Shown: piece after piece, positions 1-64,000 of the stretch
How the letters are laid out: the number at the start of each line of letters is the position of its first letter
How positions within the stretch are numbered: the first letter of the stretch is position 1
Assembly (NCBI GenBank): GCA_017528825.1
Contig: JAFXOI010000003.1
Location: 1 to 64,000, forward strand
Reading direction: 5' to 3'
DNA: 64,000 nucleotides
DNA from: Elusimicrobiaceae bacterium
Lineage (GTDB): Bacteria; Elusimicrobiota; Elusimicrobia; Elusimicrobiales; Elusimicrobiaceae
Program-made: the position numbers and the translations under genes
Notes under the pieces: model-generated
Seen by the model: only the letters and a program-made list of their open reading frames with translations
Database searches by the model: none
Told to the model about the DNA's origin: nothing

Positions 1-1
1 A

Positions 2-409
2 CGGGAAGAATTGGCGGGCTCATGGGGAAAACCGGTTTGGATAGCTAGCAGCGGTTTCCGGTACTATATTGGGCTCTGTCTTTTGGGATATGGATATTTG
101 CTGGCTCCGTTTTTGCGGGCCGGTGTTTCTGCCGCCAGACAATTGCAAACCGATGCTAATACCGTATTAGTCACCCGCTATCCGGCAGGACTGCGTCACG
201 CGCTGTGGCATATGGATCAGGATAACCGGATTGAAATTTTGGACCGGTTACAGTTAGTGGGTATTATGTGTATTGAAAAGCCGAGCGGAGAGCCCACACT
301 ACTACAACGTATCAGCGGAATTTACAAAGCATATCCGTCGCTGGACAAGCGGCTGCTTGCCCTGCATGATATGGACGGCATGTTTGATAAATTGCCGCCT
401 CGTGCGTAA
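2..409 (+). CDS. M48 family (HtpX-like) metalloprotease, C-terminal part
   Basis: This is the 3' end of a gene that begins before the window; the frame is open from base 2, so the internal TTG at 11 is not a real start. M48 proteases are zinc endopeptidases of the inner membrane that degrade misfolded membrane proteins. Visible here is one hydrophobic segment (YYIGLCLLGYGYLLAPF), then a stretch RQLQTDANTVLVTRYPAGLRHAL that matches the family pattern of an acidic residue followed by a tyrosine/arginine-rich helix near the third zinc ligand. The ending, YPSLDKRLLAL, corresponds to the usual HPPLxxRIxxL tail. The HEXXH motif lies outside the window, so activity cannot be judged. It converges on lemA with a 3-bp gap; HtpX and LemA genes are often neighbours, which supports both calls. 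Confidence 0.72.
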   Translation, partial: REELAGSWGKPVWIASSGFRYYIGLCLLGYGYLLAPFLRAGVSAARQLQTDANTVLVTRYPAGLRHALWHMDQDNRIEILDRLQLVGIMCIEKPSGEPTLLQRISGIYKAYPSLDKRLLALHDMDGMFDKLPPRA

Positions 410-412
410 GCG

Positions 413-946
413 TTAAAGTAGTTTATTGGTGCTGGGCTGAAAGTCAAAATATTCAAAAGATTCAAAGTCCAGCAGGCGCGCCCAAACATTCAAAGGAAAT
501 ACGCCGGTTAACGTATTAAAATCCCGCACCGCACTGTTATAAGACCTTTTATTGCGTTGGATGCGGGCTTCCACTTGCGATGTTTCTTCCAGTAAATGCA
601 AAAAATGGGCGTCGTGTTGATAAGAGGCGTCTTTCTGCAAAGTTTCAAACAAAAGATGTAGGGTACGGCTGAGATCTTCTTCGCAGGCTACCCGTTTAGC
701 CAAATTGTCGCAGAAGGCTTCTCGGTCTTTTAATTGATTGAGGGAGTAGGCAAATCCTTTGCCCAGTTCGGGTATGGCAGTGGCTAAAAGTGCTAACGGT
801 CCAATTAAATCACTACGTTTTTTAAGTTGTACATCTAATCGCAATTTCGCTTGTAGTACTGCCTTCCTTAGCGCGGCAAATTTGAAATAAGCTCCTATAG
901 CCCCTACCACTAGCGCACACATAAAACCAAATAAGAACCAAACCAT
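413..946 (-). CDS. lemA: LemA family protein
   Basis: A 177-residue protein with one N-terminal membrane helix (about residues 2-22) followed by a long helical domain. The pattern RLDVQLKKRSDLIGPL near residue 35 matches the LemA signature (QIDVQLKRRYDLIPNL), and the C-terminal YNSAVRDFNTLTGVFPLNVWARLLDFESFEYF matches the family's closing motif. LemA proteins are membrane-anchored with unknown biochemical role, often genetically linked to HtpX-type proteases. The ribosome site AGGAGGG lies 5 nt before the ATG. A good sigma-70 promoter precedes it (annotated separately). Confidence 0.85.
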   Translation of the reverse strand: MVWFLFGFMCALVVGAIGAYFKFAALRKAVLQAKLRLDVQLKKRSDLIGPLALLATAIPELGKGFAYSLNQLKDREAFCDNLAKRVACEEDLSRTLHLLFETLQKDASYQHDAHFLHLLEETSQVEARIQRNKRSYNSAVRDFNTLTGVFPLNVWARLLDFESFEYFDFQPSTNKLL

Positions 947-990
947 AATAACCCTCCTATCTTGCCAAATAGAATTTTTCTCCTACAGTC

Positions 991-1019
991 AGTATAGTGA
1001 TTTCTGCCTTTTTTATCAA
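991..1019 (-). promoter_or_regulatory. sigma-70-type promoter of lemA
   Basis: On the minus strand TTGATA (1019-1014) and TATACT (996-991) are separated by exactly 17 nt, about 45 nt before the lemA start codon. This is close to consensus. Confidence 0.7.
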
Positions 1020-1092
1020 GTCTGTTTTCTTAATTATGCCCCGCCTATTTGTTGGGCAGGTTTTTTCTGTATAGCTTTTCTAAAACATATGA

Positions 1093-1107
1093 TACAATAT
1101 AACTATG
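1093..1107 (+). promoter_or_regulatory. -10 element directly abutting the ATG (leaderless start)
   Basis: TACAAT at 1093-1098 is followed after 6 nt by the start codon at 1105, leaving no room for a ribosome-binding site. Transcription from this -10 would begin at or next to the ATG. No clear -35 is visible. The same arrangement recurs at 9574 and 36227. Confidence 0.45.
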
Positions 1108-1530
1108 AATCAACACGGTATTTTACATAAACTGATGTTAGTAGTTATTTTGGTGGCCGGTTTTGGCCTAGCTTTGACGTTGCCGGCTTGGAAAAAGCAC
1201 ACGGACCAACGTCACGCTCACCAAGTAATACATATATTGCAACAGTTGGCAGAACAAGAAAGAACTTTCTATGCCCAATATGGCGTATATAGTGCTGATT
1301 TGGCTTCTCTGACAACGGATCCGGCTTGTCATCCCGCGGTGCGGGAAGGACAGAGTCGCATGCAATGTGCTGAATATGAAATCAGCCTGGAACAAGCACA
1401 TGTTTTGCAGGCCCACAGTCTGAAATATCCCCAATGGTTTGAGTTGGATATAGAAGATCCGCATTTGAAATGCGAATATGAAACCGATTCGACGGTGGGG
1501 GCTTTATTGTGCAAGGCTGTCCATTTATAA
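1105..1530 (+). CDS. pilin-like small envelope protein
   Basis: A 141-residue protein with a hydrophobic N-terminal helix (about residues 8-27) followed by a helix carrying paired-residue patterns (VIHILQQLAEQERTFYAQYGVYSADLASL). The latter resembles the alpha-1 helix and AEQxYYxxxGxYxxxLxxL segment of type IV pilin-like proteins. The prepilin peptidase motif (G/A followed by FTLIE) is absent, so it may stay as a membrane-anchored protein. Four cysteines in the C-terminal half could form disulfides. It precedes the lipoprotein run with an 18-nt gap. The start is chosen because a -10 element ends 6 nt upstream. Specific function unknown. Confidence 0.6.
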   Translation: MNQHGILHKLMLVVILVAGFGLALTLPAWKKHTDQRHAHQVIHILQQLAEQERTFYAQYGVYSADLASLTTDPACHPAVREGQSRMQCAEYEISLEQAHVLQAHSLKYPQWFELDIEDPHLKCEYETDSTVGALLCKAVHL

Positions 1531-1548
1531 GAAGTAAAGGAGAACATC

Positions 1549-2139
1549 ATGAAAAAAGTATGGTTTAGTTTGTTGATAGTGCCGTTTTTATTTGCCTGTG
1601 CCACAAAGGTGAATCGTATTGACACAAATGAGGTAAAGGATATTAGCGGCCGTTGGAATGATACGGACTCACAAATGGTAGCCCAAGAGATGATTTCGGA
1701 TTGTCTGAACTCCGGTTGGTATGCCAAAACAGTGTCCAAACTGGGAAAAGAACCGGTCGTGATCGTAGGTACGGTAACCAATGACAGTATGGAACATATC
1801 AATACCGCCACTTTTGTGGAGGAGATACAACGGGCATTGATTAATTCCGGCAAAGTGGAATTTGTTGCCAGCAAAAACGAACGCGGTGAAGTCCGCCAAG
1901 AAAGATTGGAACAAGATGAGTTCGCATCCGAAGAAACCCGCAAGGCTTTCGGACGGGAAGTGGGAGCGGATTTTATGCTCTCGGGAGTGCTCAACTCTAT
2001 CGTGGATTCCCAAAATAAAAAGGCCGTTGTATTTTATCAGGTTAATATGAAACTGATCAATATTGAAACCAATCAAATTGTCTGGAACGGCCAAAAACAA
2101 ATTAAAAAATACGTTACTAGAAGCAAAACCAGCTGGTAA
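1549..2139 (+). CDS. LpoB-like penicillin-binding-protein activator lipoprotein
   Basis: A 196-residue lipoprotein with signal sequence ending in the lipobox LFAC (Cys17). The motif VNRIDTNEVKDISGRWNDTDSQMVAQEMI is characteristic of the LpoB family (COG3417), outer-membrane lipoproteins that activate a bifunctional peptidoglycan synthase. The later segment DFMLSGVLNSIVD...VVFYQVNMKLINIETNQIVWNGQKQIKK fits the LpoB fold. It is followed after 5 nt by a COG3014-like lipoprotein and then an LPP20-like lipoprotein, a trio that is linked in several other phyla. Ribosome site AAGGAG sits 7 nt before the ATG. Whether it activates a PBP in this organism is inferred. Confidence 0.85.
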   Translation: MKKVWFSLLIVPFLFACATKVNRIDTNEVKDISGRWNDTDSQMVAQEMISDCLNSGWYAKTVSKLGKEPVVIVGTVTNDSMEHINTATFVEEIQRALINSGKVEFVASKNERGEVRQERLEQDEFASEETRKAFGREVGADFMLSGVLNSIVDSQNKKAVVFYQVNMKLINIETNQIVWNGQKQIKKYVTRSKTSW

Positions 2140-2144
2140 ATTTT

Positions 2145-3443
2145 ATGACGAAGGCGCGTTGGTGTACACTCCTGACAGTCTTATTATGCTGCTCAGCGTG
2201 CAGCGCGCCTTCTTTACGTCATAAAAAAGAAGTTAATAAACATCTCGCCTCGAACGATTTCATCGCTGCCCAACAATCTATAGAAAAATCAAGAACCAAA
2301 GAATATAGCCGTAAGGATAGTTTGCTATATGCCTTGGATGTGGGGGCTGTATTGCATGATGGAGGAATGGAGGCAGACAGTGATAAACATTTTGCTTACG
2401 CGCAAGACCGCATAGACGAACTTTTTACCAAAAGTCTTTCTGCCTACACGGCTCGCTATCTTATTAATGATTTAACCGCTCCGTATCAGCCGGCCCCTTA
2501 CGAACGAGTGCTGACCTATTATTACCGCGCCATGAATTTTTTAAGCCAAGGAAGAATCGGAGATGCCTTGGTGGAGGCCAACCGCGCGGTGTATTATCTG
2601 GATCATTTGCGTGACGGTAAAAAATCCGGTTGGCGGGAGGACCCCTTCGTACAGTATTTTATGAGTTTGGTATTTGAGTCAGCAGGGAAACGGGATGATG
2701 CCCGTATTGCACGCGCGCGTGCTTCCCAAGCGGCTCCCGCCATCGTCCAAGCATTAAGACTGCCTGTTCCGCCAGCCGATTATGGAGAGGTGATTTTGGT
2801 ACATGCCAACGGGGTGGTACCGCTTAAAAAAAGCCAAACCTTTCAAGTGGCGTGGGGAGATGTATTTCTGTGGCTCAATGACCCGCGGGAACAAGCTAAT
2901 ACCGTAAGTCCTGAAATCCAAAATGCCATTTCCGCCGGCTTGTTGGGCAATGCCATTACAGTAGCTTATCCCGTTGTATCGGAACAACCGTTTGAGATTC
3001 AATCTTCCGAAGTCATCACCCAACAAGGGGAGTCTTATCCCACCAGTTTACTAGGGGATGTGGCTGGTTCTATGAAAACGGATTTGAAAGAAAAAGAAGC
3101 GGGAACTTTATTTCGTTTAGCAATACGAGCCGCTTCAAAACGGGTGGCGGCCGTACAGGCCAAACATGCAGCGGCACGTTCGTCCCAACAAGAGTATGTG
3201 GGAGATTTAGCCGCCATGCTGGTCAGCTTCTTAGGCGCTTTAACCGAGAAAGCCGATACACGCCAATGGTTCACTTTACCGGCCCAGTTGCGCCTGGCGC
3301 GTTTTTATGTGCCGGCCGGTACACAAGATATTACGCTGCGTTTTAGAAATGGATTTGGTAAGATAGTAGGAGAGTATACATTTAAGGATGTTGCAGTGCC
3401 GGCGGGGGGACGCGTATATTTACACCACCGCACAGCCAAATAA
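2145..3443 (+). CDS. COG3014-like lipoprotein with TPR-like region
   Basis: A 432-residue predicted lipoprotein (signal peptide ending CSAC). Residues 120-190 contain a TPR-like pair of helices (YERVLTYYYRAMNFLSQGRIGDALVEANRAV) followed by WREDPFVQYFMSLVFESAGKRDDARIARARA, as in COG3014 proteins. The C-terminal half is predicted beta-rich and ends with VPAGGRVYLHHR, as in that family. Its role is unknown; its fixed position between LpoB-like and LPP20-like genes suggests a role in envelope or peptidoglycan assembly. The short 5-nt gap from the LpoB-like stop suggests translational coupling. Confidence 0.75.
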   Translation: MTKARWCTLLTVLLCCSACSAPSLRHKKEVNKHLASNDFIAAQQSIEKSRTKEYSRKDSLLYALDVGAVLHDGGMEADSDKHFAYAQDRIDELFTKSLSAYTARYLINDLTAPYQPAPYERVLTYYYRAMNFLSQGRIGDALVEANRAVYYLDHLRDGKKSGWREDPFVQYFMSLVFESAGKRDDARIARARASQAAPAIVQALRLPVPPADYGEVILVHANGVVPLKKSQTFQVAWGDVFLWLNDPREQANTVSPEIQNAISAGLLGNAITVAYPVVSEQPFEIQSSEVITQQGESYPTSLLGDVAGSMKTDLKEKEAGTLFRLAIRAASKRVAAVQAKHAAARSSQQEYVGDLAAMLVSFLGALTEKADTRQWFTLPAQLRLARFYVPAGTQDITLRFRNGFGKIVGEYTFKDVAVPAGGRVYLHHRTAK

Positions 3444-3455
3444 AGAGGAGAATAT

Positions 3456-4394
3456 ATGAAAAAAATAGGAATTGTGGCCAGCGCATTACTGTTATGTGCT
3501 TGCGCCGGGATCAATAAAAATACGGTCAGCTATCAAATGAGCAAATATGACCAACATGCCTATTACGTGGTAGCAGGCGAGGGCGCGACCAAGGACGCCG
3601 CGGCAGAGAATGCTTTGTCGAATATGCGTCAAAATATCTTGCAAAATGTACCCGATGCTCAGAAAATTGAACAGTTGGACGATTTATTAGCCAATGCAAA
3701 AATAGGGAAAGTGTGGCGTGATAAGAGTCAGCAAGACGTCAAAAATTATTTTGCTTTGGCCGTATTGAAACGTGCTACAGCCCAAACCATTTTACAGGCG
3801 CCGGCCAATGACTTGGATGCCCGCTTGGGAGCTTTAACTGCTAAACTACAGGCTACAGAGGACAAATTTGCAGGTCTGCGCGCCGCTTTTGCCATGGAAC
3901 CGCTAATCGTCAAACGCAATGTCCTGCAGGATTTGTATATTTTTATAAGCGAAGAGCATGAAGGATACGAAGCACAGCGGTTTGATTCATTCAAAAAAAT
4001 GTATAACGACCGTTTGGCCGCTGTTAAAGTGGCGGTTGTAGTGCGCGGAGAAGAACATCTCGTCTTGCTCTCTCGTATTACAGATGCGGTGAACCGGATG
4101 GGTCTAAGTGTTGTAGAACCGACGGATAGTACAGCGTTGTTATCGGTGGAAGTAGATGCCGAGGTGGACGGTTATACTTCCGATCGTTTGAAAGGACTAG
4201 AGTGGGCGGCTACCGGGGCTTCCGTAAGCATGCGGGACTTGCAGAACCTAACCACCTTTGCCCGTTTTGATGTGCATGACCGGGCCGGTACGGGCCGCCA
4301 AGCCGATTCTTTGCGTAAGAGCATGGAAGGGGTCGGACAGAAAGCCGCTACTGAAATTGTAGAACGTTTAACAAACTATTTGAAAACAAAATGA
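3456..4394 (+). CDS. LPP20-family-like lipoprotein
   Basis: A 312-residue lipoprotein (lipobox LCAC, Cys15). The segment YYVVAGEGATKDAAAENALSNM resembles the LPP20 domain, in which a short strand is followed by a helix with the pattern GxGxxxxxAxxxAxxxL. A coiled-coil-like helix follows (about residues 120-150). The C-terminal half resembles a second small alpha/beta domain (VAVVVRGEEHLVLLSRITDAVNRMGL). Ribosome site AGAGGAG lies 7 nt before the ATG. It completes the LpoB-COG3014-LPP20 gene set. Biochemical role not known. Confidence 0.65.
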   Translation: MKKIGIVASALLLCACAGINKNTVSYQMSKYDQHAYYVVAGEGATKDAAAENALSNMRQNILQNVPDAQKIEQLDDLLANAKIGKVWRDKSQQDVKNYFALAVLKRATAQTILQAPANDLDARLGALTAKLQATEDKFAGLRAAFAMEPLIVKRNVLQDLYIFISEEHEGYEAQRFDSFKKMYNDRLAAVKVAVVVRGEEHLVLLSRITDAVNRMGLSVVEPTDSTALLSVEVDAEVDGYTSDRLKGLEWAATGASVSMRDLQNLTTFARFDVHDRAGTGRQADSLRKSMEGVGQKAATEIVERLTNYLKTK

Positions 4395-4403
4395 GGAGAC
4401 TGT

Positions 4404-5108
4404 ATGAAAAAAACATTATTTTTTATCTTATGTGCCGCGTTATTAGTACCGGCTTGTGCGCAACAAAATGAGTCGGAAGCAGACAAACAAGCCCCTGCCG
4501 TACAAACCCCGGCGGAACGCAATAAAATGCTGTATTCGTTAGGGTTTTTATTGGGAGATAATTTAAAACATCAATTAGTATTGGATAATGATGACGATTA
4601 CAAAGCTCTTTCCCAAGGGATGCGCGATAGTTTGCTCAATAAACAGGCTCAAACAGATTTGGAAACGTATAAACCTCAAATCATGGAAAAATATAAACAA
4701 GATGCCCAGACGATTAGCCAACGTCGCCAAAAAGAACAGAAGGAGTATTTAGAAAAATTCGCTAAAGAAAAAGGCGTAAAAGTGCTGGACAACGGGGCTA
4801 TGATTAAATTATCCAAAGAAGGAAAAGGTCGCACCCCGAAAGCGGACAGCAAAGTAACGGTACATTATGAAGGGAAATTAATGGACGGAACCAAATTTGA
4901 CAGTTCGTACGACCGTGGAGAGGCCTTTACCACCAAATTGACGGATGTGGTGCCTTGTTGGACAAAAGGATTGCAGTATATGCGCCCGGCTTCCAAGGCC
5001 ACTTTAGTTTGTCCGGCCGATACGGCTTACGGGAATCGTCCCATTGGGGTTATTCCGGCTAATTCCGTCTTGATTTTTGAAGTGGAAATGATTGATATCG
5101 CTGACTAA
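4404..5108 (+). CDS. FKBP-type peptidyl-prolyl isomerase, lipoprotein (Mip/FkpA-like)
   Basis: A 234-residue protein: signal sequence with probable lipobox (LVPAC, Cys18), an N-terminal helical dimerisation region (about 40-115, beginning with MLYSLGFLLGDNL, typical of FKBP_N), then the FKBP catalytic domain (about 135-232) with VTVHYEGKLMDGTKFDSSYDRGEAF and IPANSVLIFEVEMIDI. The tryptophan at the floor of the active site (CWTKGLQYM) and the tyrosine in TAYGNR are present, so it should be active. It would help proteins fold in the periplasm. It continues the preceding lipoprotein operon (9-nt gap). Confidence 0.9.
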   Translation: MKKTLFFILCAALLVPACAQQNESEADKQAPAVQTPAERNKMLYSLGFLLGDNLKHQLVLDNDDDYKALSQGMRDSLLNKQAQTDLETYKPQIMEKYKQDAQTISQRRQKEQKEYLEKFAKEKGVKVLDNGAMIKLSKEGKGRTPKADSKVTVHYEGKLMDGTKFDSSYDRGEAFTTKLTDVVPCWTKGLQYMRPASKATLVCPADTAYGNRPIGVIPANSVLIFEVEMIDIAD

Positions 5109-5110
5109 TT

Positions 5111-5665
5111 ATGTCTAAATTAAGCCGTTTTTTGATTGGTGTAATTATAGCGGGGCTGGCTTTTATAGCGAGCTTGCACTTGTACCGTGCCTATGAACGG
5201 TACGCGCAAACCCAACAAGAATCCCAGCCCTTTGCTACACAAACTTTTAATCAGGTACCGGTTTCGTTCGAACCCGTGGAACCGGAAGTGCCCGTGTATA
5301 AACGCTATTCGGAAGATGCGCAACCACAGGAAATTTATTTAGAAGATGCTCCGTTGACACCGGACGCTGCAAAAGAGCAGGCCCGCCAGACAGTTAAATC
5401 TATTTTGGCAGATTATCAGAAGGATGAAAAACTACAGGCCTTTTATGCGGAACTGCAAAAAAATACCGGCCAAAATATCACGCTGGAAGATTTAAGCGGA
5501 GAAAATCTGGGGGTGTTGTTGCAACAGCATCCGCAAGTACAAGAAGTAATTAGCAAATATGCCAAAGATCCGGAATTTGCTAAAACGTTGCAAGAGATTT
5601 TTGCTAATCCGCAGTTTGTGCAAAGTGTAATGATTTTGCAACAACAAGGAAATCGGCCACGTTAA
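5111..5665 (+). CDS. hypothetical membrane-anchored periplasmic protein
   Basis: A 184-residue protein with a single N-terminal membrane helix (residues 5-24), a proline- and glutamate-rich linker (40-85) and a helical C-terminal domain ending in asparagine/glutamine-rich helices (DPEFAKTLQEIFANPQFVQSVM). I do not recognise a family. It starts 2 nt after the FKBP stop, so it is probably co-translated with it. No obvious ribosome site of its own. Confidence 0.6.
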   Translation: MSKLSRFLIGVIIAGLAFIASLHLYRAYERYAQTQQESQPFATQTFNQVPVSFEPVEPEVPVYKRYSEDAQPQEIYLEDAPLTPDAAKEQARQTVKSILADYQKDEKLQAFYAELQKNTGQNITLEDLSGENLGVLLQQHPQVQEVISKYAKDPEFAKTLQEIFANPQFVQSVMILQQQGNRPR

Positions 5666-5734
5666 ATATCCGTGTGCAGATAAGAAAATTTTGGTATGCT
5701 AGTAAGTAGTGGATTGTAGTGAGGAGGATTTTCT

Positions 5735-6253
5735 GTGTTAAAAATATTATTAAAAGCAGCAGTTTTATTTTTGATTGTTATGAGTGTGTATCTTATTGTG
5801 AATCCGACTGCGTGTTCTAATATGTTGGCTGGACGGGAACGGTCTTCTTCCCAGCAAGAACAAGGTCAACGTAATCCGATGAACGAACAAGGTCAAAGCG
5901 TATCCAGCACGCAAAATCAACCGGATGAGATGTTTACCCCTACGGCCGATCAGGCTCCGCATCAGGGTGTGATTGATACGAACACCTTGCAGGAAGAATC
6001 AAAGCATCCTGTCTATTCCCAACAAGACATTGACTATGCTATTGCTAGCCGTTATGTGGAATTAGAACGGGAATATGCCAGTAACCATACGATGGGAAAA
6101 GACACTTCCAGAGAGATTTCATTTATTGTTATGGATGATTTTGAAATGTCACCGGCCGAATGGGAAAGTTTCTTATCGCGTGCTACGGCCAGCGGATTAT
6201 TTGAAAAAGTCCGCAAAGAACTACCGATTACTCAATCTACTAGTGTGAAATAA
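5735..6253 (+). CDS. hypothetical membrane-anchored protein
   Basis: A 172-residue protein with an N-terminal membrane helix (residues 4-22), a glutamine/serine-rich disordered linker (about 30-75) and a charged helical C-terminus. The GTG start is chosen because GAGGAGG lies 8 nt upstream. The layout (anchor, low-complexity linker, small helical domain) resembles the preceding gene, but sequence similarity is not evident. Function unknown. It ends the envelope gene run, before a strong terminator. Confidence 0.6.
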   Translation: MLKILLKAAVLFLIVMSVYLIVNPTACSNMLAGRERSSSQQEQGQRNPMNEQGQSVSSTQNQPDEMFTPTADQAPHQGVIDTNTLQEESKHPVYSQQDIDYAIASRYVELEREYASNHTMGKDTSREISFIVMDDFEMSPAEWESFLSRATASGLFEKVRKELPITQSTSVK

Positions 6254-6255
6254 TA

Positions 6256-6283
6256 AAAACCCCGCTGAAAGGCGGGGTTTTTT
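6256..6283. terminator. bidirectional intrinsic terminator
   Basis: Stem CCCCGC/GCGGGG (6260-6265 with 6272-6277) flanked by A-tract and T-tract, between convergent genes; it can serve both. Confidence 0.85.
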
Positions 6284-6291
6284 ATGGTGTA

Positions 6292-7317
6292 TTAGCGGGG
6301 AAGTCTTCCTGCCAGTAATTCTGCCATCGGTCGCGTATATCTTATCTTGCTTAATATGATTTTGACAGAGGCAGTAATTGGTACAGATAAAAAGGCGCCC
6401 GGGATACCCCACACCAGCCCCCAAAAGATTAAAGAGGCCACGACTATGACCGGATGTAAATCCATTCCTTCTCCCATTAAATGCGGTTCAATTAAATTGC
6501 CGATTAAGAACTGGGTGGCCGTCATCAGCCCGATAATTACCCAAAATTGACTTCCGATTCCGTACTGTAAAAATAGGACGGGGGCCGGCAAAATAACAGA
6601 CACGATGGACCCAATACTGGGAATAAAGTTGAGCAGGAACGTGAACAAGGCAAAGAGGAAGGCTAATTTTACTTTGAAACAAATCAAAATAATCCATACC
6701 ACCAGAGCCGTCACCAAGGAAGTAATGAGTTTAACAGACAGGTATTTGGATACATTAGCCAGCATAGCCTGTACCGTGTCATTGGGAGTATGAGAAGGAA
6801 TCGCCTTTTTCTCACCGATAAATAAGAAAATAATAAACAAAATAATTAAGGTAGTAGTCGAGAGAACAGAGAAGAGCTGTTTTCCAAAGTTTTGGAACCA
6901 ATTGAGCAAAGGTAATTCACGTATATACTCAATGACGGAAGCTTGGTCCAGTTCAATGCCGTGCTGAGCCAGTTTGTGCATTAAATCAGTGGCCATACCC
7001 AGTAAATTGTCGCGGTAAATCTCGGCTCCCTTTAAGAAACTTCCTACGGAATTGACCGTGAAATAAATCACACCTGCAAAACATAAAGTAAAGAAAAGAA
7101 TAGAAACTGTCAATGCAAGCCATGCAGGCAAAGATAATTTTTTATGTAACAGCGCCGCGCATTGGGCTAAGATGGTATAGAAAAAAATAGCAATTACCAG
7201 CGGAATCATCAAGGCGCGGGTATAAATCAGCGCTGCCGTAATAACTCCGGCCGCAATAATAGTAAGACAAATGGCACTTGTTTTTTGATAGTACCACGCA
7301 GTTTTATCGGTAAACAT
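6292..7317 (-). CDS. AI-2E family transporter (PerM-like permease)
   Basis: A 341-residue integral membrane protein with about eight hydrophobic segments. The order fits the family: two N-terminal helices, a soluble segment rich in leucine (residues 95-155), then helices with FALFTFLLNFIPSIGSIVSVILPAPV and a loop LIGNLIEPHLMGEGMDLHPVIVVASLIFWGLVWGIPGAFLSVP. Both matches are classic for AI-2E/PerM permeases, whose substrates range from quorum signal to sodium/proton exchange; the substrate here is unknown. It is the last gene of a four-gene minus-strand operon, sharing one base with the preceding stop. Confidence 0.88.
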   Translation of the reverse strand: MFTDKTAWYYQKTSAICLTIIAAGVITAALIYTRALMIPLVIAIFFYTILAQCAALLHKKLSLPAWLALTVSILFFTLCFAGVIYFTVNSVGSFLKGAEIYRDNLLGMATDLMHKLAQHGIELDQASVIEYIRELPLLNWFQNFGKQLFSVLSTTTLIILFIIFLFIGEKKAIPSHTPNDTVQAMLANVSKYLSVKLITSLVTALVVWIILICFKVKLAFLFALFTFLLNFIPSIGSIVSVILPAPVLFLQYGIGSQFWVIIGLMTATQFLIGNLIEPHLMGEGMDLHPVIVVASLIFWGLVWGIPGAFLSVPITASVKIILSKIRYTRPMAELLAGRLPR

Positions 7318-7817
7318 TAGACCCCCTTTGATTCCATTCGTTTGGTAATTTCACGAGAAAGAAACAAAATTTTTCCTGTTATATTGTTCAAATCGTCGCA
7401 GCAAGCGGTTAGCATCCAAACAGGCAATTTGGCTAAAGTATAATTCTTATAAAACCGGTTAAATTGATCATAAGCGGTGGTAAAATCATCACAGCAACGG
7501 GATAAATTTTTGGCCCGCAAAGAAAAATTCTTGGCTTGCAAAGAGTTCGGCACCAGCTCCTTATAAGGAGAGATGCGGCATTGCCCCCGTAAATGTTGCC
7601 AGGTATCTACAAGTTGGTCCATATGGCTACGCAGTTGGGTGCAAAATTGGGTAAAATCAGTTCCAAAAGCGGTATCACGTATCTGAATTTGTTTGTGGTC
7701 TTGGCTTAAAATAAGCTCCAGGCGTCGCGTGAAATCACGCAATTGTTGCGTTTGAATAGCGAGCATACCGCGTGCGGCATCCGCCTGGGTGGCTAATTGA
7801 TCAAATAAATCTGTCAT
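7317..7817 (-). CDS. hypothetical cytoplasmic helical protein
   Basis: A 166-residue, predicted all-helical protein with no signal or membrane segment and several cysteines (RCCDDF, TACCDDL). I do not recognise it. It overlaps the end of the histidine kinase gene by 4 nt and the start of the permease by 1 nt, so all three are translated from one message. The position next to a kinase that lacks a sensor domain makes it a candidate partner, but this is only context. Confidence 0.55.
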   Translation of the reverse strand: MTDLFDQLATQADAARGMLAIQTQQLRDFTRRLELILSQDHKQIQIRDTAFGTDFTQFCTQLRSHMDQLVDTWQHLRGQCRISPYKELVPNSLQAKNFSLRAKNLSRCCDDFTTAYDQFNRFYKNYTLAKLPVWMLTACCDDLNNITGKILFLSREITKRMESKGV

Positions 7818-8596
7818 AGCGCATAGGTGAGGGGGAAACTCAAGGTGAAAATGGAACCTAATCCCCGGTCAGACACCACGGTGATAGTACCGCCGTGTAA
7901 GTCCATAATTTTTTTGACGATAGTCAGACCAAGGCCCCATCCTTCAATTTGGCCCGTAAAATAGTCGTCCACCTGATAAAAACGGTCAAAAATTTTATGT
8001 ACATCTTGCGGACGGATACCCGCCCCATAGTCACGCACGGAAATGGAGATGCTGTCCCCGTGATGGGTGCCCTGTACTTTGATAATCTTTTCCAGTTTAT
8101 TGTTAAACTTGATGGCATTGGCCAACATTTCTTCCACTAAAAAGATAATCAGTTCCTCATCGGCTTTTAACTCTAGGGTGGGCGGGCAATCGATTTTAAT
8201 AGATGTGCCGCGCTTGGCTACAGTAGAAGAGGGGGAAGTTGACGACAATTCGTCTTCTTGGGCCACGGCATCGTTAGCGCACATTTTGAGTAAATCTTTT
8301 AGATTGATTGTTTTTTGAGATAAATCTTTAACGGTTAAATTGTTGACCTTATTGAAGAACAATAATTTGTCTACTAATTTACACAATTTGTTGCCCTGTT
8401 TGTTAATTTCTTCCAAGGCTTTGGTGGTAAACGGAGAGAAATTCTCTTTAGAGGATTGGGATAAGATAGCTTCTGAATAGCCATTAATAATGGAAAGGGG
8501 AGTGCGCAACTTATGGGAAACCAAAGACAGCATTTTCCCATCATCTTCCCCTTGCAAGGTCTTTACGACCGGATTTTTTTCAGATGTCTGATCCAT
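7814..8596 (-). CDS. soluble sensor histidine kinase
   Basis: A 260-residue kinase comprising only HisKA and HATPase_c domains. The H-box is SLVSHKLRTPLSIINGYSEA (phospho-accepting His about residue 28); the N-box is EEMLANAIKFNN; G1 is VRDYGAGI; F-box IFDRFYQVDDYF; G2 GWGLGLTIVKKIMDLHGG. No membrane helix or PAS domain precedes the H-box, so the input must come from a partner protein, and no response regulator gene is adjacent. The ribosome site GAGG overlaps the stop of the upstream beta-barrel gene. Confidence 0.88.
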   Translation of the reverse strand: MDQTSEKNPVVKTLQGEDDGKMLSLVSHKLRTPLSIINGYSEAILSQSSKENFSPFTTKALEEINKQGNKLCKLVDKLLFFNKVNNLTVKDLSQKTINLKDLLKMCANDAVAQEDELSSTSPSSTVAKRGTSIKIDCPPTLELKADEELIIFLVEEMLANAIKFNNKLEKIIKVQGTHHGDSISISVRDYGAGIRPQDVHKIFDRFYQVDDYFTGQIEGWGLGLTIVKKIMDLHGGTITVVSDRGLGSIFTLSFPLTYAL

Positions 8597-8604
8597 GTTT
8601 CCTC

Positions 8605-9498
8605 TTAAAATGGGATGTTCAAATTAACATATAACAAATCGCGTTTGTTGCTCCCATGGCTATCTTGTAAATGGTTAAAGGCAATATCCACATGGGCGCG
8701 TTTAGCTACTAAAAATGTATTTCCGACGAGCATGGAATGTTCCGGCTCAGCCGTATAAGATTCCGCATAATGGTAGGCAGCGTAAAGAGAAGAATGATTG
8801 TCTGCCCACATGCGCGTAATACGAGCGGAAAGAGCGTACTTGGTTAAAGAGCGGGTCACGTCGAAAGATTCTGTAAAAGCTAAATCTTTCATATCCAAAA
8901 TACCGCGGAAGGCTTCAATGTGGCTGACACCGTCGGGGTATTGGAAAACGGCTCCGGCCACTTGAAACATAAAAGCATCATAGAAATTTTGCCGCAGCCC
9001 TAAACTAAAAGCCATCTGGTCATAATCATCGTGTTCCCATAGAGTTCCATCAAAGGTATTGGCTTTTTGCCGGGCATAAGAAACGCCTACATAGGCTTGA
9101 GAATACAGCTGATCTACGTCATCTTTCAGCAAATCCATGATGAATTGTGAGTTGATCCCGTAAGCATAAGCATCTTTTAAGTGAGGTTGTTTCTCAAAAT
9201 CATTTTTGAAGTAATAGAAAGGAGTGAGGTTTAGACGAAATAACTCAAAATCCATTTGCACGGGCAAATAGACGGAATAGACGGGGTCTTTGAAGGCACC
9301 CTGTTCAAGGGAGAACTTGTCTTCCACATATTTGCCTTCCAACCCGACGGAGACATTGATCCCCAACGGGACAGCCGCTCCCAAGCGGGCTTGGTTATAA
9401 TCGGAAGAGTAGATATACGAAACGGAAGTATCTACGGTGTCAGCTTGCGCGACCAGCGCAAAAATAAACAAACAACTTAATAGTAAGATTTTTCTCAT
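8605..9498 (-). CDS. predicted outer-membrane beta-barrel protein
   Basis: A 297-residue protein with a cleavable signal peptide (about 19 residues, ending AQA) followed by alternating amphipathic strands rich in Tyr/Phe, ending with the aromatic C-terminal residue typical of barrel proteins (VNLNIPF). No family motif recognised. First gene of the four-gene operon including the histidine kinase. Confidence 0.6.
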   Translation of the reverse strand: MRKILLLSCLFIFALVAQADTVDTSVSYIYSSDYNQARLGAAVPLGINVSVGLEGKYVEDKFSLEQGAFKDPVYSVYLPVQMDFELFRLNLTPFYYFKNDFEKQPHLKDAYAYGINSQFIMDLLKDDVDQLYSQAYVGVSYARQKANTFDGTLWEHDDYDQMAFSLGLRQNFYDAFMFQVAGAVFQYPDGVSHIEAFRGILDMKDLAFTESFDVTRSLTKYALSARITRMWADNHSSLYAAYHYAESYTAEPEHSMLVGNTFLVAKRAHVDIAFNHLQDSHGSNKRDLLYVNLNIPF

Positions 9499-9571
9499 AT
9501 CCTATAATGTAGCAAATTTATAGCAGTTCGACAGAAAATTTTAGGGTTAGCGTGAGTGTGGCAGATATTTT

Positions 9572-9589
9572 GCTAAAATATAAATGATG
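9572..9589 (+). promoter_or_regulatory. extended -10 promoter abutting start codon
   Basis: TGCTAAAAT (9571-9579) is an extended -10 element ending 4 nt before the first ATG (9584) and 7 nt before the second (9587). A leaderless transcript starting at about 9586 would use the ATG at 9587. No ribosome site is visible. Confidence 0.45.
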
Positions 9590-10756
9590 AAAAAGTATTT
9601 GTTATTAGGTTTTTTGTTTGCACCTCTTTTGAGCTTTGCGGCACAAGTGGTACGCGGCCCGTATTTAGAAGATCCCACCCAAACGACGCTGATTTTGCGC
9701 TGGGAAACGAACGAGAAGACGCCGGCTTGGCTGGAATATGGCCCTGCGCCGCGTTGCAATCAAATCATGAAAATCAGTCCTGAGAGTACCGAACATAAAG
9801 CGGTGTTATATGGATTAGTGCCCAATCAGGAATTTTGTTATAAATTGTACGTCTATAACAGTGCCAAAGACGGATTGCAAGCGCCGGTGGAAGGCTCTTT
9901 CCGCACGCTCTATACCCCCGAACGCAAAGAAGTACATTTTTTAGCCTTTGGCAATACAGCCGGTGAAAACCAAGGGGCCAAGGCCTTGCTATCGGAGCAA
10001 ATGGCTGAGCAAAAAGCAGATTTTGTCATTCATACCGGAGATATTACTTCCACCGGTTTGGATGCAGATGCGGATGCTGAATTTTTTAAACCCTATCGGG
10101 ATATGTTGCAAGTAACGCCTCTGTTTATTGCCTTAGGGGCCAATGAATACGGCCCGGACCGCGCGAGCGAGGATAGTAAAGCCTTTTTGCGTACGAATTA
10201 TACGCGCTTTCATAATATGAGCTGGTCCAATGCCACGCCAAAGTATTATTCGTTTGATACAGCCAATGCCCGTTTTGTGTTTTTAGATAGTAATTCGGCG
10301 TACGGAGCGACCTGGGCACCGGATTTAGATGAAAAATCCACCCAATACAAATGGCTGCAAACCACCTTAGCAGGTGCGCCTGAAAAGTGGAAAATCGTAG
10401 TGCTTAATGCTCCGCTTTATTCCACCGGAGAAAAAGGCCCTGCCTATGAAGTAGCGGCGCGTTTGGTGCCTTTGTTTGAACGGTATGGGGTAGATTTGGT
10501 GCTGCAAGGAGCAGAGGCGGATTACGAACGTACGTTCCCACTCTTAAAAGATGCTACCAATCCCCGAGGGGTTACGTATATTACTTTAGGCGGCGGGGGC
10601 GCCACTCCCAAACGCCGTAGCGGACAGCATCCTTCTACTGCCCGGTTCGTGTCTAATTATCATTATGCTGATTTCCACATTGTAGATCGCAAGTTGACCA
10701 TGAAAGTGTACAATGAACAAGGAAAACAAATCGATAAATTAGAAATGTATTTATAA
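9584..10756 (+). CDS. secreted purple-acid-phosphatase-like protein, probable pseudoenzyme
   Basis: A 390-residue protein: signal peptide (about 1-20), a fibronectin-like N-terminal domain (QVVRGPYLEDPTQTTLILRWET, residues 21-108) as in purple acid phosphatases, then a metallophosphoesterase fold (115-390). The fold's landmarks are recognisable but most metal ligands are changed: motif I reads GNTAG (123-127) instead of GDxG; motif II keeps GD (152-153); motif III reads GANEYG (185-190) instead of GNHE; the VxxH position reads VLNAP (Asn275); the final GHxH reads GAEADYERT (309-317). The YITLGGGGA strand is intact. I infer that it folds as a family member but cannot bind the usual two-metal centre. 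A later start at 9587 is equally possible. Confidence 0.8.
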   Translation: MMKKYLLLGFLFAPLLSFAAQVVRGPYLEDPTQTTLILRWETNEKTPAWLEYGPAPRCNQIMKISPESTEHKAVLYGLVPNQEFCYKLYVYNSAKDGLQAPVEGSFRTLYTPERKEVHFLAFGNTAGENQGAKALLSEQMAEQKADFVIHTGDITSTGLDADADAEFFKPYRDMLQVTPLFIALGANEYGPDRASEDSKAFLRTNYTRFHNMSWSNATPKYYSFDTANARFVFLDSNSAYGATWAPDLDEKSTQYKWLQTTLAGAPEKWKIVVLNAPLYSTGEKGPAYEVAARLVPLFERYGVDLVLQGAEADYERTFPLLKDATNPRGVTYITLGGGGATPKRRSGQHPSTARFVSNYHYADFHIVDRKLTMKVYNEQGKQIDKLEMYL

Positions 10757-10773
10757 AGGTTGCAAGAAATTTC

Positions 10774-10801
10774 AAAACCCTGTCCGACGGACAGGGTTTT
10801 T
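10774..10801 (+). terminator. intrinsic terminator
   Basis: Twelve-bp stem AAAACCCTGTCC/GGACAGGGTTTT with a 3-nt loop and T-run, 18 nt after the phosphoesterase-like gene. It can also serve the converging corA. Confidence 0.85.
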
Positions 10802-10828
10802 GCATAGATACAAAAACGGCTAAAATCT

Positions 10829-11743
10829 TTACCACTTTTTATGCCGCCAGTACATCATAACGAGCCACACAGAAATAAGCCCCAGCCCCATCAGCATCCA
10901 AAATGCATCGGGATGTTGGGACATTGGCAAGTGTACGTTCATCCCATACATACTGGCAATCAGCGTAGGCACCATGAGTGAAATGGTGATAATATTGAGT
11001 TTTTTAATCAGTAAATTGAGGTTGTTGCTGACGATGCTGGCGCGTGCACCCAAGAGTTGCGCCAAAATGTTGGAGTGAATGTCGGCCTGCGTTTTACATT
11101 GCAGGTTTTCTACGATGATGTCGTCCAACATTTCTTCGTCATTTTCCGAAAATCCAAATCGCGCAGATAGGTTGCGCATCTTTTCAAACACAAATCCGTT
11201 GGCAGTAATGGCCTCGGCATAATACACCAAACTTTTTTCCAAGCTGACCAAATTTAGCAGGTACGTATTGTCCATAGACTCGGTCATTTTATCTTCAATT
11301 TCCTCGGAAATTAAGTGAATAATGCGCAAGTGCTCCACATAATGTGAAATAGAGTTATACACCAGTTTTAAGAAAACATTTTTGATGGACGAAACAGCTT
11401 GAAAACGTTTGCCGGTAAACAGCGGAATATCCTCGGCCAGTACAATGACCAATTTTTCCTCAAACAAAAACAGTCCCACAGATGCCGTCTTAAATTCGAG
11501 TTGGTCTTTGCCGGAATAATTTTTAGGGCGTTTATAAATCATGACGATATGCTCCGGCTCAAATTCCAAGCGCGGGAGTTCGTCCGGGTCGAGTGCAGAA
11601 GCCAAGGTGTGCTCATCAATTTGGAAATCAGACACCAAAAAGCGTTGTTCTTCCAACGTCGGGTTGGTGAACAAATAGACTTGTGCTTTTTCGTCGTCTG
11701 TTTGGCTGAGCTTGCGTTCTACAATGTTGTATTTGGTCAACAT
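10829..11743 (-). CDS. corA: CorA-type magnesium/divalent cation transporter
   Basis: About 304 residues. A soluble alpha/beta N-terminal domain is followed by a long helix (stalk) and two C-terminal membrane helices; the first ends with the signature YGMNV that forms the pore-mouth selectivity motif. The short positively charged tail WRHKKW fits. An upstream in-frame ATG at 11785 would add 14 residues, but the ATG at 11743 has a GGCAGG ribosome-like site and begins with MLTKYNIVERK, so it is preferred. Stands alone, facing away from the nucleoside phosphorylase gene. Confidence 0.9.
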   Translation of the reverse strand: MLTKYNIVERKLSQTDDEKAQVYLFTNPTLEEQRFLVSDFQIDEHTLASALDPDELPRLEFEPEHIVMIYKRPKNYSGKDQLEFKTASVGLFLFEEKLVIVLAEDIPLFTGKRFQAVSSIKNVFLKLVYNSISHYVEHLRIIHLISEEIEDKMTESMDNTYLLNLVSLEKSLVYYAEAITANGFVFEKMRNLSARFGFSENDEEMLDDIIVENLQCKTQADIHSNILAQLLGARASIVSNNLNLLIKKLNIITISLMVPTLIASMYGMNVHLPMSQHPDAFWMLMGLGLISVWLVMMYWRHKKW

Positions 11744-11875
11744 AATTGTACCTGCCCTAAAAAGCTCTTTTTTATATGATAACACCTAAAAAGCGGCTTG
11801 TAAAGCATTTTTTCGTTCGCGTGCGATGGCTATTAATTTGCTATAGTATAAAAAACTAATCATAAGGAGCCCAAA

Positions 11876-12628
11876 ATGCCAATTCTTTTTTCCAAGAAAC
11901 AAAAAATAAAAGCACATGAGTTGTCCGGTGCGAAAAATTATTTGAAACATATTCATTGCGATTTGAAATTGCCTAAGAAAGCCATTGTTTGTCCGTTGTC
12001 TTCTATGACAAAATACGTGCTCAGCCAAGGAAAATTTAAACATTATTGGTGTGAAGCAGATATTTATGTAGATGAAGAAAAAGGCTATTGCTATGTAACC
12101 GGGGCCGGTATCGGTGCCCCGGCGATGGCCTGCGCGTTGGAAATTTTAATTGCGTTAGGAGTCAAAGAATTGTTGTTAGTGGGTTTAGCTGGGTCTTTAC
12201 AGCCGGAAGTGTTGGCGGGGGATATCGTGCTGTGTGGCGGGGCGGTGGCTGATGAAGGTATTTCTGCCCATTATGCTCCGAAAGAAATTTCTACTCCGTC
12301 TGAAGTAATGACGCAACGCTTTGCCAAACAATTAGATAAAGCGGAATTGAATTATCATTTTGGCCCTACCTGGACTACGGATGCTTTGTTCCGTGAAACG
12401 GTAGAAGAAGTAAAACACTATCAAAAGAAAGATATTTTAACGGTGGAAATGGAGGCCTCTGCTTTCTTTGCTATTTGCGAACAGCGCAAAGTAAAAGGGG
12501 CGGCGTGCTTTGCCATTAGTGACGAGCTGTTTAATTATAAATGGCAACCGCACTTTGGTGAAAAACCGGTGGTTACCGCCATGCGTGCTGTTTTCCATGC
12601 GGCTGTTAAAACGTTAACCGGTAAGTAA
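11876..12628 (+). CDS. nucleoside phosphorylase (uridine/purine phosphorylase family)
   Basis: A 250-residue protein of the PNP/UDP family, which splits nucleosides with phosphate to give free base and ribose-1-phosphate. Seen are GAGIGAPAMACALEILIALGVKELLLVGLAGSL (phosphate-binding and core strand) and LTVEMEASAFFAI (ribose-binding MExE-type motif, here VEMEASA), followed by CFAISDEL. The N-terminal 60 residues are less typical. Substrate cannot be read from the sequence. Ribosome site AAGGAG is 8 nt from the ATG. Single-gene unit. Confidence 0.85.
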   Translation: MPILFSKKQKIKAHELSGAKNYLKHIHCDLKLPKKAIVCPLSSMTKYVLSQGKFKHYWCEADIYVDEEKGYCYVTGAGIGAPAMACALEILIALGVKELLLVGLAGSLQPEVLAGDIVLCGGAVADEGISAHYAPKEISTPSEVMTQRFAKQLDKAELNYHFGPTWTTDALFRETVEEVKHYQKKDILTVEMEASAFFAICEQRKVKGAACFAISDELFNYKWQPHFGEKPVVTAMRAVFHAAVKTLTGK

Positions 12629-12647
12629 AATATTTTTATGTTATAAT

Positions 12648-12920
12648 AAAATGACTTGGAGGAAGTAGTAAGGCGCGTACCGTGCTGAAATAAAAATTTA
12701 TCTGTTTTTGGACCGTATGCAGAATACGGGCTTTTTGAGAGAAATCTCAAAAAACCTAGCCGCCAAAAACAGCCGATATAAAGGTACAACGCAAACGGAA
12801 TTGCAAGCCGCATGGGTTGTGCCTAATGTTTACCTGTTCGCACTTGTTGCGGATAGGTAAACTACGGCTGTTAGTTATTAGGTTGCGGCTAGGTAACCTG
12901 ATGCTAACAGCCGTTTTTTG
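12648..12920 (+). ncRNA. structured pilin leader RNA, copy 1 (attenuator-like)
   Basis: The space between the phosphorylase and pilin genes holds an extended -10 (TGTTATAAT, 12639-12647) and a structured leader. Helices seen: P1 12702-12711 with 12763-12772 (10 bp); P2 CCGTAT/ATACGG just inside it; a long hairpin TTTTTGAGA/TCTCAAAAA; P4 12783-12790 with 12816-12823; P5 12828-12835 with 12855-12862; terminator stem 12864-12874 with 12904-12914 followed by six T. A long-range helix joins 12754-12763 to 12885-12894 in the terminator loop. The 5' arm of the terminator (CGGCTGTT, 12865-12872) is also complementary to AACAGCCG at 12768-12775, which overlaps the P1 3' arm. P1+terminator and long-range+antiterminator are thus competing states. 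Not a class I recognise. The open frame from 12817 is not used. Confidence 0.75.
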
Positions 12921-12960
12921 CATTCATTTTCCACAACAGATTTACGCAAAGGAGAATAGT

Positions 12961-14043
12961 ATGCAAAAAAACAAACAAGCGTTTACGCTTATTGAGTTGT
13001 TAGTAGTAGTACTGATTATAGGCGTATTAACTGCCGTAGCACTGCCTATGTATCAGGGCGTGGTAGATAAAAGTCATTGGAGCACTATGCTCCCCGGAGC
13101 CAAGGCCATTAAAGATGCCGAAGAAGCCATTAAAATGAGCAACGGACTATATAGTGCGGATATGCAACATTTAGGTGTTACCATGAATAATGCCGATTTA
13201 CAGTTCCAATTACAAACGATTAATAATGGGGGCGAGGCTAATGTGATTCGAGTGACGAATCCCAGGTTAGCCAATGTACGCTTAGCCAGTTACTTAGATG
13301 AAAACCCGATGATGGGAGGACAGTTACATTGTGAGGCAAAGAGTGGAGATGAACGGGCGGAAAGACTTTGCGGAAAATTACTCATGGGCCAAGACTTAAA
13401 AACAACCTCTGACGGATATATCGCATATTTATTAGACCAAGACATTGATAAAGCCACCTGTGATAATGTGAGCCGCAGTTGGTCTAAGAAACAAACAAAA
13501 TGTTATAAAACGAGACAAGACCGTTGTGAGGCAAACGGTATGCCATATGCAAATGGAGTGTGCGGATATACTAATACCAAAAATGTAACTATTGAAGAAG
13601 ATGGAGTTTGTAGTGCTAACAAGGCAGGTGGTTGCAAGAATGCGGTAATTAATGAGGGAGGAGTATGTCAAGTCAGCGGAACAGGACCTGATGGAGGGTG
13701 CCAATATGCCACGATTAATGCAGGAGGAGAGTGTAAGGGTTCTTGGAATGATCGCGCTTGTTTTTATGCGACTGTCAATAAAGGAGGTGTATGTTCTGGC
13801 TCTTGTGAATATTCTACTATCAATGAAGGCGGCCTTTGTAACGGAGGATGCAAGCATTCTACTATTAACGCAGGAGGAGTTTGCGAGTCAAACTGTTGGA
13901 ACTGTTGTGAAGCCGTTACTTTTAAAAGTGGCAGCAAGTGCATTGCTACTTCATTAGGTACTTGTGATAGATTCACAACTTATGAAGGAACTGCCTGTTG
14001 TGAAGGAGATTATTGCGGTAGTGCACCAAAATGTAAAAGCTAA
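12961..14043 (+). CDS. type IV pilin-like protein with cysteine-rich repeat domain
   Basis: A 360-residue protein with a short leader and prepilin site (QA|FTLIELLVVVLIIGVLTAVALPMYQ), so it should be processed by prepilin peptidase and assembled into a pilus or pseudopilus. Residues about 30-150 look like a normal pilin body. From about residue 185 to the end there are about seven repeats of the pattern C-x-x-[AS]-[TV]-[IV]-N-x-G-G-x-C (for example CQYATINAGGEC, CEYSTINEGGLC). The repeat resembles the TINxGG rungs of beta-helical autotransporter passengers, with flanking cysteines that could form a disulfide ladder (inference). The ATG at 12961 is preferred over an in-frame start at 12817 because AAGGAG lies 7 nt upstream and the long version would overlap the leader. 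Confidence 0.85.
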   Translation: MQKNKQAFTLIELLVVVLIIGVLTAVALPMYQGVVDKSHWSTMLPGAKAIKDAEEAIKMSNGLYSADMQHLGVTMNNADLQFQLQTINNGGEANVIRVTNPRLANVRLASYLDENPMMGGQLHCEAKSGDERAERLCGKLLMGQDLKTTSDGYIAYLLDQDIDKATCDNVSRSWSKKQTKCYKTRQDRCEANGMPYANGVCGYTNTKNVTIEEDGVCSANKAGGCKNAVINEGGVCQVSGTGPDGGCQYATINAGGECKGSWNDRACFYATVNKGGVCSGSCEYSTINEGGLCNGGCKHSTINAGGVCESNCWNCCEAVTFKSGSKCIATSLGTCDRFTTYEGTACCEGDYCGSAPKCKS

Positions 14044-14048
14044 ATAGA

Positions 14049-14077
14049 ACCCCCGCTCAAATGAGCGGGGGTGTTTT
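14049..14077. terminator. intrinsic terminator
   Basis: Ten-bp stem ACCCCCGCTC/GAGCGGGGGT with AAAT loop and a following T-rich stretch, between the convergent pilin and rlmB genes. Confidence 0.85.
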
Positions 14078-14092
14078 ATTGATAAGTAACTC

Positions 14093-14848
14093 TTATTTCT
14101 TTCCTTGCACCTTGTTCATCATATCGTACATGATGATGCCGGCGGCAACGGCGGCATTCAAACTGTCCACATCGCCCAGTTGTTTTTGCGGAATGGAAAT
14201 AATTTGGTCGCAATGCTCGGCCGTTTTCTCACGGATGCCGGTACCTTCCGCTCCAATTACCAGTACTGCCGGAGAGGCATAATCGGTTTTGGCGATGGAC
14301 TGCCCATCCATATCTGCCCCGTAAATCCAAAATCCTTCTTCCTTCAGGTCTAGCAAGGCATTAGACAAATTGGCCACTTCTACAATGTTTACATTTTCCA
14401 CCGCGCCGCAGGCCACTTTATAAACAGTAGACGTCAAACCGACGGTGCGCCGTTGCGGCAAAATAATCGTAGAAAAACCCAAACACGCCGCACTGCGGAT
14501 AATGGCGCCTAAATTTTGCGGGTCGGTCATTTCATCTACGGCCAGCCACAAATCATCTTTTTTGCCTTCGGATTCATAAATAGCGTTGGACAATTTCATC
14601 AAACGCACGGGTTGCGCTTTGGCAATGACTCCTTGGTGATTAGCCCCTTTGGTCAGTTTGTCCATCATCTTTACGTCCATGCGGTCAATTTTTACATTGG
14701 TGCGCTTGGCCATGCGGATAATTTCTTCCACCGCGCGGTGCCCGGCTTTATTATCGGAAACATACAATTGCACTACGTTGCGTTTTTTACTTTTCAACGC
14801 TTCCATGACGGCGTGAATGCCGTATAAAATATCTAAATTTTCACTCAT
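14093..14848 (-). CDS. rlmB: TrmH/RlmB-family rRNA 2'-O-methyltransferase
   Basis: A 251-residue SpoU-family enzyme. The N-terminal substrate-binding domain begins LYGIHAVMEALKSKKRNVVQLYV; the knotted catalytic domain shows motif 1 TDPQNLGAIIRSA, motif 2 LVIGAEGTGIREKTAEHCD and motif 3 ISIPQKQLGDVDSLNAAVAAGIIMYD (typically IPxxGxxxSLNVS; here the region reads GDVDSLNAAVA). It transfers a methyl group from S-adenosylmethionine to a ribose 2'-OH, usually G2251 of 23S rRNA for RlmB. The exact target is not proven by sequence. Last gene of ispH-pfkA-rlmB, 8 nt after pfkA. Confidence 0.88.
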   Translation of the reverse strand: MSENLDILYGIHAVMEALKSKKRNVVQLYVSDNKAGHRAVEEIIRMAKRTNVKIDRMDVKMMDKLTKGANHQGVIAKAQPVRLMKLSNAIYESEGKKDDLWLAVDEMTDPQNLGAIIRSAACLGFSTIILPQRRTVGLTSTVYKVACGAVENVNIVEVANLSNALLDLKEEGFWIYGADMDGQSIAKTDYASPAVLVIGAEGTGIREKTAEHCDQIISIPQKQLGDVDSLNAAVAAGIIMYDMMNKVQGKK

Positions 14849-14856
14849 ATTTACTC

Positions 14857-16002
14857 CTATCCCACTTTGCGTGAACCAAAGCTCATGCCCGCTTCTAAGG
14901 CGGCTTTTACTTCTGCTCCGTTGGGGTCTACCATTTTTAATTTGGAGATGGCATCGGCAATTTTGACCTCGGTCATGGCAAAGCCGCGCAAGGCCGCCAT
15001 ATAACCAAATTTGCCTTCCAGTACCATATCCAATGCCTTCGTGCCATAGAGCGTAGAAAGCCAGCGGTCAAACGCGGTCGGTGTGCCGCCGCGTTGGGTA
15101 TGCCCGAGCACGCACGCGCGCGACTCAATGCCGGTACGTTTTTCAATCATATCGCTTAGTTTATAAGCAATGCCGCCCAAGCGGATGGCATCGGTGCTAC
15201 CGGCCACGGTGCGGCTGACGGCTTGTTCGCCGGCTTCATTTTTAGCGCCTTCCGCCGCGACGACAATACTAAACGTGCGGCCTTTGGCTTTGCGGGCTAA
15301 AATCTGTTCTACGATTACATCATCACTATACGGAATTTCCGGAATGAGTACAATATCGCCCCCGCCGGCAATGGCAGAGCGCAAGGCAATCCATCCTGCG
15401 TAGCGGCCCATCGTCTCAATAATCATCACGCGGTGGTGGCTCTGAGCGGTGGTGTGGATGCGGTCAATAGCTTCGGTTACAATGGAAAGAGCCGAATCAA
15501 ACCCGAAGGTTTGGTCCGTGGCGCATAAGTCATTATCAATGGTCTTGGGTACACCGACAATCGGCATGCCCATTTCACAAAATTGATGGGCCATGTGCAA
15601 GGTACCGTCGCCGCCGGTGGCAATCAGCGCGTCTAATTGATTAGCTTTGAAATTGTGCATGGCTACAGAGGATAAATCGCGCGGGTGTTCCGGTGAGCCG
15701 AAGGGGGGCAACGTATATTTGAACGGGTTCGCGATATTGCTAGAGCCCAAAATCGTGCCGCCGCGATTAATAATACCGGATACGGTTTCGGGAGTAATTT
15801 GGATAAATTCATTGCGTACCAGTCCATCAAAACCATTTTTAAAACCAATGACTTCAATGCCGTGGCGCAGTGCGTTTTTGCTCACGGCCCGCACAACTGC
15901 GTTGAGGCCGGGGCAGTCTCCGCCGGCAGTCAAAATACCGATTTTTTTAATGTTTGTTTTTTCTTTGCTTTCCGGCAAAGGCATATAGATGGTCGTATCC
16001 AT
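14857..16002 (-). CDS. pfkA: 6-phosphofructokinase (group III-like, G/K signature)
   Basis: A 381-residue phosphofructokinase. GILTAGGDCPGLNAVVRA is the nucleotide-binding start, ATGGDGTLHMA the phosphoryl-donor loop and PKTIDNDL the catalytic loop, followed by MGRYAGWIAL and VLGHTQRGG. The donor loop has GGDG (as in ATP enzymes) while the catalytic loop has PKTIDND (as in PPi enzymes). This mixed pair occurs in the long group III PFKs, which include both ATP and PPi users, so the donor is uncertain. It commits fructose-6-phosphate to glycolysis. The ribosome site GGGAG lies in the end of ispH, 2 nt before. Confidence 0.88.
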   Translation of the reverse strand: MDTTIYMPLPESKEKTNIKKIGILTAGGDCPGLNAVVRAVSKNALRHGIEVIGFKNGFDGLVRNEFIQITPETVSGIINRGGTILGSSNIANPFKYTLPPFGSPEHPRDLSSVAMHNFKANQLDALIATGGDGTLHMAHQFCEMGMPIVGVPKTIDNDLCATDQTFGFDSALSIVTEAIDRIHTTAQSHHRVMIIETMGRYAGWIALRSAIAGGGDIVLIPEIPYSDDVIVEQILARKAKGRTFSIVVAAEGAKNEAGEQAVSRTVAGSTDAIRLGGIAYKLSDMIEKRTGIESRACVLGHTQRGGTPTAFDRWLSTLYGTKALDMVLEGKFGYMAALRGFAMTEVKIADAISKLKMVDPNGAEVKAALEAGMSFGSRKVG

Positions 16003-16003
16003 T

Positions 16004-16885
16004 TTATTCTCCCTGTTGTGTGAAATGATTTTGGCGCACGCTGCGCACCCAAGCAGTCACCTGATTAATTACCCAATTAGGGGTGGAAGCTCCTGCCGTA
16101 ATTAAAATATGTTTTGGTGCTAATACTTGTTGTTCGGTCAAATCTGTTTCGGTTTCAATATGTAGCACTTGCGGTGCTAGTTCCTGACACAACAGTGCCA
16201 GGCGCGTGGTATTGGCGCTATGTTTGCCACCTACCACGATTACCAAATCTGCATTTTTGGCCAGTTCTACTGTTTCACTTTGGCGCAGTTTAGTAGGGTG
16301 GCAAATAGTATTTGAAATTTGGCATACATCCGCTTTTGCTTTAATAATTTCCGCGGTTTCTAAAAACACGCTTTCTTTTTGCGTCGTTTGTGAAACGACG
16401 TTGACTTTGTCAAAATGAGGAAGTTTTTTGGCTTCTTCCGGCCCGGAAACGACGACACCCTTTCCCTGCGTGCTACCCAGTAGTCCCAATACTTCTGCGT
16501 GTCCGCTGTCGCCTACAATAACGGTGGAGTAGCCTTGGTCTGCATATTTGGAAATTACATCATGTGCGTGTTTAACCAGCGGGCAGGTAGCATCTACCAC
16601 TTCCATGCCGCTACGCATCACCTCAGCACGGAAAGCTGGCGTGATACCGTGCGCACGAATGACCAGTACGCCGGATTTATCGGTAGCTTGCGCCGGAGTA
16701 TCTACGGAAGTGATTTGCTTGGCCGCGAGCATATCGGTCACTTGTTTATTGTGAATAAGCGGCCCTAAAGTATAAATAGGTTTTTTGCCGGAGGCTTCCA
16801 GCTCCAGCACTTTATCAATAGCGCCCTTTACTCCCGGGCAGAACCCGGCCGATTTGGCGACGATTACGCCTTGATCTTTTTCCAT
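16004..16885 (-). CDS. ispH: 4-hydroxy-3-methylbut-2-enyl diphosphate reductase
   Basis: A 293-residue iron-sulfur enzyme that makes IPP and DMAPP in the last step of the non-mevalonate pathway. The three cluster cysteines are visible in GFCPGV, ATCPLV and NTICHPTKLRQ; the substrate-binding patterns RAHG, GDSGHAEV, VSQTTQ, GGKHSANT and TAGASTPNWVI are all present. ispG and dxr lie 2.7 and 4.9 kb upstream in another operon, so three pathway enzymes are encoded close together. First gene of ispH-pfkA-rlmB. Confidence 0.95.
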   Translation of the reverse strand: MEKDQGVIVAKSAGFCPGVKGAIDKVLELEASGKKPIYTLGPLIHNKQVTDMLAAKQITSVDTPAQATDKSGVLVIRAHGITPAFRAEVMRSGMEVVDATCPLVKHAHDVISKYADQGYSTVIVGDSGHAEVLGLLGSTQGKGVVVSGPEEAKKLPHFDKVNVVSQTTQKESVFLETAEIIKAKADVCQISNTICHPTKLRQSETVELAKNADLVIVVGGKHSANTTRLALLCQELAPQVLHIETETDLTEQQVLAPKHILITAGASTPNWVINQVTAWVRSVRQNHFTQQGE

Positions 16886-16920
16886 AGGTATATTATAGAA
16901 AATTCAGCGTAGATTATCTC

Positions 16921-16948
16921 TTGTTATATGAGAGTATTGTGCTATAAT
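16921..16948 (+). promoter_or_regulatory. promoter of pilin leader copy 2
   Basis: TTGTTA (16921-16926), 16-nt spacer, TATAAT (16943-16948) preceded by TG at -15 (TGCTATAAT). The extended -10 pattern TGnTATAnT is shared by all four leaders. Confidence 0.65.
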
Positions 16949-16954
16949 AAAATA

Positions 16955-17165
16955 AAGACGTAAAGATGTACAATTTGAAGATTATTTGTTGAAGCGTAGG
17001 ATCGCCTACGCCGAGCAAAGGAAGAAATATTTTTCTTTCGGCGCAAGTTTGAGGTCAACAAATAATCGCTTTGTCTTACCCATTTCTTTATTGAGAATTG
17101 GGGAGGCGGCGATTATTTGTTAAAGGTCACCTCAAACTGCTTTTAACAAAGTCGCCGCTTTTTTT
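16955..17165 (+). ncRNA. structured pilin leader RNA, copy 2 (sequence-divergent)
   Basis: Same architecture as the other leaders, built from largely unrelated sequence. P1: 16980-16992 with 17055-17067, 13 bp. P2: GCGTAGG/CCTACGC (16994-17000 with 17005-17011). Long-range helix: AGTTTGAGGT (17046-17055) with ACCTCAAACT (17129-17138). Terminator: GCGGCGA (17106-17112) with TCGCCGC (17152-17158), extended by TGTTAAA/TTTAACA (17118-17124 with 17142-17148), then seven T. The terminator's 5' region GCGATTATTTGTT (17109-17121) is also a perfect 13-bp complement of AACAAATAATCGC (17057-17069), the P1 3' arm. GATTATTTGTT therefore occurs twice (16980, 17111) and both copies compete for one partner. 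The mRNA start codon is 36 nt past the T-run. Confidence 0.78.
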
Positions 17166-17200
17166 GTGCAAATTTGAAAAAATAAAAAAGGAGATTGTAT

Positions 17201-17788
17201 ATGAAAGTAAAAAATCTAAAATGTCATGCTGAGGCGTTGTTGCTCAGCATCTCAACCTTATTAAGAAAACAACGAGATCCTGAGCAAAAGCACCTCAGGA
17301 TGACCCAAAGTGTGGCCACCGTGCGCGGGTTCACTCTTATAGAGTTATTGGTAGTTGTTTTAATTATCGGCATATTATCAGCTATTGCTTTGCCGCAATA
17401 TCGTATGGCAGTGGAAAAAGCGCGCGTTACCGAAGCCCTGCAAAATATCCGCATGCTAGAAGAGCAAGCTAAATTGTATGTGCTGGAAAATGGATTACCA
17501 ACGAACAATAATATAGTGTATTTGAAAGATGTTCTGTCTGTAGAATTATCTGGGGGGGAATGGGATGGTTATGATTATAATACTGATAATTTCAGTTATT
17601 ATGCATATATAACAGCTAATGGCATTGGTATTGAAGTAACTAGACAAGGTCCATACTATTATCAATTTTTTGTAGGTGGAGTAAACAATGTTCATGAGTG
17701 TTTGAATGGTGCTGGTGATGAAATGGGAATAAAAATCTGCCACATGTTAGAAAGTCAAGGATGGACTTATCAGGAAGGTGAATTTTAG
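17201..17788 (+). CDS. type IV pilin-like protein with repeat-derived long leader
   Basis: A 195-residue pilin-like protein whose prepilin cleavage motif (RG|FTLIELLVVVLIIGILSAIALPQY) begins only at residue 44. The preceding leader of about 43 residues is mostly encoded by an imperfect palindromic repeat (17223-17304) inserted in frame; typical leaders in this window are 4-9 residues. After the hydrophobic helix come RMAVEKARVTEALQNIRMLEEQAKLYVLENG and a small C-terminal domain with two cysteines (HECLNG, KICHML) likely forming the usual disulfide loop. Start at 17201 is supported by AAGGAG 8 nt upstream; a TTG two codons earlier is less likely. Confidence 0.85.
   Translation: MKVKNLKCHAEALLLSISTLLRKQRDPEQKHLRMTQSVATVRGFTLIELLVVVLIIGILSAIALPQYRMAVEKARVTEALQNIRMLEEQAKLYVLENGLPTNNNIVYLKDVLSVELSGGEWDGYDYNTDNFSYYAYITANGIGIEVTRQGPYYYQFFVGGVNNVHECLNGAGDEMGIKICHMLESQGWTYQEGEF
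17223..17304 (+). repeat. dispersed palindromic repeat inside a prepilin leader
   Basis: Two linked imperfect palindromes: GTCATGCTGAG...CTCAGCATCTCAA and GATCCTGAGC...CTCAGGATGAC, separated by ACCTTATTAA. Two further copies lie in tandem in the pilin gene at 63331. The element keeps an open frame, so it adds about 27 residues to the leader. Confidence 0.8.
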
Positions 17789-17798
17789 GGCAAACAAA

Positions 17799-17823
17799 AC
17801 CCCCGCGGAAAGCGGGGGTTTTT
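17799..17823. terminator. intrinsic terminator
   Basis: Stem ACCCCCGC/GCGGGGGT with A-tract before and T-tract after, between convergent pilin and proS. Confidence 0.85.
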
Positions 17824-17848
17824 AGTAGTAGATTTTTTACATCCGATT

Positions 17849-19567
17849 TTATTTCTTAAGTTCAGCTACAAACGCGTCCATATCGGACAGGTTTTTACGC
17901 ACGGCATCTTTGTCGGTGCGTTTTTTATACTCAAATTGGCCGTCAGCCACCGTGCGGCTGCTAATCACCACGCGGTGCGGTAGACCGATTAAATCGGCAT
18001 CTTTGAATTTCACGCCCGGGCGTTCATCGCGCTCGTCCATCAGTACAGAAAGTCCCGCCGCCTCCAATTTGGCACACATTTCATCTGCGGCTTTTTTGAC
18101 ATCGGGATTGCTGTCATAATCAATGGCCACCAGTGCCACATCAAACGGCGCAACCCCAGCGGGCCAAATAATCCCGTTATCGTCGTGGCTTTGCTCAATG
18201 GCGGCCGCCACTACGCGGCTGATGCCAATGCCGTAGCAACCCATAATAAACGGTTCGCTGGTCTGTTTTTCCGTCAGAAAAGTCGCATTCATAGCGGCAG
18301 AATATTTGGTGCCCAGTTTGAACACGTGCCCTACTTCAATGCCGCGGGTAAAATTAAATTTGGCCCCGCATTTGGCACAGCAGTCCCCTTCGGAAGCAAT
18401 TTTCAAATCGTAATAGCCGTCTACTTCAATATCGCGCGACGGATTTACATTGATAACGTGTACATCGGTTTCATTTCCGCCGGCCACGCCGTTGACTACG
18501 CCTTTGACATAATTATCGGCCAAAATTTTCACTTTCGGGTTGCGCTCTTTTAAGCCTTGCGGTCCGGCAAATCCAACAGGCGAGCCGGTGACTTGTGTAT
18601 AAACTTCTTCGCTGGCTTTGGCCAGTTCGGTGCATTTTAAGAGCGCGCGAAGTTTGGGTTCATTGAGTTCATGATCGCCGCGCACCAGCGCCACCACCGG
18701 TTCTCCGTCGGCGGTAAAAACCAATAGTTTAATCAGTTTATCCGGCGTCACACCCAATAATTTGGCTACGTCTTCTACCGTATATGCTTTAGGGGTGGGG
18801 CGCTTTTCCATGGGTTTGAAATCGGCCTCATTAATCGTAAATTGCGGGGCTTTGATAGCGGCTTTTTCCGTATTGGCGGCATAGTCGCAGGCCGGACAAT
18901 CGGCAATGACATCTTCGCCATTGTCGGCCAGTACCATAAATTCGTGCGAGAAATTTCCGCCAATAGCACCGGTGTCGGCTTCTACCGCTTTGAACTTAAA
19001 ACCACAGCGAGTAAAAATGCGCTGATAAGCCTCATACATGCGCTGATACCAATCGGCCGCTTGCTCTTCGGTGGCACAGAAAGAATAAGCATCTTTCATA
19101 TAAAATTCACGCGCACGCATCACGCCAAAGCGCGGGCGGATTTCATCGCGGAATTTGGTGCCGAACTGATACAAGCATACCGGTAATTGCTTATAAGAAG
19201 AAATATCTTTGCGGGCTAAATCGGTAATCACTTCTTCGGCGGTGGGGGCCACGCAAAACTCGGCTTTTTTGCGATCGGTCAGTTTTAACAACTGATCACC
19301 GAAATGTTGCCAGCGGCCGGTTTCGTTCCACAACTCCGCCGGTTGCACGACCGGTAGCCACACTTCACACGCACCGGCGCGGTCCATTTCTTCGCGCACG
19401 ATATTTTCTACTTTTTTGAGCACCTTTAGGCCCAGCGGCAACCATTCATATAGTCCGCTTCCTAACTTACGGATAAGTCCGGCGCGAATCATCAGTTTAG
19501 CGGAAAGATTATCGGCATCTTTCGGGGCTTCTTTCAAAGTGGGTATGTAATAATTAGAACGTTTCAT
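17849..19567 (-). CDS. proS: prolyl-tRNA synthetase (bacterial type)
   Basis: A 572-residue class II synthetase charging tRNA-Pro. The motif RKLGSGLYEWLPLGLKVLKKVENIVREEMD is the class II motif 1 region; FRDEIRPRFGVMRAREFYMKDAYSF is motif 2; GCYGIGISRVVAAAIEQ is motif 3. The central insertion (about 225-385), carrying CPACDYAANTEKA, is the editing domain that removes misacylated alanine, and the C-terminal domain begins DVALVAIDY. The start at 19567 (MKRSNYYIPTLKEAP) lies directly after the ispG stop codon; a longer frame from 19600 overlaps ispG and is not preferred. Last gene of cdsA-dxr-rseP-ispG-proS. Confidence 0.95.
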   Translation of the reverse strand: MKRSNYYIPTLKEAPKDADNLSAKLMIRAGLIRKLGSGLYEWLPLGLKVLKKVENIVREEMDRAGACEVWLPVVQPAELWNETGRWQHFGDQLLKLTDRKKAEFCVAPTAEEVITDLARKDISSYKQLPVCLYQFGTKFRDEIRPRFGVMRAREFYMKDAYSFCATEEQAADWYQRMYEAYQRIFTRCGFKFKAVEADTGAIGGNFSHEFMVLADNGEDVIADCPACDYAANTEKAAIKAPQFTINEADFKPMEKRPTPKAYTVEDVAKLLGVTPDKLIKLLVFTADGEPVVALVRGDHELNEPKLRALLKCTELAKASEEVYTQVTGSPVGFAGPQGLKERNPKVKILADNYVKGVVNGVAGGNETDVHVINVNPSRDIEVDGYYDLKIASEGDCCAKCGAKFNFTRGIEVGHVFKLGTKYSAAMNATFLTEKQTSEPFIMGCYGIGISRVVAAAIEQSHDDNGIIWPAGVAPFDVALVAIDYDSNPDVKKAADEMCAKLEAAGLSVLMDERDERPGVKFKDADLIGLPHRVVISSRTVADGQFEYKKRTDKDAVRKNLSDMDAFVAELKK

Positions 19568-19568
19568 A

Positions 19569-20654
19569 TTAATTTTTCTTCCATGTATTAATTTTTTCAA
19601 TCAAAAAATCGATCCATTTTTCTTGCGGGAGTTTGAACATGGTTTGCCCGTGTTCAAAATATAATCCCTCACCCTTGCCGCCGGCAATACCAAAGTCGGC
19701 ATCCCGCGCTTCGCCGGGGCCGTTGACAATGCAGCCCATTACCGCAATTTTCAGTCCGGTTGATTTGGCGAGCAATTCTTTGTCATTATATATCCGGTTT
19801 TCCAGTTCATGTACAGTACCGGTTACATCTACTTGGGTGCGGCCGCAAGTCGGGCAAGAAATTAGATTCGGGCCGTACGTACGCAGACCGACCGCTTTCA
19901 AAATTTCATACGCCGTGCGCACTTGCATACGCGGGTCTTCTGTCAAAGAAACGCGAATGGTGGCACCAATTCCCTTCTGTAAAAGTGTTCCGAGTGCCAC
20001 CGCACTTTTGACCGTACCGCTTAAAAAACTACCCGCTTCGGTCAGTCCGATATGCAGCGGAATATCACTTTGCTTGGCAAACAATTCATTTGCCAAAACG
20101 GTGCGGCGGAAATTGTCGGATTTTAAGGATACAACTACATTTTTGAAATTGAGTTGTTCTAAAATGTTGGCCTGCTCCAACGCCTCATTCACCATTACTT
20201 CGGCCCATTTTTCATCAGAAAGTTCCATGCGGCCTTGTACGCTTTTGAGGTATTTGACTGAGCCGGCATTTACCCCAATACGAATGGCAATGCCTTTATC
20301 GGCACAGGCGCGGACTACTTCTTTGGTATTTTCAATCGCGCCGATATTGCCCGGATTGATGCGTACTTTGTCTACCCCTTGTTTAATTGCTTCCAAGGCT
20401 AGTTTATAATCAAAGTGAATGTCTGCCACGAGGGGGGAGTGAATTTGTTTTTTGATCGCTCCCAAGGTTTGCGCCGCCTGCATATCCGGCACGGCTACGC
20501 GGTTAATTTCGCAGCCGGCATTTTCCAGCGCGATAATTTGCGCGGCAGTAGCGGCAGCATCCCGTGTATCGGTATTGCACATACTTTGCACGCGCACCGG
20601 GTGGCTGGTGCCGAGCGTATAAGGACCTACTTTTACTTCACGGGTTTTATACAT
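19569..20654 (-). CDS. ispG: 4-hydroxy-3-methylbut-2-en-1-yl diphosphate synthase
   Basis: A 361-residue [4Fe-4S] enzyme converting MEcPP to HMBPP in the non-mevalonate pathway. The TIM-barrel half shows PVRVQSMCNTDTRDAAAT, PLVADIHFDYKLAL and VRINPGNIG; the cluster-binding half shows SCPTCGRTQVD and MGCIVNGPGEARDADFGIAGG with the three cysteines. It has the short, two-domain bacterial form. The start codon shares a base with the rseP stop, indicating translational coupling. Confidence 0.96.
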   Translation of the reverse strand: MYKTREVKVGPYTLGTSHPVRVQSMCNTDTRDAAATAAQIIALENAGCEINRVAVPDMQAAQTLGAIKKQIHSPLVADIHFDYKLALEAIKQGVDKVRINPGNIGAIENTKEVVRACADKGIAIRIGVNAGSVKYLKSVQGRMELSDEKWAEVMVNEALEQANILEQLNFKNVVVSLKSDNFRRTVLANELFAKQSDIPLHIGLTEAGSFLSGTVKSAVALGTLLQKGIGATIRVSLTEDPRMQVRTAYEILKAVGLRTYGPNLISCPTCGRTQVDVTGTVHELENRIYNDKELLAKSTGLKIAVMGCIVNGPGEARDADFGIAGGKGEGLYFEHGQTMFKLPQEKWIDFLIEKINTWKKN

Positions 20655-21748
20655 TATTTATCCTCTTGTGAAACAGACTGCGTTTGTGCGGCCGGTTTAT
20701 TGAAAAAAATACGTTTAATATCCGAATACGAAGCATACAACACTAAGGCAATCAAAATATAAAAGCCTACATTGGCGGCGCGGGTCAGCATTTTCATAGA
20801 AGGTAGTTTGCCGGTTAATCCTTCAAACAAAAATACCAGCGCATAGCCGCCGTCCAATATAGGAATGGGAAATAAATTAAATAAACCCACCGCCAGCGAA
20901 AGCATAGCAATTAAAAAGATGAAATTTTCCAGTCCGGTATGTACCGATTTATGAATAATGTTGACAATGCCGATCGGGCCAGCCAAATCCGGAGCTTTTT
21001 TGTGGGTGAAACTATCCCAGAGTGATTGCAAAGAAAATTTGGTCCAATACCAACATTGATACAACCCCAAGCCTACAGAGGCAAACGGTCCTACGGGGTT
21101 GAGCTGACTTTTAGCCATAACGCCCAGTACGTGCGGATGCTCGGGTAAAAATTCGTCTGCTTTTACAGTAAAGGGAAGTCTTTCTTCTCCGCGGGCAACG
21201 ACCAGTTGCAGATCGCCTTGCAAATTTTTAAGCGCCTGATTTAATTCCAGCCAGTTGGCTATCGGCTTTCCATTTACCTCTAATACCAAATCGTCCACTT
21301 CTAATCCGATGGCCTCAGCCGGATATTTTTCGGCAATTTGGCCAATGCGTGCCGGCAATTTGGCGGGATCTTGTTCGGGCATGCCGCGGTAGTAAATTAA
21401 GGCACTAAAAATGAGGGCGGCCAACACATAATTAAACAGGGCTCCGTTAACGACCATGAAAAATTTGGCATACCATTTCTTAGCGGCAAATTCCTGCGGT
21501 TTGGGGGCAGGGTCGTCTTGGTCTAAGAACATTTTGCCTTCCGGCTCTACAAAGCCGCCAAACGGAATGGCGCGGATTTGGAAATCGGTCCCTTTGGCAG
21601 ATTTTTTATGCCATAAAATTTTGCCAAAACCGAAAGAAAACTCCTTTACGCCGATGCCGGTTAAACGGCAAGCTAAGAAATGGCCAAACTCGTGAATAAT
21701 TACAATCGGGCTTAATGCTATTAATACCCCAAGTACGGAAAGCAACAT
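20654..21748 (-). CDS. rseP: site-2 protease RseP-like (M50) zinc metalloprotease
   Basis: A 364-residue integral membrane protease. The zinc-binding HEFGH lies in the first membrane helix (residues 19-23), the second half-site LDGG near residue 305. One PDZ domain lies between (about 120-200, DLVLEVNGKPIANWLELNQAL). Four membrane segments are visible. RseP cuts anti-sigma factors or signal-peptide remnants within the membrane; the substrate here is unknown. The ECF sigma/partner pair at 45-46 kb is one possible target, but there is no direct evidence. The gene order cdsA-dxr-rseP-ispG-proS is conserved in many bacteria. Confidence 0.92.
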   Translation of the reverse strand: MLLSVLGVLIALSPIVIIHEFGHFLACRLTGIGVKEFSFGFGKILWHKKSAKGTDFQIRAIPFGGFVEPEGKMFLDQDDPAPKPQEFAAKKWYAKFFMVVNGALFNYVLAALIFSALIYYRGMPEQDPAKLPARIGQIAEKYPAEAIGLEVDDLVLEVNGKPIANWLELNQALKNLQGDLQLVVARGEERLPFTVKADEFLPEHPHVLGVMAKSQLNPVGPFASVGLGLYQCWYWTKFSLQSLWDSFTHKKAPDLAGPIGIVNIIHKSVHTGLENFIFLIAMLSLAVGLFNLFPIPILDGGYALVFLFEGLTGKLPSMKMLTRAANVGFYILIALVLYASYSDIKRIFFNKPAAQTQSVSQEDK

Positions 21749-21757
21749 ATTTACTCC

Positions 21758-22954
21758 TTATAAAACCGTTTTCTTATATTTTTTCTCTGCCAAACAGACA
21801 CGGGCTTTTTCCTTGGCCCATTCATCGGCCTCGGCGGCTTGGTTGAGGGTGATGCGGCCGGGTTGACTATACGTATCTTTTAAGACCGTGTAAATGAGTT
21901 TGGCAATATCTGTAAATTTGATCTGTCCGCTCAAAAATGCTTCTACCGCTATTTCATCGGCAGCACTGAGCACCGTAGGGAAAATGCCCCCGCGGGCGTA
22001 CGCCGCCAAGGCCAAATCCAAACAAGGGAAGCGGTCAAAATCCGGCTCAAAAAATTCCAATTTTTGTGCTTCAAATAAATTGAGCGGGCGTACCGGACTG
22101 GGCATACGCTTGGGATAAGTGATGGCGTATTGAATGGGAATGCGCATATCCGGCTCGCTCATTTCCGCTAAAATAGCCCCGTCCACATATTCTACTGCTG
22201 AGTGAATTAGGGATTGCGGATGAATAACAATTTGCACTTTTTCCGGTGGCAAATTGAACAAATTCATAATTTCAATGGCTTCAAATCCTTTGTTCATCAG
22301 CGTAGCCGAGTCAATGGTAATTTTTTTACCCATTTTCCAGCGCGGATGATTTAATGCTTCTGCCGGTGTAACGGTAGAAAGAGATTGTTTGCGTCGGGCA
22401 AACGGTCCGCCGGAGGCAGTTAAAAATACTTTGGAAATGGATTTGTTTTCTTTGTGATAGGAATCGGCATCAATGCCTTCTAAGCATTGAAAAATGGCCG
22501 AAGGTTCGCTATCCACCGGAATAATGGTGGCTTTCCAACGCTGACATTCTTGCATGACAGTTTGGCCGGCCATAACCATAGGTTCTTTATTGGCAAGCGC
22601 AATAGTTTTTCCGGCTTTGATAGCGGCAATTAAAGGCTTAAATCCCACCGAGCCTACTAAACCGTTGATGATTAAATGGGCAGAGGGTAAAGAAGCCAAG
22701 AAAATTAAACTTTCCATTTCCGGCGGCAGTAATTGGGTGCCGGCCGGCATTTGGTTTTTGATTTGTTCATAGGCCGTTTCATCCAGTACCGCCGCGAAAC
22801 GGGGTTTGAACTGATGCACTTGTTTTAAGAATAAATCGGCATTGCGATGGGCACTCATACCCAAGACACGGTAATCCTTGCCCAGCATAGAAATGACGCT
22901 TAAAGACGAGGTGCCGATAGAGCCGGTAGAGCCGAGTACGATGATGTTTTTCAT
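21758..22954 (-). CDS. dxr: 1-deoxy-D-xylulose-5-phosphate reductoisomerase
   Basis: A 398-residue NADPH-dependent enzyme making MEP, the first committed step of the non-mevalonate pathway. Seen: VLGSTGSIGTSSLSVI (NADPH loop), ALANKEPMVMAG, PVDSEPSAIFQCLEG (metal-binding D and E), TASGGPFARRK (flexible loop and substrate serine), HPRWKMGKKITIDSATLMNKGFEAIE, and IHPQSLIHSAVEYVDGAILAEMSEPDMRIPIQYA. All key residues are present. Overlaps the cdsA stop by 4 nt. Confidence 0.97.
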   Translation of the reverse strand: MKNIIVLGSTGSIGTSSLSVISMLGKDYRVLGMSAHRNADLFLKQVHQFKPRFAAVLDETAYEQIKNQMPAGTQLLPPEMESLIFLASLPSAHLIINGLVGSVGFKPLIAAIKAGKTIALANKEPMVMAGQTVMQECQRWKATIIPVDSEPSAIFQCLEGIDADSYHKENKSISKVFLTASGGPFARRKQSLSTVTPAEALNHPRWKMGKKITIDSATLMNKGFEAIEIMNLFNLPPEKVQIVIHPQSLIHSAVEYVDGAILAEMSEPDMRIPIQYAITYPKRMPSPVRPLNLFEAQKLEFFEPDFDRFPCLDLALAAYARGGIFPTVLSAADEIAVEAFLSGQIKFTDIAKLIYTVLKDTYSQPGRITLNQAAEADEWAKEKARVCLAEKKYKKTVL

Positions 22955-23772
22955 AATCCCATGTACAGCACAATGTAATAGAAAATGGGTGCCAGTAGCA
23001 GATAAGAATCAAAACGATCCAAAAAACCGCCGTGACCGGGCAATAAATTAGAGGAGTCTTTGACTCCGGTGGAACGTTTGATGACCGATTCGGATAAGTC
23101 AGACACTTGGCCCACTACGGCAATTAAAATGCCCAACCAAACCGTTTGTTTGATAGATAATACTTCGGGCAGAAATAGATGTTGCATAAGCAGTGCCCCG
23201 CCTACGGCCAGTAAAGTGCCGCCGATAGCGCCTTCCCATGTTTTTTTAGGGCTGACTTCTTTGTTTAGTTTATGACGGCCCAAGAAACGACCGGTAAAAT
23301 ACGCCCCAGTATCACAAATCCATACGGTTACAATCATCAGCAAGGTTAAATACTCGCCGTTGTGGGCAATGTCGCGGATGTTAATTAAATGTGCTAGCGA
23401 CCACGGAATGAGGAAAATGCCGACAAAAGTGTTGGCTACGCGGTCCCAACTGCGGTGCGGGGTAATTACTTCAATGAGTAAAGTGCCGCATAATACTACG
23501 CTAATGGTAAAAGGGTATAAATTGTCCGGCAGTTCTAAAGACGGAATAGTGGACCTTCCCAAAATAGCCACCGCGCCCATCAACGCCCCAAAGAGCATCA
23601 AGGAAATGAAATGCACCGGTTTTTTGCCCGCGCGCAAGACAAGGCCGTATTCATACAAACATAATAAGATGACACCGGCCACAAAAGCCATGTACACCAC
23701 ACCGCCAAAATGGATAGCGGCAAGAATGAGGGGGACGCCGATTACGGCAGTTATAATACGAGGTAATAGCAT
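22951..23772 (-). CDS. cdsA: phosphatidate cytidylyltransferase
   Basis: A 273-residue multispanning membrane enzyme making CDP-diacylglycerol, the precursor for phospholipids. The C-terminal signature KRSTGVKDSSNLLPGHGGFLDRFDS carries the conserved metal-binding residues, preceded by WICDTGAYFTGRFLGRHKL and SPKKTWEGAIGG. First gene of the five-gene operon; an undecaprenyl-diphosphate synthase gene, often found upstream in such clusters, is not present here. Confidence 0.95.
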   Translation of the reverse strand: MLLPRIITAVIGVPLILAAIHFGGVVYMAFVAGVILLCLYEYGLVLRAGKKPVHFISLMLFGALMGAVAILGRSTIPSLELPDNLYPFTISVVLCGTLLIEVITPHRSWDRVANTFVGIFLIPWSLAHLINIRDIAHNGEYLTLLMIVTVWICDTGAYFTGRFLGRHKLNKEVSPKKTWEGAIGGTLLAVGGALLMQHLFLPEVLSIKQTVWLGILIAVVGQVSDLSESVIKRSTGVKDSSNLLPGHGGFLDRFDSYLLLAPIFYYIVLYMGL

Positions 23773-23817
23773 ATAGGTATTTTAGCATATATAGAACGGC
23801 TGGTGCGTACGAGTTCA

Positions 23818-23850
23818 TAAAAAACCGCCCGTAAGAATAGGCGGTTTGCA
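23818..23850 (-). terminator. intrinsic terminator (minus strand)
   Basis: Stem AAACCGCC/GGCGGTTT; on the minus strand it is followed by a T-run, 17 nt past the end of the pilin frame at 23868. Confidence 0.75.
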
Positions 23851-23867
23851 AAATACCTTAAAATCAC

Positions 23868-24393
23868 TTAACAATCTTTACACGCGAAAAAGCCGTTTCC
23901 TTGCGCTTCTAGCATTTTGCAAATTTTTTCACCGATAGGGGATTCGTCGGTATAATTGCATTCATCTCCACTCCATGTATCGTTTTGTTTAACCCAAGCG
24001 ATATAGTAGGGTGTAGAAGAAATTCTGTTAATCTGTATGTAACAAGTGAGGATAGAACAAGCTGCTGTATAAGAGAAATTTTTACCGGCACAGGCTTCCC
24101 CACTATTTGCGTTACAATCCATACCACTTTCTAGATTTACCACTAATTGACCGGAAGCATTCGTATTATTTCCTAGAAAATTTGCATCAGATGTCGGATA
24201 CCCATTTTCCAACAGCCACACATCAATGGCTTTTTGTAAACTGGCGGCATTGGTTAGGGCTTCAGCCACGCGGGATTTTTCTACGGCAAGAGTATATTGA
24301 GGTAAAGCAATAGCAGACAATATACCGATGATGAGTACTACAACTAAGAGTTCAATCAGCGTAAACCCGTTCCTTCCTTTCTTCCTGTATCAT
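23868..24393 (-). pseudogene. type IV pilin-like gene with early frameshift
   Basis: The frame running from about 24370 down to 23868 encodes GFTLIELLVVVLIIGILSAIALPQYTLAVEKSRVAEALTNAASLQ and a C-terminal domain with several cysteines, a normal pilin. Its only reasonable start, the ATG at 24393 with ribosome site AAGGAAAT, is in another frame: it reads MIQEERKERVYAD and stops. Removing one base (the C before GGGTTTACG) would give MIQEERKEGFTLIE. The in-frame alternatives are a stop just upstream and a TTG inside the conserved helix. I call it frameshifted; a sequencing error is equally possible. Its upstream region shares the TGTTATACT extended -10 of the leader-preceded pilins but has no long leader. 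Confidence 0.75.
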
Positions 24394-24528
24394 ATTCTAT
24401 TTCCTTTGATTGAAAAAAGATAAGTACTACTTCTCAGTATAACAAATTTTGATTTTCTTGTTTCTCCTTTTGCCCCAATACCCTTAAAATTGGTATTATG
24501 TATCTATATATTGTAATGGAGAAATCCT

Positions 24529-26169
24529 ATGGCAAAAAATGACCTCACCACGCGGAACTTGATGCTGGACAGTTTGAAACAATACGCCAAGAACCGCATC
24601 TCTCATGAGTTTATCCGTCAGCAAGACGCGAAAAACGAAATGCCTTTAGAAATTTTAAAAGAGATGTATGATCACGATATTTTGGGCATACATCTGCTCT
24701 TAATTCCGGAAGAATATGGCGGTCTTAGTGGCCAAACAACCGAAATTTACCGCGTTTGTGAGCAGTTGGCGCGCATTGATTTAGGAATTGCGACCGGTGT
24801 GTTCGCTACGTTTTTAGGCAGCGACCCTCTCAATGTGGGCGGTACGCCGGAACAGAAAGCCAAATGGTTCCAAAAAATTGCGCACGAGAATAAATTGGTG
24901 GCCTATGGAGCCACAGAAGCCGATGCCGGCTCTGACTTGGTTTCCTTGCGCACGCGTGCCGAGCGGGTGGAAAAGGACGGTAAAATTGTCGGTTATAAAA
25001 TCACCGGCAGTAAAATGTGGATTTCCAATGGCGGGGTGGCCGATATTTATACCGTGCTGGCTTTAGCTCCGGGCGGCCCGAGTTGGTTTATCGTAGAAAA
25101 AGGAACTCCGGGCTTTACCCAAGATGCCCACGAAGATAAACACGGCATCCGCCTGTCTAATACCGCAGGGCTGGCCTTTGATGAAGTATATGTGCCGGCA
25201 GAGAATTTAATTGGTTTAGAAGAAGGAAAAGGCTTTTTGCAAGCACAGGCTGTGTTTGGCTACACGCGTTTAATGGTGGCGGCCTTTGGTTTGGGCGGCG
25301 GCGAAGAGGCGGTGGAAACGGCCTTGCACTATGCCCAACAACGTATCCAAGCTGGCGGACCTTTGGCCCAAAAGCAAGGTTTTATGTTAAAACTCATTAC
25401 GCCGCACTATGTACGCTTTGAAGCGGCGCGAGCCTATATTGACTGGACGGCTAAACAGTTGGAAGTCAATAATCACGGGCTGGCTACCGAAGGGGCCATT
25501 GCAAAATTGTACGCCACCGAATCGGGCAACAAAGCGGCCGAAGATGCCATTCAGGCTATGGGCGGCTTTGGCTATACGAAAGAATTTGCGGTAGAGAAAA
25601 TCAAACGCGATGTCAAAATCACCTGCATTTATGAGGGTACCAGCGAAGTATTGGAAATGACCATTTTCCGCGGACGCTGGCAGGAACATTTGAAGAGCCG
25701 CGGCCAATACTATATTAAACAAGCTGAAGAATTTGAAGCCTTGCACGCCCAGTGCCCCGACGTGGGGGCAGACAGCGTGGCCCTTGGTTTTAGAGCCTTG
25801 GCGCGCGTGCTGGAAGATTGCCGTTTGCAAAAACTGACCCGTCACCAGTATATTACTTTTATGCTGGGAGATTTAATCAGCGAGGCGGAAGTGGCGGCCG
25901 TATTTGCCAGACAATGTGCCGAAGGAAAAGTGACCGAAGGCAGCCGCTTTGATTTGAACACGCTCAAAATTATGTCTCGCGTCAATGCCCGTTTGAGTGC
26001 TTTCAAAATTGCTACTGACGGCATGAAGTTGATTTTAGGTGTAGGGGCCGCTTCGGCGCAAGAACTGTCTCAAGCGGTCAACTTAGTCGGCATTGAAGAA
26101 AAGATGACCGGACTGATTAATGATGAAGATTTGGTATCAGCCAAACTTCGTGAAATTTTTAAGGCATAA
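24529..26169 (+). CDS. acyl-CoA dehydrogenase
   Basis: A 546-residue FAD enzyme. The first 375 residues are a standard acyl-CoA dehydrogenase: YGATEADAGSDLVSLRTRA and GYKITGSKMWISNGGVADIY (FAD/substrate binding), LAFDEVYVPAENLIG, and QAMGGFGYTKEFAVEKIKRDVKITCIYEGTSEV, in which the glutamate of IYEGT is the catalytic base of the medium/short-chain families. A C-terminal extension of about 160 residues is helical. It is followed by etfB and etfA, so the flavoprotein pair is its electron partner. It may run as an enoyl-CoA reductase, as in caffeyl-CoA or butyryl-CoA reductase complexes (inference from the ferredoxin-bearing EtfA). The acyl substrate is unknown. Ribosome site GGAG 7 nt upstream. 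Confidence 0.9.
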   Translation: MAKNDLTTRNLMLDSLKQYAKNRISHEFIRQQDAKNEMPLEILKEMYDHDILGIHLLLIPEEYGGLSGQTTEIYRVCEQLARIDLGIATGVFATFLGSDPLNVGGTPEQKAKWFQKIAHENKLVAYGATEADAGSDLVSLRTRAERVEKDGKIVGYKITGSKMWISNGGVADIYTVLALAPGGPSWFIVEKGTPGFTQDAHEDKHGIRLSNTAGLAFDEVYVPAENLIGLEEGKGFLQAQAVFGYTRLMVAAFGLGGGEEAVETALHYAQQRIQAGGPLAQKQGFMLKLITPHYVRFEAARAYIDWTAKQLEVNNHGLATEGAIAKLYATESGNKAAEDAIQAMGGFGYTKEFAVEKIKRDVKITCIYEGTSEVLEMTIFRGRWQEHLKSRGQYYIKQAEEFEALHAQCPDVGADSVALGFRALARVLEDCRLQKLTRHQYITFMLGDLISEAEVAAVFARQCAEGKVTEGSRFDLNTLKIMSRVNARLSAFKIATDGMKLILGVGAASAQELSQAVNLVGIEEKMTGLINDEDLVSAKLREIFKA

Positions 26170-26178
26170 GGAAACTGT

Positions 26179-26967
26179 ATGAATATCATTGTTTGTATTA
26201 AACAAGTACCTGATTCTGCACAAGTAAAAGTAGATCCGAAAACCGGCACCTTAATCCGCGCCGGTGTGCCCAGTATCTTAAACCCGTACGACCACTATGC
26301 ACTGGAAAAGGCCTTGGCCATTAAGGCCAAAACAGGGGCCAAAGTGACAGTACTGTCTATGGGACCCAATCAAGCCGTGGCGGTACTACGCTTGGCGTTG
26401 GCATTAGGCGCTGACGAAGGGGTGTTACTGTCTGACCGCGCTTTTGCCGGATCGGATACATGGGCTACTGCTTATGCCTTGGCAACGGCTGTCAAAAAAA
26501 TCGGCCAATATGATTTAATCTTATGTGGACAAATGGCTATTGACGGGGATACCGCGCAAACTGGTCCGGAAATGGCGTATCACTTAAACATTCCGCAAAT
26601 TACGTTCTGCGACGGGGTGGATAGCGACGGACAACGGGTCATTGTGAAAAAACTTATCGAGGGCGGTCACCAAATTATGGAGGCCGATTTACCGGTGCTG
26701 ATTACGATGACTATGCCGGTTGATTATGTGGCGAAATATCCGTCTTTCTTAGCCGCGCACAAAGCCCAAGATAAACAAATTTTTGTTTGGACCGCTGCCG
26801 ACATTCAAGCCGATGTGCATAAACTGGGGTTGGAAGGATCTCCGACCCGCGTGTCGCGCATTTTCCCGCCGGCGGTGCGTCAGAAAGGGGAAATGATTAG
26901 CGGTTCTGCCGAGGAAATGGCCGCTAAATTCATTGAAATTTTGAAAAAGGAGAGTTTTATCAAATGA
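26179..26967 (+). CDS. etfB: electron transfer flavoprotein beta subunit
   Basis: A 262-residue EtfB/FixA-family protein: NIIVCIKQVPDSAQVKVDPKTGTLIRAGVPSILNPYDHYALEKAL at the start, VTVLSMGPNQAVAVLRLALALGADEGVLLSD, and DLILCGQMAIDGDTAQTGPEMAYHL, the signature region. It binds the second flavin or AMP and pairs with EtfA. Overlaps etfA by 4 nt, 9 nt after the dehydrogenase gene. Confidence 0.94.
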   Translation: MNIIVCIKQVPDSAQVKVDPKTGTLIRAGVPSILNPYDHYALEKALAIKAKTGAKVTVLSMGPNQAVAVLRLALALGADEGVLLSDRAFAGSDTWATAYALATAVKKIGQYDLILCGQMAIDGDTAQTGPEMAYHLNIPQITFCDGVDSDGQRVIVKKLIEGGHQIMEADLPVLITMTMPVDYVAKYPSFLAAHKAQDKQIFVWTAADIQADVHKLGLEGSPTRVSRIFPPAVRQKGEMISGSAEEMAAKFIEILKKESFIK

Positions 26968-28160
26968 TTCAAGTATCTGAGAAATGTGTTGGTTGCGGTA
27001 AATGTGTCAGCACCTGTCCGTTTGGTGCACTCTCCTTGGTCAACCGTAAAGCGGTGCCGAGTGCCAGCTGTACCATGTGCGGTGCGTGCGTAGGCGTATG
27101 TCCGGTGAAAGCCTTATCTTTGCCGACAGCCGGTGCGGTTAAAAAAGATTTATCAGCCTACAAAGGAGTGTGGGCGTTTATTGAAATTGCCGATAACGGT
27201 CAAACCCAAAGTGTGCGTTCCGTTGGTTTAGAACTTTTAACCAAAGGGCGCGAACTGGCTGACCAATTAGGCGAAGAATTAGCCGCTGTAGTGATTGGTG
27301 ACGGAGTAGAAAAGTATTTCGCGGAATTATCCTCCTACGGGGCGGACAAGATTTATGCTGTCAGCGGTCCGGCTTATCACGATTATAATACCACCGCTTA
27401 TGCAAGTGCGCTGATTACTTTGATTAAAAAGTACAGTCCCAGCGTGGTGCTTTATCCGTCCACTTATATCGGGCGGGATTTGTCCCCGCGCGTGGCGGCG
27501 GAACTCTTTGTGGGGCTTACGGCCGATTGTACGGGCTTGTCCATTGCAGAGGGTTTATTAATTCAAACCCGTCCGGCTTTTGGCGGAAACATTATGGCGG
27601 ACATCAAATGTCCGGACTATCGCCCGCAAATGTCTACTGTGCGCCCGAATGTATTTAAGAAAGTGGTTACCCGCCCGGGTAGCATGGCGCAAGTGATTAG
27701 CGAGCCCATTGCCGTGCCGGTAGCGGCCGGAAAGGTACGCATTGTCAGCAAACATTTTGACCAAGTAACTGAAACCGAAAAACTGGATGAGGCCGAAGTA
27801 GTGATTGCCGGCGGCCGCGGTATGAAAGATGCGGCCGGTTTTGCGGTATTGGGTGAACTGGCTACCGAGTTGGGCGGCGCGGTGGGTGCTTCGCGCGCGG
27901 CTATTGATATGGGGTTACAACCCAAGGAAAAACAAATCGGTCAATCCGGCGTAACGGTGTCTGCCAAGTTGTACGTGGCGTGCGGAATTTCCGGCGCGGT
28001 GCAACACACCGTGGGGATTGAACATAGCGATGTCATCATCGGCGTAAACAAAGATGCCAACGCACCTATTTTCAATGTGTGCAAATATGGCTTTGTGGGT
28101 GATGCCCGGCAGTTGATGCCCAAAGTGGTAGCGGCCCTCAAAAAAGCCAAAGGAAAATAA
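26964..28160 (+). CDS. etfA: electron transfer flavoprotein alpha subunit with N-terminal ferredoxin domain
   Basis: A 398-residue EtfA with two [4Fe-4S] motifs at the N-terminus (CVGCGKCVSTCP about residues 9-20 and CTMCGACVGVCP about 37-48), then the alpha domain and the C-terminal FAD domain (VVIAGGRGMKDAAGFAVLGELATELGGAVGASRAAIDMGL, LYVACGISGAVQHTVGIEHSDVIIGVNKDANAPIFNVCKYGFVGDA). The ferredoxin extension is known from CarE of the electron-bifurcating caffeyl-CoA reductase complex and related EtfA proteins. Together with the neighbouring dehydrogenase this suggests NADH-dependent enoyl-CoA reduction coupled to ferredoxin reduction (inference). Confidence 0.93.
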   Translation: MIQVSEKCVGCGKCVSTCPFGALSLVNRKAVPSASCTMCGACVGVCPVKALSLPTAGAVKKDLSAYKGVWAFIEIADNGQTQSVRSVGLELLTKGRELADQLGEELAAVVIGDGVEKYFAELSSYGADKIYAVSGPAYHDYNTTAYASALITLIKKYSPSVVLYPSTYIGRDLSPRVAAELFVGLTADCTGLSIAEGLLIQTRPAFGGNIMADIKCPDYRPQMSTVRPNVFKKVVTRPGSMAQVISEPIAVPVAAGKVRIVSKHFDQVTETEKLDEAEVVIAGGRGMKDAAGFAVLGELATELGGAVGASRAAIDMGLQPKEKQIGQSGVTVSAKLYVACGISGAVQHTVGIEHSDVIIGVNKDANAPIFNVCKYGFVGDARQLMPKVVAALKKAKGK

Positions 28161-28175
28161 AAAATCTATTAGAAC

Positions 28176-28201
28176 AGGCGGAGCATTTTTGTTCCGCCTT
28201 T
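28176..28201. terminator. hairpin between convergent etfA and pilin genes
   Basis: Stem AGGCGGA/TCCGCCT with a 10-nt loop; the T-run is short (TTTCTC). Confidence 0.6.
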
Positions 28202-28202
28202 C

Positions 28203-28703
28203 TCATTGGAACATTTGACAGACACGTCTGCCACGTTCAGTAGTATGGCTACAGCCAATTTTTCCCGGGTATTCGGAGTGTTCAAGATAAAAGCCAATTT
28301 GAGCATCCCTTTGTTGTGAGCAAGTGGTATAATTATACATGCTTGTTGTTTCGTGAAAAGCAGGGCAGAAAACAAATTCCAACAAACCGGTAACCGTTCC
28401 GCTCAAACGTTGTAGATTGATATAACCCTCTTTGCAACCAAATAACATGTTGATATATAAATCTGGGCAAGTTTTGGTTATATCAATGTCCAATTGTCCT
28501 AAATCTTCGGCATATTTCCCATTTGCCATATAATATACTTCTTGTGCGTCTTTAATACTTTTTAGTGTCGGTATATATGTAGAGATGAGTGCTTTATCCC
28601 GTGCGGTCTGGTATTGCGGCAGCGCCACGGCGGCCAGTATGCCGATGATAAGGACAACGACAAGTAGTTCAATCAATGTAAATGCTTTAGGGTTGTGTTT
28701 CAT
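28203..28703 (-). CDS. type IV pilin-like protein
   Basis: A 166-residue pilin-like protein: leader MKHNPKA, prepilin site A|FTLIELLVVVLIIGILAAVALPQYQ, an alpha-1 helix (KALISTYIPTLKSIKDAQEVYYMANGKYAEDLGQLDI) and a C-terminal domain with several cysteines including IGCSHT and RRVCQMF. The ATG at 28703 has GGAACAGG as ribosome site; an in-frame GTG at 28733 would add ten residues and is not preferred. It follows leader RNA copy 3. Confidence 0.88.
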   Translation of the reverse strand: MKHNPKAFTLIELLVVVLIIGILAAVALPQYQTARDKALISTYIPTLKSIKDAQEVYYMANGKYAEDLGQLDIDITKTCPDLYINMLFGCKEGYINLQRLSGTVTGLLEFVFCPAFHETTSMYNYTTCSQQRDAQIGFYLEHSEYPGKIGCSHTTERGRRVCQMFQ

Positions 28704-28735
28704 ATCCTGTTCCTTTTCCTGTTTTTGAAACACAA

Positions 28736-28958
28736 CAAAAAAAGGCTCCTAAATTTGAACTCTTAGCACAGTGTCCAAAAATAACAGCCGTAGTTTATCG
28801 CAAAGCGATAAACATTCGGTACACAACACTGAGATTATAAGTTTCAGTGTGGTATACCTGATAACGAGCTGTCTTTGGCGTGCTAAGAACCTTGGCAGGT
28901 ACTCCGTCTCTTAAACGGTTCCAAAAACAGATTAAATTTTTACTATTTTACTAGTATA
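28736..28958 (-). ncRNA. structured pilin leader RNA, copy 3
   Basis: Occupies most of the gene-free stretch 28704-29037, on the minus strand. The extended -10 TGTTATACT lies at about 28961-28953. P1: 28930-28921 with 28878-28869 (10 bp including one G-U). Long-range helix: 28888-28880 (GTGCTAAGA as read on the plus strand) with 28769-28761 (TCTTAGCAC), 9 bp. A P4 hairpin with GGTATAC/GTGTACC and an inner CACACTGA/TCAGTGTTG; P5 GTTTATCGC/GCGATAAAC (28813-28805 with 28801-28793); conserved ACGGCTGTTAT (28791-28781). The final hairpin is less perfect (GGCT/AGCC plus an inner six bp) but ends in seven T. P1 3' arm plus flank (ACAGC..CGT) can also pair with ACGGCTGT. Confidence 0.72.
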
Positions 28959-28988
28959 ACAAATTTTCTTTTCATATTCGTAAAAATC

Positions 28989-29011
28989 ACCCCCGCAAAG
29001 TTGCGGGGGTG
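28989..29011. terminator. intrinsic terminator
   Basis: Ten-bp stem ACCCCCGCAA/TTGCGGGGGT, downstream of the minus-strand ferritin-like gene; minus-strand T-run follows (GATTTTTA). Confidence 0.7.
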
Positions 29012-29037
29012 GTTTCATAAAGCAGTACATTAGTTAC

Positions 29038-29550
29038 TTATTTTTTATTGCACTTACACAAATAGGCTATATCGTTTTGGATGTCTTCCAAATCTTGTTC
29101 GTGTTCCAGTTCTTCCTGTAAAATATGCCGTACCAAATGACCGGTAATCATATCTTTCCCACGTACATAGTCTAAGAGTTGTTTATATACGCATATGGCG
29201 CAACGCTCTCCTCTCACATTTTGCTCCAGTAGAGCCTCTACCCCCGGATCGGTCGGCGCCGCATAGCCGCAGTTGCTATGGTCTAACCAGTTTGTCGGAT
29301 CAATTTCCGGCGTGCCGCCCAGTTCAATAATGCGCGCGGCCAAACGCTGCGCGTGGTCCAACTCATCTTTGGCATGCTCTTCCAGTTCCGCTTGCACATG
29401 CTGACGCGGAATACCTACAGCTAGTTGCGCTCCTATCCAGTATTGATAATAGCTCAGCCACTCATCGCAATATGCTTTATTGAGCAGGCGGATTAGTTCA
29501 TCTGCGTTTAGTTTGGCTTTTTCTACCAGTTCTCTTGCTTTTAGTCCCAT
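29038..29550 (-). CDS. ferritin-like domain protein (bacterioferritin/Dps-like)
   Basis: A 170-residue, four-helix protein. Carboxylate patterns of a di-iron site are visible: CDEWLSYYQYW in helix 1, LEEHAKDELDHAQRL in helix 2, NVRGERCAICVYKQL in helix 3 and HILQEELEHEQDL in helix 4. It resembles bacterioferritin-like oxidoreductases or DNA-protecting ferritins used in iron storage or peroxide defence. The extra cysteines near the C-terminus (LCKCNKK) are unusual. Stands alone between terminators. Confidence 0.8.
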   Translation of the reverse strand: MGLKARELVEKAKLNADELIRLLNKAYCDEWLSYYQYWIGAQLAVGIPRQHVQAELEEHAKDELDHAQRLAARIIELGGTPEIDPTNWLDHSNCGYAAPTDPGVEALLEQNVRGERCAICVYKQLLDYVRGKDMITGHLVRHILQEELEHEQDLEDIQNDIAYLCKCNKK

Positions 29551-29640
29551 ACATACCCCCTAAATAATGGCAAACGTATTGCCCATAGGATTATTATAAG
29601 GATTTAACGTTTCCGGGCAAGCCGAAAAAATAATTAGAAA

Positions 29641-29667
29641 AGGAAACCCGCACGGGGCGGGTTTCCT
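29641..29667 (-). terminator. intrinsic terminator of symporter gene
   Basis: Eleven-bp stem AGGAAACCCGC/GCGGGTTTCCT; on the minus strand followed by TTTTCT. Confidence 0.8.
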
Positions 29668-29715
29668 GATACATCATGAATAGATTTGGGTAGGTGTTTG
29701 TAAGTAATAAACGGT

Positions 29716-31320
29716 TTATGAACCGGCTGCCAATCCTAATGAGGAGAAGATGACATACACCCCAAACACACATAGCACGATAGCTATGCTGACAATACCC
29801 ATTTTGTTCCAGGGGGTAGTATCCACCACATTTAGATCTTTATTGGCATCGTAGCGGCTTTGGCAAGGCCATAACTTCCCTGTTATATACATGAAGATAG
29901 CAGACACAGCAAATAAGATCGCTAAAATATGTAAGAAATGCAGCCCGGTTTTAATAACCCCTAATTGGGTTAATCCATAGCCAATCATGAAGAAGAAAAG
30001 GGTTACTTTGGCAGACCATGCCGGAGCTGTTTTGTTGAGCATACCCATAATAATCAAAGTAAAAATGGGCACATTGTAAAAACCATTTACCATTTGTAGA
30101 TAGTTAAACAGCCCGGAAGGAGCCATGGCAATCAACGGAGCAACACACATGGAGAAAATGGCTAACAAAATACCTACATATTTGCCTTTTCTAACCAGTT
30201 CATGATCGGTTGCTTGCGGATTGACCAGTGGTTTGTATACATTTAACATAAATAAGGTCGAGGTAGAATTTAGAGCTGCGTTAAATGAACTCAAAATGGC
30301 TCCAAACAATACGGCCGCAAAGAAACCGATTAAATAGAATGGAAGCACTTTATTGACTAACATCGGGTAGGCCATATCCCCTACTTTAAGGGGAGTGTCT
30401 TGGAAAATATGAAAGGCTACAATACCCGGTATGATTAAATATAAGGGGCCAAAAAGTTTGAAAATAGCGGCAAATAATAACCCTTTCTGCCCTTCTTTTA
30501 GGTTTTTAGCCGCCAAAGCGCGTTGAATAATAGTTTGGTTGCAACCCCAATAGAACAGGTTCACTAAAAACATACCGGTAAACATAGTGGCAAACGGTAC
30601 CGGATCCGTGGCACTGCCAATGGCGTTAAATTTTTCCGGATGGGCATGCACTACTTCCGTAATACCATTTATAATGTTTCCGTCTCCTACGTAGGCCAGT
30701 GCAAATAACGGCACCATTAATCCACCGATCAGTAAACCGATACCGTTTAACGTATCCGCAATGGCCATAATACGCAGTCCGCCAAAAACGGTGTACATAC
30801 ATCCCAAAATACCAATAGCTACCACTACTACAATAATAGCCATCATAGGAGATAAGTGAAAAGTACCCATAATATCAAAGATACCGCCCATACCGATAGC
30901 CCCTGAATAAAGCACCGTAGGCAGTAAAATTAATACATAACCTGCTAAGAATAAAAAGTTTACAAATTGTTTCGTGACATTATCGTAGCGTTCCCCAATA
31001 AAATCCGGGATGGTAGCGTACCCTTTTTTCAGATACCGCGGCAGGAAGAAAAATGCCACAATAATTAAGGCTAACGAAGCTCCCACCTCATAACCCATGC
31101 CGGACATATTAAACATATATCCTTGACCATTGAGTCCCACCATTTGTTCTGTAGATAAATTGGTGAGTAATAATGAGGCCGCAATTACCCATCCGGTCAG
31201 TCCTCTACCGGCTAAAAAATAGCCTTCAGAGGAAGAAGCATCTTTTTTGCGTGTCAAGTAATAGGAAATTGCTAACACAAGCAAAGTAAATCCTATAAAT
31301 GACGTAATAGTTAGTAGCAT
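29716..31320 (-). CDS. sodium:solute symporter (SSS family), probably galactose/glucose
   Basis: A 534-residue transporter with about 14 membrane helices and SSS-family patterns: YFLAGRGLTGWVIAASLLLTNLSTEQMVGLNGQGYMFNMSGMGYEVGASL near the N-terminus and GFFAAVLFGAILSSFNAALNSTSTLFMLNVYKPLVNP, which matches the sugar-transporting SGLT subgroup (Na2 site serines in SSFNAALNS). It is divergent from galM-galK-galT, so galactose is the likely substrate (context). Ribosome site AGGAG 5 nt upstream. Confidence 0.88.
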   Translation of the reverse strand: MLLTITSFIGFTLLVLAISYYLTRKKDASSSEGYFLAGRGLTGWVIAASLLLTNLSTEQMVGLNGQGYMFNMSGMGYEVGASLALIIVAFFFLPRYLKKGYATIPDFIGERYDNVTKQFVNFLFLAGYVLILLPTVLYSGAIGMGGIFDIMGTFHLSPMMAIIVVVVAIGILGCMYTVFGGLRIMAIADTLNGIGLLIGGLMVPLFALAYVGDGNIINGITEVVHAHPEKFNAIGSATDPVPFATMFTGMFLVNLFYWGCNQTIIQRALAAKNLKEGQKGLLFAAIFKLFGPLYLIIPGIVAFHIFQDTPLKVGDMAYPMLVNKVLPFYLIGFFAAVLFGAILSSFNAALNSTSTLFMLNVYKPLVNPQATDHELVRKGKYVGILLAIFSMCVAPLIAMAPSGLFNYLQMVNGFYNVPIFTLIIMGMLNKTAPAWSAKVTLFFFMIGYGLTQLGVIKTGLHFLHILAILFAVSAIFMYITGKLWPCQSRYDANKDLNVVDTTPWNKMGIVSIAIVLCVFGVYVIFSSLGLAAGS

Positions 31321-31365
31321 TTTATCTCCTAGTTTTATAATTTTTTTCTCTGATACAATCGACTT

Positions 31366-31459
31366 ACTAGCGAATAGGCCTATATTAGACAGAGGACTTA
31401 TCGGTCCGGCAATATAGGCTCGCTACTCTCATTGTAGATATAAAAAAATGATTCGTCAA
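31366..31459 (-). promoter_or_regulatory. symporter promoter and 5' mRNA hairpin; shared 12-nt operator-like repeat
   Basis: Minus-strand promoter TTGACG (31459-31454), 17-nt spacer, TACAAT (31436-31431). The message would start at about 31425 and enter immediately a hairpin: AGCGAGCCTATATT pairs with AATATAGGC...TCGCT across a 24-nt loop (31425-31366). The sequence TATATTAGACAG inside it (31381-31392) recurs at 31557-31568, just before the galM -10/start, so the same protein could act on both divergent promoters (inference). Confidence 0.55.
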
Positions 31460-31584
31460 CTGTAAATTAAGCCAGGTCTACTTGACTTTTGGAGTTGTTA
31501 ATATAATAATGAAAATAGGGGATAATAGGTAATGGCTGATTAAGGTATGTTTTTGTTATATTAGACAGTATAAATTGCGTTCTT

Positions 31585-32520
31585 ATGAAGAAAATTTATA
31601 AAGGTTTAGAAGCCCATATAATAGAAAATGAAAATCTGCAACTTACTTTTTTACCGCAATATGGTTGTAAGTTAGCTAGTTTAATTTCTAAAAAAACAGG
31701 ACGGGAATTCTTGTTTCAATCCGCGCTGGAAAAATTGATTATTCCTTCTTATGGGGCATCTTTCTCAGCTTATGATTCCAGCGGGTTTGACGAAGTTTTC
31801 CCATCGATTGATGCGTGCCCTTATCCGTCCGGACCTTTTCAGGGAACCCCTATCCCGGACCACGGGGAGATATGGGCGCTTCCTTGGCAAGTGATTTATG
31901 AGGAGCGGGAAAATAAAATCAAAGCACTTGTGCATAGCCAAAGGCTTGCGTATATTTTCTCCAGGGAAGTTACTGTTGAAAAAAATGAAGTGTTATTTTC
32001 CTATTGTGTCGAAAATACGGCCGACTCCGCATTTGAATTTATTTGGACCCCACATTGCCTGTTGCAATGTTCCCCAGCCACTCGTCTCTTAATTCCGCCG
32101 GAATTAAATCAAATTATAACTGTTGAGCATGCCACAAAACATTTGGGCCCATGGGGAACCATTCATTCGTATCCTATCACAACGGATGTTTGCGGCCAAA
32201 CACTTGATTTGGCGGCTACAGAGCCGGTCAGTGCACATAATTGTGAGAAATTTTATTTTACTGCCCGCAATTTGGCGGGGTGGTGCGGAATTGAACATAC
32301 AGATACGCATGAGCGATTGATTTATAGCTATCCGGCAGACAAAATTCCCTATTTAGGGGTATGGAAAACGCAAGGAGGATACCGCGGAGATTATAATATT
32401 GCCTTGGAGCCGTGTACCGGTATCTATGATGACTTGTATGTAGCTCATAAAATGGGTCGGGTAGCCGTGCTTGCTCCCAAAGCAACACAAAAGTGGACGC
32501 TGAAAATGACACTATCTTGA
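31585..32520 (+). CDS. galM: aldose 1-epimerase (galactose mutarotase)
   Basis: A 311-residue mutarotase-fold protein. The catalytic layout is visible: GEIWALPW preceded by DH, ENTADSAFEFIWTPHCLLQC (catalytic His) and YNIALEPCTGIYDD (catalytic Glu). It interconverts alpha and beta galactose and feeds galactokinase. The ATG has no ribosome site; TATAAA at 31569-31574 lies 10 nt upstream, suggesting a very short or absent leader. First gene of galM-galK-galT. Confidence 0.85.
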   Translation: MKKIYKGLEAHIIENENLQLTFLPQYGCKLASLISKKTGREFLFQSALEKLIIPSYGASFSAYDSSGFDEVFPSIDACPYPSGPFQGTPIPDHGEIWALPWQVIYEERENKIKALVHSQRLAYIFSREVTVEKNEVLFSYCVENTADSAFEFIWTPHCLLQCSPATRLLIPPELNQIITVEHATKHLGPWGTIHSYPITTDVCGQTLDLAATEPVSAHNCEKFYFTARNLAGWCGIEHTDTHERLIYSYPADKIPYLGVWKTQGGYRGDYNIALEPCTGIYDDLYVAHKMGRVAVLAPKATQKWTLKMTLS

Positions 32521-32537
32521 CCGGTAAGGAGAAGAGT

Positions 32538-33707
32538 ATGGACCAGTTGGCTTTACACAACAAATTTAATGAAGTTTTTCAAAAAGAAAAATTATATTTT
32601 TTTGCCCCCGGTCGGATTAATTTGATCGGCGAACATACCGATTATAATGGGGGGCATGTCTTCCCGTGCGCCCTTTCTTTTGGCACCCATTGTGTATTTC
32701 GTAAACGAGAAGATCGTAAAATACGTTTGCACTCAGTAAATTTTCCTCAACAAGGTATTATTGAAGCGGATGTAAATGCCATTGCATACGATTCGAAAAA
32801 AGATTGGGCTAATTATCCTTTAGGGGTAATCAAAATGTTGCAGGAACATGGGTATCGGATTGACCATGGATTTGAGCTGTTGTTTTGGGGAGATATCCCG
32901 AACGGAGCGGGTTTATCCTCTTCGGCATCTATTGAATTAGTGACAGCGGTGGCCATGAACGATGCTTTCCAGCTGCACATTCCTCAAATTGAGTTAGTCA
33001 AAATTTCTCAGGAAGCGGAAAATAAATTTGTGGGGATGAATTGCGGAATTATGGATCAATTTGCCAGTGGCATGGGAAAAGAAAATCATGCTATTTTGCT
33101 AGATTGTAATAGTTTGAAATATGAATATGTACCTCTTGATTTGCAAGGAGTATCTATTTTAATTATTAATAGTAATAAAAAACATTCCTTAGTTTCTTCC
33201 GCTTACAATGACCGCCGACGGGAAAGTGAAAATGCTCTAAAAGCATTAAAAACCAAGCTGCCGATTGGTAGTTTGGGGGAACTGTCTATAGAAGAATTTG
33301 AAGCTCACAAGGCATTAATCCAAAACCCTGTAGAACGCAAGCGTGCCAAACATGCGGTTTATGAAAACCAACGCACCTTACAAGCTGCCCGGGCTTTAAA
33401 AGCAGGGGATTTGGCTACCTTTGGCAAACTGATGAATCAGTCTCATATTTCCTTGCGGGATGATTATGAAACCAGTTGTAAGGAATTAGATATTATTACC
33501 GAAGAATGTTGGAAAAATCCGGCGGTATTAGGTGCGCGAATTACAGGGGGAGGTTTTGGCGGATGTGCGGTGGCTTTGGTCAAAGATGAAGCCATCAAAA
33601 ACGTAATCGATCAGGTGGGAAAAGCGTATGAGGAACAAACCGGATTAAAAGCCGATTTTTATATTGCTTCTGTTGGGGGACCTGCCAGGCAGATGCAGAA
33701 AAGATAG
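32538..33707 (+). CDS. galK: galactokinase
   Basis: A 389-residue GHMP kinase making galactose-1-phosphate. The galactokinase signature FAPGRINLIGEHTDYNGGHVFPCAL, the ATP loop IPNGAGLSSSASIELVTAVAM, the region NKFVGMNCGIMDQFASGMG with the catalytic aspartate, and GARITGGGFGGCAVALV are all present. ATG 32538 is chosen over 32493 because GGAGAAG precedes it and the protein then begins like other GalK proteins. 17 nt after galM. Confidence 0.96.
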   Translation: MDQLALHNKFNEVFQKEKLYFFAPGRINLIGEHTDYNGGHVFPCALSFGTHCVFRKREDRKIRLHSVNFPQQGIIEADVNAIAYDSKKDWANYPLGVIKMLQEHGYRIDHGFELLFWGDIPNGAGLSSSASIELVTAVAMNDAFQLHIPQIELVKISQEAENKFVGMNCGIMDQFASGMGKENHAILLDCNSLKYEYVPLDLQGVSILIINSNKKHSLVSSAYNDRRRESENALKALKTKLPIGSLGELSIEEFEAHKALIQNPVERKRAKHAVYENQRTLQAARALKAGDLATFGKLMNQSHISLRDDYETSCKELDIITEECWKNPAVLGARITGGGFGGCAVALVKDEAIKNVIDQVGKAYEEQTGLKADFYIASVGGPARQMQKR

Positions 33708-33718
33708 TAGAGGAATCT

Positions 33719-35224
33719 ATGAACGTTAACTTATGGATAGATAAATTAGTTTTGTATGCTTTACGCCAACAACTTATTGTACCGCAAGATCGTGTCTGGG
33801 CGGTAAACCAGTTGCTCTCTATTTTACAGATAGATGACTATAAACCCACTGGTTTTTCCGGGAAAACGCCGCAATATCCTTGCGAAATTCTTTCTAAATT
33901 ATGTGATTTCGCAGCCCAAAAGGGATTGATTGTTCCCGATACGGTAACCATGCGTGATTTATTTGACACAAAGATTATGGGCGTATTTGCCAAACGGCCT
34001 TCGGAAACGATTGCGGAGTTCTTTCAACTTTTGAAGACAGATCCACGCAAAGCAACTGACAAATTTTATCACGATGCGTGTGCTTTGGATTATATTCGTA
34101 CGGCGCGCGTTGCTAAGAATCTGGCTTGGAAATCTCGTACCGCGTATGGAAATTTGGATATAACGATTAATATGTCTAAACCGGAAAAAGACCCTAAGGA
34201 TATTGAGATGGCCTTGCATGCAAAATCTTCGGCTTATCCGGCTTGTTTGTTATGTAAAGAAAACGAGGGCTATGCCGGCCGGATAAATCATCCAGCCCGC
34301 CAAACGATTCGGCTCATTCCATTAGATTTACTGAAGGACGGTCACCCGTGGTATTTACAATATTCTCCTTACGGATATTACCGGGAGCATTGTATCTGTT
34401 TGTCTGACAAACATGAACCGATGAAACTGACCCAAAAAAGTTTTGCGCGTTTATTAAATTTTGTGGCACTTTTTCCTCATTATTTTATAGGTTCGAATGC
34501 TGATTTGCCCATTGTAGGCGGTTCTATTTTGACCCATGACCATTTCCAAGGCGGGCGATATGTATTTGCCATGGAAAAGGCTCCGCTGGAAAAAACATTT
34601 CAATTAACCCAATTCCCGGCTGTGAAAGCCGGCATTGTGAAATGGCCGATGAGCGTTATTCGGCTCAGCGGCAAGAAACAGGATTTGATAGAAGCCGGTG
34701 CTTATATTCTGAAAAAATGGCGCGGATATAGCGATCTCAACGCAGATATTATCGCCAAAACCGGAAATACCGTGCATAATACCATTACGCCGATTGCCCG
34801 CCGTCGCGGTCGGGTTTTTGAATTGGATTTGGTTTTGCGCAATAACCGTACCACACCGCAATTCCCCATGGGGCTTTTCCATCCGCATGCCGAAGTACAT
34901 CATATTAAAAAAGAAAATATTGGTTTAATTGAGGTGATGGGCTTGGCGGTGTTGCCGGCCCGGCTTGCACAAGAGCTAAACGATTTGAAACCTTATTTAA
35001 TTCGGCGTGATTTAACAGGATTATCTAAGCATGAATCCTTAAAGAAGCACGCGATATGGGCGAGCGATTTGTTGGAAAAACATCAATTCACTGCACGAAA
35101 TGTAACTAAAATTTTGAGAGCAGAAGTAGGAAATGTGTTTGCTAAAGTTTTGGAGTATGCCGGAGTTTATAAAAGGACCCCAGAAGGAAAAAAAGCTTTT
35201 GACCGGTTTATTCAAAAACTGTGA
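33719..35224 (+). CDS. galT: UDP-glucose--hexose-1-phosphate uridylyltransferase (class II)
   Basis: A 501-residue GalT of the second family (COG4468-type, common in Firmicutes), not the 350-residue HPH type. Visible: NLWIDKLVLYALRQQLI, NLDITINMSKPEKDPKDIEMAL, PACLLCKENEGYAGRINHPARQTIRLIPL, YYREHCICLSDKHEPM, and the active-site region NADLPIVGGSILTHDHFQGGRY. It exchanges galactose-1-phosphate for glucose-1-phosphate on UDP. A galE epimerase is not in this window. Confidence 0.94.
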   Translation: MNVNLWIDKLVLYALRQQLIVPQDRVWAVNQLLSILQIDDYKPTGFSGKTPQYPCEILSKLCDFAAQKGLIVPDTVTMRDLFDTKIMGVFAKRPSETIAEFFQLLKTDPRKATDKFYHDACALDYIRTARVAKNLAWKSRTAYGNLDITINMSKPEKDPKDIEMALHAKSSAYPACLLCKENEGYAGRINHPARQTIRLIPLDLLKDGHPWYLQYSPYGYYREHCICLSDKHEPMKLTQKSFARLLNFVALFPHYFIGSNADLPIVGGSILTHDHFQGGRYVFAMEKAPLEKTFQLTQFPAVKAGIVKWPMSVIRLSGKKQDLIEAGAYILKKWRGYSDLNADIIAKTGNTVHNTITPIARRRGRVFELDLVLRNNRTTPQFPMGLFHPHAEVHHIKKENIGLIEVMGLAVLPARLAQELNDLKPYLIRRDLTGLSKHESLKKHAIWASDLLEKHQFTARNVTKILRAEVGNVFAKVLEYAGVYKRTPEGKKAFDRFIQKL

Positions 35225-35303
35225 GAGATACCTATTCGTACGGCTTTATGATTAAAATCTCTTGGTTAATAGGTGAAGTCCCAGGAGTGGTTTTATATAA
35301 AAA

Positions 35304-35332
35304 TCCCCGTCGGGAGTTAATCCTAACGGGGA
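35304..35332. terminator. hairpin terminator of the CCCCGT/ACGGGG family
   Basis: TCCCCGT/ACGGGGA stem enclosing an inner GGGA/TCCT pairing; minus-strand T-run follows (TTTTTATA), so it best serves the pilin gene at 35401. Near-identical hairpins lie at 46666 and 59581, both within the island-flanking repeats. Confidence 0.65.
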
Positions 35333-35400
35333 TGTGTTAAAACTTAAAACTCAATACGGCAGGTATCCTGCACCCAACATAAGGAGCTACAGACTAAACA

Positions 35401-35859
35401 TTAAGGATAAGTGTAGTATGAATAGCTCGTATTTACAGGTGTACCCGTTTCCTTAGCACATAGACGATGATACAAGGAATCCGTACCATAGACGTAACAA
35501 CGTCTAACTCCTGTGCTTAATTTGACTAGGTACGCGACCTTTTCATCTTTGTCTTTGCAGTAAATCTCATTATTTGAGGGAGAAAGATAACAGGTCCCCC
35601 AGTCATATTTACGCTCAGACTTGAAGGTACTGGTTGAAGCCGGCATACCTATATCCAATTTTTCGAAGTCATCGGTATATTCATCATTTGTCATATGATA
35701 AATTTTCTCAGAAGTATACATTGACTCCACCACTGTTTTGAGCTGCACAAAGCGAGCAGTCAATACAGAGATTTGGTATTGTGGTAAGGCAATAGCCGAC
35801 AAAATACCGATAATTAAAACTACTACCAACAATTCAATAAGTGTAAAACCCTTTTTCAT
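35401..35859 (-). CDS. type IV pilin-like protein
   Basis: A 152-residue pilin: leader MKKG, then FTLIELLVVVLIIGILSAIALPQYQ, helix ISVLTARFVQLKTVVESMYTSEKIYHMTNDEYTDDFEKLDI and a C-terminal domain with cysteines at GTCYLS, IYCKDK, RRCYVYG and HRLCAKE, spaced as in the other pilins here. Strong ribosome site AGGAGG 8 nt before the ATG; TATAAT on the minus strand at about 35903-35898. This one has no structured leader. Confidence 0.9.
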   Translation of the reverse strand: MKKGFTLIELLVVVLIIGILSAIALPQYQISVLTARFVQLKTVVESMYTSEKIYHMTNDEYTDDFEKLDIGMPASTSTFKSERKYDWGTCYLSPSNNEIYCKDKDEKVAYLVKLSTGVRRCYVYGTDSLYHRLCAKETGTPVNTSYSYYTYP

Positions 35860-35954
35860 ATGATAAACCTCCTATATTAATATAGGTATATTCATATTAT
35901 AGTGGAATAGAGAGAAAAATCAACATTACTTCTGTAAGGGAAATGGTGTGCCAA

Positions 35955-36186
35955 AACCCCGTTGGGCTTTTGCCTCAACGGGGATTTATGCTTAAAATCA
36001 AAAAACTCGCACAAGGCAAGGTTTCAAATTAGTACGGTGCTTCCAGTTTCTCTAGCACTATGCTGATTTTTCAAACAGGCAGTAAACAGGCAAAAAATGG
36101 CCCTTTTTTCTTTCCAAAGCGACGATAAAGCGAGGAAAATGGCTTTTAAACAGGCGACAAACAGGCGAGAAATGTTATTTTCAAAG
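35955..36186. repeat. composite intergenic repeat A: hairpin, palindrome and iterated units
   Basis: Fills the gene-free stretch 35860-36238. In order: hairpin CCCCGTTG...CAACGGGG (35958-35984); imperfect palindrome AAATTAGTACGGTG...TAGCACTATGCTGATTTT (36026-36070); three iterated units, each with an 8-mer repeated at 11-nt phase (AAACAGGC twice; AAAGCGAC/AAAGCGAG; AAACAGGCG twice) followed by an AAAATGGC-like segment. The same series, expanded, is at 46711-47030. Confidence 0.65.
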
Positions 36187-36203
36187 TTAAAATCAAAAAA
36201 TGC

Positions 36204-36232
36204 TTGATAAATAAATAATTTATTAGTAAACT
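36204..36232 (+). promoter_or_regulatory. promoter of the MarR-led lipid operon (leaderless)
   Basis: TTGATA (36204-36209), 17-nt spacer, TAAACT (36227-36232), ATG 6 nt later at 36239 with no ribosome site. A leaderless message is expected. Confidence 0.65.
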
Positions 36233-36238
36233 ATTTAT

Positions 36239-36727
36239 ATGGAAACAAATAAAACGAACTTACGTCCTTACGGTATCAATCCGGAAAAAGGGCGCGATTA
36301 TGAGAATATTACGTATGTGTTAGCGCTGGTTTATAACCTGTTGCAAACGCGCGTGGAAAAATACTTGCTTCCTCATGGTTTGTCGGCTGTGCAATTTAAT
36401 TTACTGATGCTTGCCGCTTATCAGAATAATGGTAAGGGACTTAGCCAAGTGGAGTTATCCAAACGCCTCATTGCCTCGGCCAGTAACATCACGAAACTGG
36501 TAGAAAAATCGGTCAATGTCGGTTTGATTACGCGCCAAACCAATCCAAAAAGCCGCCGCGAAAATATTATTTGTATTACGCAAAAAGGACAAAATTTGAT
36601 TGATGAGGTATGGCCGGAATATGATAAACTGGTAAGGGAATTGACGGAGAGAATTCCGTCTGCCGATCGTGCCCAATTTGAAACCATTTTATGTAATTGG
36701 TTTGTAACTTTACAAAAGGATAAATGA
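36239..36727 (+). CDS. MarR-family transcriptional regulator
   Basis: A 162-residue winged-helix regulator: helix 1 dimerisation (YENITYVLALVYNLLQTRVEKYLL), HTH and wing (LSQVELSKRLIASASNITKLVEKSVNVGLITRQTNPKSRRENIICITQKGQNLIDEVWP). MarR proteins usually repress their own operon and respond to small aromatic or fatty-acyl ligands. It overlaps the following lipid gene by 4 nt, so it probably controls the operon. Confidence 0.9.
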   Translation: METNKTNLRPYGINPEKGRDYENITYVLALVYNLLQTRVEKYLLPHGLSAVQFNLLMLAAYQNNGKGLSQVELSKRLIASASNITKLVEKSVNVGLITRQTNPKSRRENIICITQKGQNLIDEVWPEYDKLVRELTERIPSADRAQFETILCNWFVTLQKDK

Positions 36728-39700
36728 CTATGTTTGCACTTCTTAAAACCTTCTTTAATCGTTCGTTTTTAGCGTTATTTTGTACGCAATATCTAGGTGC
36801 ATTTAACGATAATTTTTTCCGCACGGCTATGGCTACTTTTATTACTTATAAAGTAACCAGTATGTCTGCCGGCAGTAAATCGGTTATAGTTTCTTTAGCA
36901 GTAGCCTTATTTATGTTGCCGTTTTTCTTATTCTCGGCGTTAGCCGGGGAACTGGCGGATAAATTTCGCAAAGACATCCTCATTAAAGCAATCAAAGGAT
37001 TGGAAGTGGTTATTGTTCTGTTAGCCGGCGTTGGATTTTTAACAACTAACGTACCGCTTTTGCTTGGCATATTATTTTTGATGGGGGCGCAATCGGCTTT
37101 CTTTGGGCCGGTCAAGTATAGTATTTTGCCGGATATTTTAGGGGAAAAACAACTCATTTCCGGTAACGGTATTATTGAAGCGGGTACTTATGGTTCCATT
37201 TTACAAGGAACGGTATTTGGTGGCTTAATCATTACGGTAACACACATTGACCTATTCGGGCGCTCTTTTCCTGTAACCGATAAATTTTTGCCGGGTATTA
37301 TTTTAGTTGTAGCAATTTTAGGACTACTTGCCAGTTTGTTTATTCCGGCACAAAAACCGGCCAATGCGGCTTTGAAAGTAGATAAGAATTTTCTACGTAG
37401 CACCTGGAAAAATATGGCATTTGCCAAGCAAAACCACGATATTTTCCTGTGTATTTTGGGTATTTCCTGGTTTTGGATGTTGGGCACCGCGCTTGTGGCA
37501 CAAATGCCGTCTTTGGCTCACAACATTTTAAATGGAACTCCGGGGTTATTTACTTTTTTACTTACGCTTTTCTCGTGTGGAATTGGGCTTGGGTCACTGC
37601 TTTGTCAATTTTTAGTGAAAGGTGAAATTACCAGTAAATATGTGCCCGTCAGTGCGCTATTAATGACGGTGTTCTTGGCAGATTTAGCCTGTGCCACTTC
37701 CGGTTATGTGCCCTCTGCATTACCGATAGACTACAAAGAATTTTTGATGACATTTACGGGCAAACGCATTACGGTGGATTTGCTTGGTTTTGCTATTTGT
37801 GGTGGGTTGTATGTGGTACCGCTAAATGCTATGCTGCAGTTTTTGGCGGGTGAAGATACACGCTCTCGCGTAATTGCCACTAATAATATTATTAACTCGC
37901 TTTTTATGGTGCTTGGCAGCGGGTTCTGTGCGCTGCTCTTGGCCATGCACTTCACAATTCCTACTGTTTTTGGAGTAATTGCTTTTGCTAATGCGATAGC
38001 GGCCATCTACATCTGCGGTTTGTTGCCACATCACATTATCCGTATGATTTTAACACGCGTGTTAAATTTTGTGTACGGGGTAAAAGTAAAAGGAATAGAA
38101 CATTGGAAAAACTTGCAAGGCAATGCCCTTATTATCGCTAACCATACTTCATTTTTAGATGCGGTATTGTTATGGGTATATATTCCGGGGCATTTGTATT
38201 TTGCAATAGATACATACGTTACTCAAAAATGGTGGATAAAACCTTTCTTACACTTAGTAAAGTATTTCCCGATTGACCCCACTAACCCGATGGCAGTAAA
38301 ATCCATTATTGAAGAAGTAAAATCGGGCAAGCGGGTCGTTATCTTTCCGGAAGGGCGCATTACGACTACCGGTGGTCTTATGAAAATTTATCCCGGCCCG
38401 GCCATGATTGCCGATAAAGGAAATGCACAACTGCTGCCCATTTGTTTGGAAGGAAGCCAGTACTCGCTATTCTCTCGTTTCGGCACGCAGTTAAAAACAC
38501 GTCCGCAAAGTAAAATTACAATTACTATTCAAGCCCCCAAAACCTTACAGATTGATGAAAGCATAAAAGGCAAAGCCCGCCGTTTAGCAGCTGCGCGCGG
38601 GCTCTATGACATTATGGTCAATATGAAGTATGAGGCCGGCAACGCGGAAGAAACCCTATTTGATTCCTTGTTAGATGCGTATGAACTGGTTGGCCGTAAC
38701 AAACGTATTATCAATGATGCCACGCGCAAGCCGCTTAATTTTGGGCCCTTTTTAACTGCGGTATTTGTACTGGGGAAGAAAATCGCCAAGCATCAAAAAC
38801 CGGGCGAAAAGGCAGGATTTTTATTGCCCAACATGACGGCCAGCGTGGTGGCTTTCTTTGGCATGCGTGCGTTTAATATTACACCGTGCATGCTCAATTT
38901 TTCTATCGGTGTAAAAAATATGCTGGCGTGTTGTAAGGCGGCCAAAATCACCACCATTTTTACTTCCAAGTTATTTTTGCGGCAAGGCGGCCTTTTGGAA
39001 ACAGCCGAAGCCTTAAAAAAGGCGGGGATAAGACTGGTGTATTTGGAAGATTTGAAAAAAGAAATTACTACCTGGGATAAATTAGTCGGTTTAACAGCGT
39101 CTTATTTCCCGCGCCGTTATTATAAAAAAGTACGTGGTAACGTAGGCCCCAAAGATCCGGCCGTTGTGCTTTTTACATCGGGCAGCGAAGGCACGCCTAA
39201 AGGGGTTGTTCTCTCCCATGAAAACATACAAGCTAACCGTTTGCAACTGCAAAGCGTGTTAGACTTTGGGCTGAAAGACCGTGTGTTTAACGCAATGCCG
39301 ATTTTCCATTCATTTGGCCTGACGGTAGGCACATTGCTTCCGTTATTGTGTGGGGTGCCTGTATTTTTCTATCCGTCTCCGTTACATTACCGTATTGTGC
39401 CGGAACTTATTTATGATCGCAATGCCACCATTATTTTCGGAACAGATACCTTTTTCAACGGTTATGCCAAAATGGCCCATCCGTATGATTTCTACTCGGT
39501 ACGTTTAGCAGTGGTGGGGGCCGAAAAACTGAAAGAAGAAACCATCCGCAGATACTACGACCAGTTCGGTTTGCGTATCATGGAAGGATACGGGGCAACC
39601 GAAACCGCGCCTGTGATGGCCGTCAACACGCCTATGTATTTCAAACGCGGCAGTGTAGGCCGTCTGTTACCGGGTATTGAATATAAGTTGGAACAAATGC

Positions 39701-40185
39701 CCGGCGTGGAAGACGGTGGTAAACTGCTTGTTAAAGGGGCCAATATTATGGCCGGATATTTGCGCGACAGCAACCCCGGCGTATTGGAACCGCCGCAGGA
39801 TGGGTGGTATGATACGGGCGATATTGTGCGTGTAGATGAAGACGGATTTGTATTTATTTTAGGTCGCGCAAAACGCTTTGCCAAAATAGCGGGCGAAATG
39901 ATTTCTTTAACGGCCGTTGAAACGGAAATCAATGCCTTGTGGCCGAACAAAATGCACGCGGTAGTCAATATCCCCGATGAGAAAAAAGGAGAACAGTTGG
40001 TACTGTTTAGCACGGAACCCACTGCAGAACGCGGGGCATTACTGGCCGCTTTTAAAGAAAAAGGCCTAAGTGAACTGGCCGTACCCAAAACCATTCGCGT
40101 AGTGGAAGAAATTCCGCTGATGGGTACGGGCAAAGTAGATTACGTGAAACTCAAAGAAATGGCTGCCACCAATGAATCTATTTAA
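36724..40185 (+). CDS. MFS transporter-acyltransferase-acyl-ACP ligase fusion (LplT-Aas type)
   Basis: A 1153-residue three-part protein. Residues 1-440: MFS domain with about 12 helices (FNDNFFRTAMATFITYKV; ELADKFRKDILIKAIKGLE), like LplT lysophospholipid transporters. About 445-640: PlsC acyltransferase with NHTSFLDAVLL (HX4D) and FPEGRITTTG. About 650-1153: AMP-binding acyl ligase with LFTSGSEGTPKGVVLSHEN, GYGATETAP, DGWYDTGDIVRVDEDGF and MGTGKVDY. It would flip lysophospholipid inward, activate a fatty acid and re-acylate it. E. coli splits this over lplT and aas; fused forms are known in other phyla. Confidence 0.93.
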   Translation: MTMFALLKTFFNRSFLALFCTQYLGAFNDNFFRTAMATFITYKVTSMSAGSKSVIVSLAVALFMLPFFLFSALAGELADKFRKDILIKAIKGLEVVIVLLAGVGFLTTNVPLLLGILFLMGAQSAFFGPVKYSILPDILGEKQLISGNGIIEAGTYGSILQGTVFGGLIITVTHIDLFGRSFPVTDKFLPGIILVVAILGLLASLFIPAQKPANAALKVDKNFLRSTWKNMAFAKQNHDIFLCILGISWFWMLGTALVAQMPSLAHNILNGTPGLFTFLLTLFSCGIGLGSLLCQFLVKGEITSKYVPVSALLMTVFLADLACATSGYVPSALPIDYKEFLMTFTGKRITVDLLGFAICGGLYVVPLNAMLQFLAGEDTRSRVIATNNIINSLFMVLGSGFCALLLAMHFTIPTVFGVIAFANAIAAIYICGLLPHHIIRMILTRVLNFVYGVKVKGIEHWKNLQGNALIIANHTSFLDAVLLWVYIPGHLYFAIDTYVTQKWWIKPFLHLVKYFPIDPTNPMAVKSIIEEVKSGKRVVIFPEGRITTTGGLMKIYPGPAMIADKGNAQLLPICLEGSQYSLFSRFGTQLKTRPQSKITITIQAPKTLQIDESIKGKARRLAAARGLYDIMVNMKYEAGNAEETLFDSLLDAYELVGRNKRIINDATRKPLNFGPFLTAVFVLGKKIAKHQKPGEKAGFLLPNMTASVVAFFGMRAFNITPCMLNFSIGVKNMLACCKAAKITTIFTSKLFLRQGGLLETAEALKKAGIRLVYLEDLKKEITTWDKLVGLTASYFPRRYYKKVRGNVGPKDPAVVLFTSGSEGTPKGVVLSHENIQANRLQLQSVLDFGLKDRVFNAMPIFHSFGLTVGTLLPLLCGVPVFFYPSPLHYRIVPELIYDRNATIIFGTDTFFNGYAKMAHPYDFYSVRLAVVGAEKLKEETIRRYYDQFGLRIMEGYGATETAPVMAVNTPMYFKRGSVGRLLPGIEYKLEQMPGVEDGGKLLVKGANIMAGYLRDSNPGVLEPPQDGWYDTGDIVRVDEDGFVFILGRAKRFAKIAGEMISLTAVETEINALWPNKMHAVVNIPDEKKGEQLVLFSTEPTAERGALLAAFKEKGLSELAVPKTIRVVEEIPLMGTGKVDYVKLKEMAATNESI

Positions 40186-41332
40186 AAAATGCTGGTATTC
40201 AAGCTTTATTACGCTGATTACGCTGGTATATTTTCGTAAAGTTTCGCTCTACGGAAAAGAAAATATACCGGCTGAAGATTCTGTCCTTTTTATTGGGTTA
40301 CATAAAAACGGAGCGGTGGACGGTTTTGTATATCATCGGGCATTAGCGCCGGTGGTATTTATGTTGGCGGCACAACTGCGGCGTAATCCAATTGTCCGTC
40401 TGTTTTTTGACGGGATAGAAGTCACACGCGATAAAGATAAAGGCGTGCATAGTAATATCGCCGCACTTAAAAAATGTATTTCATTTTTGGAAGAAAAAGG
40501 GCGTTTGTTTGTTTTCCCGGAGGGCACAAGTACCTTGGGCCCCGCCCACTTGCCCTTTAAGGAGGGAGCGGCTATTTTGGCTTCCCGCTTCAATTTTGAA
40601 AAAGCAAAATCATTGACGGTGGTGCCTTGCGGTGTGTTTTATGATGACCCAACCTGTTTGGGCGGTAAAGTAGAAGTGGTGGCAGGAAAACCCATTGTCT
40701 TTACGCAACCCACAGACCGTAAAGAAATTCACCGTTTGTTTACAGAAGCCTTAGAAAGAGTGGGTATAGATTATGCAGATGAAGAAGAGCAACGCACGAT
40801 ACAACAGGCTGCGGCGTTTTTGTCTTTGTATGGGGATGTTCCTTATCACATTTTTCTGCGTAAAATTTATGAAAATAAAGATTTATACCAGCAAGCAGCC
40901 GATATATTAGCCCAATTAAATCACGCGGGACTCAAATTATATAAAGGAGTGCCGATTTTCCCGCGCTCGCTACTAAATAGCGTATGGACTTGGTGTATTA
41001 CGGCGCCTTTTGTATTATATGCTTTTGGGTGGAATTTACTGCCAATATCAGCGGGGTATTTCTGCTCTAAAAAGTTTGCTGATGATAACAATGTAATTTC
41101 TCTGTGGAAAATTATTCCTTCTTTTACGTTGTGGTTAGTATTAACGGTTTTGGAACTTGTATTGTTCCCCAAATTAACTATACTGTCGTTGGCTGTTTCT
41201 TTACTTGGTTTTATTATTTACGGAGCATGGAAAAAGCATACGGTTAGTTTATACAACTGGTTGCGTTGGCCAAAAGGTATGAAAAAATTTAATGAGTTGC
41301 GTAAGGCTTTATATGAAAAAATTGTTCACTAA
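40172..41332 (+). CDS. PlsC-like lysophospholipid/glycerophosphate acyltransferase
   Basis: A 386-residue protein: N-terminal membrane-associated helix, acyltransferase core with GLHKNGAVDGF (His and Asp separated by five residues, as in the LPLAT subgroup with HxNxxxD) and FPEGTSTLGPAHLPFKEGAAILA, a helical middle, and two C-terminal membrane segments (about 305-360). Overlaps the fusion gene by 14 nt. Which phospholipid it acylates is unknown. Confidence 0.85.
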   Translation: MNLFKKCWYSSFITLITLVYFRKVSLYGKENIPAEDSVLFIGLHKNGAVDGFVYHRALAPVVFMLAAQLRRNPIVRLFFDGIEVTRDKDKGVHSNIAALKKCISFLEEKGRLFVFPEGTSTLGPAHLPFKEGAAILASRFNFEKAKSLTVVPCGVFYDDPTCLGGKVEVVAGKPIVFTQPTDRKEIHRLFTEALERVGIDYADEEEQRTIQQAAAFLSLYGDVPYHIFLRKIYENKDLYQQAADILAQLNHAGLKLYKGVPIFPRSLLNSVWTWCITAPFVLYAFGWNLLPISAGYFCSKKFADDNNVISLWKIIPSFTLWLVLTVLELVLFPKLTILSLAVSLLGFIIYGAWKKHTVSLYNWLRWPKGMKKFNELRKALYEKIVH

Positions 41333-42152
41333 AATTTTACCTCATGAACTATTATTTAATTTGTTTTTATTCATTACGGCTCTTCGGTTGTGGTGGATGA
41401 CTGGATTTTCTGTTAATAGTGTGTTATATACCTTGCTCCCGTTGGCATTAGGTTGGTATGCGTATGTGTTTCGTAACAGATGGAAATGGCGACTGGTAAT
41501 TTATTTTGTAGTAATGAATTTAGTCTTTGGCAGTTTGGGAACGATTTCTCCGCTCATCAATCCGCAAGGTAAAATGGATGCGCTTTTACAGCATTGGGAT
41601 AATTTGCTTATCGGCGGTAACTTATCCGTATGGTTAACGCCCTATATGCGTGTGTGGCTGACGGAAATTTTAGCGGCTTGTTATATGCTGTTTATGATAC
41701 AACTGCCTGTAGCTTGTATTTATTATTTATTTCAGCCGCTTAAAACGGCAAAAGGTTTTTACGTGGGATTATTTACGCTGTATGCTTTCGGCTTTACCGG
41801 ATATTTACTTGTCCCGGCCGTTGGCCCTTATTTAGCCATGTCAGATGTTTTTGGCGGGCCTATACAGGCAGGACCCGTCATGGATTTTTTGCATTATATG
41901 TACCCTAAGGGGACAAACTATACGGATGTTTTCCCAAGTCTGCATTGTGCGGTTTCTTTATTTATTCTGCTTTTTGATTCTAAATATCATAAGTTGCGAT
42001 TTTGGGGATATTTGGTGCCTTGTGTGGGGTTATGGATTTCTACGGTATATTTGCGGTACCATTATACGGTAGATTGTTTGGTCGGATTTGTATTAGCAAT
42101 TACCATGTTCTTATTTGCTGAGTACTATATGAAACATTGGGAGGGAAACTGA
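41313..42152 (+). CDS. PAP2-superfamily membrane phosphatase/phosphotransferase
   Basis: About 279 residues, six membrane helices. The C-terminal half carries the PAP2 second and third motifs, FPSLHCAVSLFILL and RYHYTVDCLVGFVLAI (catalytic histidines), with YLLVPAVGPYLA between helices. The arrangement is closest to the inositolphosphotransferase-like group. It likely dephosphorylates or transfers a lipid phosphate. ATG 41313 has TAAGG 7 nt upstream and overlaps the preceding gene by 20 nt; the frame from 41292 is less likely. Confidence 0.82.
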   Translation: MKKLFTKILPHELLFNLFLFITALRLWWMTGFSVNSVLYTLLPLALGWYAYVFRNRWKWRLVIYFVVMNLVFGSLGTISPLINPQGKMDALLQHWDNLLIGGNLSVWLTPYMRVWLTEILAACYMLFMIQLPVACIYYLFQPLKTAKGFYVGLFTLYAFGFTGYLLVPAVGPYLAMSDVFGGPIQAGPVMDFLHYMYPKGTNYTDVFPSLHCAVSLFILLFDSKYHKLRFWGYLVPCVGLWISTVYLRYHYTVDCLVGFVLAITMFLFAEYYMKHWEGN

Positions 42153-42153
42153 T

Positions 42154-44661
42154 ATGAAAGATATTTTGTTATTCACGGATGAACAAGCCCAAAGCATTGC
42201 TTTTAGCGGTGGAAAAGGAGCTAATTTATCTAAAATGACACGTGCCGGATTTCCGGTACCGCAAGGCTTTATTGTAACGGCACAGGCTTATAGCCATTTT
42301 ATTGCGCAAGCCGATTTTTTAGAGAAAGAAATTGCACACTTTGATTATGCCCACCCTCAAAAATTAGTTAAACAAACACAATCCCTTAAAAAGAAATTAG
42401 CCGGCTTATCTTTACCGCTTTCTTTGCGTAAAGAAATTCATCAGGCATTGGGCAAATTTAAGAATATCAAAGCGTTCTCCGTGCGTTCTTCTTCTACGAT
42501 GGAAGATTTATCGGGCGCGGCCTTTGCCGGACAGCACGATACTTTCTTAAATTGCGTGGGAGAGAAAGAAATTGAAGATAAAATCAAGCAATGTTTCCTC
42601 TCTTTGTGGCATGACCGTGCCGTTGCCTACCGTCATAAACAAGGATTTAATCAGCACGATACCACTATGGCGGTAGTGGTGCAACGGATGATTCAGGCAG
42701 ATACGGCCGGCGTCGGTTTTTCTATCAATCCGGTTAACGGGAATGTACATGAAATTTTAATCAATGCCAACTACGGACTAGGCGAATCGGTTGTGAGCGG
42801 GGAAAGTACGGTAGACCAGTTTATTATATCCAAAAAAGACAGCCGTATTTTACAGCGTGCGGTGGCCGAAAAAGAAGAAAAAATTGTCTCGTTGTCCCGC
42901 GGTACAAAAACAGTAAAATTAAGCGGTAAAGAAGCGCTGAAACCCTGTTTAACCGATAGCCAAATTAAACAAGTTGCCGCATTAAACGCAAAAGTGGAAA
43001 AGCACTATGGTTTTCCGCAAGATATTGAATGGGCATTTCAAGGGCGTCAGTTATTTTTACTCCAAGCCCGTCCCATTACTACGTTGCCTGCTCGTTGGAC
43101 GCGGGATGAATCGGCAGAACGGTATCCAAGTGTTATCACACCTTTTACATGGGATTTTGTGGAAAAAGCTTTTCACATTTCACTCAATCACTCTTTCCGT
43201 TTGATGGGCCTGCCTCCTTTTGAAGGAAAATGGTTTGCTATGTTTGATAATTATATTTACGGCAACCAAAATGCCGTGTGGCTCTATATGGGGCAGACAC
43301 CTGTGCAAATTGCCAATTTAGATGATTTGCGCAATAAAATTGGGTTCTTAAAGGATCGCTTTTCATATGTCCAAGAACTGCCTGTTAAATGGACGCGCAA
43401 TTTAGACACTTATTTGCTGGGTATCGGTGCGCTGATGGCGGAAGATTTGTCTAAGAAAAATGTTTCGCAAGTGTGGGACTACTTGCTGCGTGTAGCAGAG
43501 TTGGGAACGAATTATTTCCGCCCGAATATTGCTATTTCCATCACACAAGCACTTTTGTATAAGATGTTTCTGTATTTCATTACGCTGGCGGTTGGGGAGG
43601 CAGAGGCCAAACACTTATTTCCCTTGTTGATTGCTACTACTGAAACAAAAACAAATTTGGTCAATACGGAATTGTACGGGCTGGCACAACTTGCCAAAAA
43701 GGATAAAGCGCTTTTGACGCTACTTTCCAAAACGCCTTCCCGGGATATTATTCAAAAACGCAGTCTAAAGAAATTTCCGGCTTTTGACAAAGCCTTTAGC
43801 AATTTTTTAAGTATGCACGGGCATCGGGAAACAGATTTTGATTATTACATTCCTACTTGGGTGGAAGCGCCTTGGGTGGTGCTGGATAATTTGAAACTTA
43901 TTATCACCACTCCGCAAACGAAAACCCCGTTAGAAAAGGAATACGAAATCAAGATAGCTAATCAGGAAGCTCAAGCCCAATTATTTAGTAAATTGCCGCA
44001 AGATTTACATTTCTTTTACTATGAAATGTTGCGTTTGGTGCGGGCGTATACTTCGCTAGATGACATTGAGCATTATCAAACGACGCGGCTTACTTTGCCT
44101 ATTCGGAAAGGAACTTTGGCAATGGGCAAACTGCTTAAAAAAGCTGGAATTGTTAAGAATCCGTATGATGTGTTTTTCTGCCATATGGATAGTTTGCAAC
44201 AATTTGTAGAAGGAAAATTAACAAAGGTGCAGTTGAAACAAGTAATTGCCGCGGAAAAAGTCGCCTATTTGAAAAACAAAGAACGCACTCCTGTATGGGA
44301 TTTGCAAGCGGAAGAAACTACACAACATGCATCTAATTCTTCGCAAATGACGGGGTTGGCCGGAAGTCCCGGTGTGGCCGAAGGCAAAGTGTTTATCGTA
44401 CACTCCACCGAAGATTTTGCCAAATTTCCTAAAAATGCGGTATTGGTAGCCCGAACCACCAATCCGGCATGGACGCCGCTTTTTTATAATGCGTGTGCTT
44501 TAATTACGGAAAGCGGTGGGCCCTTGTCGCACGGGGCTGTTACGGCGCGTGAGATGAAACTGCCGGCCGTTATGTCGGTACGCAATGTACTTAAGACGCT
44601 TAAAAACGGTCAAAAAGTACGCGTAAACGGCAGTAAAGGAATTGTAGAAATCTTAAAATAA
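42154..44661 (+). CDS. PEP-synthase-like protein (rifampin phosphotransferase architecture)
   Basis: An 835-residue protein: ATP-grasp PPDK_N domain (about 1-310) with SGGKGANLSKMTRAGFPVPQGFIVTAQAY, KAFSVRSSSTMEDLSGAAFAGQHDTFLN, VVVQRMIQADTAGVGFSINP and DIEWAFQGRQLFLLQARPITTL; a helical central domain (320-730); and a C-terminal swivelling domain with the phospho-histidine in SGGPLSHGAVTAREMKLPAVM. The PEP-binding barrel of real PEP synthase is missing. This domain order is that of rifampin phosphotransferase (Rph), but the middle domain need not bind rifampin. Here it is co-transcribed with lipid genes, so an ATP-driven phosphotransfer to a lipid-related or other small molecule is possible (inference). 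Confidence 0.85.
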   Translation: MKDILLFTDEQAQSIAFSGGKGANLSKMTRAGFPVPQGFIVTAQAYSHFIAQADFLEKEIAHFDYAHPQKLVKQTQSLKKKLAGLSLPLSLRKEIHQALGKFKNIKAFSVRSSSTMEDLSGAAFAGQHDTFLNCVGEKEIEDKIKQCFLSLWHDRAVAYRHKQGFNQHDTTMAVVVQRMIQADTAGVGFSINPVNGNVHEILINANYGLGESVVSGESTVDQFIISKKDSRILQRAVAEKEEKIVSLSRGTKTVKLSGKEALKPCLTDSQIKQVAALNAKVEKHYGFPQDIEWAFQGRQLFLLQARPITTLPARWTRDESAERYPSVITPFTWDFVEKAFHISLNHSFRLMGLPPFEGKWFAMFDNYIYGNQNAVWLYMGQTPVQIANLDDLRNKIGFLKDRFSYVQELPVKWTRNLDTYLLGIGALMAEDLSKKNVSQVWDYLLRVAELGTNYFRPNIAISITQALLYKMFLYFITLAVGEAEAKHLFPLLIATTETKTNLVNTELYGLAQLAKKDKALLTLLSKTPSRDIIQKRSLKKFPAFDKAFSNFLSMHGHRETDFDYYIPTWVEAPWVVLDNLKLIITTPQTKTPLEKEYEIKIANQEAQAQLFSKLPQDLHFFYYEMLRLVRAYTSLDDIEHYQTTRLTLPIRKGTLAMGKLLKKAGIVKNPYDVFFCHMDSLQQFVEGKLTKVQLKQVIAAEKVAYLKNKERTPVWDLQAEETTQHASNSSQMTGLAGSPGVAEGKVFIVHSTEDFAKFPKNAVLVARTTNPAWTPLFYNACALITESGGPLSHGAVTAREMKLPAVMSVRNVLKTLKNGQKVRVNGSKGIVEILK

Positions 44662-44677
44662 GTAGTGCTATATATTA

Positions 44678-44711
44678 AAACACCCCGAGCGTTGCGCTTG
44701 GGGTGTTTTAT
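44678..44711 (+). terminator. intrinsic terminator of lipid operon
   Basis: AAAACACCCC...GGGGTGTTTT with an inner AGCG/CGCT pairing; strong. Confidence 0.85.
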
Positions 44712-44750
44712 GCCCTACTAAATCAAAAGCCCCGCTTACGCGGAGCTCTT

Positions 44751-44797
44751 AAATTAGTACGGTGTGTGTAGTTTGAGTAGCACTATGCTAATATTTT
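44751..44797. repeat. imperfect palindrome of the TACGGTG...CACTATGCTAAT family
   Basis: AAATTAGTACGGTG, an AGTTT-containing spacer, then AGCACTATGCTAATATTTT. Matching copies at 36026-36070 and 46711-46760, all intergenic; each is preceded by a GC-rich hairpin. Confidence 0.6.
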
Positions 44798-44807
44798 AAA
44801 TCATGTA

Positions 44808-44834
44808 AAAACCCTGCATTTCTGCAGGGTTTTG
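44808..44834. terminator. intrinsic terminator
   Basis: Eleven-bp stem AAAACCCTGCA/TGCAGGGTTTT, 10 nt beyond the minus-strand gene that ends at 44844. Confidence 0.8.
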
Positions 44835-44843
44835 AATATAGAG

Positions 44844-45653
44844 TTATTTATCTTCTTTTTCTAATACGTAATAGGCGGGTTTTTGGCCACGGAAAATATA
44901 ATCTCCGCTTTTCCATTCAAAGAACATATATTCTTTACCACCTATCTTTTTAATTTCGTACGCCGAGGCAGTCTTATCTCCTTTGTGTAGGACATAACCT
45001 TTTGTCCACGTAATAGCGGGAGACATGGGCGTTTTCCCATTGGGCTGTAAAGTCATAGTTTTCATATACAGGTCGCCTTTCCAAAACTTTTCTCCCGGTT
45101 TGAATTGGCTAGGCTCAAAGACGAAATCGACCGATTCCCACTTGCCAACCGCCTGAGGATCATTTTTGAAAGGCATATTGATGTTATCGGTGCGCAAATT
45201 AGACGTTTTGCGAAGTACATAATACGAGGGTTTTAACCCCAAACATGTATAATCGCCGCTTTTCCATTCAAAGAATAAGTAATCCTGGCCGTTGATTTTC
45301 TTAATCTCATAAACGGAATCGGTTTTATCTCCTTGGTGTAAAATATGGCCTTTGGTCCAAGTAAAACCGGAATTGACCACTTTCCCTTCCGGTAAGAAAG
45401 TCAATTCTTGCAGGAAGAGCTCGCCGCGGAAAGATTTTTGAGAAGGATTAAAATCTTCGATTTTATCTACAAAATCCACCGATACCCAATTCCCTTGCAG
45501 TTGGGGATCATCTACAAACGGAAGATTGACTTCATCTTGTTTGGGATTTAATTTTGCATTTGGACCAAAAGCCGCCTCACAATTTGGGTTAGCCATGGCC
45601 GAGAGGACAAGTCCTGCGCACAAAACAATTAACATCATCAGTTTACGAGACAT
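44844..45653 (-). CDS. secreted protein with a tandemly duplicated domain
   Basis: A 269-residue protein with a signal peptide (about 1-21) and two homologous domains of about 110 residues: the first begins NLPFVDDPQLQGNWVSVDFV, the second NMPFKNDPQAVGKWESVDFV; both contain TWTKGxxLHxGDKTxSxYEIKKIxGxxYxFFEWKSGDYxxxGxKPxYYVL. Similar domains occur in BlaR1-like and sigma-factor-linked proteins of other bacteria (from memory; unverified). Likely extracytoplasmic and possibly the output or sensor of the adjacent sigma/partner pair. No enzyme motif seen. Confidence 0.7.
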   Translation of the reverse strand: MSRKLMMLIVLCAGLVLSAMANPNCEAAFGPNAKLNPKQDEVNLPFVDDPQLQGNWVSVDFVDKIEDFNPSQKSFRGELFLQELTFLPEGKVVNSGFTWTKGHILHQGDKTDSVYEIKKINGQDYLFFEWKSGDYTCLGLKPSYYVLRKTSNLRTDNINMPFKNDPQAVGKWESVDFVFEPSQFKPGEKFWKGDLYMKTMTLQPNGKTPMSPAITWTKGYVLHKGDKTASAYEIKKIGGKEYMFFEWKSGDYIFRGQKPAYYVLEKEDK

Positions 45654-45662
45654 AAGCGCTCC

Positions 45663-45974
45663 TTATTGGAAATGAATATAATTGGGTTGGCTTTCAAGCC
45701 CACGGGGACCGCACTCGCCAAAATTCTGTGCCACGTATATATTCGTGGCATGTAAAGCCGACGGCCCTAACAATTCTACTGGGTGGGGCTGACGTACATA
45801 CAAGCCTATCCCTAAAAGTACAAGCAAACTTCCCACAGCTAACGCCCATTGGAAACGCCGATGGGCATGAGAGTTCAATTTCCGTTCCAAGGCCATTTTG
45901 ACACGTTCTTTAGCCATAACACCGGGTTGGAAACCGCTCCCTAACATCGTGTTCAATTTGTCATTGTATTTCAT
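45663..45974 (-). CDS. small membrane protein, putative anti-sigma partner
   Basis: A 103-residue protein with a cytoplasmic N-terminal half of about 45 residues and one membrane helix (FQWALAVGSLLVLLGIGLYV), leaving about 35 residues outside. It overlaps the sigma factor stop by 4 nt. Topology and position fit a small anti-sigma factor, but there is no zinc-binding HxxxCxxC motif, so the call rests on context. Confidence 0.55.
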   Translation of the reverse strand: MKYNDKLNTMLGSGFQPGVMAKERVKMALERKLNSHAHRRFQWALAVGSLLVLLGIGLYVRQPHPVELLGPSALHATNIYVAQNFGECGPRGLESQPNYIHFQ

Positions 45975-46468
45975 AGCTCATTTCCTAATTTAAATTTTAA
46001 CTTCTTAACGGCCCGGTGTAAAAGAACACCTACGTTACTTTGTGAGAGCCCTGTAATAGCGGCAATCTCGGTCTGTTTAAGATGCTGATAATAATGCAGG
46101 TTGATAAGCTCTCGCTCTTGGATTGTCAACACCTCTAAAGCAGCTTGCAGTTCTTCCTCCAAGGAGGTTCGTTCCAACGTGTGGGCCGGATTATCATCGG
46201 CAGGTAAATTTTCTTCTTGCTGTGGTGTAAACGAAAACCAAGAATGGATTTTCTTACGCCGGAAAAAATCTACCGTTACACTATGGGCAATGGTAAAAAT
46301 CCACGCCTCAATAGGGGATTTATCTGCATTGTATGAATTAAACTTTCTATACAATTTTTCAAAAATACACGCCGTTAAATCTTCCGCTTCCGTATCCGTC
46401 TCACAGCGGTAACGTGCATAGTTGTAAACACGTATAAAGAAAGTTTCATACAATTCTTCAAACTGCAT
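45971..46468 (-). CDS. ECF-type RNA polymerase sigma factor
   Basis: A 165-residue sigma-70 family protein with only regions 2 and 4: region 2 (FEELYETFFIRVYNYARYRCETDTEAEDLTACIFEKLYRKF...PIEAWIFTIAHSVTVDFFRRKK) and region 4 (LEVLTIQERELINLHYYQHLKQTEIAAITGLSQSNVGVLLHRAVKKLKFKL). ECF factors direct envelope or stress regulons. It heads a three-gene operon whose second gene is a membrane protein and third a secreted protein, consistent with signalling across the membrane. Confidence 0.92.
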   Translation of the reverse strand: MQFEELYETFFIRVYNYARYRCETDTEAEDLTACIFEKLYRKFNSYNADKSPIEAWIFTIAHSVTVDFFRRKKIHSWFSFTPQQEENLPADDNPAHTLERTSLEEELQAALEVLTIQERELINLHYYQHLKQTEIAAITGLSQSNVGVLLHRAVKKLKFKLGNEL

Positions 46469-46567
46469 AAGTGTTCCTTTTTTAGGTCCGTCACTAGTTA
46501 ATACGCACCACCTAACAAAATATTACAAAATTCTGTATAGAATTGACCGTTACTAATCGCAAATGCG

Positions 46568-46724
46568 CGACTTCCTACCTACTCTTGTCAGCATAAAAAG
46601 AGAATTTTTACCAAAACGCGCACAAATCCGCTAAATTTCCCATGCTATCAGTTGTCCACAAAAAATCCCCGTCGGGAGTTAATCCTAACGGGGCTTTTTG
46701 CTTAAAATTAAAACTAAAATACGG
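46568..46724. repeat. left direct repeat of the island
   Basis: About 157 bp starting CGACTTCC and ending AAAATACGG, matching 59484-59642 in the same orientation at roughly 80% identity by eye. Shared blocks include CTTGTCAGCATAAAA, the AATCCCCGTCGG hairpin and AACTAAAATACGG. Confidence 0.75.
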
Positions 46725-47030
46725 TGGGTGTAGTTTTGCTAGCACTATGCTAATTTTAAAACAGGCTGAAAACAGGCAAAAAATGGCACTTTTTTCTTTC
46801 CAAAGCGGCAATAAAGCGGCAAAAAGTGCTAGTTTTTTTGTTTTGCCAAAGCGGCAGAAAAGCGGCTGAAAATGGTACTTTTTGATAAATTTTGAAGCGG
46901 GGAGAAAGCGGCGAGAATGCTAACTCCCAAAGCGACGATAAAGCGAGGAAAATGGCTTTTAAACAGGGGACAAACAGGCGAGGGATGCTATTTCCCTGTT
47001 AAACAGGGTAAATGCAGGGAAAAATAATGA
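46711..47030. repeat. composite intergenic repeat C: palindrome plus six or more iterated units
   Basis: With the direct repeat, this fills the gene-free stretch 46469-47044. After the palindrome (46711-46760) come units each with an 8-mer repeated at 11-nt phase and an AAAATGxT tail: AAACAGGC pair; AAAGCGGC pair (twice, with different tails); GAAGCGGG/AAAGCGGC; AAAGCGAC/AAAGCGAG; AACAGG pair; AAACAGGG remnant. The first and the last complete units match array A (36072-36186), the AAAGCGAC unit almost exactly; three additional units are inserted in between. Confidence 0.65.
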
Positions 47031-47044
47031 ATTTGCTTTAAATT

Positions 47045-47485
47045 TTAAGGATTTTTTGTTCCACCATCATAAGAAACAGCATGTCCGGACTTAATTAACT
47101 CTGCACCTAAGCTTTTATCGTTAACCCCCACATCACAAAGTAGCCGGAAATACTTATCTCGTCCACAATTGTACAGTAGAATTTTGCCGCTTTTAAGAAA
47201 GCGTTCACTAAACTCCTTGGCTTGTTTGGCGCGTGCTTTCGTTTCTGCGGTACCACCTTTCATTTCAGGGCAATCTACTCCTCGTACGCGAACGGAAATA
47301 TGTTTGCAGAAAACGTCAATATCGCAAGAGGGAATATCTATGTAAAACGTATCTCCGTCATATACAGATATCAAGGATGCGTTGTCAAAATTTGCCATAT
47401 CTTTTTGTTGCCTTGCGCTTACATGGGCACAGTTGGCCAAGAACAGTACGCAGGTTAGCATAAGTGATATTTTACCTATAGCCAT
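47045..47485 (-). CDS. thermonuclease-family (SNase-like) lipoprotein
   Basis: A 146-residue protein with lipoprotein signal (LANC, Cys19). The staphylococcal nuclease fold is recognisable by SVYDGDTFYID (Ca-binding Asp), ISVRVRGVDCPEMKGG (catalytic Arg in RGVDCPE), and the closing RDKYFRLLCDVGVNDKSLGAELIKSGHAVSYDGG (second Arg). It would cut nucleic acids at the cell surface or in the periplasm. First gene inside the island, facing outward. Confidence 0.85.
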   Translation of the reverse strand: MAIGKISLMLTCVLFLANCAHVSARQQKDMANFDNASLISVYDGDTFYIDIPSCDIDVFCKHISVRVRGVDCPEMKGGTAETKARAKQAKEFSERFLKSGKILLYNCGRDKYFRLLCDVGVNDKSLGAELIKSGHAVSYDGGTKNP

Positions 47486-47525
47486 AAGGTCTCCTTAAAT
47501 CCATACCATTTCTAAATATATTGCC

Positions 47526-47569
47526 AATCTGGCATTTTTTGACAATTCGCATTGGAAATAAGATACAAT
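47526..47569 (+). promoter_or_regulatory. inverted copy of the island 19-nt motif and promoter
   Basis: AATCTGGCATTTTTTGACA (47526-47544) is the exact reverse complement of 53809-53827. Its TTGACA serves as a possible -35, with TACAAT at 47564-47569 (19-nt spacer), 9 nt before the ATG at 47579. Confidence 0.5.
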
Positions 47570-47578
47570 GAAATTATT

Positions 47579-49414
47579 ATGAATCTAGCCATACCCACAA
47601 AACGAGATTTTCAGGAAGATCGCAAGCAAGCAGAATATGCTCTGTTAGAGTATGTTGCATTGATGGTATTCCCATGCAATAAGGAGAGCGATGAAAGGGC
47701 TTCCCGGTTTTGTGAATTATGGCAAAGTGGCTCTATCGATTTGCATGAATTTTGGGGTAAATACGGCGAAATTAGCGAACATGAAAGAGAGTTTGCGGAC
47801 TTTTGCATATCCAAGATAGGGAAAGGCGAAGATTGGGAACAATGCCCACAAGCGGGAGTTGTTTCAGAATATGTTTCCGACAGAGAAGGCAAATCAGGTA
47901 ACGAAGAAGTAGATGCGGAATTACCGCAAGAGGCCACAAATGTGGATGATTTTATAGGAAAGTTAAAGGAATTTCTATCGTCATTGCCTAGCAGTACCTT
48001 TAACAAATTTTTAGTATTTTTCCTGTCCACCCACAACTTTATAGTTGTAAATGCAGCCAAATCTCCATCCGACATGCCCAAAGAAGTCCAAAATAGCATG
48101 CCGGCTCAAGGAGGGCATTTGTCCTATGAAACAAAAAGGCTGCATTTAGAACGACTATATCCCTTTTGGGCTTGTTTTGATCGGATTTTAGGTAATAAAT
48201 ACATTTTATCTGATCAAAAAGTCCAGCAACAACAATATGGGAAACTGTACAAGGCCGCTCACATTACCAATTCAAGTCGTGAGAAGAAAAAGTTGATACA
48301 AATTGTAAGTTCTTTCTTTGATAAGTTTCCTGGTCAATTCGTAGAGTTACAAGAGCCAATTATACAATCTATTATGCGTGCTCCGTTGCAAACAAGACTG
48401 CAGGATTTGCCCAAACAGGCGGTAAGCCGAAGAGACCAAATGCATATCATATTGCCGGAAGTATTTAAGGGATGTTCTCAATACGATAAAGAGCGGCTGC
48501 TCCTGATAAGAAATGAGTTTATTAAAACCGAAAAAGCGCCCATAAATTATGCTTATTTAGAACATAGACGAACTTGTGCCAAATGTAAACAAGCCGAAGA
48601 ATCTATGCGTGAAGTAATGGAATATCGCTATGGCCGCTTGCAAGAAATAATGAATAAGCCAATTTATCCTGTCCATAAACCCAATAACGGACAAATAAGC
48701 GCTACAACTCCCCAAGAATTAGTGCAGTATTACAAGGAACGGTACAATAAAATTCACTGTGAATTACACAAATACTATTTGGCATTGGCATATAAGCGCA
48801 ATGGCAAAATTGAAAAAGCTAAAGATTTGCTGACGTCTAATGACACCGTTACTCTTTCTACAAATTCAACTATGGGAACAGTTATATCTTTATATTGTGC
48901 TTGTGGCAAAGAAGATGAATATCATTTGAATGCGTTGCGTTCCCCTAAGATTGCCATTGGCCGCTTGGATGAAGAAGATCCGCTGGATATTCCGCAGATT
49001 AATGTGTGCCAACCTGACGGATTGGCTATGTCACGCGATATGTTAACGCTTGAATATCAGGCAAACAGGCAAGATTGGTTGGTGCATCCTAAACACGAAC
49101 AAGAAGGAAATTTGTGGTTTTTATCTCAAGATAAGTTGTTTAATTTATTAGACAGACAAATTGGTAGTGTCGGCGAGTTAAATATTGATTATACGGAAAG
49201 TTTTGAGTCGCTGACACGTGATATTTGGCTGTCGGACATTGCCGGGATCGGAGTATTTTGGGAAGGATCGGTATTGTTTGCAGGGCAACTATTACAGGGA
49301 GTAAAACATCCATTGTTAGGACGATTGCCGATAGGGTGGTACATAGAAGTAAAGGCGCAACGCCGCAGCAAAACTATTATGAAGAGCTTTGCCGAGAAAT
49401 CATTTGTAGAGTAA
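47579..49414 (+). CDS. hypothetical large cytoplasmic protein of the island
   Basis: About 611 residues, no signal peptide or membrane helix. I do not recognise a family. A four-cysteine-poor stretch CAKCKQAEESM near residue 340 hints at a half zinc site; residues 390-420 (HCELHKYYLALAYKRNGKIEKAKDLL) look like a TPR-type helix pair. It ends 3 nt before the kinase gene, so the two are probably made together. The ATG at 47579 lies close to a -10 element (leaderless); the frame is open from a TTG at 47552. Confidence 0.6.
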   Translation: MNLAIPTKRDFQEDRKQAEYALLEYVALMVFPCNKESDERASRFCELWQSGSIDLHEFWGKYGEISEHEREFADFCISKIGKGEDWEQCPQAGVVSEYVSDREGKSGNEEVDAELPQEATNVDDFIGKLKEFLSSLPSSTFNKFLVFFLSTHNFIVVNAAKSPSDMPKEVQNSMPAQGGHLSYETKRLHLERLYPFWACFDRILGNKYILSDQKVQQQQYGKLYKAAHITNSSREKKKLIQIVSSFFDKFPGQFVELQEPIIQSIMRAPLQTRLQDLPKQAVSRRDQMHIILPEVFKGCSQYDKERLLLIRNEFIKTEKAPINYAYLEHRRTCAKCKQAEESMREVMEYRYGRLQEIMNKPIYPVHKPNNGQISATTPQELVQYYKERYNKIHCELHKYYLALAYKRNGKIEKAKDLLTSNDTVTLSTNSTMGTVISLYCACGKEDEYHLNALRSPKIAIGRLDEEDPLDIPQINVCQPDGLAMSRDMLTLEYQANRQDWLVHPKHEQEGNLWFLSQDKLFNLLDRQIGSVGELNIDYTESFESLTRDIWLSDIAGIGVFWEGSVLFAGQLLQGVKHPLLGRLPIGWYIEVKAQRRSKTIMKSFAEKSFVE

Positions 49415-49417
49415 ATT

Positions 49418-50041
49418 ATGCCTAAAACTCAATACATACAACAAAAAGAAAAATCACAACCCTTGTTTATGAAGCGCGGGGATATTTTGTCCGAATTTTT
49501 TGAAATATCGGATAAAGCCCGCGAAGGTGGCATGGGGGACGTATTTTTCTGCCGAGATAAACGTGATAACAAGTTTTATGTATTAAAAACGTTTAAAGAA
49601 AGAGATGATAAAGAGAAATCTCAAGTTTTAGGAGATTTTAGGAAAGAGGCTCTTCTTACATTTAAAATGCCTCGTTTACCCTATGTGGTGTTTACACGGA
49701 CACTCATTTTGGATGAAACAAAGATGTATTTGGTCATGGATTTTGTAGGGAAACAACCCCATAGCTTTGATGAACCTGTACAGAGTGAAACATTAACGCA
49801 TGTCTTACGAAATACAAAGGTAGAATATAAGCAGGCCTTGGTTTGGGGTATTGAATTTTGTCGAGGCATGCAGTATTTACATAAATACGGGATTTCTGTA
49901 CACAAGGATATTAAACCAGATAATATTTTGATTGCCCCAGATAATACCATTCGTATTACTGATTTTGGGCTATCCGCTTCCAACAAAAAGGGTGGGACAA
50001 AAGGATACTTTCCACCAGAATATAATGAAAAAAAGCTTTAA
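49418..50041 (+). CDS. Ser/Thr protein kinase, 5' part (frame ends at A-tract)
   Basis: 207 residues of a Hanks-type kinase: G-loop REGGMGDVF (35-43), lysine in YVLKTF (57), alpha-C glutamate in FRKEALL (77), catalytic loop SVHKDIKPDNIL (His162-Lys-Asp164, HKD instead of HRD), DFG (182-184) and the PPE that replaces APE (199-201). The reading frame stops at 50039-50041, before helices F-I. The rest of the kinase (YSFGVVLYQLF) continues in the -1 frame from 50035. At the junction is A AAA AAG (50029-50035) in the proper phase for -1 slippage. Active-site residues are intact, so the joined protein should be active. Confidence 0.85.
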   Translation: MPKTQYIQQKEKSQPLFMKRGDILSEFFEISDKAREGGMGDVFFCRDKRDNKFYVLKTFKERDDKEKSQVLGDFRKEALLTFKMPRLPYVVFTRTLILDETKMYLVMDFVGKQPHSFDEPVQSETLTHVLRNTKVEYKQALVWGIEFCRGMQYLHKYGISVHKDIKPDNILIAPDNTIRITDFGLSASNKKGGTKGYFPPEYNEKKL

Positions 50042-52452
50042 CAGAACAAAGTGATATTTACTCTTTTGGAGTAGTATTGTATCAACTTTTTACCAATACA
50101 TCTTCACCCTCTCTTGACGAAACTAAAATAGCAAGAAACGATTTATTGAAGAAATGTTTGGCTACCGATCCCAAGAAACGGTATCAAAGTTTTACACGTT
50201 TGGAAAAAGATTTAATTAAAGAATTGAAATTACGATTTCCCGAATATATATTATCTAAACCTCCAAAATACTCTACAACAGCGGACGAATATTTCTTAAA
50301 AGGGCTTGGAGTTTATTTATTAAGACAATATTCAAGAACTTTCGACAGGAGAGAGAATGACCATTTAAACCGAGAAGCAGAAAAACTGTTCAACAAGTGT
50401 ATTCATTTGAGTCCCAAACATGCCGCAGCTCATTACTACCATAGTAAACTTCTTGAAGAAATACATGGCTTAATCTGCCCCTCACTGTCGAAGATAATAT
50501 GGGGAGATAGCGCCATGAACAAAGCAACTAAACAAATTAGGAGTGACAATAAGTGTGCCCAAGAAAATAGTGCTTTCTATGCCAATCTGATAGAGTTGGA
50601 AAAATATCGTGAATGGAAAAGATATCAAGACGAATTTAATATTTCTCTTCAACAGGTTTTAAAGAACTTTGCCAAATATTCTGCCAAATATCCACGGGAT
50701 CCATATTTACATAATAATTTGGGGGTTTTCGAGGCTAAGGCTGGCCATTATCAAAGAGCAATCGCTCAATTTACTAAAGCCATTAGGTTATTGCCAAATT
50801 ATGCAGTGGCATATGCAAACAGAGCCTCAATATATTTGTTACAGCAAGAAGAAAAAAAAGCACTCAAAGATTGTGCTAAATATACTCAATTACAAAGTGC
50901 TAAAAAATGGTTTTTCCCAATAGGTCTCTTTTATGGGATTTATGTATGGATCTTTTTATACTACTGTCGACAAAAGAAGTATAAGAAAGCATATTTATGG
51001 TACGAGCAGCATTTGAATTACAAAGATCTTTCTCCTAACGAACGGCAACAATTATTGAATAGAGTTCGTTTTCAGGTAGAATATGAACGTTTGACTCATT
51101 TGCCAACGAACTATAACAAAAGGGAAAGTCTCAAACAGTTTCGAGAATTGTGGAAATTGAGAAGACAAATTCAAAAATTTCCGTTGGAATATGCGGATTG
51201 GTTCGATAAACAAGACGAACAAAGTCTCAAACTAGCCAATTTGGGATTTCCTACAAAACCCGACATGCGTTCTGTATTTTATAATCGGATGTGTATAGAA
51301 CATCCAACGGCACCAATTTTAAATGAAATGGGATGCTATGTGGCAAATTGGTTTTCGTATGATAATGATTCATTACGGACCAGTCGGGGATCCAAGGGAA
51401 TCCCTTATTTTAGTAAAGCTATTAAGATAGATCCGACGTATGCTCCAGCTTACTATAATAGAGCACGTGCGTATGCGGAATGTAGCGAATATACAAAGGC
51501 TATAAATGATTACACAATAGCAATGGACTTGGATCCCGAACAAGCTTGTGTTTCCAAACCCCTATTCAACGGATATATGCGAGACATATACAACAGTATA
51601 GCAATTGGCGAAAGTTGGGAGTCAATAACCTACGAAACTGGAATGGTTTCAATAGGTTCTGCATCTAATTCTGTGGAATTCAAAAGAATGTTTCGTAGTC
51701 ATTATATCGGGGATCATTTGGTGGTTAGTGAGTGGAGAGATCCTATTAAACGTAATGTGATCAGCAGGAATGAGATGCCCGCAAATACAAAGCTCCTTTC
51801 AAAAATACGATGCTATTGTTATTTCGGTAAATATAAGAAAGCATTAGCTTGCATAGAAAAATTAGAAAATTTTGATCCTAACATTGATTTTTTTGAGGGG
51901 ATGTGTTTATATAAATTGGGTTGCTATCAGGAGGCGTTAAAACACTTTAATTGCTTGCAATCTTCAGGGCCAATAACAGAATTGGCTGCCAATAAGGCCC
52001 TATGCTATGCTAAATGCGGAAATAAGGAAAAAGAAAAAGAATTTTTGAATTTAGCTTTTGAATCGTTTTTTGAGGTATTAGAATTGGAGATATTTGAAGA
52101 TGGTCCTTCTTTGAATACCATATACACTAAAAAAGATGATAAAAGAGATATCCCAAGCATTCGTGAATGTTTCGAAAATTATTATAGACAATGTTTGGCC
52201 AAAAACGAACTTTTTTTTATTTGGCCAGTCGTGCGCTTAGGCAGAAACTATATCGATAATGCATATTATCAACGCGCAGAGTGTTATTTTTCCCTTAAGA
52301 ACTACGCAGCGGCGCTAGAAGACTACAAGAAAGCATTGCATCCTAATGATATTTTCCCGACCCTATTTTTTCCAAAATTTGCATTACATGTTGAGGAAAA
52401 AATAATAGCATGCGAGAAAGCATTAAAAATCTCACGTACTAAGAAATCCTAA
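50035..52452 (+). CDS. kinase C-lobe plus TPR region (continuation in -1 frame)
   Basis: About 805 residues from the junction. The start reads ALTEQSDIYSFGVVLYQLFTN, the kinase helix F region, followed by DLLKKCLATDPKKRYQSFTRLEKDL (end of kinase lobe). Then come tetratricopeptide-like helix pairs: for example AEKLFNKCIHLSPKHAAAHYYHSKLL, RDPYLHNNLGVFEAKAGHYQRAIAQFTKAIRLLPNYAVAYANRASIYLL, IPYFSKAIKIDPTYAPAYYNRARAYAECSEYTKAINDYTIAMDLDPE and YYQRAECYFSLKNYAAALEDYKKAL. The ATG at 50077 would begin inside the kinase fold and has no ribosome site, so I read 49418-52452 as one frameshifted gene (kinase-TPR, about 1011 residues). Confidence 0.78.
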   Translation, partial: ALTEQSDIYSFGVVLYQLFTNTSSPSLDETKIARNDLLKKCLATDPKKRYQSFTRLEKDLIKELKLRFPEYILSKPPKYSTTADEYFLKGLGVYLLRQYSRTFDRRENDHLNREAEKLFNKCIHLSPKHAAAHYYHSKLLEEIHGLICPSLSKIIWGDSAMNKATKQIRSDNKCAQENSAFYANLIELEKYREWKRYQDEFNISLQQVLKNFAKYSAKYPRDPYLHNNLGVFEAKAGHYQRAIAQFTKAIRLLPNYAVAYANRASIYLLQQEEKKALKDCAKYTQLQSAKKWFFPIGLFYGIYVWIFLYYCRQKKYKKAYLWYEQHLNYKDLSPNERQQLLNRVRFQVEYERLTHLPTNYNKRESLKQFRELWKLRRQIQKFPLEYADWFDKQDEQSLKLANLGFPTKPDMRSVFYNRMCIEHPTAPILNEMGCYVANWFSYDNDSLRTSRGSKGIPYFSKAIKIDPTYAPAYYNRARAYAECSEYTKAINDYTIAMDLDPEQACVSKPLFNGYMRDIYNSIAIGESWESITYETGMVSIGSASNSVEFKRMFRSHYIGDHLVVSEWRDPIKRNVISRNEMPANTKLLSKIRCYCYFGKYKKALACIEKLENFDPNIDFFEGMCLYKLGCYQEALKHFNCLQSSGPITELAANKALCYAKCGNKEKEKEFLNLAFESFFEVLELEIFEDGPSLNTIYTKKDDKRDIPSIRECFENYYRQCLAKNELFFIWPVVRLGRNYIDNAYYQRAECYFSLKNYAAALEDYKKALHPNDIFPTLFFPKFALHVEEKIIACEKALKISRTKKS

Positions 52453-52473
52453 CCCCATCGTTTTTTACACTCA

Positions 52474-52507
52474 AAAGGTCCCTCGAAATAAGGGGCCTTT
52501 ATTTTTT
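52474..52507 (+). terminator. intrinsic terminator
   Basis: Ten-bp stem AAAGGTCCCT/AGGGGCCTTT followed by ATTTTTTA, 22 nt after the kinase-TPR gene. Confidence 0.8.
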
Positions 52508-52532
52508 ATATGCGAATACCTTAAAAATCATT

Positions 52533-52563
52533 GTTTGTATAGAGAATTGTCACAAAATGCCAG
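52533..52563 (+). repeat. island motif copy 1
   Basis: GTTTGTATAGAGAATTGTCA...AATGCCAG, directly followed by a terminator hairpin (52565-52592). Confidence 0.6.
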
Positions 52564-52564
52564 G

Positions 52565-52593
52565 AAGCCCCTTTAAGTGAAGGGGCTTTTTTA
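52565..52593 (+). terminator. hairpin terminator
   Basis: AAGCCCCTT/AAGGGGCTT with T-run; it sits right after motif copy 1. Confidence 0.75.
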
Positions 52594-52620
52594 TTTGTGT
52601 GGAATTTCTCTTAAAGTGTC

Positions 52621-52652
52621 GTTTGTATAGGGAAAATGTCAAAAAACGCCAG
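52621..52652 (+). repeat. island motif copy 2
   Basis: GTTTGTATAGGGAAAATGTC...ACGCCAG, 48 nt before the small secreted protein gene. Confidence 0.6.
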
Positions 52653-52699
52653 ATAGGCTCCTTAAGTGTAGGACACATTAATCAGATAAGGAGAAACAC

Positions 52700-52837
52700 A
52701 TGAAGAAAATAATTTTATTCCTCGCAGTAATTGGAATATTTGCGGTATCAGCGGTTTCCGCTTATGCCCATAGTGGCAGAACAAATGCTTGGGGCTGCCA
52801 TTACGACCATAGAACTGGCATATACCATTGCCATTAA
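52700..52837 (+). CDS. small secreted YHYH-like protein
   Basis: A 45-residue protein that is easily missed: signal peptide (KKIILFLAVIGIFAVSAVSAYA) and a 22-residue mature part HSGRTNAWGCHYDHRTGIYHCH, matching the His/Cys-rich pattern HSGxTxxxGCHxDxxTGxYHCH of small metal-binding-like tails. Ribosome site AAGGAG lies 6 nt before the ATG. Function unknown; the mature peptide could bind a metal (inference). Confidence 0.7.
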   Translation: MKKIILFLAVIGIFAVSAVSAYAHSGRTNAWGCHYDHRTGIYHCH

Positions 52838-52892
52838 GCAATTGGGCGGTGTGATCGCCGCCCTACATTTACTCTTAATCAAGGAGAAAATT

Positions 52893-53234
52893 ATGTTCGT
52901 TAATGCGTTGAAGTTGTTTAGTTGGGAAGGACGTATTTGCCGTCGTCAATATTTGTTGGCATTTATACTGATAGTTTTCGGAACCGCTATACTCGCTGCT
53001 GGGGTATCCGATGGACGAGGTAGCGAAGGGGCAGCTCAGGTGCTTATGTTTCTAGCCCAATTAGCTCTGATCCCAACTCAAATTAAACGGTTACACGATA
53101 TCGGTTGGAGCGGATGGATAATTTTGTTGGCTCTTATCCCCGGAATTAACTTGATATTGGGGCTTGGGTTATTTCTCTTCTCTGGCACAAAAGGCCCTAA
53201 TAAATACGGAGAAGACCCGCATACCGGTAAATAA
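52893..53234 (+). CDS. DUF805-family membrane protein
   Basis: A 113-residue membrane protein with three hydrophobic segments and the DUF805 signatures: FSWEGRICRRQYLLAFIL, IKRLHDIGWSGWIILLALIPGINLILGLGLFL and GTKGPNKYGEDP. Function unknown; the family is widespread. ATG 52893 has AAGGAGA 6 nt upstream; the longer open frame from 52731 overlaps the small secreted gene and is not used. Confidence 0.88.
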   Translation: MFVNALKLFSWEGRICRRQYLLAFILIVFGTAILAAGVSDGRGSEGAAQVLMFLAQLALIPTQIKRLHDIGWSGWIILLALIPGINLILGLGLFLFSGTKGPNKYGEDPHTGK

Positions 53235-53239
53235 TTTTA

Positions 53240-53790
53240 GCGTTGTGAAAGACAGGGGATAGGGCCCTTGTTAAAAATACGTGGTGTAGTATAGACAACA
53301 GTTACTGTCTAGGTAGTTGGGCCAGGGGCGGTCCGTTACAGAAGGGCGACTTGGAAACGAACTGGCTTATTATCCCGATAGGGTATTTAAGGTTGTGAAG
53401 TATTTACATATTTAGTGCGTAAGAAAGTTATGTGCGGTTTATGGGATAACTTTCTGCTGCGAAAGGAAGCCCGGAAATAGAAGAAATCTGCCTTTTGTTA
53501 GGGCAAAGACCTCCGCCAACTGTGCGTTGGGTCCAACCGTTGAAAGAAATGGTTCCCGTTCCGCGGATTTCTCAAAATAGGTTTCTATCTGCCCCGATTT
53601 TTCAGGTAGAAACAGGCTTTACGGAAACAGCATATTAGCTTGTAGGCGCATATAGCTGGAAACCTAAACTTTCTGGTTTACTCTCATAACCTTAAAAAGA
53701 GCTTGTTAGCTCGTGATAAGTGCCGTAAGTGAATCTAAAAGCTCGGCAGCATAATTGGCCAAGTAAATTGAATTTCACAGCTTGGTGTCT
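53240..53790 (+). ncRNA. candidate large structured non-coding RNA
   Basis: The 694 nt between the DUF805 and NYN genes have no supported reading frame but are rich in hairpins. Seen by eye: TAGACA/TGTCTA (53292-53311), TATCCC/GGGTA (about 53380-53394), GAAAGTTAT/ATAACTTTC (53423-53454), AGAAATCTGC/GCGGATTTCT closing a 91-nt domain (53482-53572), TTTCTATCTG/CAGGTAGAAA (53582-53612), AAACC/GGTTT (53660-53679), GAGC/GCTC (53699-53712), TGCCG/CGGCA (53721-53748), CCAAG/CTTGG (53759-53785). Size and density of helices resemble large ornate RNAs of phages and mobile elements (GOLLD, ROOL), but I cannot assign it to either. Strand is inferred from flanking genes. Confidence 0.5.
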
Positions 53791-53793
53791 ATG

Positions 53794-53824
53794 ATTTGTA
53801 TAGGGAAATGTCAAAAAATGCCAG
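53794..53824 (+). repeat. island motif copy 3
   Basis: ATTTGTATAGGGAAATGTCA...AATGCCAG, immediately after the candidate RNA and about 105 nt before the NYN gene. The downstream 5' region contains short GC-rich hairpins (GGGGGCCACACCC). Confidence 0.6.
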
Positions 53825-53928
53825 ATTTAATCTTATAGTGTAGGGGGCCACACCCGGTAGGGAGTAATCCCATAGTTGGCATATCTTAATATCACCCTTA
53901 ACAAAAGGGTATAGCTAAGGAGAATTAT

Positions 53929-54324
53929 ATGACAAGTCTTATCATTGACGGTTCCAACGTGATTCGTTCGGCTTACGGCCTGCAAGGTAAGCCAAATTTT
54001 GACCTAGAAGCCCGCTTGGCTAATCAATTGGTTCAATATCTATCCGGTCTTAATACCGATACTTCCCGCACGATTGAGTGTTACTTTGACGGTTTTAAGC
54101 GTGCCATAAGCCGCCCGCGCGGACTTAGCGTATTTTTTTCTGCCAACCACAAAGCAGACAAACTAATCGTGAATTCCGTTTACGAACATACGCAAAACTA
54201 TGCTCATGATGTCTGTGTAGTAACCGCGGATAACGACATCATCCAAAAATCTCGTGCTTGCGGTGCTAATGTGCAATATACTTATGATTTTCTAAAAGGA
54301 TTTTGGCCGTATATCGCTTTATAA
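53929..54324 (+). CDS. NYN-domain (YacP-like) putative ribonuclease
   Basis: A 131-residue PIN-like protein: SLIIDGSNVIRSAYGL (first Asp and Asn), YFDGFKRAIS, LSVFFSANHKADKLIVNSVYEH (second acidic cluster, with Asp at KADKLI) and VCVVTADNDIIQKSRACGANVQYTYDFL (third acidic residues in TADND). These match NYN/YacP nucleases such as Rae1. It lies in front of a Pif1-like helicase, 10 nt apart, so both may act on the same nucleic acid. Ribosome site AAGGAG 8 nt upstream. Confidence 0.85.
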   Translation: MTSLIIDGSNVIRSAYGLQGKPNFDLEARLANQLVQYLSGLNTDTSRTIECYFDGFKRAISRPRGLSVFFSANHKADKLIVNSVYEHTQNYAHDVCVVTADNDIIQKSRACGANVQYTYDFLKGFWPYIAL

Positions 54325-54334
54325 GGAGATTATT

Positions 54335-55675
54335 ATGACAAAGGAACTTATGCCTTCTAACTTGGAAATGACAACTGAAATTAAAGATGCTATTTATCAT
54401 ATTAACCATGGGGATAATGTGTTTATTCACGGTAGGCCGGGAACGGGTAAATCAACTTTTCTAAAAGGGTTGCGGGCGCATTTAAATGTCAAAAGTAAAG
54501 TTGCCATGTTTGTGGCTCCTACGGGTATTGCAGCTTTGAATATTCACGGGCAAACAATTCACTCATTTTTTCACATTAACCCGCAAGATATGCATGCGCC
54601 GTTGGACTATGCTAACCGCAATGCCTTAAAAACTGCATGGAAAAACTTGGATATTTTAGTTGTGGACGAAATATCCATGGTGCGGGCGGATATTTTTGAC
54701 AAAATGAACGAGCGTTTGCAGAAGGTATTAGATGATGAACGCCCTTTTGCCCATAAACAAATTATTGTGGTGGGGGATTTGAATCAGTTAGCCCCGGTAC
54801 TGAACGAAAAGTCCAATTTAGAGCAAGACCAAAAGTGTAAGGAAACTTATGAAACTTCCTATGTGTTTGAAGCCAAATGCTGGAAAGAAATGAATTTTAA
54901 GCATGTTTTCTTTACAAAAATTTTTCGTCAAACGGATACGGAATTTACAGGTAATTTGGCCGCGTTGGAATCTCCGAATAGTGAGAATTTTACCAAAGCA
55001 CTTGCTTATTTCAACAAGCGGGTAACCGATAAACGACCGCAAGAAGCCGTGTGTTTATGCGCGCGTAAAATTGATGCGGAGAAAATTAATCAAACCGAAT
55101 TAGATAAGTTGCCGCAACCTACATATCGTATTTCGGCTTTTCAAAGCAGTCGCTATGACAATGACTGGAAAGAAAGTAATTGCCCTGCTCCCAAAGTGCT
55201 ATATCTTAAAATTGGCGCTAAGGTTATGTTTGTACGCAATGATGAGAAAAAACAATTTGTAAACGGTATGTTGGGGCGGGTTAAAAGTATCAACTGCGTG
55301 AAGGAAAAGACGATTAAAAGTATTACCGTGGAAGTTGCCGGAAATCGCGAAGTGGAAGTGCATTGTTGTACTTGGTATAAGACGATACTTAACAAAAAAA
55401 CGGGCCGTCAGGAACCGGATATGGAAAATTATTTTTGCCAATTCCCTTTACAACTGGCCTGGGCCACAACCATCCATAAGGCACAGGGTATGACTTTTGA
55501 CTCTGCTTATGTGGATATGGGCGAAAAGGGAGCTTTTAGTATCGGACAAACCTATGTGGCCTTAAGTCGTGTGCGCACCGTTGACGGATTGTGGCTCAAA
55601 AAACCGTTGCAAGAGTCGGATATTTTGCCGAATCCGGCCGTAGAAAAATTTTACAAAGATATAAAAGGAGAATAA
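54335..55675 (+). CDS. Pif1/RecD-like DNA helicase
   Basis: A 446-residue superfamily 1B helicase: Walker A HGRPGTGKSTFLKGL, motif Ia FVAPTGIAALNIHGQTIHSFF, Walker B LDILVVDEISMV, motif III IIVVGDLNQLAPV, KIFRQTDTEF, and the C-terminal QLAWATTIHKAQGMTFDSAYVDMG with SIGQTYVALSRVRTVDGLWL (motifs V and VI). It unwinds DNA 5' to 3' in known relatives. In the island it could serve element replication or defence; context does not decide. Confidence 0.93.
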   Translation: MTKELMPSNLEMTTEIKDAIYHINHGDNVFIHGRPGTGKSTFLKGLRAHLNVKSKVAMFVAPTGIAALNIHGQTIHSFFHINPQDMHAPLDYANRNALKTAWKNLDILVVDEISMVRADIFDKMNERLQKVLDDERPFAHKQIIVVGDLNQLAPVLNEKSNLEQDQKCKETYETSYVFEAKCWKEMNFKHVFFTKIFRQTDTEFTGNLAALESPNSENFTKALAYFNKRVTDKRPQEAVCLCARKIDAEKINQTELDKLPQPTYRISAFQSSRYDNDWKESNCPAPKVLYLKIGAKVMFVRNDEKKQFVNGMLGRVKSINCVKEKTIKSITVEVAGNREVEVHCCTWYKTILNKKTGRQEPDMENYFCQFPLQLAWATTIHKAQGMTFDSAYVDMGEKGAFSIGQTYVALSRVRTVDGLWLKKPLQESDILPNPAVEKFYKDIKGE

Positions 55676-55677
55676 CT

Positions 55678-55902
55678 ATGGAATTAGTGGGTGGGATCGG
55701 AGTATTTGTATTGTTGATTGTAGGTGGACTACATGCTATGGTGCCTCAAAACTCTAAATTACGTCTAGGTATTTGCATTTGCTTGGCTGTCGGCCTTTGC
55801 TTTACCGGAACTATGCATGGGGTTTTATTGGCGATTGGACTGATATTTGTGGAAATGATTGTAAACAAAGTCATTTCTTTTTGGAAAAATATATCATTAT
55901 AA
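55678..55902 (+). CDS. small two-helix membrane protein
   Basis: A 74-residue protein with two or three hydrophobic segments, beginning MELVGGIGVFVLLIVGG. AAGGAG lies 6 nt before ATG 55678. The longer frame from 55591 overlaps the helicase and is not used. No family recognised. Confidence 0.6.
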   Translation: MELVGGIGVFVLLIVGGLHAMVPQNSKLRLGICICLAVGLCFTGTMHGVLLAIGLIFVEMIVNKVISFWKNISL

Positions 55903-55918
55903 AATAAGGAGAATGGTT

Positions 55919-56788
55919 ATGAATAGAAAATTTTTTGTTGTTTTGATGAGTAGTTTATTTATTTTTGCTTGTGGGGAAAAATTACCAACGGTAGATAGTA
56001 GCACTTCGGAAACATATAAGGCCTCGTTGGATCGTGTAAGTCAGTCCGTACCAAAAGAAAAGGAAGAAAATTTTAACTTTTCTATCAGTATTTTGGCCAT
56101 GGAATCTGTTAAGGAACACGTTGTTGATGGAGTTATCATGACCGATGACGAGCAAGATGAACAAGCTAAGAAAGCATTCCAAAAATCCTTGCACGGCCTT
56201 AATTACAAGCAAATAATATCTCGGAGTGATCAGGTCATGAAATCAAAAATGGAAAGGGCTAAGGAACAATATGAAGAAGAATTGATGAATACGATTGATG
56301 CTATTGTTGCCGCTAAGAAAATTAAAACAGAATTATCTAAAATTATCATAACTGACAAGGCCATAGATAGTAAGAACTTATCTATGAAATTAGAAAATAA
56401 AACTAATTCTTCACTAAAGAAACTCTTAGTATTGGGATTAGTGGCCCCTACGGAGGATTCATTACCCAATCCACGAGTTCTATTTATTGATTTTGAAAAG
56501 CCTCTTGCTCCAAAAGAAGCGCGAACAGTTGTAATTCCCTTGAAGGAAGAATATGGCTGGAAACCTACTGATTATTTGGCAATTCCCCGAATTTCTTTGG
56601 ATATAGTTCGTGCCGAAGATGTTAAGAAGAAAGTAATACTCAACGACAAATTGGCCGAAGCATTTGGGGGGTATGTGGATCTTCGGAAGAATTATCAAGA
56701 ACTGCAAACCTTATTGGAAGGGCAGAACGATTGGGTGTCTGTTTTCACAGTAGAAAATATCGCCAAAGGGTTTTTCCCACTTAAATAA
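55919..56788 (+). CDS. hypothetical lipoprotein
   Basis: A 289-residue predicted lipoprotein (signal MNRKFFVVLMSSLFIFAC, Cys18). The mature part is charged and helical to about residue 150 (repeated KMERAKEQYEEEL pattern), then has an Ig-like or beta region with FEKPLAPKEARTVVIPL. No family recognised. ATG 55919 preferred over 55913 because the ribosome site AAGGAG is 7 nt upstream. Confidence 0.6.
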   Translation: MNRKFFVVLMSSLFIFACGEKLPTVDSSTSETYKASLDRVSQSVPKEKEENFNFSISILAMESVKEHVVDGVIMTDDEQDEQAKKAFQKSLHGLNYKQIISRSDQVMKSKMERAKEQYEEELMNTIDAIVAAKKIKTELSKIIITDKAIDSKNLSMKLENKTNSSLKKLLVLGLVAPTEDSLPNPRVLFIDFEKPLAPKEARTVVIPLKEEYGWKPTDYLAIPRISLDIVRAEDVKKKVILNDKLAEAFGGYVDLRKNYQELQTLLEGQNDWVSVFTVENIAKGFFPLK

Positions 56789-56839
56789 TATAACTTGACT
56801 TCTAGGGCGTTATAAGCGGTAATGTGTATAGGAGCGAAT

Positions 56840-57223
56840 ATGCAAAACTATACACATTTAACCACCCGGGAATTGGAGTTAAAATGGCTGGAATTGGTAG
56901 GCCGGCCTATACCACCAATTGGGCGAAGTTTAATTATCAAATATCTGTTGTGGTATGAACAAGCCAAGCGTGAGAAGATTTCTCCACTTGGCTTTTTTCA
57001 TGAAGTGGCACAAGCTGCTAAAACTACTGATAAACGCCCCAAAGCTACTCTTGAGATAGGCTCAAAACTAATCCGTTCCTACCAAGGGCTTAAATACGAA
57101 GTAGAAATCGTTACCAATGGGTACCTATATGAGAATACACTCTATAAAAGCCTATCCGGTGTAGCCAAGGCCATTACAGGTAAAAGTTGGAACGGGAAGG
57201 TATTCTTTGGAGTGAAAAAATGA
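56840..57223 (+). CDS. DUF2924-family protein
   Basis: A 127-residue protein with the DUF2924 pattern: LTTRELELKWLELVGRPIPPIGRSLIIKYLLWYEQ, GSKLIRSYQGLKYEVEIVTNGYLYENTLYKSLSGVAKAITGKSWNGKVFFGVK. This family is encoded directly upstream of large serine recombinases in prophages and islands, as here (4-nt overlap). It is thought to be DNA-related, function untested. Start at 56840 has GGAG 5 nt upstream. Confidence 0.9.
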   Translation: MQNYTHLTTRELELKWLELVGRPIPPIGRSLIIKYLLWYEQAKREKISPLGFFHEVAQAAKTTDKRPKATLEIGSKLIRSYQGLKYEVEIVTNGYLYENTLYKSLSGVAKAITGKSWNGKVFFGVKK

Positions 57224-58836
57224 GTGATAAGAAAATACGTTGCGCTATCTATACACGCAAATCAACCGAAGAAGGATTAGAGCAAGAGTTTAATAGTTTA
57301 CAAGCCCAACAGGAGGCGTGCGAGTCTTACATTAAAAGCCAAAAGCATGAGCATTGGCAATTGCTTTCTACCGAATATGATGATGGCGGGTATTCAGGTG
57401 GTAACATGGAACGCCCGGCTTTAAAACGCCTACTCCAAGATGTTCAAAACGGCCTTGTTGATATTATCGTTGTGTATAAGATAGACCGTTTAACCCGTAG
57501 TTTAATGGACTTTAGCAAAATTGTGGAGATATTAGACAAGCATAATGCCTCGTTTGTGTCTATCACCCAGCATTTTAATACCACCACCAGTATGGGGCGG
57601 CTCACATTAAATATGCTACTCTCATTTGCCCAGTTTGAGCGTGAAGTAACGGGAGAGCGTATCCGGGATAAGATTAGCGCGAGTAAGAAAAAGGGTATGT
57701 GGATGGGTGGCAAACCGCCGTTAGGATATTACCGCAAGGATAAGAAGATATACCCGGATGAAGACAAAGCAAAACTTGTTACTAACATATTCCAAAAGTA
57801 TGTAGAACTGAAAAGCACTACACTCCTAAAAGGGTGGCTTGAAGAGCAAGGAACGAAGTTATCAGTAGGTAACTTGAACTGCATTTTACGTAATAAAGCA
57901 TATATTGGTCTAGTTGGACATAAGGGGACATGGTACCCGGGCGAACACCAAGGGATAATCTCCCAAGAGTTATTTGGGCAAGTCCAAACCGTAATGGCTG
58001 ATAACCGCATTAATCGCCAACATTATGATCCTAAAAAGAGCCTTTTGTCTGGCAAACTATATGATGACAAAGGCAACGCTATGAGCCCCAGTTGGAGTAC
58101 GGGTAGTAGCGGTAAAATATACCGCTATTATGTGAGCCAAGCACTTATCCGCAAAGAGCCGGGCAAAGTGGGAAAAGTCAGTAAGGTGTCACTCCAAAAA
58201 TTGGAGCAGTTTATAGATAATTGGTTTAGTGAGTTTTTGAAAGACAAAACAAAAATTTATCCGTATATCCAACAGTTTGGAGTAAGCAAACAAAAAGAAA
58301 TTATCAAACGGCTACCATCATATCCGATAACGCGGGATGTAGAAAAAGAACTAATTAAACGTATTAAGTTAAATCTCAACAAGATAGGAATCACGCTATA
58401 TCAAGAACAAGTGACCGAACTATTAAACTCAATTTATGAGAACAGAGATATGATTCCACTTAAACCAGAGAAACTAAAAAATGAAAACACCTATACGGAA
58501 ACATATCGTATAGGAACGGTAGCCAATGGGGCCAAGGTTATTGTGGGGCAATTTGTCCAACCTACAAAACAACCCAACAAGGAACTCATCAAAATCTTAC
58601 ACCAGGCCTATACTTGGCATCAAGAAATATTAGACGGAAAAACTACCCAAGAAATAGCCAATGGAGAAAAAATATGTGTGCAATATGTGCGCCGGATCCT
58701 CAATTTGAGTTTTTTATCGCCCAAAATCGTACGCTCTATCCTAAACGGCACGCAACCTGTCGATTGTACGCTCAAAAAATTGCTCTCTATTCGCACACCG
58801 GATTGGCACGAGCAAGAACAAATCCTTGGAGAATAA
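57220..58836 (+). CDS. large serine recombinase (site-specific integrase)
   Basis: A 538-residue recombinase: N-terminal resolvase domain with RCAIYTRKSTEEGLEQEFNSLQAQQEACESYI (catalytic serine in RKST), YDDGGYSGGNMERPALKRLLQDV, VYKIDRLTRSLMDF and SFAQFEREVTGERIRDKISASKKKGMWMGG; a recombinase domain with PPLGYYRKDKKIYPDEDKAKLVTNIFQKYVE and NCILRNKAYIGLVGHKGTWYPGEHQGIISQELFGQVQ; then a long C-terminal helical region. The zinc-ribbon cysteines typical of many large serine recombinases are not obvious. Most likely the integrase of this island. Confidence 0.93.
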   Translation: MSDKKIRCAIYTRKSTEEGLEQEFNSLQAQQEACESYIKSQKHEHWQLLSTEYDDGGYSGGNMERPALKRLLQDVQNGLVDIIVVYKIDRLTRSLMDFSKIVEILDKHNASFVSITQHFNTTTSMGRLTLNMLLSFAQFEREVTGERIRDKISASKKKGMWMGGKPPLGYYRKDKKIYPDEDKAKLVTNIFQKYVELKSTTLLKGWLEEQGTKLSVGNLNCILRNKAYIGLVGHKGTWYPGEHQGIISQELFGQVQTVMADNRINRQHYDPKKSLLSGKLYDDKGNAMSPSWSTGSSGKIYRYYVSQALIRKEPGKVGKVSKVSLQKLEQFIDNWFSEFLKDKTKIYPYIQQFGVSKQKEIIKRLPSYPITRDVEKELIKRIKLNLNKIGITLYQEQVTELLNSIYENRDMIPLKPEKLKNENTYTETYRIGTVANGAKVIVGQFVQPTKQPNKELIKILHQAYTWHQEILDGKTTQEIANGEKICVQYVRRILNLSFLSPKIVRSILNGTQPVDCTLKKLLSIRTPDWHEQEQILGE

Positions 58837-58875
58837 CCCATAAGAGAACGACCTTCTGTAAGGTTATGCTAACAA

Positions 58876-59421
58876 TTATTTTTTGATAGATAAATATTTA
58901 TTGAGATACTCTTCTATTTGTAGGTACCGCAACACAGAAGAGTTGCTCAAATCATGGGTCTGCTTTAGAGCTTCTTTTCGTAAATCCTGAATAGCAGCAT
59001 AATATCGTTCATTAATAACGAGTTCCAAGTCAATGCCTGACTTTTTCAGGACTTCTTTGGCACTTAAGACAGATTTCAGAGCATCATATTTTGCGCCTTC
59101 TTTGGAAGATTTAACAATGGGACTCCAAAGCATATAATGCTTGGTAAAATTGTCAAAATGCTGTTGAATATATTCTTGGTCTTTTGTAAATTTGTGAATA
59201 AAACGGTTTTCTGTATCGGGACGGCGTTTTTGTGGATCCACATACTGCAATCCATGAATATGGGCGGCGACTTCACAAACATAGATTTCTTTATTGATGA
59301 TGTTCAACCCAATTACATCGATTTCAGTTTGATGAGGTCCTTTGACATTGTATTCTACAAATTCACATTTTTTGATATGTCGTAGCCATTCGCCGGTTAT
59401 TTCTTCCGCAATATTATGCAT
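58876..59421 (-). CDS. hypothetical protein with PD-(D/E)xK-nuclease-like pattern
   Basis: A 181-residue protein. The N-terminal part reads EFVEYNVKGPHQTEIDVIGLNIINKEIYVCEVAAHI, in which EIDVIG...EIYVCEVA has the spacing of the D-x(n)-E-x-K/Q core of restriction-endonuclease-fold proteins, though the lysine is replaced by alanine. The rest is helical. No family recognised with certainty. Last gene of the island on the tRNA side. Confidence 0.5.
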   Translation of the reverse strand: MHNIAEEITGEWLRHIKKCEFVEYNVKGPHQTEIDVIGLNIINKEIYVCEVAAHIHGLQYVDPQKRRPDTENRFIHKFTKDQEYIQQHFDNFTKHYMLWSPIVKSSKEGAKYDALKSVLSAKEVLKKSGIDLELVINERYYAAIQDLRKEALKQTHDLSNSSVLRYLQIEEYLNKYLSIKK

Positions 59422-59483
59422 ACAATTTTCTCTCTTGAAAATTTTTTATATTGTAGCAATTTTTCCAAATCTATATGCAGTGA

Positions 59484-59642
59484 ACGACTTTCCACCTACC
59501 CTTGTCAGCATAAAATGAGAATATTTACAGAAAAGCAGAAAAACCCGACAAAATTTGCATGCTATGAGTGGTTTACAAAAAAATCCCCGTCGGAGTTAAA
59601 CTCTAACGGGGATTTATGCTATAAACTTAAAACTAAAATACG
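59484..59642. repeat. right direct repeat of the island, ending at tRNA-Asp
   Basis: About 159 bp from CGACTTTCC to AAAATACGG, matching 46568-46724. Its last bases are the 3' end of the tRNA gene, and its hairpin is the tRNA terminator. Confidence 0.75.
59576..59613 (-). terminator. terminator of tRNA-Asp
   Basis: On the minus strand ATCCCCGT...ACGGGGAT with a long T-run, 28 nt after the tRNA 3' end. Confidence 0.75.
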
Positions 59643-59716
59643 GAGTCGACGGGATTCGAACCCGCGGTCTCTGCCTTGACAGGGCAGCGTGTTAGACCAG
59701 GCTACACCACGACTCC
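59641..59716 (-). tRNA. tRNA-Asp (anticodon GTC)
   Basis: Full cloverleaf on the minus strand: acceptor GGAGTCG/CGACTCC, D-arm GTGT...ACAC, anticodon stem CTGCC/GGCAG with loop CTGTCAA (anticodon GTC), 5-nt variable loop, T-arm GCGGG TTCGAAT CCCGT, discriminator G as expected for Asp. The CCA end is not encoded. Confidence 0.95.
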
Positions 59717-59742
59717 AACGACTTAAATTCTTCCGTACTTAT

Positions 59743-59771
59743 ATTGTAGCTTATTCTGCGCGGCGCGTCAA
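59743..59771 (-). promoter_or_regulatory. promoter of tRNA-Asp
   Basis: TTGACG (59771-59766), 17-nt spacer, TACAAT (59748-59743) on the minus strand, 27 nt before the tRNA 5' end. Confidence 0.7.
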
Positions 59772-59779
59772 TTTTATTT

Positions 59780-60682
59780 TTATGCGCCAAACTTTCCCCA
59801 CAGAATTTGCTCTAGTTCCAACTCAATGCCGCTTTTATCTTTGACTTGGCGGCGCACTTCATCCATCAAATTTTTAATATCTTCCGGCGTGGCATGATTA
59901 AAATTGACAATAAAACCGGCATGCTTTTCAGATACCTTTGCCCCGCCGATACTTAAACCTCTCAAACCTGTTTCATCAATCAGACGGGAGGCATAATCTC
60001 CTACCGGCCGCTTAAAAACACTGCCGGCAGACGGTAAATCCAGCGGTTGTTTTTCAATGCGTTTATGCAAAATTAAATTGCGTGTTTCGGTCAGAGAAGA
60101 AAAATCTTTTTGTTCCAGTAAAAACCCGGCACTAAGTACAATATAATTTTCAATGCCTTCCACGTGGCGGTAAGCATGAGGGAGATCTTGTTTAAGTAGC
60201 ATGGCCGGTTTGCCTTCCATATCAATTACTTCCACATATTCCAGACAATCAAATGTCTCTTGGCCAAAGGCCCCTGCATTCATATAAACCGCTCCGCCGA
60301 CACTACCCGGTATCCCGGACAATTTTTCCATGCCGGCCAACCCCGAGGATACAGCCAGTTCGCACACTTTATCTAATGCTACACCGGCTTGTGCGGTGAT
60401 GCGGTTGCCCTTTACGGCGGATTGATTCATGTGTTTAGTAGAACACGTAATACCCGGCAATCCTTGGCTTCCTACCAAAATGTTAGAACCAAAACCGATA
60501 ATCCGAAGAGGGATGTTTTCTGTACGGGCTAATTTAAGAACAAAACTCCATTCTTCCCTTGAGGTTGGATAGACATACACTTCCGCAGGCCCCCCGGTAC
60601 GGTAAGTAGTGTGTGAGGCCATGGATTCATTCAACAAACAATTCGTTCCGAAATAAGCGGAAAGTTCTTTTTTAAAATCCAT
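59780..60682 (-). CDS. murB: UDP-N-acetylenolpyruvoylglucosamine reductase
   Basis: A 300-residue FAD enzyme completing UDP-MurNAc in peptidoglycan synthesis. Seen: HTTYRTGGPAEVYVYP, IIGFGSNILVGSQGLPG (FAD), GMEKLSGIPGSVGGAVYMNAGAFG, PSAGSVFKRP (catalytic serine) and LIDETGLRGLSIGGAKVSEKHAGFIVNFNHATPEDI, with a C-terminal glutamate in ELELEQILWG. It is the short type II form. Follows the beta-barrel gene by 5 nt on the same strand. Confidence 0.96.
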   Translation of the reverse strand: MDFKKELSAYFGTNCLLNESMASHTTYRTGGPAEVYVYPTSREEWSFVLKLARTENIPLRIIGFGSNILVGSQGLPGITCSTKHMNQSAVKGNRITAQAGVALDKVCELAVSSGLAGMEKLSGIPGSVGGAVYMNAGAFGQETFDCLEYVEVIDMEGKPAMLLKQDLPHAYRHVEGIENYIVLSAGFLLEQKDFSSLTETRNLILHKRIEKQPLDLPSAGSVFKRPVGDYASRLIDETGLRGLSIGGAKVSEKHAGFIVNFNHATPEDIKNLMDEVRRQVKDKSGIELELEQILWGKFGA

Positions 60683-60687
60683 ATTCT

Positions 60688-61368
60688 TTAAAAGTTAATC
60701 CCGACGCCGCCTTGAAAGCCGTGGTTATACTTCGTATAGGTGTATGCTCCGTACACATAGAATAACGGTAACGGATGCAAGTTAACTCCGGCTGTATAAC
60801 GGATTACATCATCATCTGACTTTTTATGTATATCTTTTACTTTTAGACTGCTGTAATCATATCCAATGCCCACATACGGCGTGGCAAATAATACATTGAC
60901 AGAAGCAGAAGCAGAGGCGGAATAATGGTTCCCATCGTAGTAATCGGTTTTATAATGGTCATAGAAAGCGGCGGCCGATAAATTCACCACGGCTACGGTT
61001 TGATGCCATTTCAGTCCGCCACCGATCGATTCAAACCCATCATAACTGGTGCCGCGGGCCGCCACGCCTAATCCCAAAAAGGGCAATTCCGTTTCTGCCA
61101 TAATAAAAGGAGCATAGAAATAATCTTTTTTAGAAAAATTGCTGCCGGAAGTTTTGACGGCGGTCATGGTAGCCCCCACATCAAAACCGGGGAACGTGGC
61201 CGCTTTTCCGGTATGGAAATCGGCCTGACCGAGCAAGGTGGCAATATCACGGTTGTAAGCCGATAATCCTTTCCCGTGAAAGTGATCTTTAAAGTCACTA
61301 CTCATACTGGCGCTGGCGGGCAACGCGAAAGACAACATTAGTACACAAGCGATTATTATTTTTTTCAT
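60688..61368 (-). CDS. predicted outer-membrane beta-barrel protein
   Basis: A 226-residue protein with signal peptide (KKIIIACVLMLSFALPASA) and alternating strands (HWHQTVAVVNLSAAAFYDHYKTDYYDG; YVYGAYTYTKYNHGFQGGVGINF) ending in phenylalanine, typical of a small barrel. Family not recognised. Cotranscribed with murB. Confidence 0.6.
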   Translation of the reverse strand: MKKIIIACVLMLSFALPASASMSSDFKDHFHGKGLSAYNRDIATLLGQADFHTGKAATFPGFDVGATMTAVKTSGSNFSKKDYFYAPFIMAETELPFLGLGVAARGTSYDGFESIGGGLKWHQTVAVVNLSAAAFYDHYKTDYYDGNHYSASASASVNVLFATPYVGIGYDYSSLKVKDIHKKSDDDVIRYTAGVNLHPLPLFYVYGAYTYTKYNHGFQGGVGINF

Positions 61369-61459
61369 AAAATTCCTTCTTGATTAATTTTCTTACATAT
61401 CATATCATAGAAAAAGAGGACGTTTTGTGCAAGTGAAAAATAATTTTTGGGAGGCAAGT

Positions 61460-63007
61460 ATGGTCAGTCCGTTGGCAGGAACATTATGTAAAGAACGTAT
61501 GGATGTAGAAAAAATGCGTCAGTTGTTTTGGAAGCCGGAAGGGGAAGTGGCCCCTGTTAAATTCGGCACTTCGGGGCATCGGGGACAATTAGGAAAAGGA
61601 TTTTGTGCCGCCCATGCATTAGCTATTGCACAGGCAGTCGCGCAAATTCATGTGGAAGATAAAATACAAGGCCCCATTTTATGTGGAGGGGACAGTCGTT
61701 TAATGTCGGCCGATACTGCGAAATTGTGTGCAGAGGTGCTGGCCGGAAATGGGTTGCCTGTGTTACTGGCCGAAGGACCGTTGCCCACGCCTGTTTTTTC
61801 GTTTGAAATTATCCATGGCCGCGCCAGTGCCTGTTTAAACGGAACGGCCAGCCATAATCCGCCGCAGGATATGGGACTGAAATATAATCCTTCTAATGGC
61901 GGCCCTGCCGGAGCGGAACTGACTAGTCGCATTGCCAAGTACGCCAATGAATATCTCAAAAATCCAACCTTAATTAAACGCTTGCCTTTAGAACAAGCCC
62001 GCCAACAAGGGTTGGTAAGCACACCGGATTTAGTAACCGCCTACATAGAAGCATTGGGGAAAATGGTAGATTTTGCCGCGATTAAAAAAGCAGGTTTGAA
62101 GGCGGCGATTCACCCGTTAGGCGGCGCCAGTTTGGCTTATTACCGCGCCATTAAGGAAAAATATCAACTGGACAATTTGCACATTGTCAATGAGATCCAA
62201 GACCCGACTTTCTATTTTATTCCCATTGATCACGACGGTAAAATCCGGATGGACCCGTCTTCTGTCTATCCCATGAAACCGCTGATTGAACTGGTAAAGA
62301 ATGGAGCGTATGATTTTGCCGGCGCCAGCGACCCGGACGCCGACCGCTTTGGTTGTGCCACCAAATCCGGCGGATTAGTGCCACCCAATCATGCTTTGTG
62401 CGTGTTGGCTAATTACTTGATTCAAACGCGCAGTCCGAAAGCCGGTATGCAAATCGGCCGTACGTTAGGCACCACCTCTTTGCTAGACCGCATTGCGGCA
62501 GACAAAGGATACACAATAGATGAGGTAAATGTCGGATTTAAATATTTCGTGGACGGCATTGTGAACGGACGCTATATTTTGGCCGGAGAAGAAAGTGCCG
62601 GGATGAGTTTGAGCGGATGGACGCCTGAAAAAGACGGCATTTTGGCAGTCTGTTTACTACTGGAAATTGCGTCTAAATGTGGCGATATTGCCGCGCTGTA
62701 TGAGCAATTAACGCAAAAGTACGGCTTGCCTTATTATACGCGTGTGGACGTACCCACCAATGAAGAAGCCAAGAAAAAAGTGCAGTCTTTCAAAGCGGCA
62801 GATTTGGCAGACTTAAAAGAGGTCGCCGGCGAGAAAGTGTTGCGCGTACGCGATACCGACGGGATTAAAGTATATTTGGAAAATTCGTGGTTCTTGGTGC
62901 GCCCCAGCGGAACGGAAAATATTTTAAAGTTCTATGCAGAGACCTTTGTGGCCGAAAAGCATTTGCTGGAAATTATTGAAGCCGGCCGCCAGTATTTCGG
63001 CGTATAA
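61460..63007 (+). CDS. pgm: phosphoglucomutase (alpha-D-phosphohexomutase family)
   Basis: A 515-residue phosphohexomutase: FGTSGHRGQLGKGF near the start, catalytic serine in NGTASHNPPQDMGLKYNPSNGGPAG, metal-binding ASDPDADRFGCA, sugar-binding AGEESAGMSL and phosphate-binding RPSGTENILKFYAE. The order and GTASHNPP form fit glucose-specific Pgm of the E. coli type. It links galactose/glucose-1-phosphate to glycolysis, complementing the gal operon. ATG 61460 (GGGAGG 6 nt upstream) is preferred over GTG 61427. Confidence 0.92.
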   Translation: MVSPLAGTLCKERMDVEKMRQLFWKPEGEVAPVKFGTSGHRGQLGKGFCAAHALAIAQAVAQIHVEDKIQGPILCGGDSRLMSADTAKLCAEVLAGNGLPVLLAEGPLPTPVFSFEIIHGRASACLNGTASHNPPQDMGLKYNPSNGGPAGAELTSRIAKYANEYLKNPTLIKRLPLEQARQQGLVSTPDLVTAYIEALGKMVDFAAIKKAGLKAAIHPLGGASLAYYRAIKEKYQLDNLHIVNEIQDPTFYFIPIDHDGKIRMDPSSVYPMKPLIELVKNGAYDFAGASDPDADRFGCATKSGGLVPPNHALCVLANYLIQTRSPKAGMQIGRTLGTTSLLDRIAADKGYTIDEVNVGFKYFVDGIVNGRYILAGEESAGMSLSGWTPEKDGILAVCLLLEIASKCGDIAALYEQLTQKYGLPYYTRVDVPTNEEAKKKVQSFKAADLADLKEVAGEKVLRVRDTDGIKVYLENSWFLVRPSGTENILKFYAETFVAEKHLLEIIEAGRQYFGV

Positions 63008-63021
63008 ATAATAAGATATGT

Positions 63022-63056
63022 AAAAACCCTGCCTGATATAGAAGGCAGGGTTTTTT
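63022..63056 (+). terminator. intrinsic terminator
   Basis: Stem AAAAACCCTGCC/GGCAGGGTTTTTT, 15 nt after pgm. Confidence 0.88.
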
Positions 63057-63081
63057 GTCATAAATTTGTTATACTAATAGG

Positions 63082-63299
63082 GTAGTATACAATTTCATCT
63101 GTTTTTGGAACCGCATGCAGAATGCGGGTTTGCTTAATTAAGCACTCCGAAACGCCAAAAGCAGTCGTTTTAGGCACCGCATATCCGAGCTGATCCCTTG
63201 GATGTGAGGTGCCGAGTGTTTGTCACCTTTGGGTGGCAAACCACGGCTGTTTGTACAAGGGTAACGTTTCGGAGACTCGAGTATAGCAGCCGTTTTTGT
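63082..63299 (+). ncRNA. structured pilin leader RNA, copy 4
   Basis: With the pgm terminator this fills 63008-63330. Extended -10 TGTTATACT at 63068-63075. P1 63099-63108 with 63155-63164 (one G-U); P2 CCGCAT/ATGCGG; a GCTTAATTAAGC hairpin; long-range helix CTCCGAAACG (63145-63154) with CGTTTCGGAG (63265-63274), 10 bp; P4 GGCACC/GGTGCC (63173-63178 with 63208-63213) with inner CATATCC/GGATGTG; P5 63218-63227 with 63232-63241; terminator ACGGCTG (63243-63249) with CAGCCGT (63287-63293) and T-run. ACGGCTG can also pair with CAGTCGT (63162-63168) next to P1. Confidence 0.78.
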
Positions 63300-63330
63300 T
63301 GGGTTTCAAAACAGAAAAAAGGAGCCAGTT

Positions 63331-64000
63331 ATGAAACACAACAAACATAGTATATGTCATGGCCAATGTCACGTTCCCAGTCATTCCCGAATGTTTTTAT
63401 CGGGAATCTCAACCTTATTAAACAACACGAAAGAGGCCAAGGTCCTGAGCAACAACATCTCAGGACGACAGCATTGTAATTACCACAAAAAACACGTCAT
63501 GCTGAGATGTTTTTGCTCAGCATCTCAACAACTTAATAAGGCTGAGGCCCTGAACAAAGACACTTTCAGGGCGACACATTGTGTCGGTTTTACCCTCATT
63601 GAACTACTCGTCGTCGTCCTTATCATTGGCATTTTATCCGCCATTGCCCTGCCGCAATATACCAAAGCAGTACAAAAAGCTGATTTAGCTAAAATGCAAG
63701 TATTACTTAAATCTGTCGTTACCGCACAACAAGCGTATTATTTAGAGAATGGTAGTTATGCCACCACGTTAGACGAATTGGGTTTAGATTTGCCGGTTAC
63801 CGGTACCTGTAGCGCGCATCTATGGTCGACTGGTAACGGTTATAAAATCGGCCCGGAGGGATTTTGTTTGCAACTACTTACGTTAACCTATGGCTCGGCA
63901 ACTCATACCGTGGCGGTTTCTTTCGGAGCAAAGGCGCAAGGATATGGTCTGACAGGCGATGATGCTCAATACGGGGGTGTAGAATATTTGCTAGAAGACT
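63331..64000 (+). CDS. type IV pilin-like protein with very long repeat-derived leader (3' end outside window)
   Basis: Starts at ATG 63331 (AAAGGAG 10 nt upstream, first codons MKHNKH) and is open to the window edge. The prepilin motif (VG|FTLIELLVVVLIIGILSAIALPQYTKAVQKADLAKMQVLLKSVVTAQQAYYLENGSYATTLDELGLDLP) begins only after about 86 residues. That leader contains two in-frame copies of the palindromic repeat (63380-63470 and 63496-63576). The pilin body carries two cysteines (GTCSAH, GFCLQL). Whether so long a leader still allows processing is unknown. Confidence 0.82.
   Translation, partial: MKHNKHSICHGQCHVPSHSRMFLSGISTLLNNTKEAKVLSNNISGRQHCNYHKKHVMLRCFCSASQQLNKAEALNKDTFRATHCVGFTLIELLVVVLIIGILSAIALPQYTKAVQKADLAKMQVLLKSVVTAQQAYYLENGSYATTLDELGLDLPVTGTCSAHLWSTGNGYKIGPEGFCLQLLTLTYGSATHTVAVSFGAKAQGYGLTGDDAQYGGVEYLLED
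63380..63470 (+). repeat. dispersed palindromic repeat, copy 2
   Basis: GTCATTCCCGA...CGGGAATCTCAA, ACCTTATTAA, then GGTCCTGAG...CTCAGGACGACA; related to 17223-17304, with arm bases changed on both sides (CCCG/CGGG) so that pairing is kept. Confidence 0.75.
63496..63576 (+). repeat. dispersed palindromic repeat, copy 3
   Basis: GTCATGCTGAG...CTCAGCATCTCAA then GCCCTGAA...TTCAGGGCGACA; in tandem with copy 2, 25 nt apart. Confidence 0.78.

Follow-up and report, generated by a model that had tools for sequence, protein, structure and literature searches.

Leader RNAs in front of pilin-like genes

Do the structured leaders that precede four pilin-like genes within 64,000 nucleotides of an Elusimicrobiaceae genome belong to one regulatory RNA, and how could such an RNA act on the genes behind it? 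This stretch (positions 1 to 64,000 of contig JAFXOI010000003.1, hereafter the window) is part of contig C3 in a draft genome of 1.53 Mb (G000). An earlier note, made from its letters alone, had described four attenuator-like leaders, and all four were recovered from the sequence. A GC-rich hairpin followed by a T run lies between promoter and gene in each of them, and across the family through the covariance model R1 described below. The leader reads, in order, an extended -10 element, the conserved motif YACAATTT directly before P1, then P1, P4, P5 and a terminator. P1 (consensus CTGTTTTTGGA/TCCAAARACAG) encloses P2, P3 and a variable segment of about 10 nt, V1, which adjoins the P1 3' arm; V2, the apical loop of the terminator, is the complement of V1. 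Features are listed below with their basis in brackets.

12639-12647, +: extended -10 element TGTTATAAT, leader 1 (sequence)
12690-12919, +: leader RNA 1, P1-P5 and terminator (R1, 163.4 bits, E 1.4e-46)
12702-12711, +: P1 5' arm CTGTTTTTGG, leader 1 (sequence, OFF fold)
12713-12729, +: P2 hairpin CCGTAT/ATACGG, leader 1 (fold)
12732-12753, +: P3 hairpin, leader 1 (fold)
12754-12763, +: V1 hypervariable toehold ACCTAGCCGC, leader 1 (perfect 10-bp complement to V2)
12763-12772, +: P1 3' arm CCAAAAACAG, then CCG, leader 1; its partner switches to the terminator 5' arm (ON and OFF folds)
12783-12823, +: P4 hairpin, leader 1, with palindrome TTGCAA in the apical loop (fold; palindrome excess)
12828-12862, +: P5 hairpin GTTTACC/GGTAAAC, leader 1 (fold)
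12864-12919, +: intrinsic terminator hairpin and T run, leader 1 (sequence, fold)
12885-12894, +: V2 terminator apical loop GCGGCTAGGT, leader 1 (complement of V1)
12927-12939, +: post-terminator imperfect copy of the P1 3' arm, TTTTCCACAACAG, leader 1; putative sink for the P1 5' arm once freed (family-wide test)
12961-14043, +: pilin-like gene (N_methyl) after leader 1 (Pfam PF07963, E 1.2e-7)
16968-17166, +: leader RNA 2, of the compact subtype; only one hairpin separates P1 from the terminator (R1, 44.8 bits over 16968-17163; T run to 17166)
17046-17055, +: V1 AGTTTGAGGT, leader 2 (pairing with V2)
17129-17138, +: V2 ACCTCAAACT, leader 2 (pairing with V1)
17201-17788, +: pilin-like gene after leader 2, with an in-frame palindromic repeat in the prepilin leader (Pfam N_methyl, E 5.5e-7; sequence)
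28737-28942, -: leader RNA 3 (R1, 140.7 bits)
28880-28888, -: V1 TCTTAGCAC, leader 3 (pairing with V2)
28761-28769, -: V2 GTGCTAAGA, leader 3 (pairing with V1)
28203-28703, -: pilin-like gene after leader 3 (Pfam N_methyl, E 2.7e-8)
63067-63075, +: extended -10 element TGTTATACT, leader 4 (sequence)
63087-63297, +: leader RNA 4 (R1, 172 bits)
63145-63154, +: V1 CTCCGAAACG, leader 4 (pairing with V2)
63265-63274, +: V2 CGTTTCGGAG, leader 4 (pairing with V1)
63331-64000, +: pilin-like gene after leader 4, truncated by the window end; in-frame palindromic repeats precede the prepilin cleavage site (Pfam on 63499-63999; frame from sequence)

Extended -10 elements are visible, as in leaders 1 and 4. 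The common order of small hairpins, P4 and P5 that the note had given to all four leaders held in part: leader 2 (at 16955) is compact, with one hairpin instead of two between P1 and the terminator and a P1 (GATTATTTGTTG/CAACAAATAATC) unrelated in sequence to the other P1. Even so, 13 nt of its P1 3' arm match the terminator 5' arm. Family-wide, the extended -10 motif TGnTAnnMT was present in 101 of 166 upstream regions versus 18 in shuffles.

Palindromes were seen at two places. A 6-nt palindrome (TAATTA, TTATAA, TTCGAA, TCATGA or TTGCAA) occurred in 57 of 91 distinct P4 apical loops versus 15.9 in shuffles, and a kissing dimer of leader RNAs is possible. Palindromic repeats (GTCATGCTGAG..., GTCATTCCCGA...) also follow the start codon in frame, ahead of the prepilin cleavage site (17201-17300 and 63331-63499; also at loci L079 and L082), so that they would go with the leader peptide on cleavage.

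The V1:V2 helix is hypervariable and covaries

The long-range pairs of 9-10 bp predicted by the note proved exact in all four leaders. V1 and V2 lie about 110-120 nt apart in one RNA, and across the family they match perfectly by Watson-Crick pairing over 8 nt or more at the expected place in 243 of 254 distinct copies, with mostly different sequences (main set 159/166, later set 57/60, second family of the phylum 27/28). The second family served as a hold-out, and 8-12 bp of V1:V2 were present in those 27 of its 28 copies although the pair is outside the model. As many as 122 distinct V1 sequences were counted in the first 140 clear copies. Within G000, complementarity of V1 to its own V2 averaged 10.4 (G.U allowed) versus 5.8 when copies were mismatched, and the copy's own V2 ranked first in 22 of 23 cases.

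Covariation was measured on a position-anchored alignment (68 of 74 segments of fixed length), the windows being placed without using complementarity. All ten pairs changed on both sides, 88.4% of the cells paired versus 49% in shuffles, and the covariation score reached 0.943 against 0.209 in shuffles and at most 0.264 in slid registers, which bears out the strong covariation that had been read from four copies. The helix is also almost purely Watson-Crick: its best 10-bp register contained 1.4% G.U and 1.0% mismatches, the G.U figure being slightly biased downwards because copies with a match below 8 were omitted from part of the set. In the predicted OFF folds, G.U amounted to 7.7% in P1, 9.7% in P3, 10% in P4/P5 and 17% in the terminator; in P2, which is conserved in sequence, it was 2.4%.

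Distribution of the family and genes downstream

R1 was built from 22 G000 copies with V1 and V2 left unpaired. A search of Elusimicrobiota genomes with this model gave about 46 strong copies in G000 and located the leader in 81 of the 90 genomes from its own family and in 14 genomes of a second family; the remaining 247 of 341 genomes of the phylum gave no leader at E 1e-4, under strict filters and with few candidates scored per genome. The named records bearing it are Elusimicrobiaceae/Elusimicrobiales metagenome-assembled genomes from rumen and gut. Loci L104-L183 were collected with an exact P1/P2 pattern, outside which V1 and V2 fall, and P1/P2 conservation is therefore biased in this set. 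An identical leader fragment was also noticed at two contig ends (G000 C15:1-141 and C16:1-141), indicating that family repeats break the assembly and that copy numbers are approximate.

Against Rfam 15 at gathering cut-offs, the window matched only a tRNA, with neither c-di-GMP-I/II nor T-box hits, in agreement with the earlier failure to see a GEMM core. In E-value mode, three leader copies gave no relevant match, weak ones included. The element was likewise without description in the literature searched, whose coverage leaves out most subscription journals. Carriage by phages was considered and dropped, the exact leader motif being absent from IMG/VR under a strict pattern. The first reading had been staked on covariation and on the absence of a known Rfam family; both analyses were run and neither spoke against it.

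All four downstream genes of the window match the N_methyl motif (Pfam), and in G000 as a whole 40 of 47 leader copies precede pilin-like genes. The four pilin-linked copies first noted are thus accurate for the window, but the genome holds about 46 and other gene classes follow the leader elsewhere. These are DUF4422/GT8 and RgpF glycosyltransferases, polysaccharide pyruvyl transferase and polysaccharide synthesis genes; sulfatase-family membrane enzymes, outer-membrane beta-barrels, Chlam_PMP repeat proteins and lipoproteins; and, among restriction-modification genes, HSDR_N and methylases of the N6_N4 and EcoRI kinds. A PLD/SNF2 protein is encoded behind the leader as well. Switching between pilins, as suggested at first, is accordingly too narrow a role. 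Such gene classes are often phase-varied in other bacteria. To our knowledge, almost no RNA regulation has been described in Elusimicrobiota, to which these data add a widespread RNA family placed before surface-variable and DNA-restriction genes.

Two exclusive folds and a predicted attenuation mechanism

When V1:V2 was forced in the folds inspected, the P1 3' arm paired with the terminator 5' arm, as had been proposed. Two states result, OFF (P1 and terminator) and ON (V1:V2 and antiterminator), which are mutually exclusive in nested folds. Their computed energies differ little: ON minus OFF was +2.6 ± 3.9 kcal/mol for totals near -85 (186 copies), in thermodynamic folds that take no account of tertiary contacts, factors or polymerase speed. 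When the RNA was ended at V2, the antiterminator was the minimum free energy fold in 91% of copies. Being nearly isoenergetic, the switch appears poised, and its outcome would hang on kinetics or on an effector.

A third element, absent from the earlier note, follows the terminator. Within about 55 nt of it, 102 of 186 copies carry a stretch able to pair with the P1 5' arm; this is typically TTTTCCAAARACAG, which repeats the P1 3' arm once more. A complement of the terminator 3' arm was detected there in 53 of 186 (cut-off for both, z below -1.5 against shuffles). Both types occurred together in 12 copies versus 29 expected, and 43 of 186 had neither. Either sink matches a strand that is free only in the ON state. 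With 45 nt of the true downstream sequence, ON minus OFF shifted from +2.6 to -3.2, versus +0.35 with a shuffled tail (93 copies, p 1.5e-12). In these models, the post-terminator sequence is thus predicted to pair with the strand freed by ON and to tip the balance to ON.

We consider it probable that the leaders are previously undescribed cis-acting transcription attenuators of gut Elusimicrobiota, with a V1:V2 toehold insulated between copies. The family, its pairing, covariation, exclusive folds, in silico energetics and gene context are shown by the sequences; promoters, termination and read-through are predictions. We infer that termination and antitermination occur in vivo, in the order given here, and that copies are insulated from one another. 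Early in transcription P1 would close around P2 and P3, leaving V1 single-stranded. V2, emerging at the tip of the future terminator, would pair with this toehold, and branch migration would then bring the P1 3' arm into pairing with the terminator 5' arm, giving an antiterminator that lets the polymerase through (ON). Should P1 persist up to synthesis of the terminator 3' arm, transcription would stop (OFF). After read-through, the post-terminator element may capture the released strand, be it the 5' arm of P1 or the 3' arm of the terminator, and so lock the ON fold before the ribosome-binding site.

An attenuator relying on a translated leader peptide was ruled against, as short ORFs with a Shine-Dalgarno sequence were not enriched (21 of 166 leaders versus 28.9 in shuffles). 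Hfq and ProQ were not found in 13 genomes in which the controls were found. Together, these two results argue for action in cis. Good support for the proposed new cis-regulatory RNA and its antiterminator comes from the lack of an Rfam family, the covariation, the near-isoenergetic exclusive states and the hold-out lineage. The undescribed RNA family, with its transcription-attenuator anatomy and unusual hypervariable antiterminator, is real, and the mechanism is strongly indicated by the in silico models.

A ligand, a protein or chance could act as the effector. A conventional riboswitch, in which a ligand on the P1/P4/P5 junction would stabilise P1 or an alternative fold and V1:V2 would be the expression platform, is compatible with the attenuator explanation, only the effector being different. 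The competition between P1 and antiterminator is typical of riboswitches, and the unpaired linkers around P4 and P5 are conserved, with parts recognisable in the second family. No Rfam riboswitch matches, however, the downstream genes are without a common metabolic theme, and up to about 46 copies per genome are unusual for a metabolite riboswitch; we hold this version possible but lean against it.

It is unlikely that V1:V2 is instead a pseudoknot, the terminator loop kissing the P1 junction while P1 and terminator are both formed, so as to stabilise the OFF state or a protein-binding fold. Covariation is equally expected from such a contact and cannot alone tell it from an antiterminator, and the apical terminator stem, which varies with compensation between copies, does present V2 as a loop. 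Yet this loop has a median of 12 nt for a V1:V2 helix of 10 bp, which would leave little room in a closed hairpin. Moreover, the P1 3' arm matches the terminator 5' arm too, even in the compact subtype, and the sinks match strands freed only by ON.

Relation to known leader RNAs

Like intrinsic-terminator/antiterminator attenuators and transcriptional riboswitches, the leaders form an early helix that can yield its 3' arm to the terminator 5' arm, adopt two exclusive folds and place a T run ahead of the gene. Unlike them, they fall outside Rfam and have no known ligand, their antiterminator nucleus is hypervariable, nearly pure Watson-Crick and different between dozens of copies per genome, and a post-terminator element is predicted to lock the read-through fold. 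T-box leaders are also multi-copy and choose between terminator and antiterminator, but what varies there is the specifier, which reads the tRNA, beside a conserved antiterminator, whereas here the antiterminator pair itself varies. Cyclic di-GMP (GEMM) riboswitches are, similarly, structured leaders before pilin genes, but belong to Rfam families that our leaders do not match. In plasmid antisense systems such as FinP/traJ and CopA/CopT, conserved stems carry variable pairing loops that prevent cross-reaction of related RNAs; these pair in trans, whereas both partners are here in one RNA. The pil1 attenuator of Streptococcus gallolyticus likewise has a premature terminator in the leader of pilus genes, linked to heterogeneous pilus expression; it relies on ribosome movement and on a leader peptide that contains GCAGA repeats (Danne et al. 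2014, PMC3894217). The present leaders differ from it by RNA-RNA pairing, no enriched leader peptide, many copies and many gene types.

Evolution of V1 and V2

V1:V2 differs in almost every non-homologous copy, so that each copy would answer only to itself. How the pair changes is illustrated by L139 and L107, two leaders 99% identical outside V1/V2 and both placed before orthologous HSDR_N genes: one has CAATCGTAGT as its V1 and the other CAGCTAGACT, and V2 has changed to match. The L107 pair had no other occurrence in 90 genomes, which left no donor for gene conversion among them. At a backbone identity of at least 0.90, V1 was retained, with at least 8 positions identical, in 32 of 36 pairs from different genomes versus 1 of 8 within-genome pairs (Fisher p 6e-5), a comparison of few, non-independent pairs whose within-genome members come mostly from G077, a 240-contig assembly, and to which assembly collapse of identical repeats could add bias. 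Over all backbones of G000, similar V1s were not depleted within the genome relative to between genomes. Since the depletion concerns only close pairs, insulation is put forward as a hypothesis. The divergence of V1/V2 between co-resident close copies points to selection against cross-talk in trans, for which these sequence comparisons are evidence and not proof.

The variable segment could alternatively be an address, each V1 or V2 being read by a protein or RNA acting in trans. Hypervariability with many unrelated sequences would suit this, as would the recurrence of some V1 sequences before different genes in different genomes. This recurrence mostly tracks leader relatedness, and an idea of V1 as a small code shared between genes was dropped for that reason; an address would need no perfect complement in the same RNA, and neither Hfq nor ProQ was detected in the 13 genomes, which together make such outside control distinctly improbable. 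Least credible of all is that inverted-repeat template switching keeps V1:V2 complementary at the DNA level with no need of an RNA function: the near absence of G.U, the multi-pair changes between near-identical leaders and the inverted P5 apical loops of close paralogues are in its favour, as is the creation and maintenance of perfect hairpins with coupled changes known from this process (PMC8794818), but it leaves unexplained the fixed position and length in 243 of 254 copies and the conserved P1-P5, promoter, terminator, sinks and gene context.

Template switching between inverted repeats may rather be the mutational route by which V1/V2 change than the reason for which they match. The inverted P5 loops, GAAA versus TTTC/TTCG in close G077 paralogues (L313 and L315; L272 and L308), fit the signature expected of it. 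At L287:1268-1698 (-), two tandem leaders precede an EcoRI-type methylase gene; the second has the same V1 and a V2 that does not fully match, and is perhaps an intermediate of V1/V2 replacement. The rarity of G.U and the coordinated replacement seen between L139 and L107 bear on the origin of compensatory changes in RNA.

Returning to the attenuator explanation, the genes behind the leaders are of kinds typically expressed heterogeneously in bacteria, which suggests independent on/off expression of surface and defence genes. It is quite possible, if a little short of probable, that V1:V2 pairs form a genome-wide, actively diversified set of self-matching RNA "barcodes", both halves being replaced together whenever copies become co-resident, and that dozens of surface and defence genes would then be independently switchable by a common RNA device. 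Nature would in that case provide many insulated RNA strand-displacement switches within a single cell, such as synthetic biology builds by design.

Pilin genes without a leader

About 18 other pilin genes of G000 lack the leader; between TTGAC and the -10 element their promoters hold a run of 8-14 T, with a spacer of 13-18 (L019, L021, L022, L027-L032, L036, L037, L039, L042-L044, L091 and L100). From their promoter sequences, they are candidates for slipped-strand phase variation, which would constitute a second pilin-varying route in this genome.
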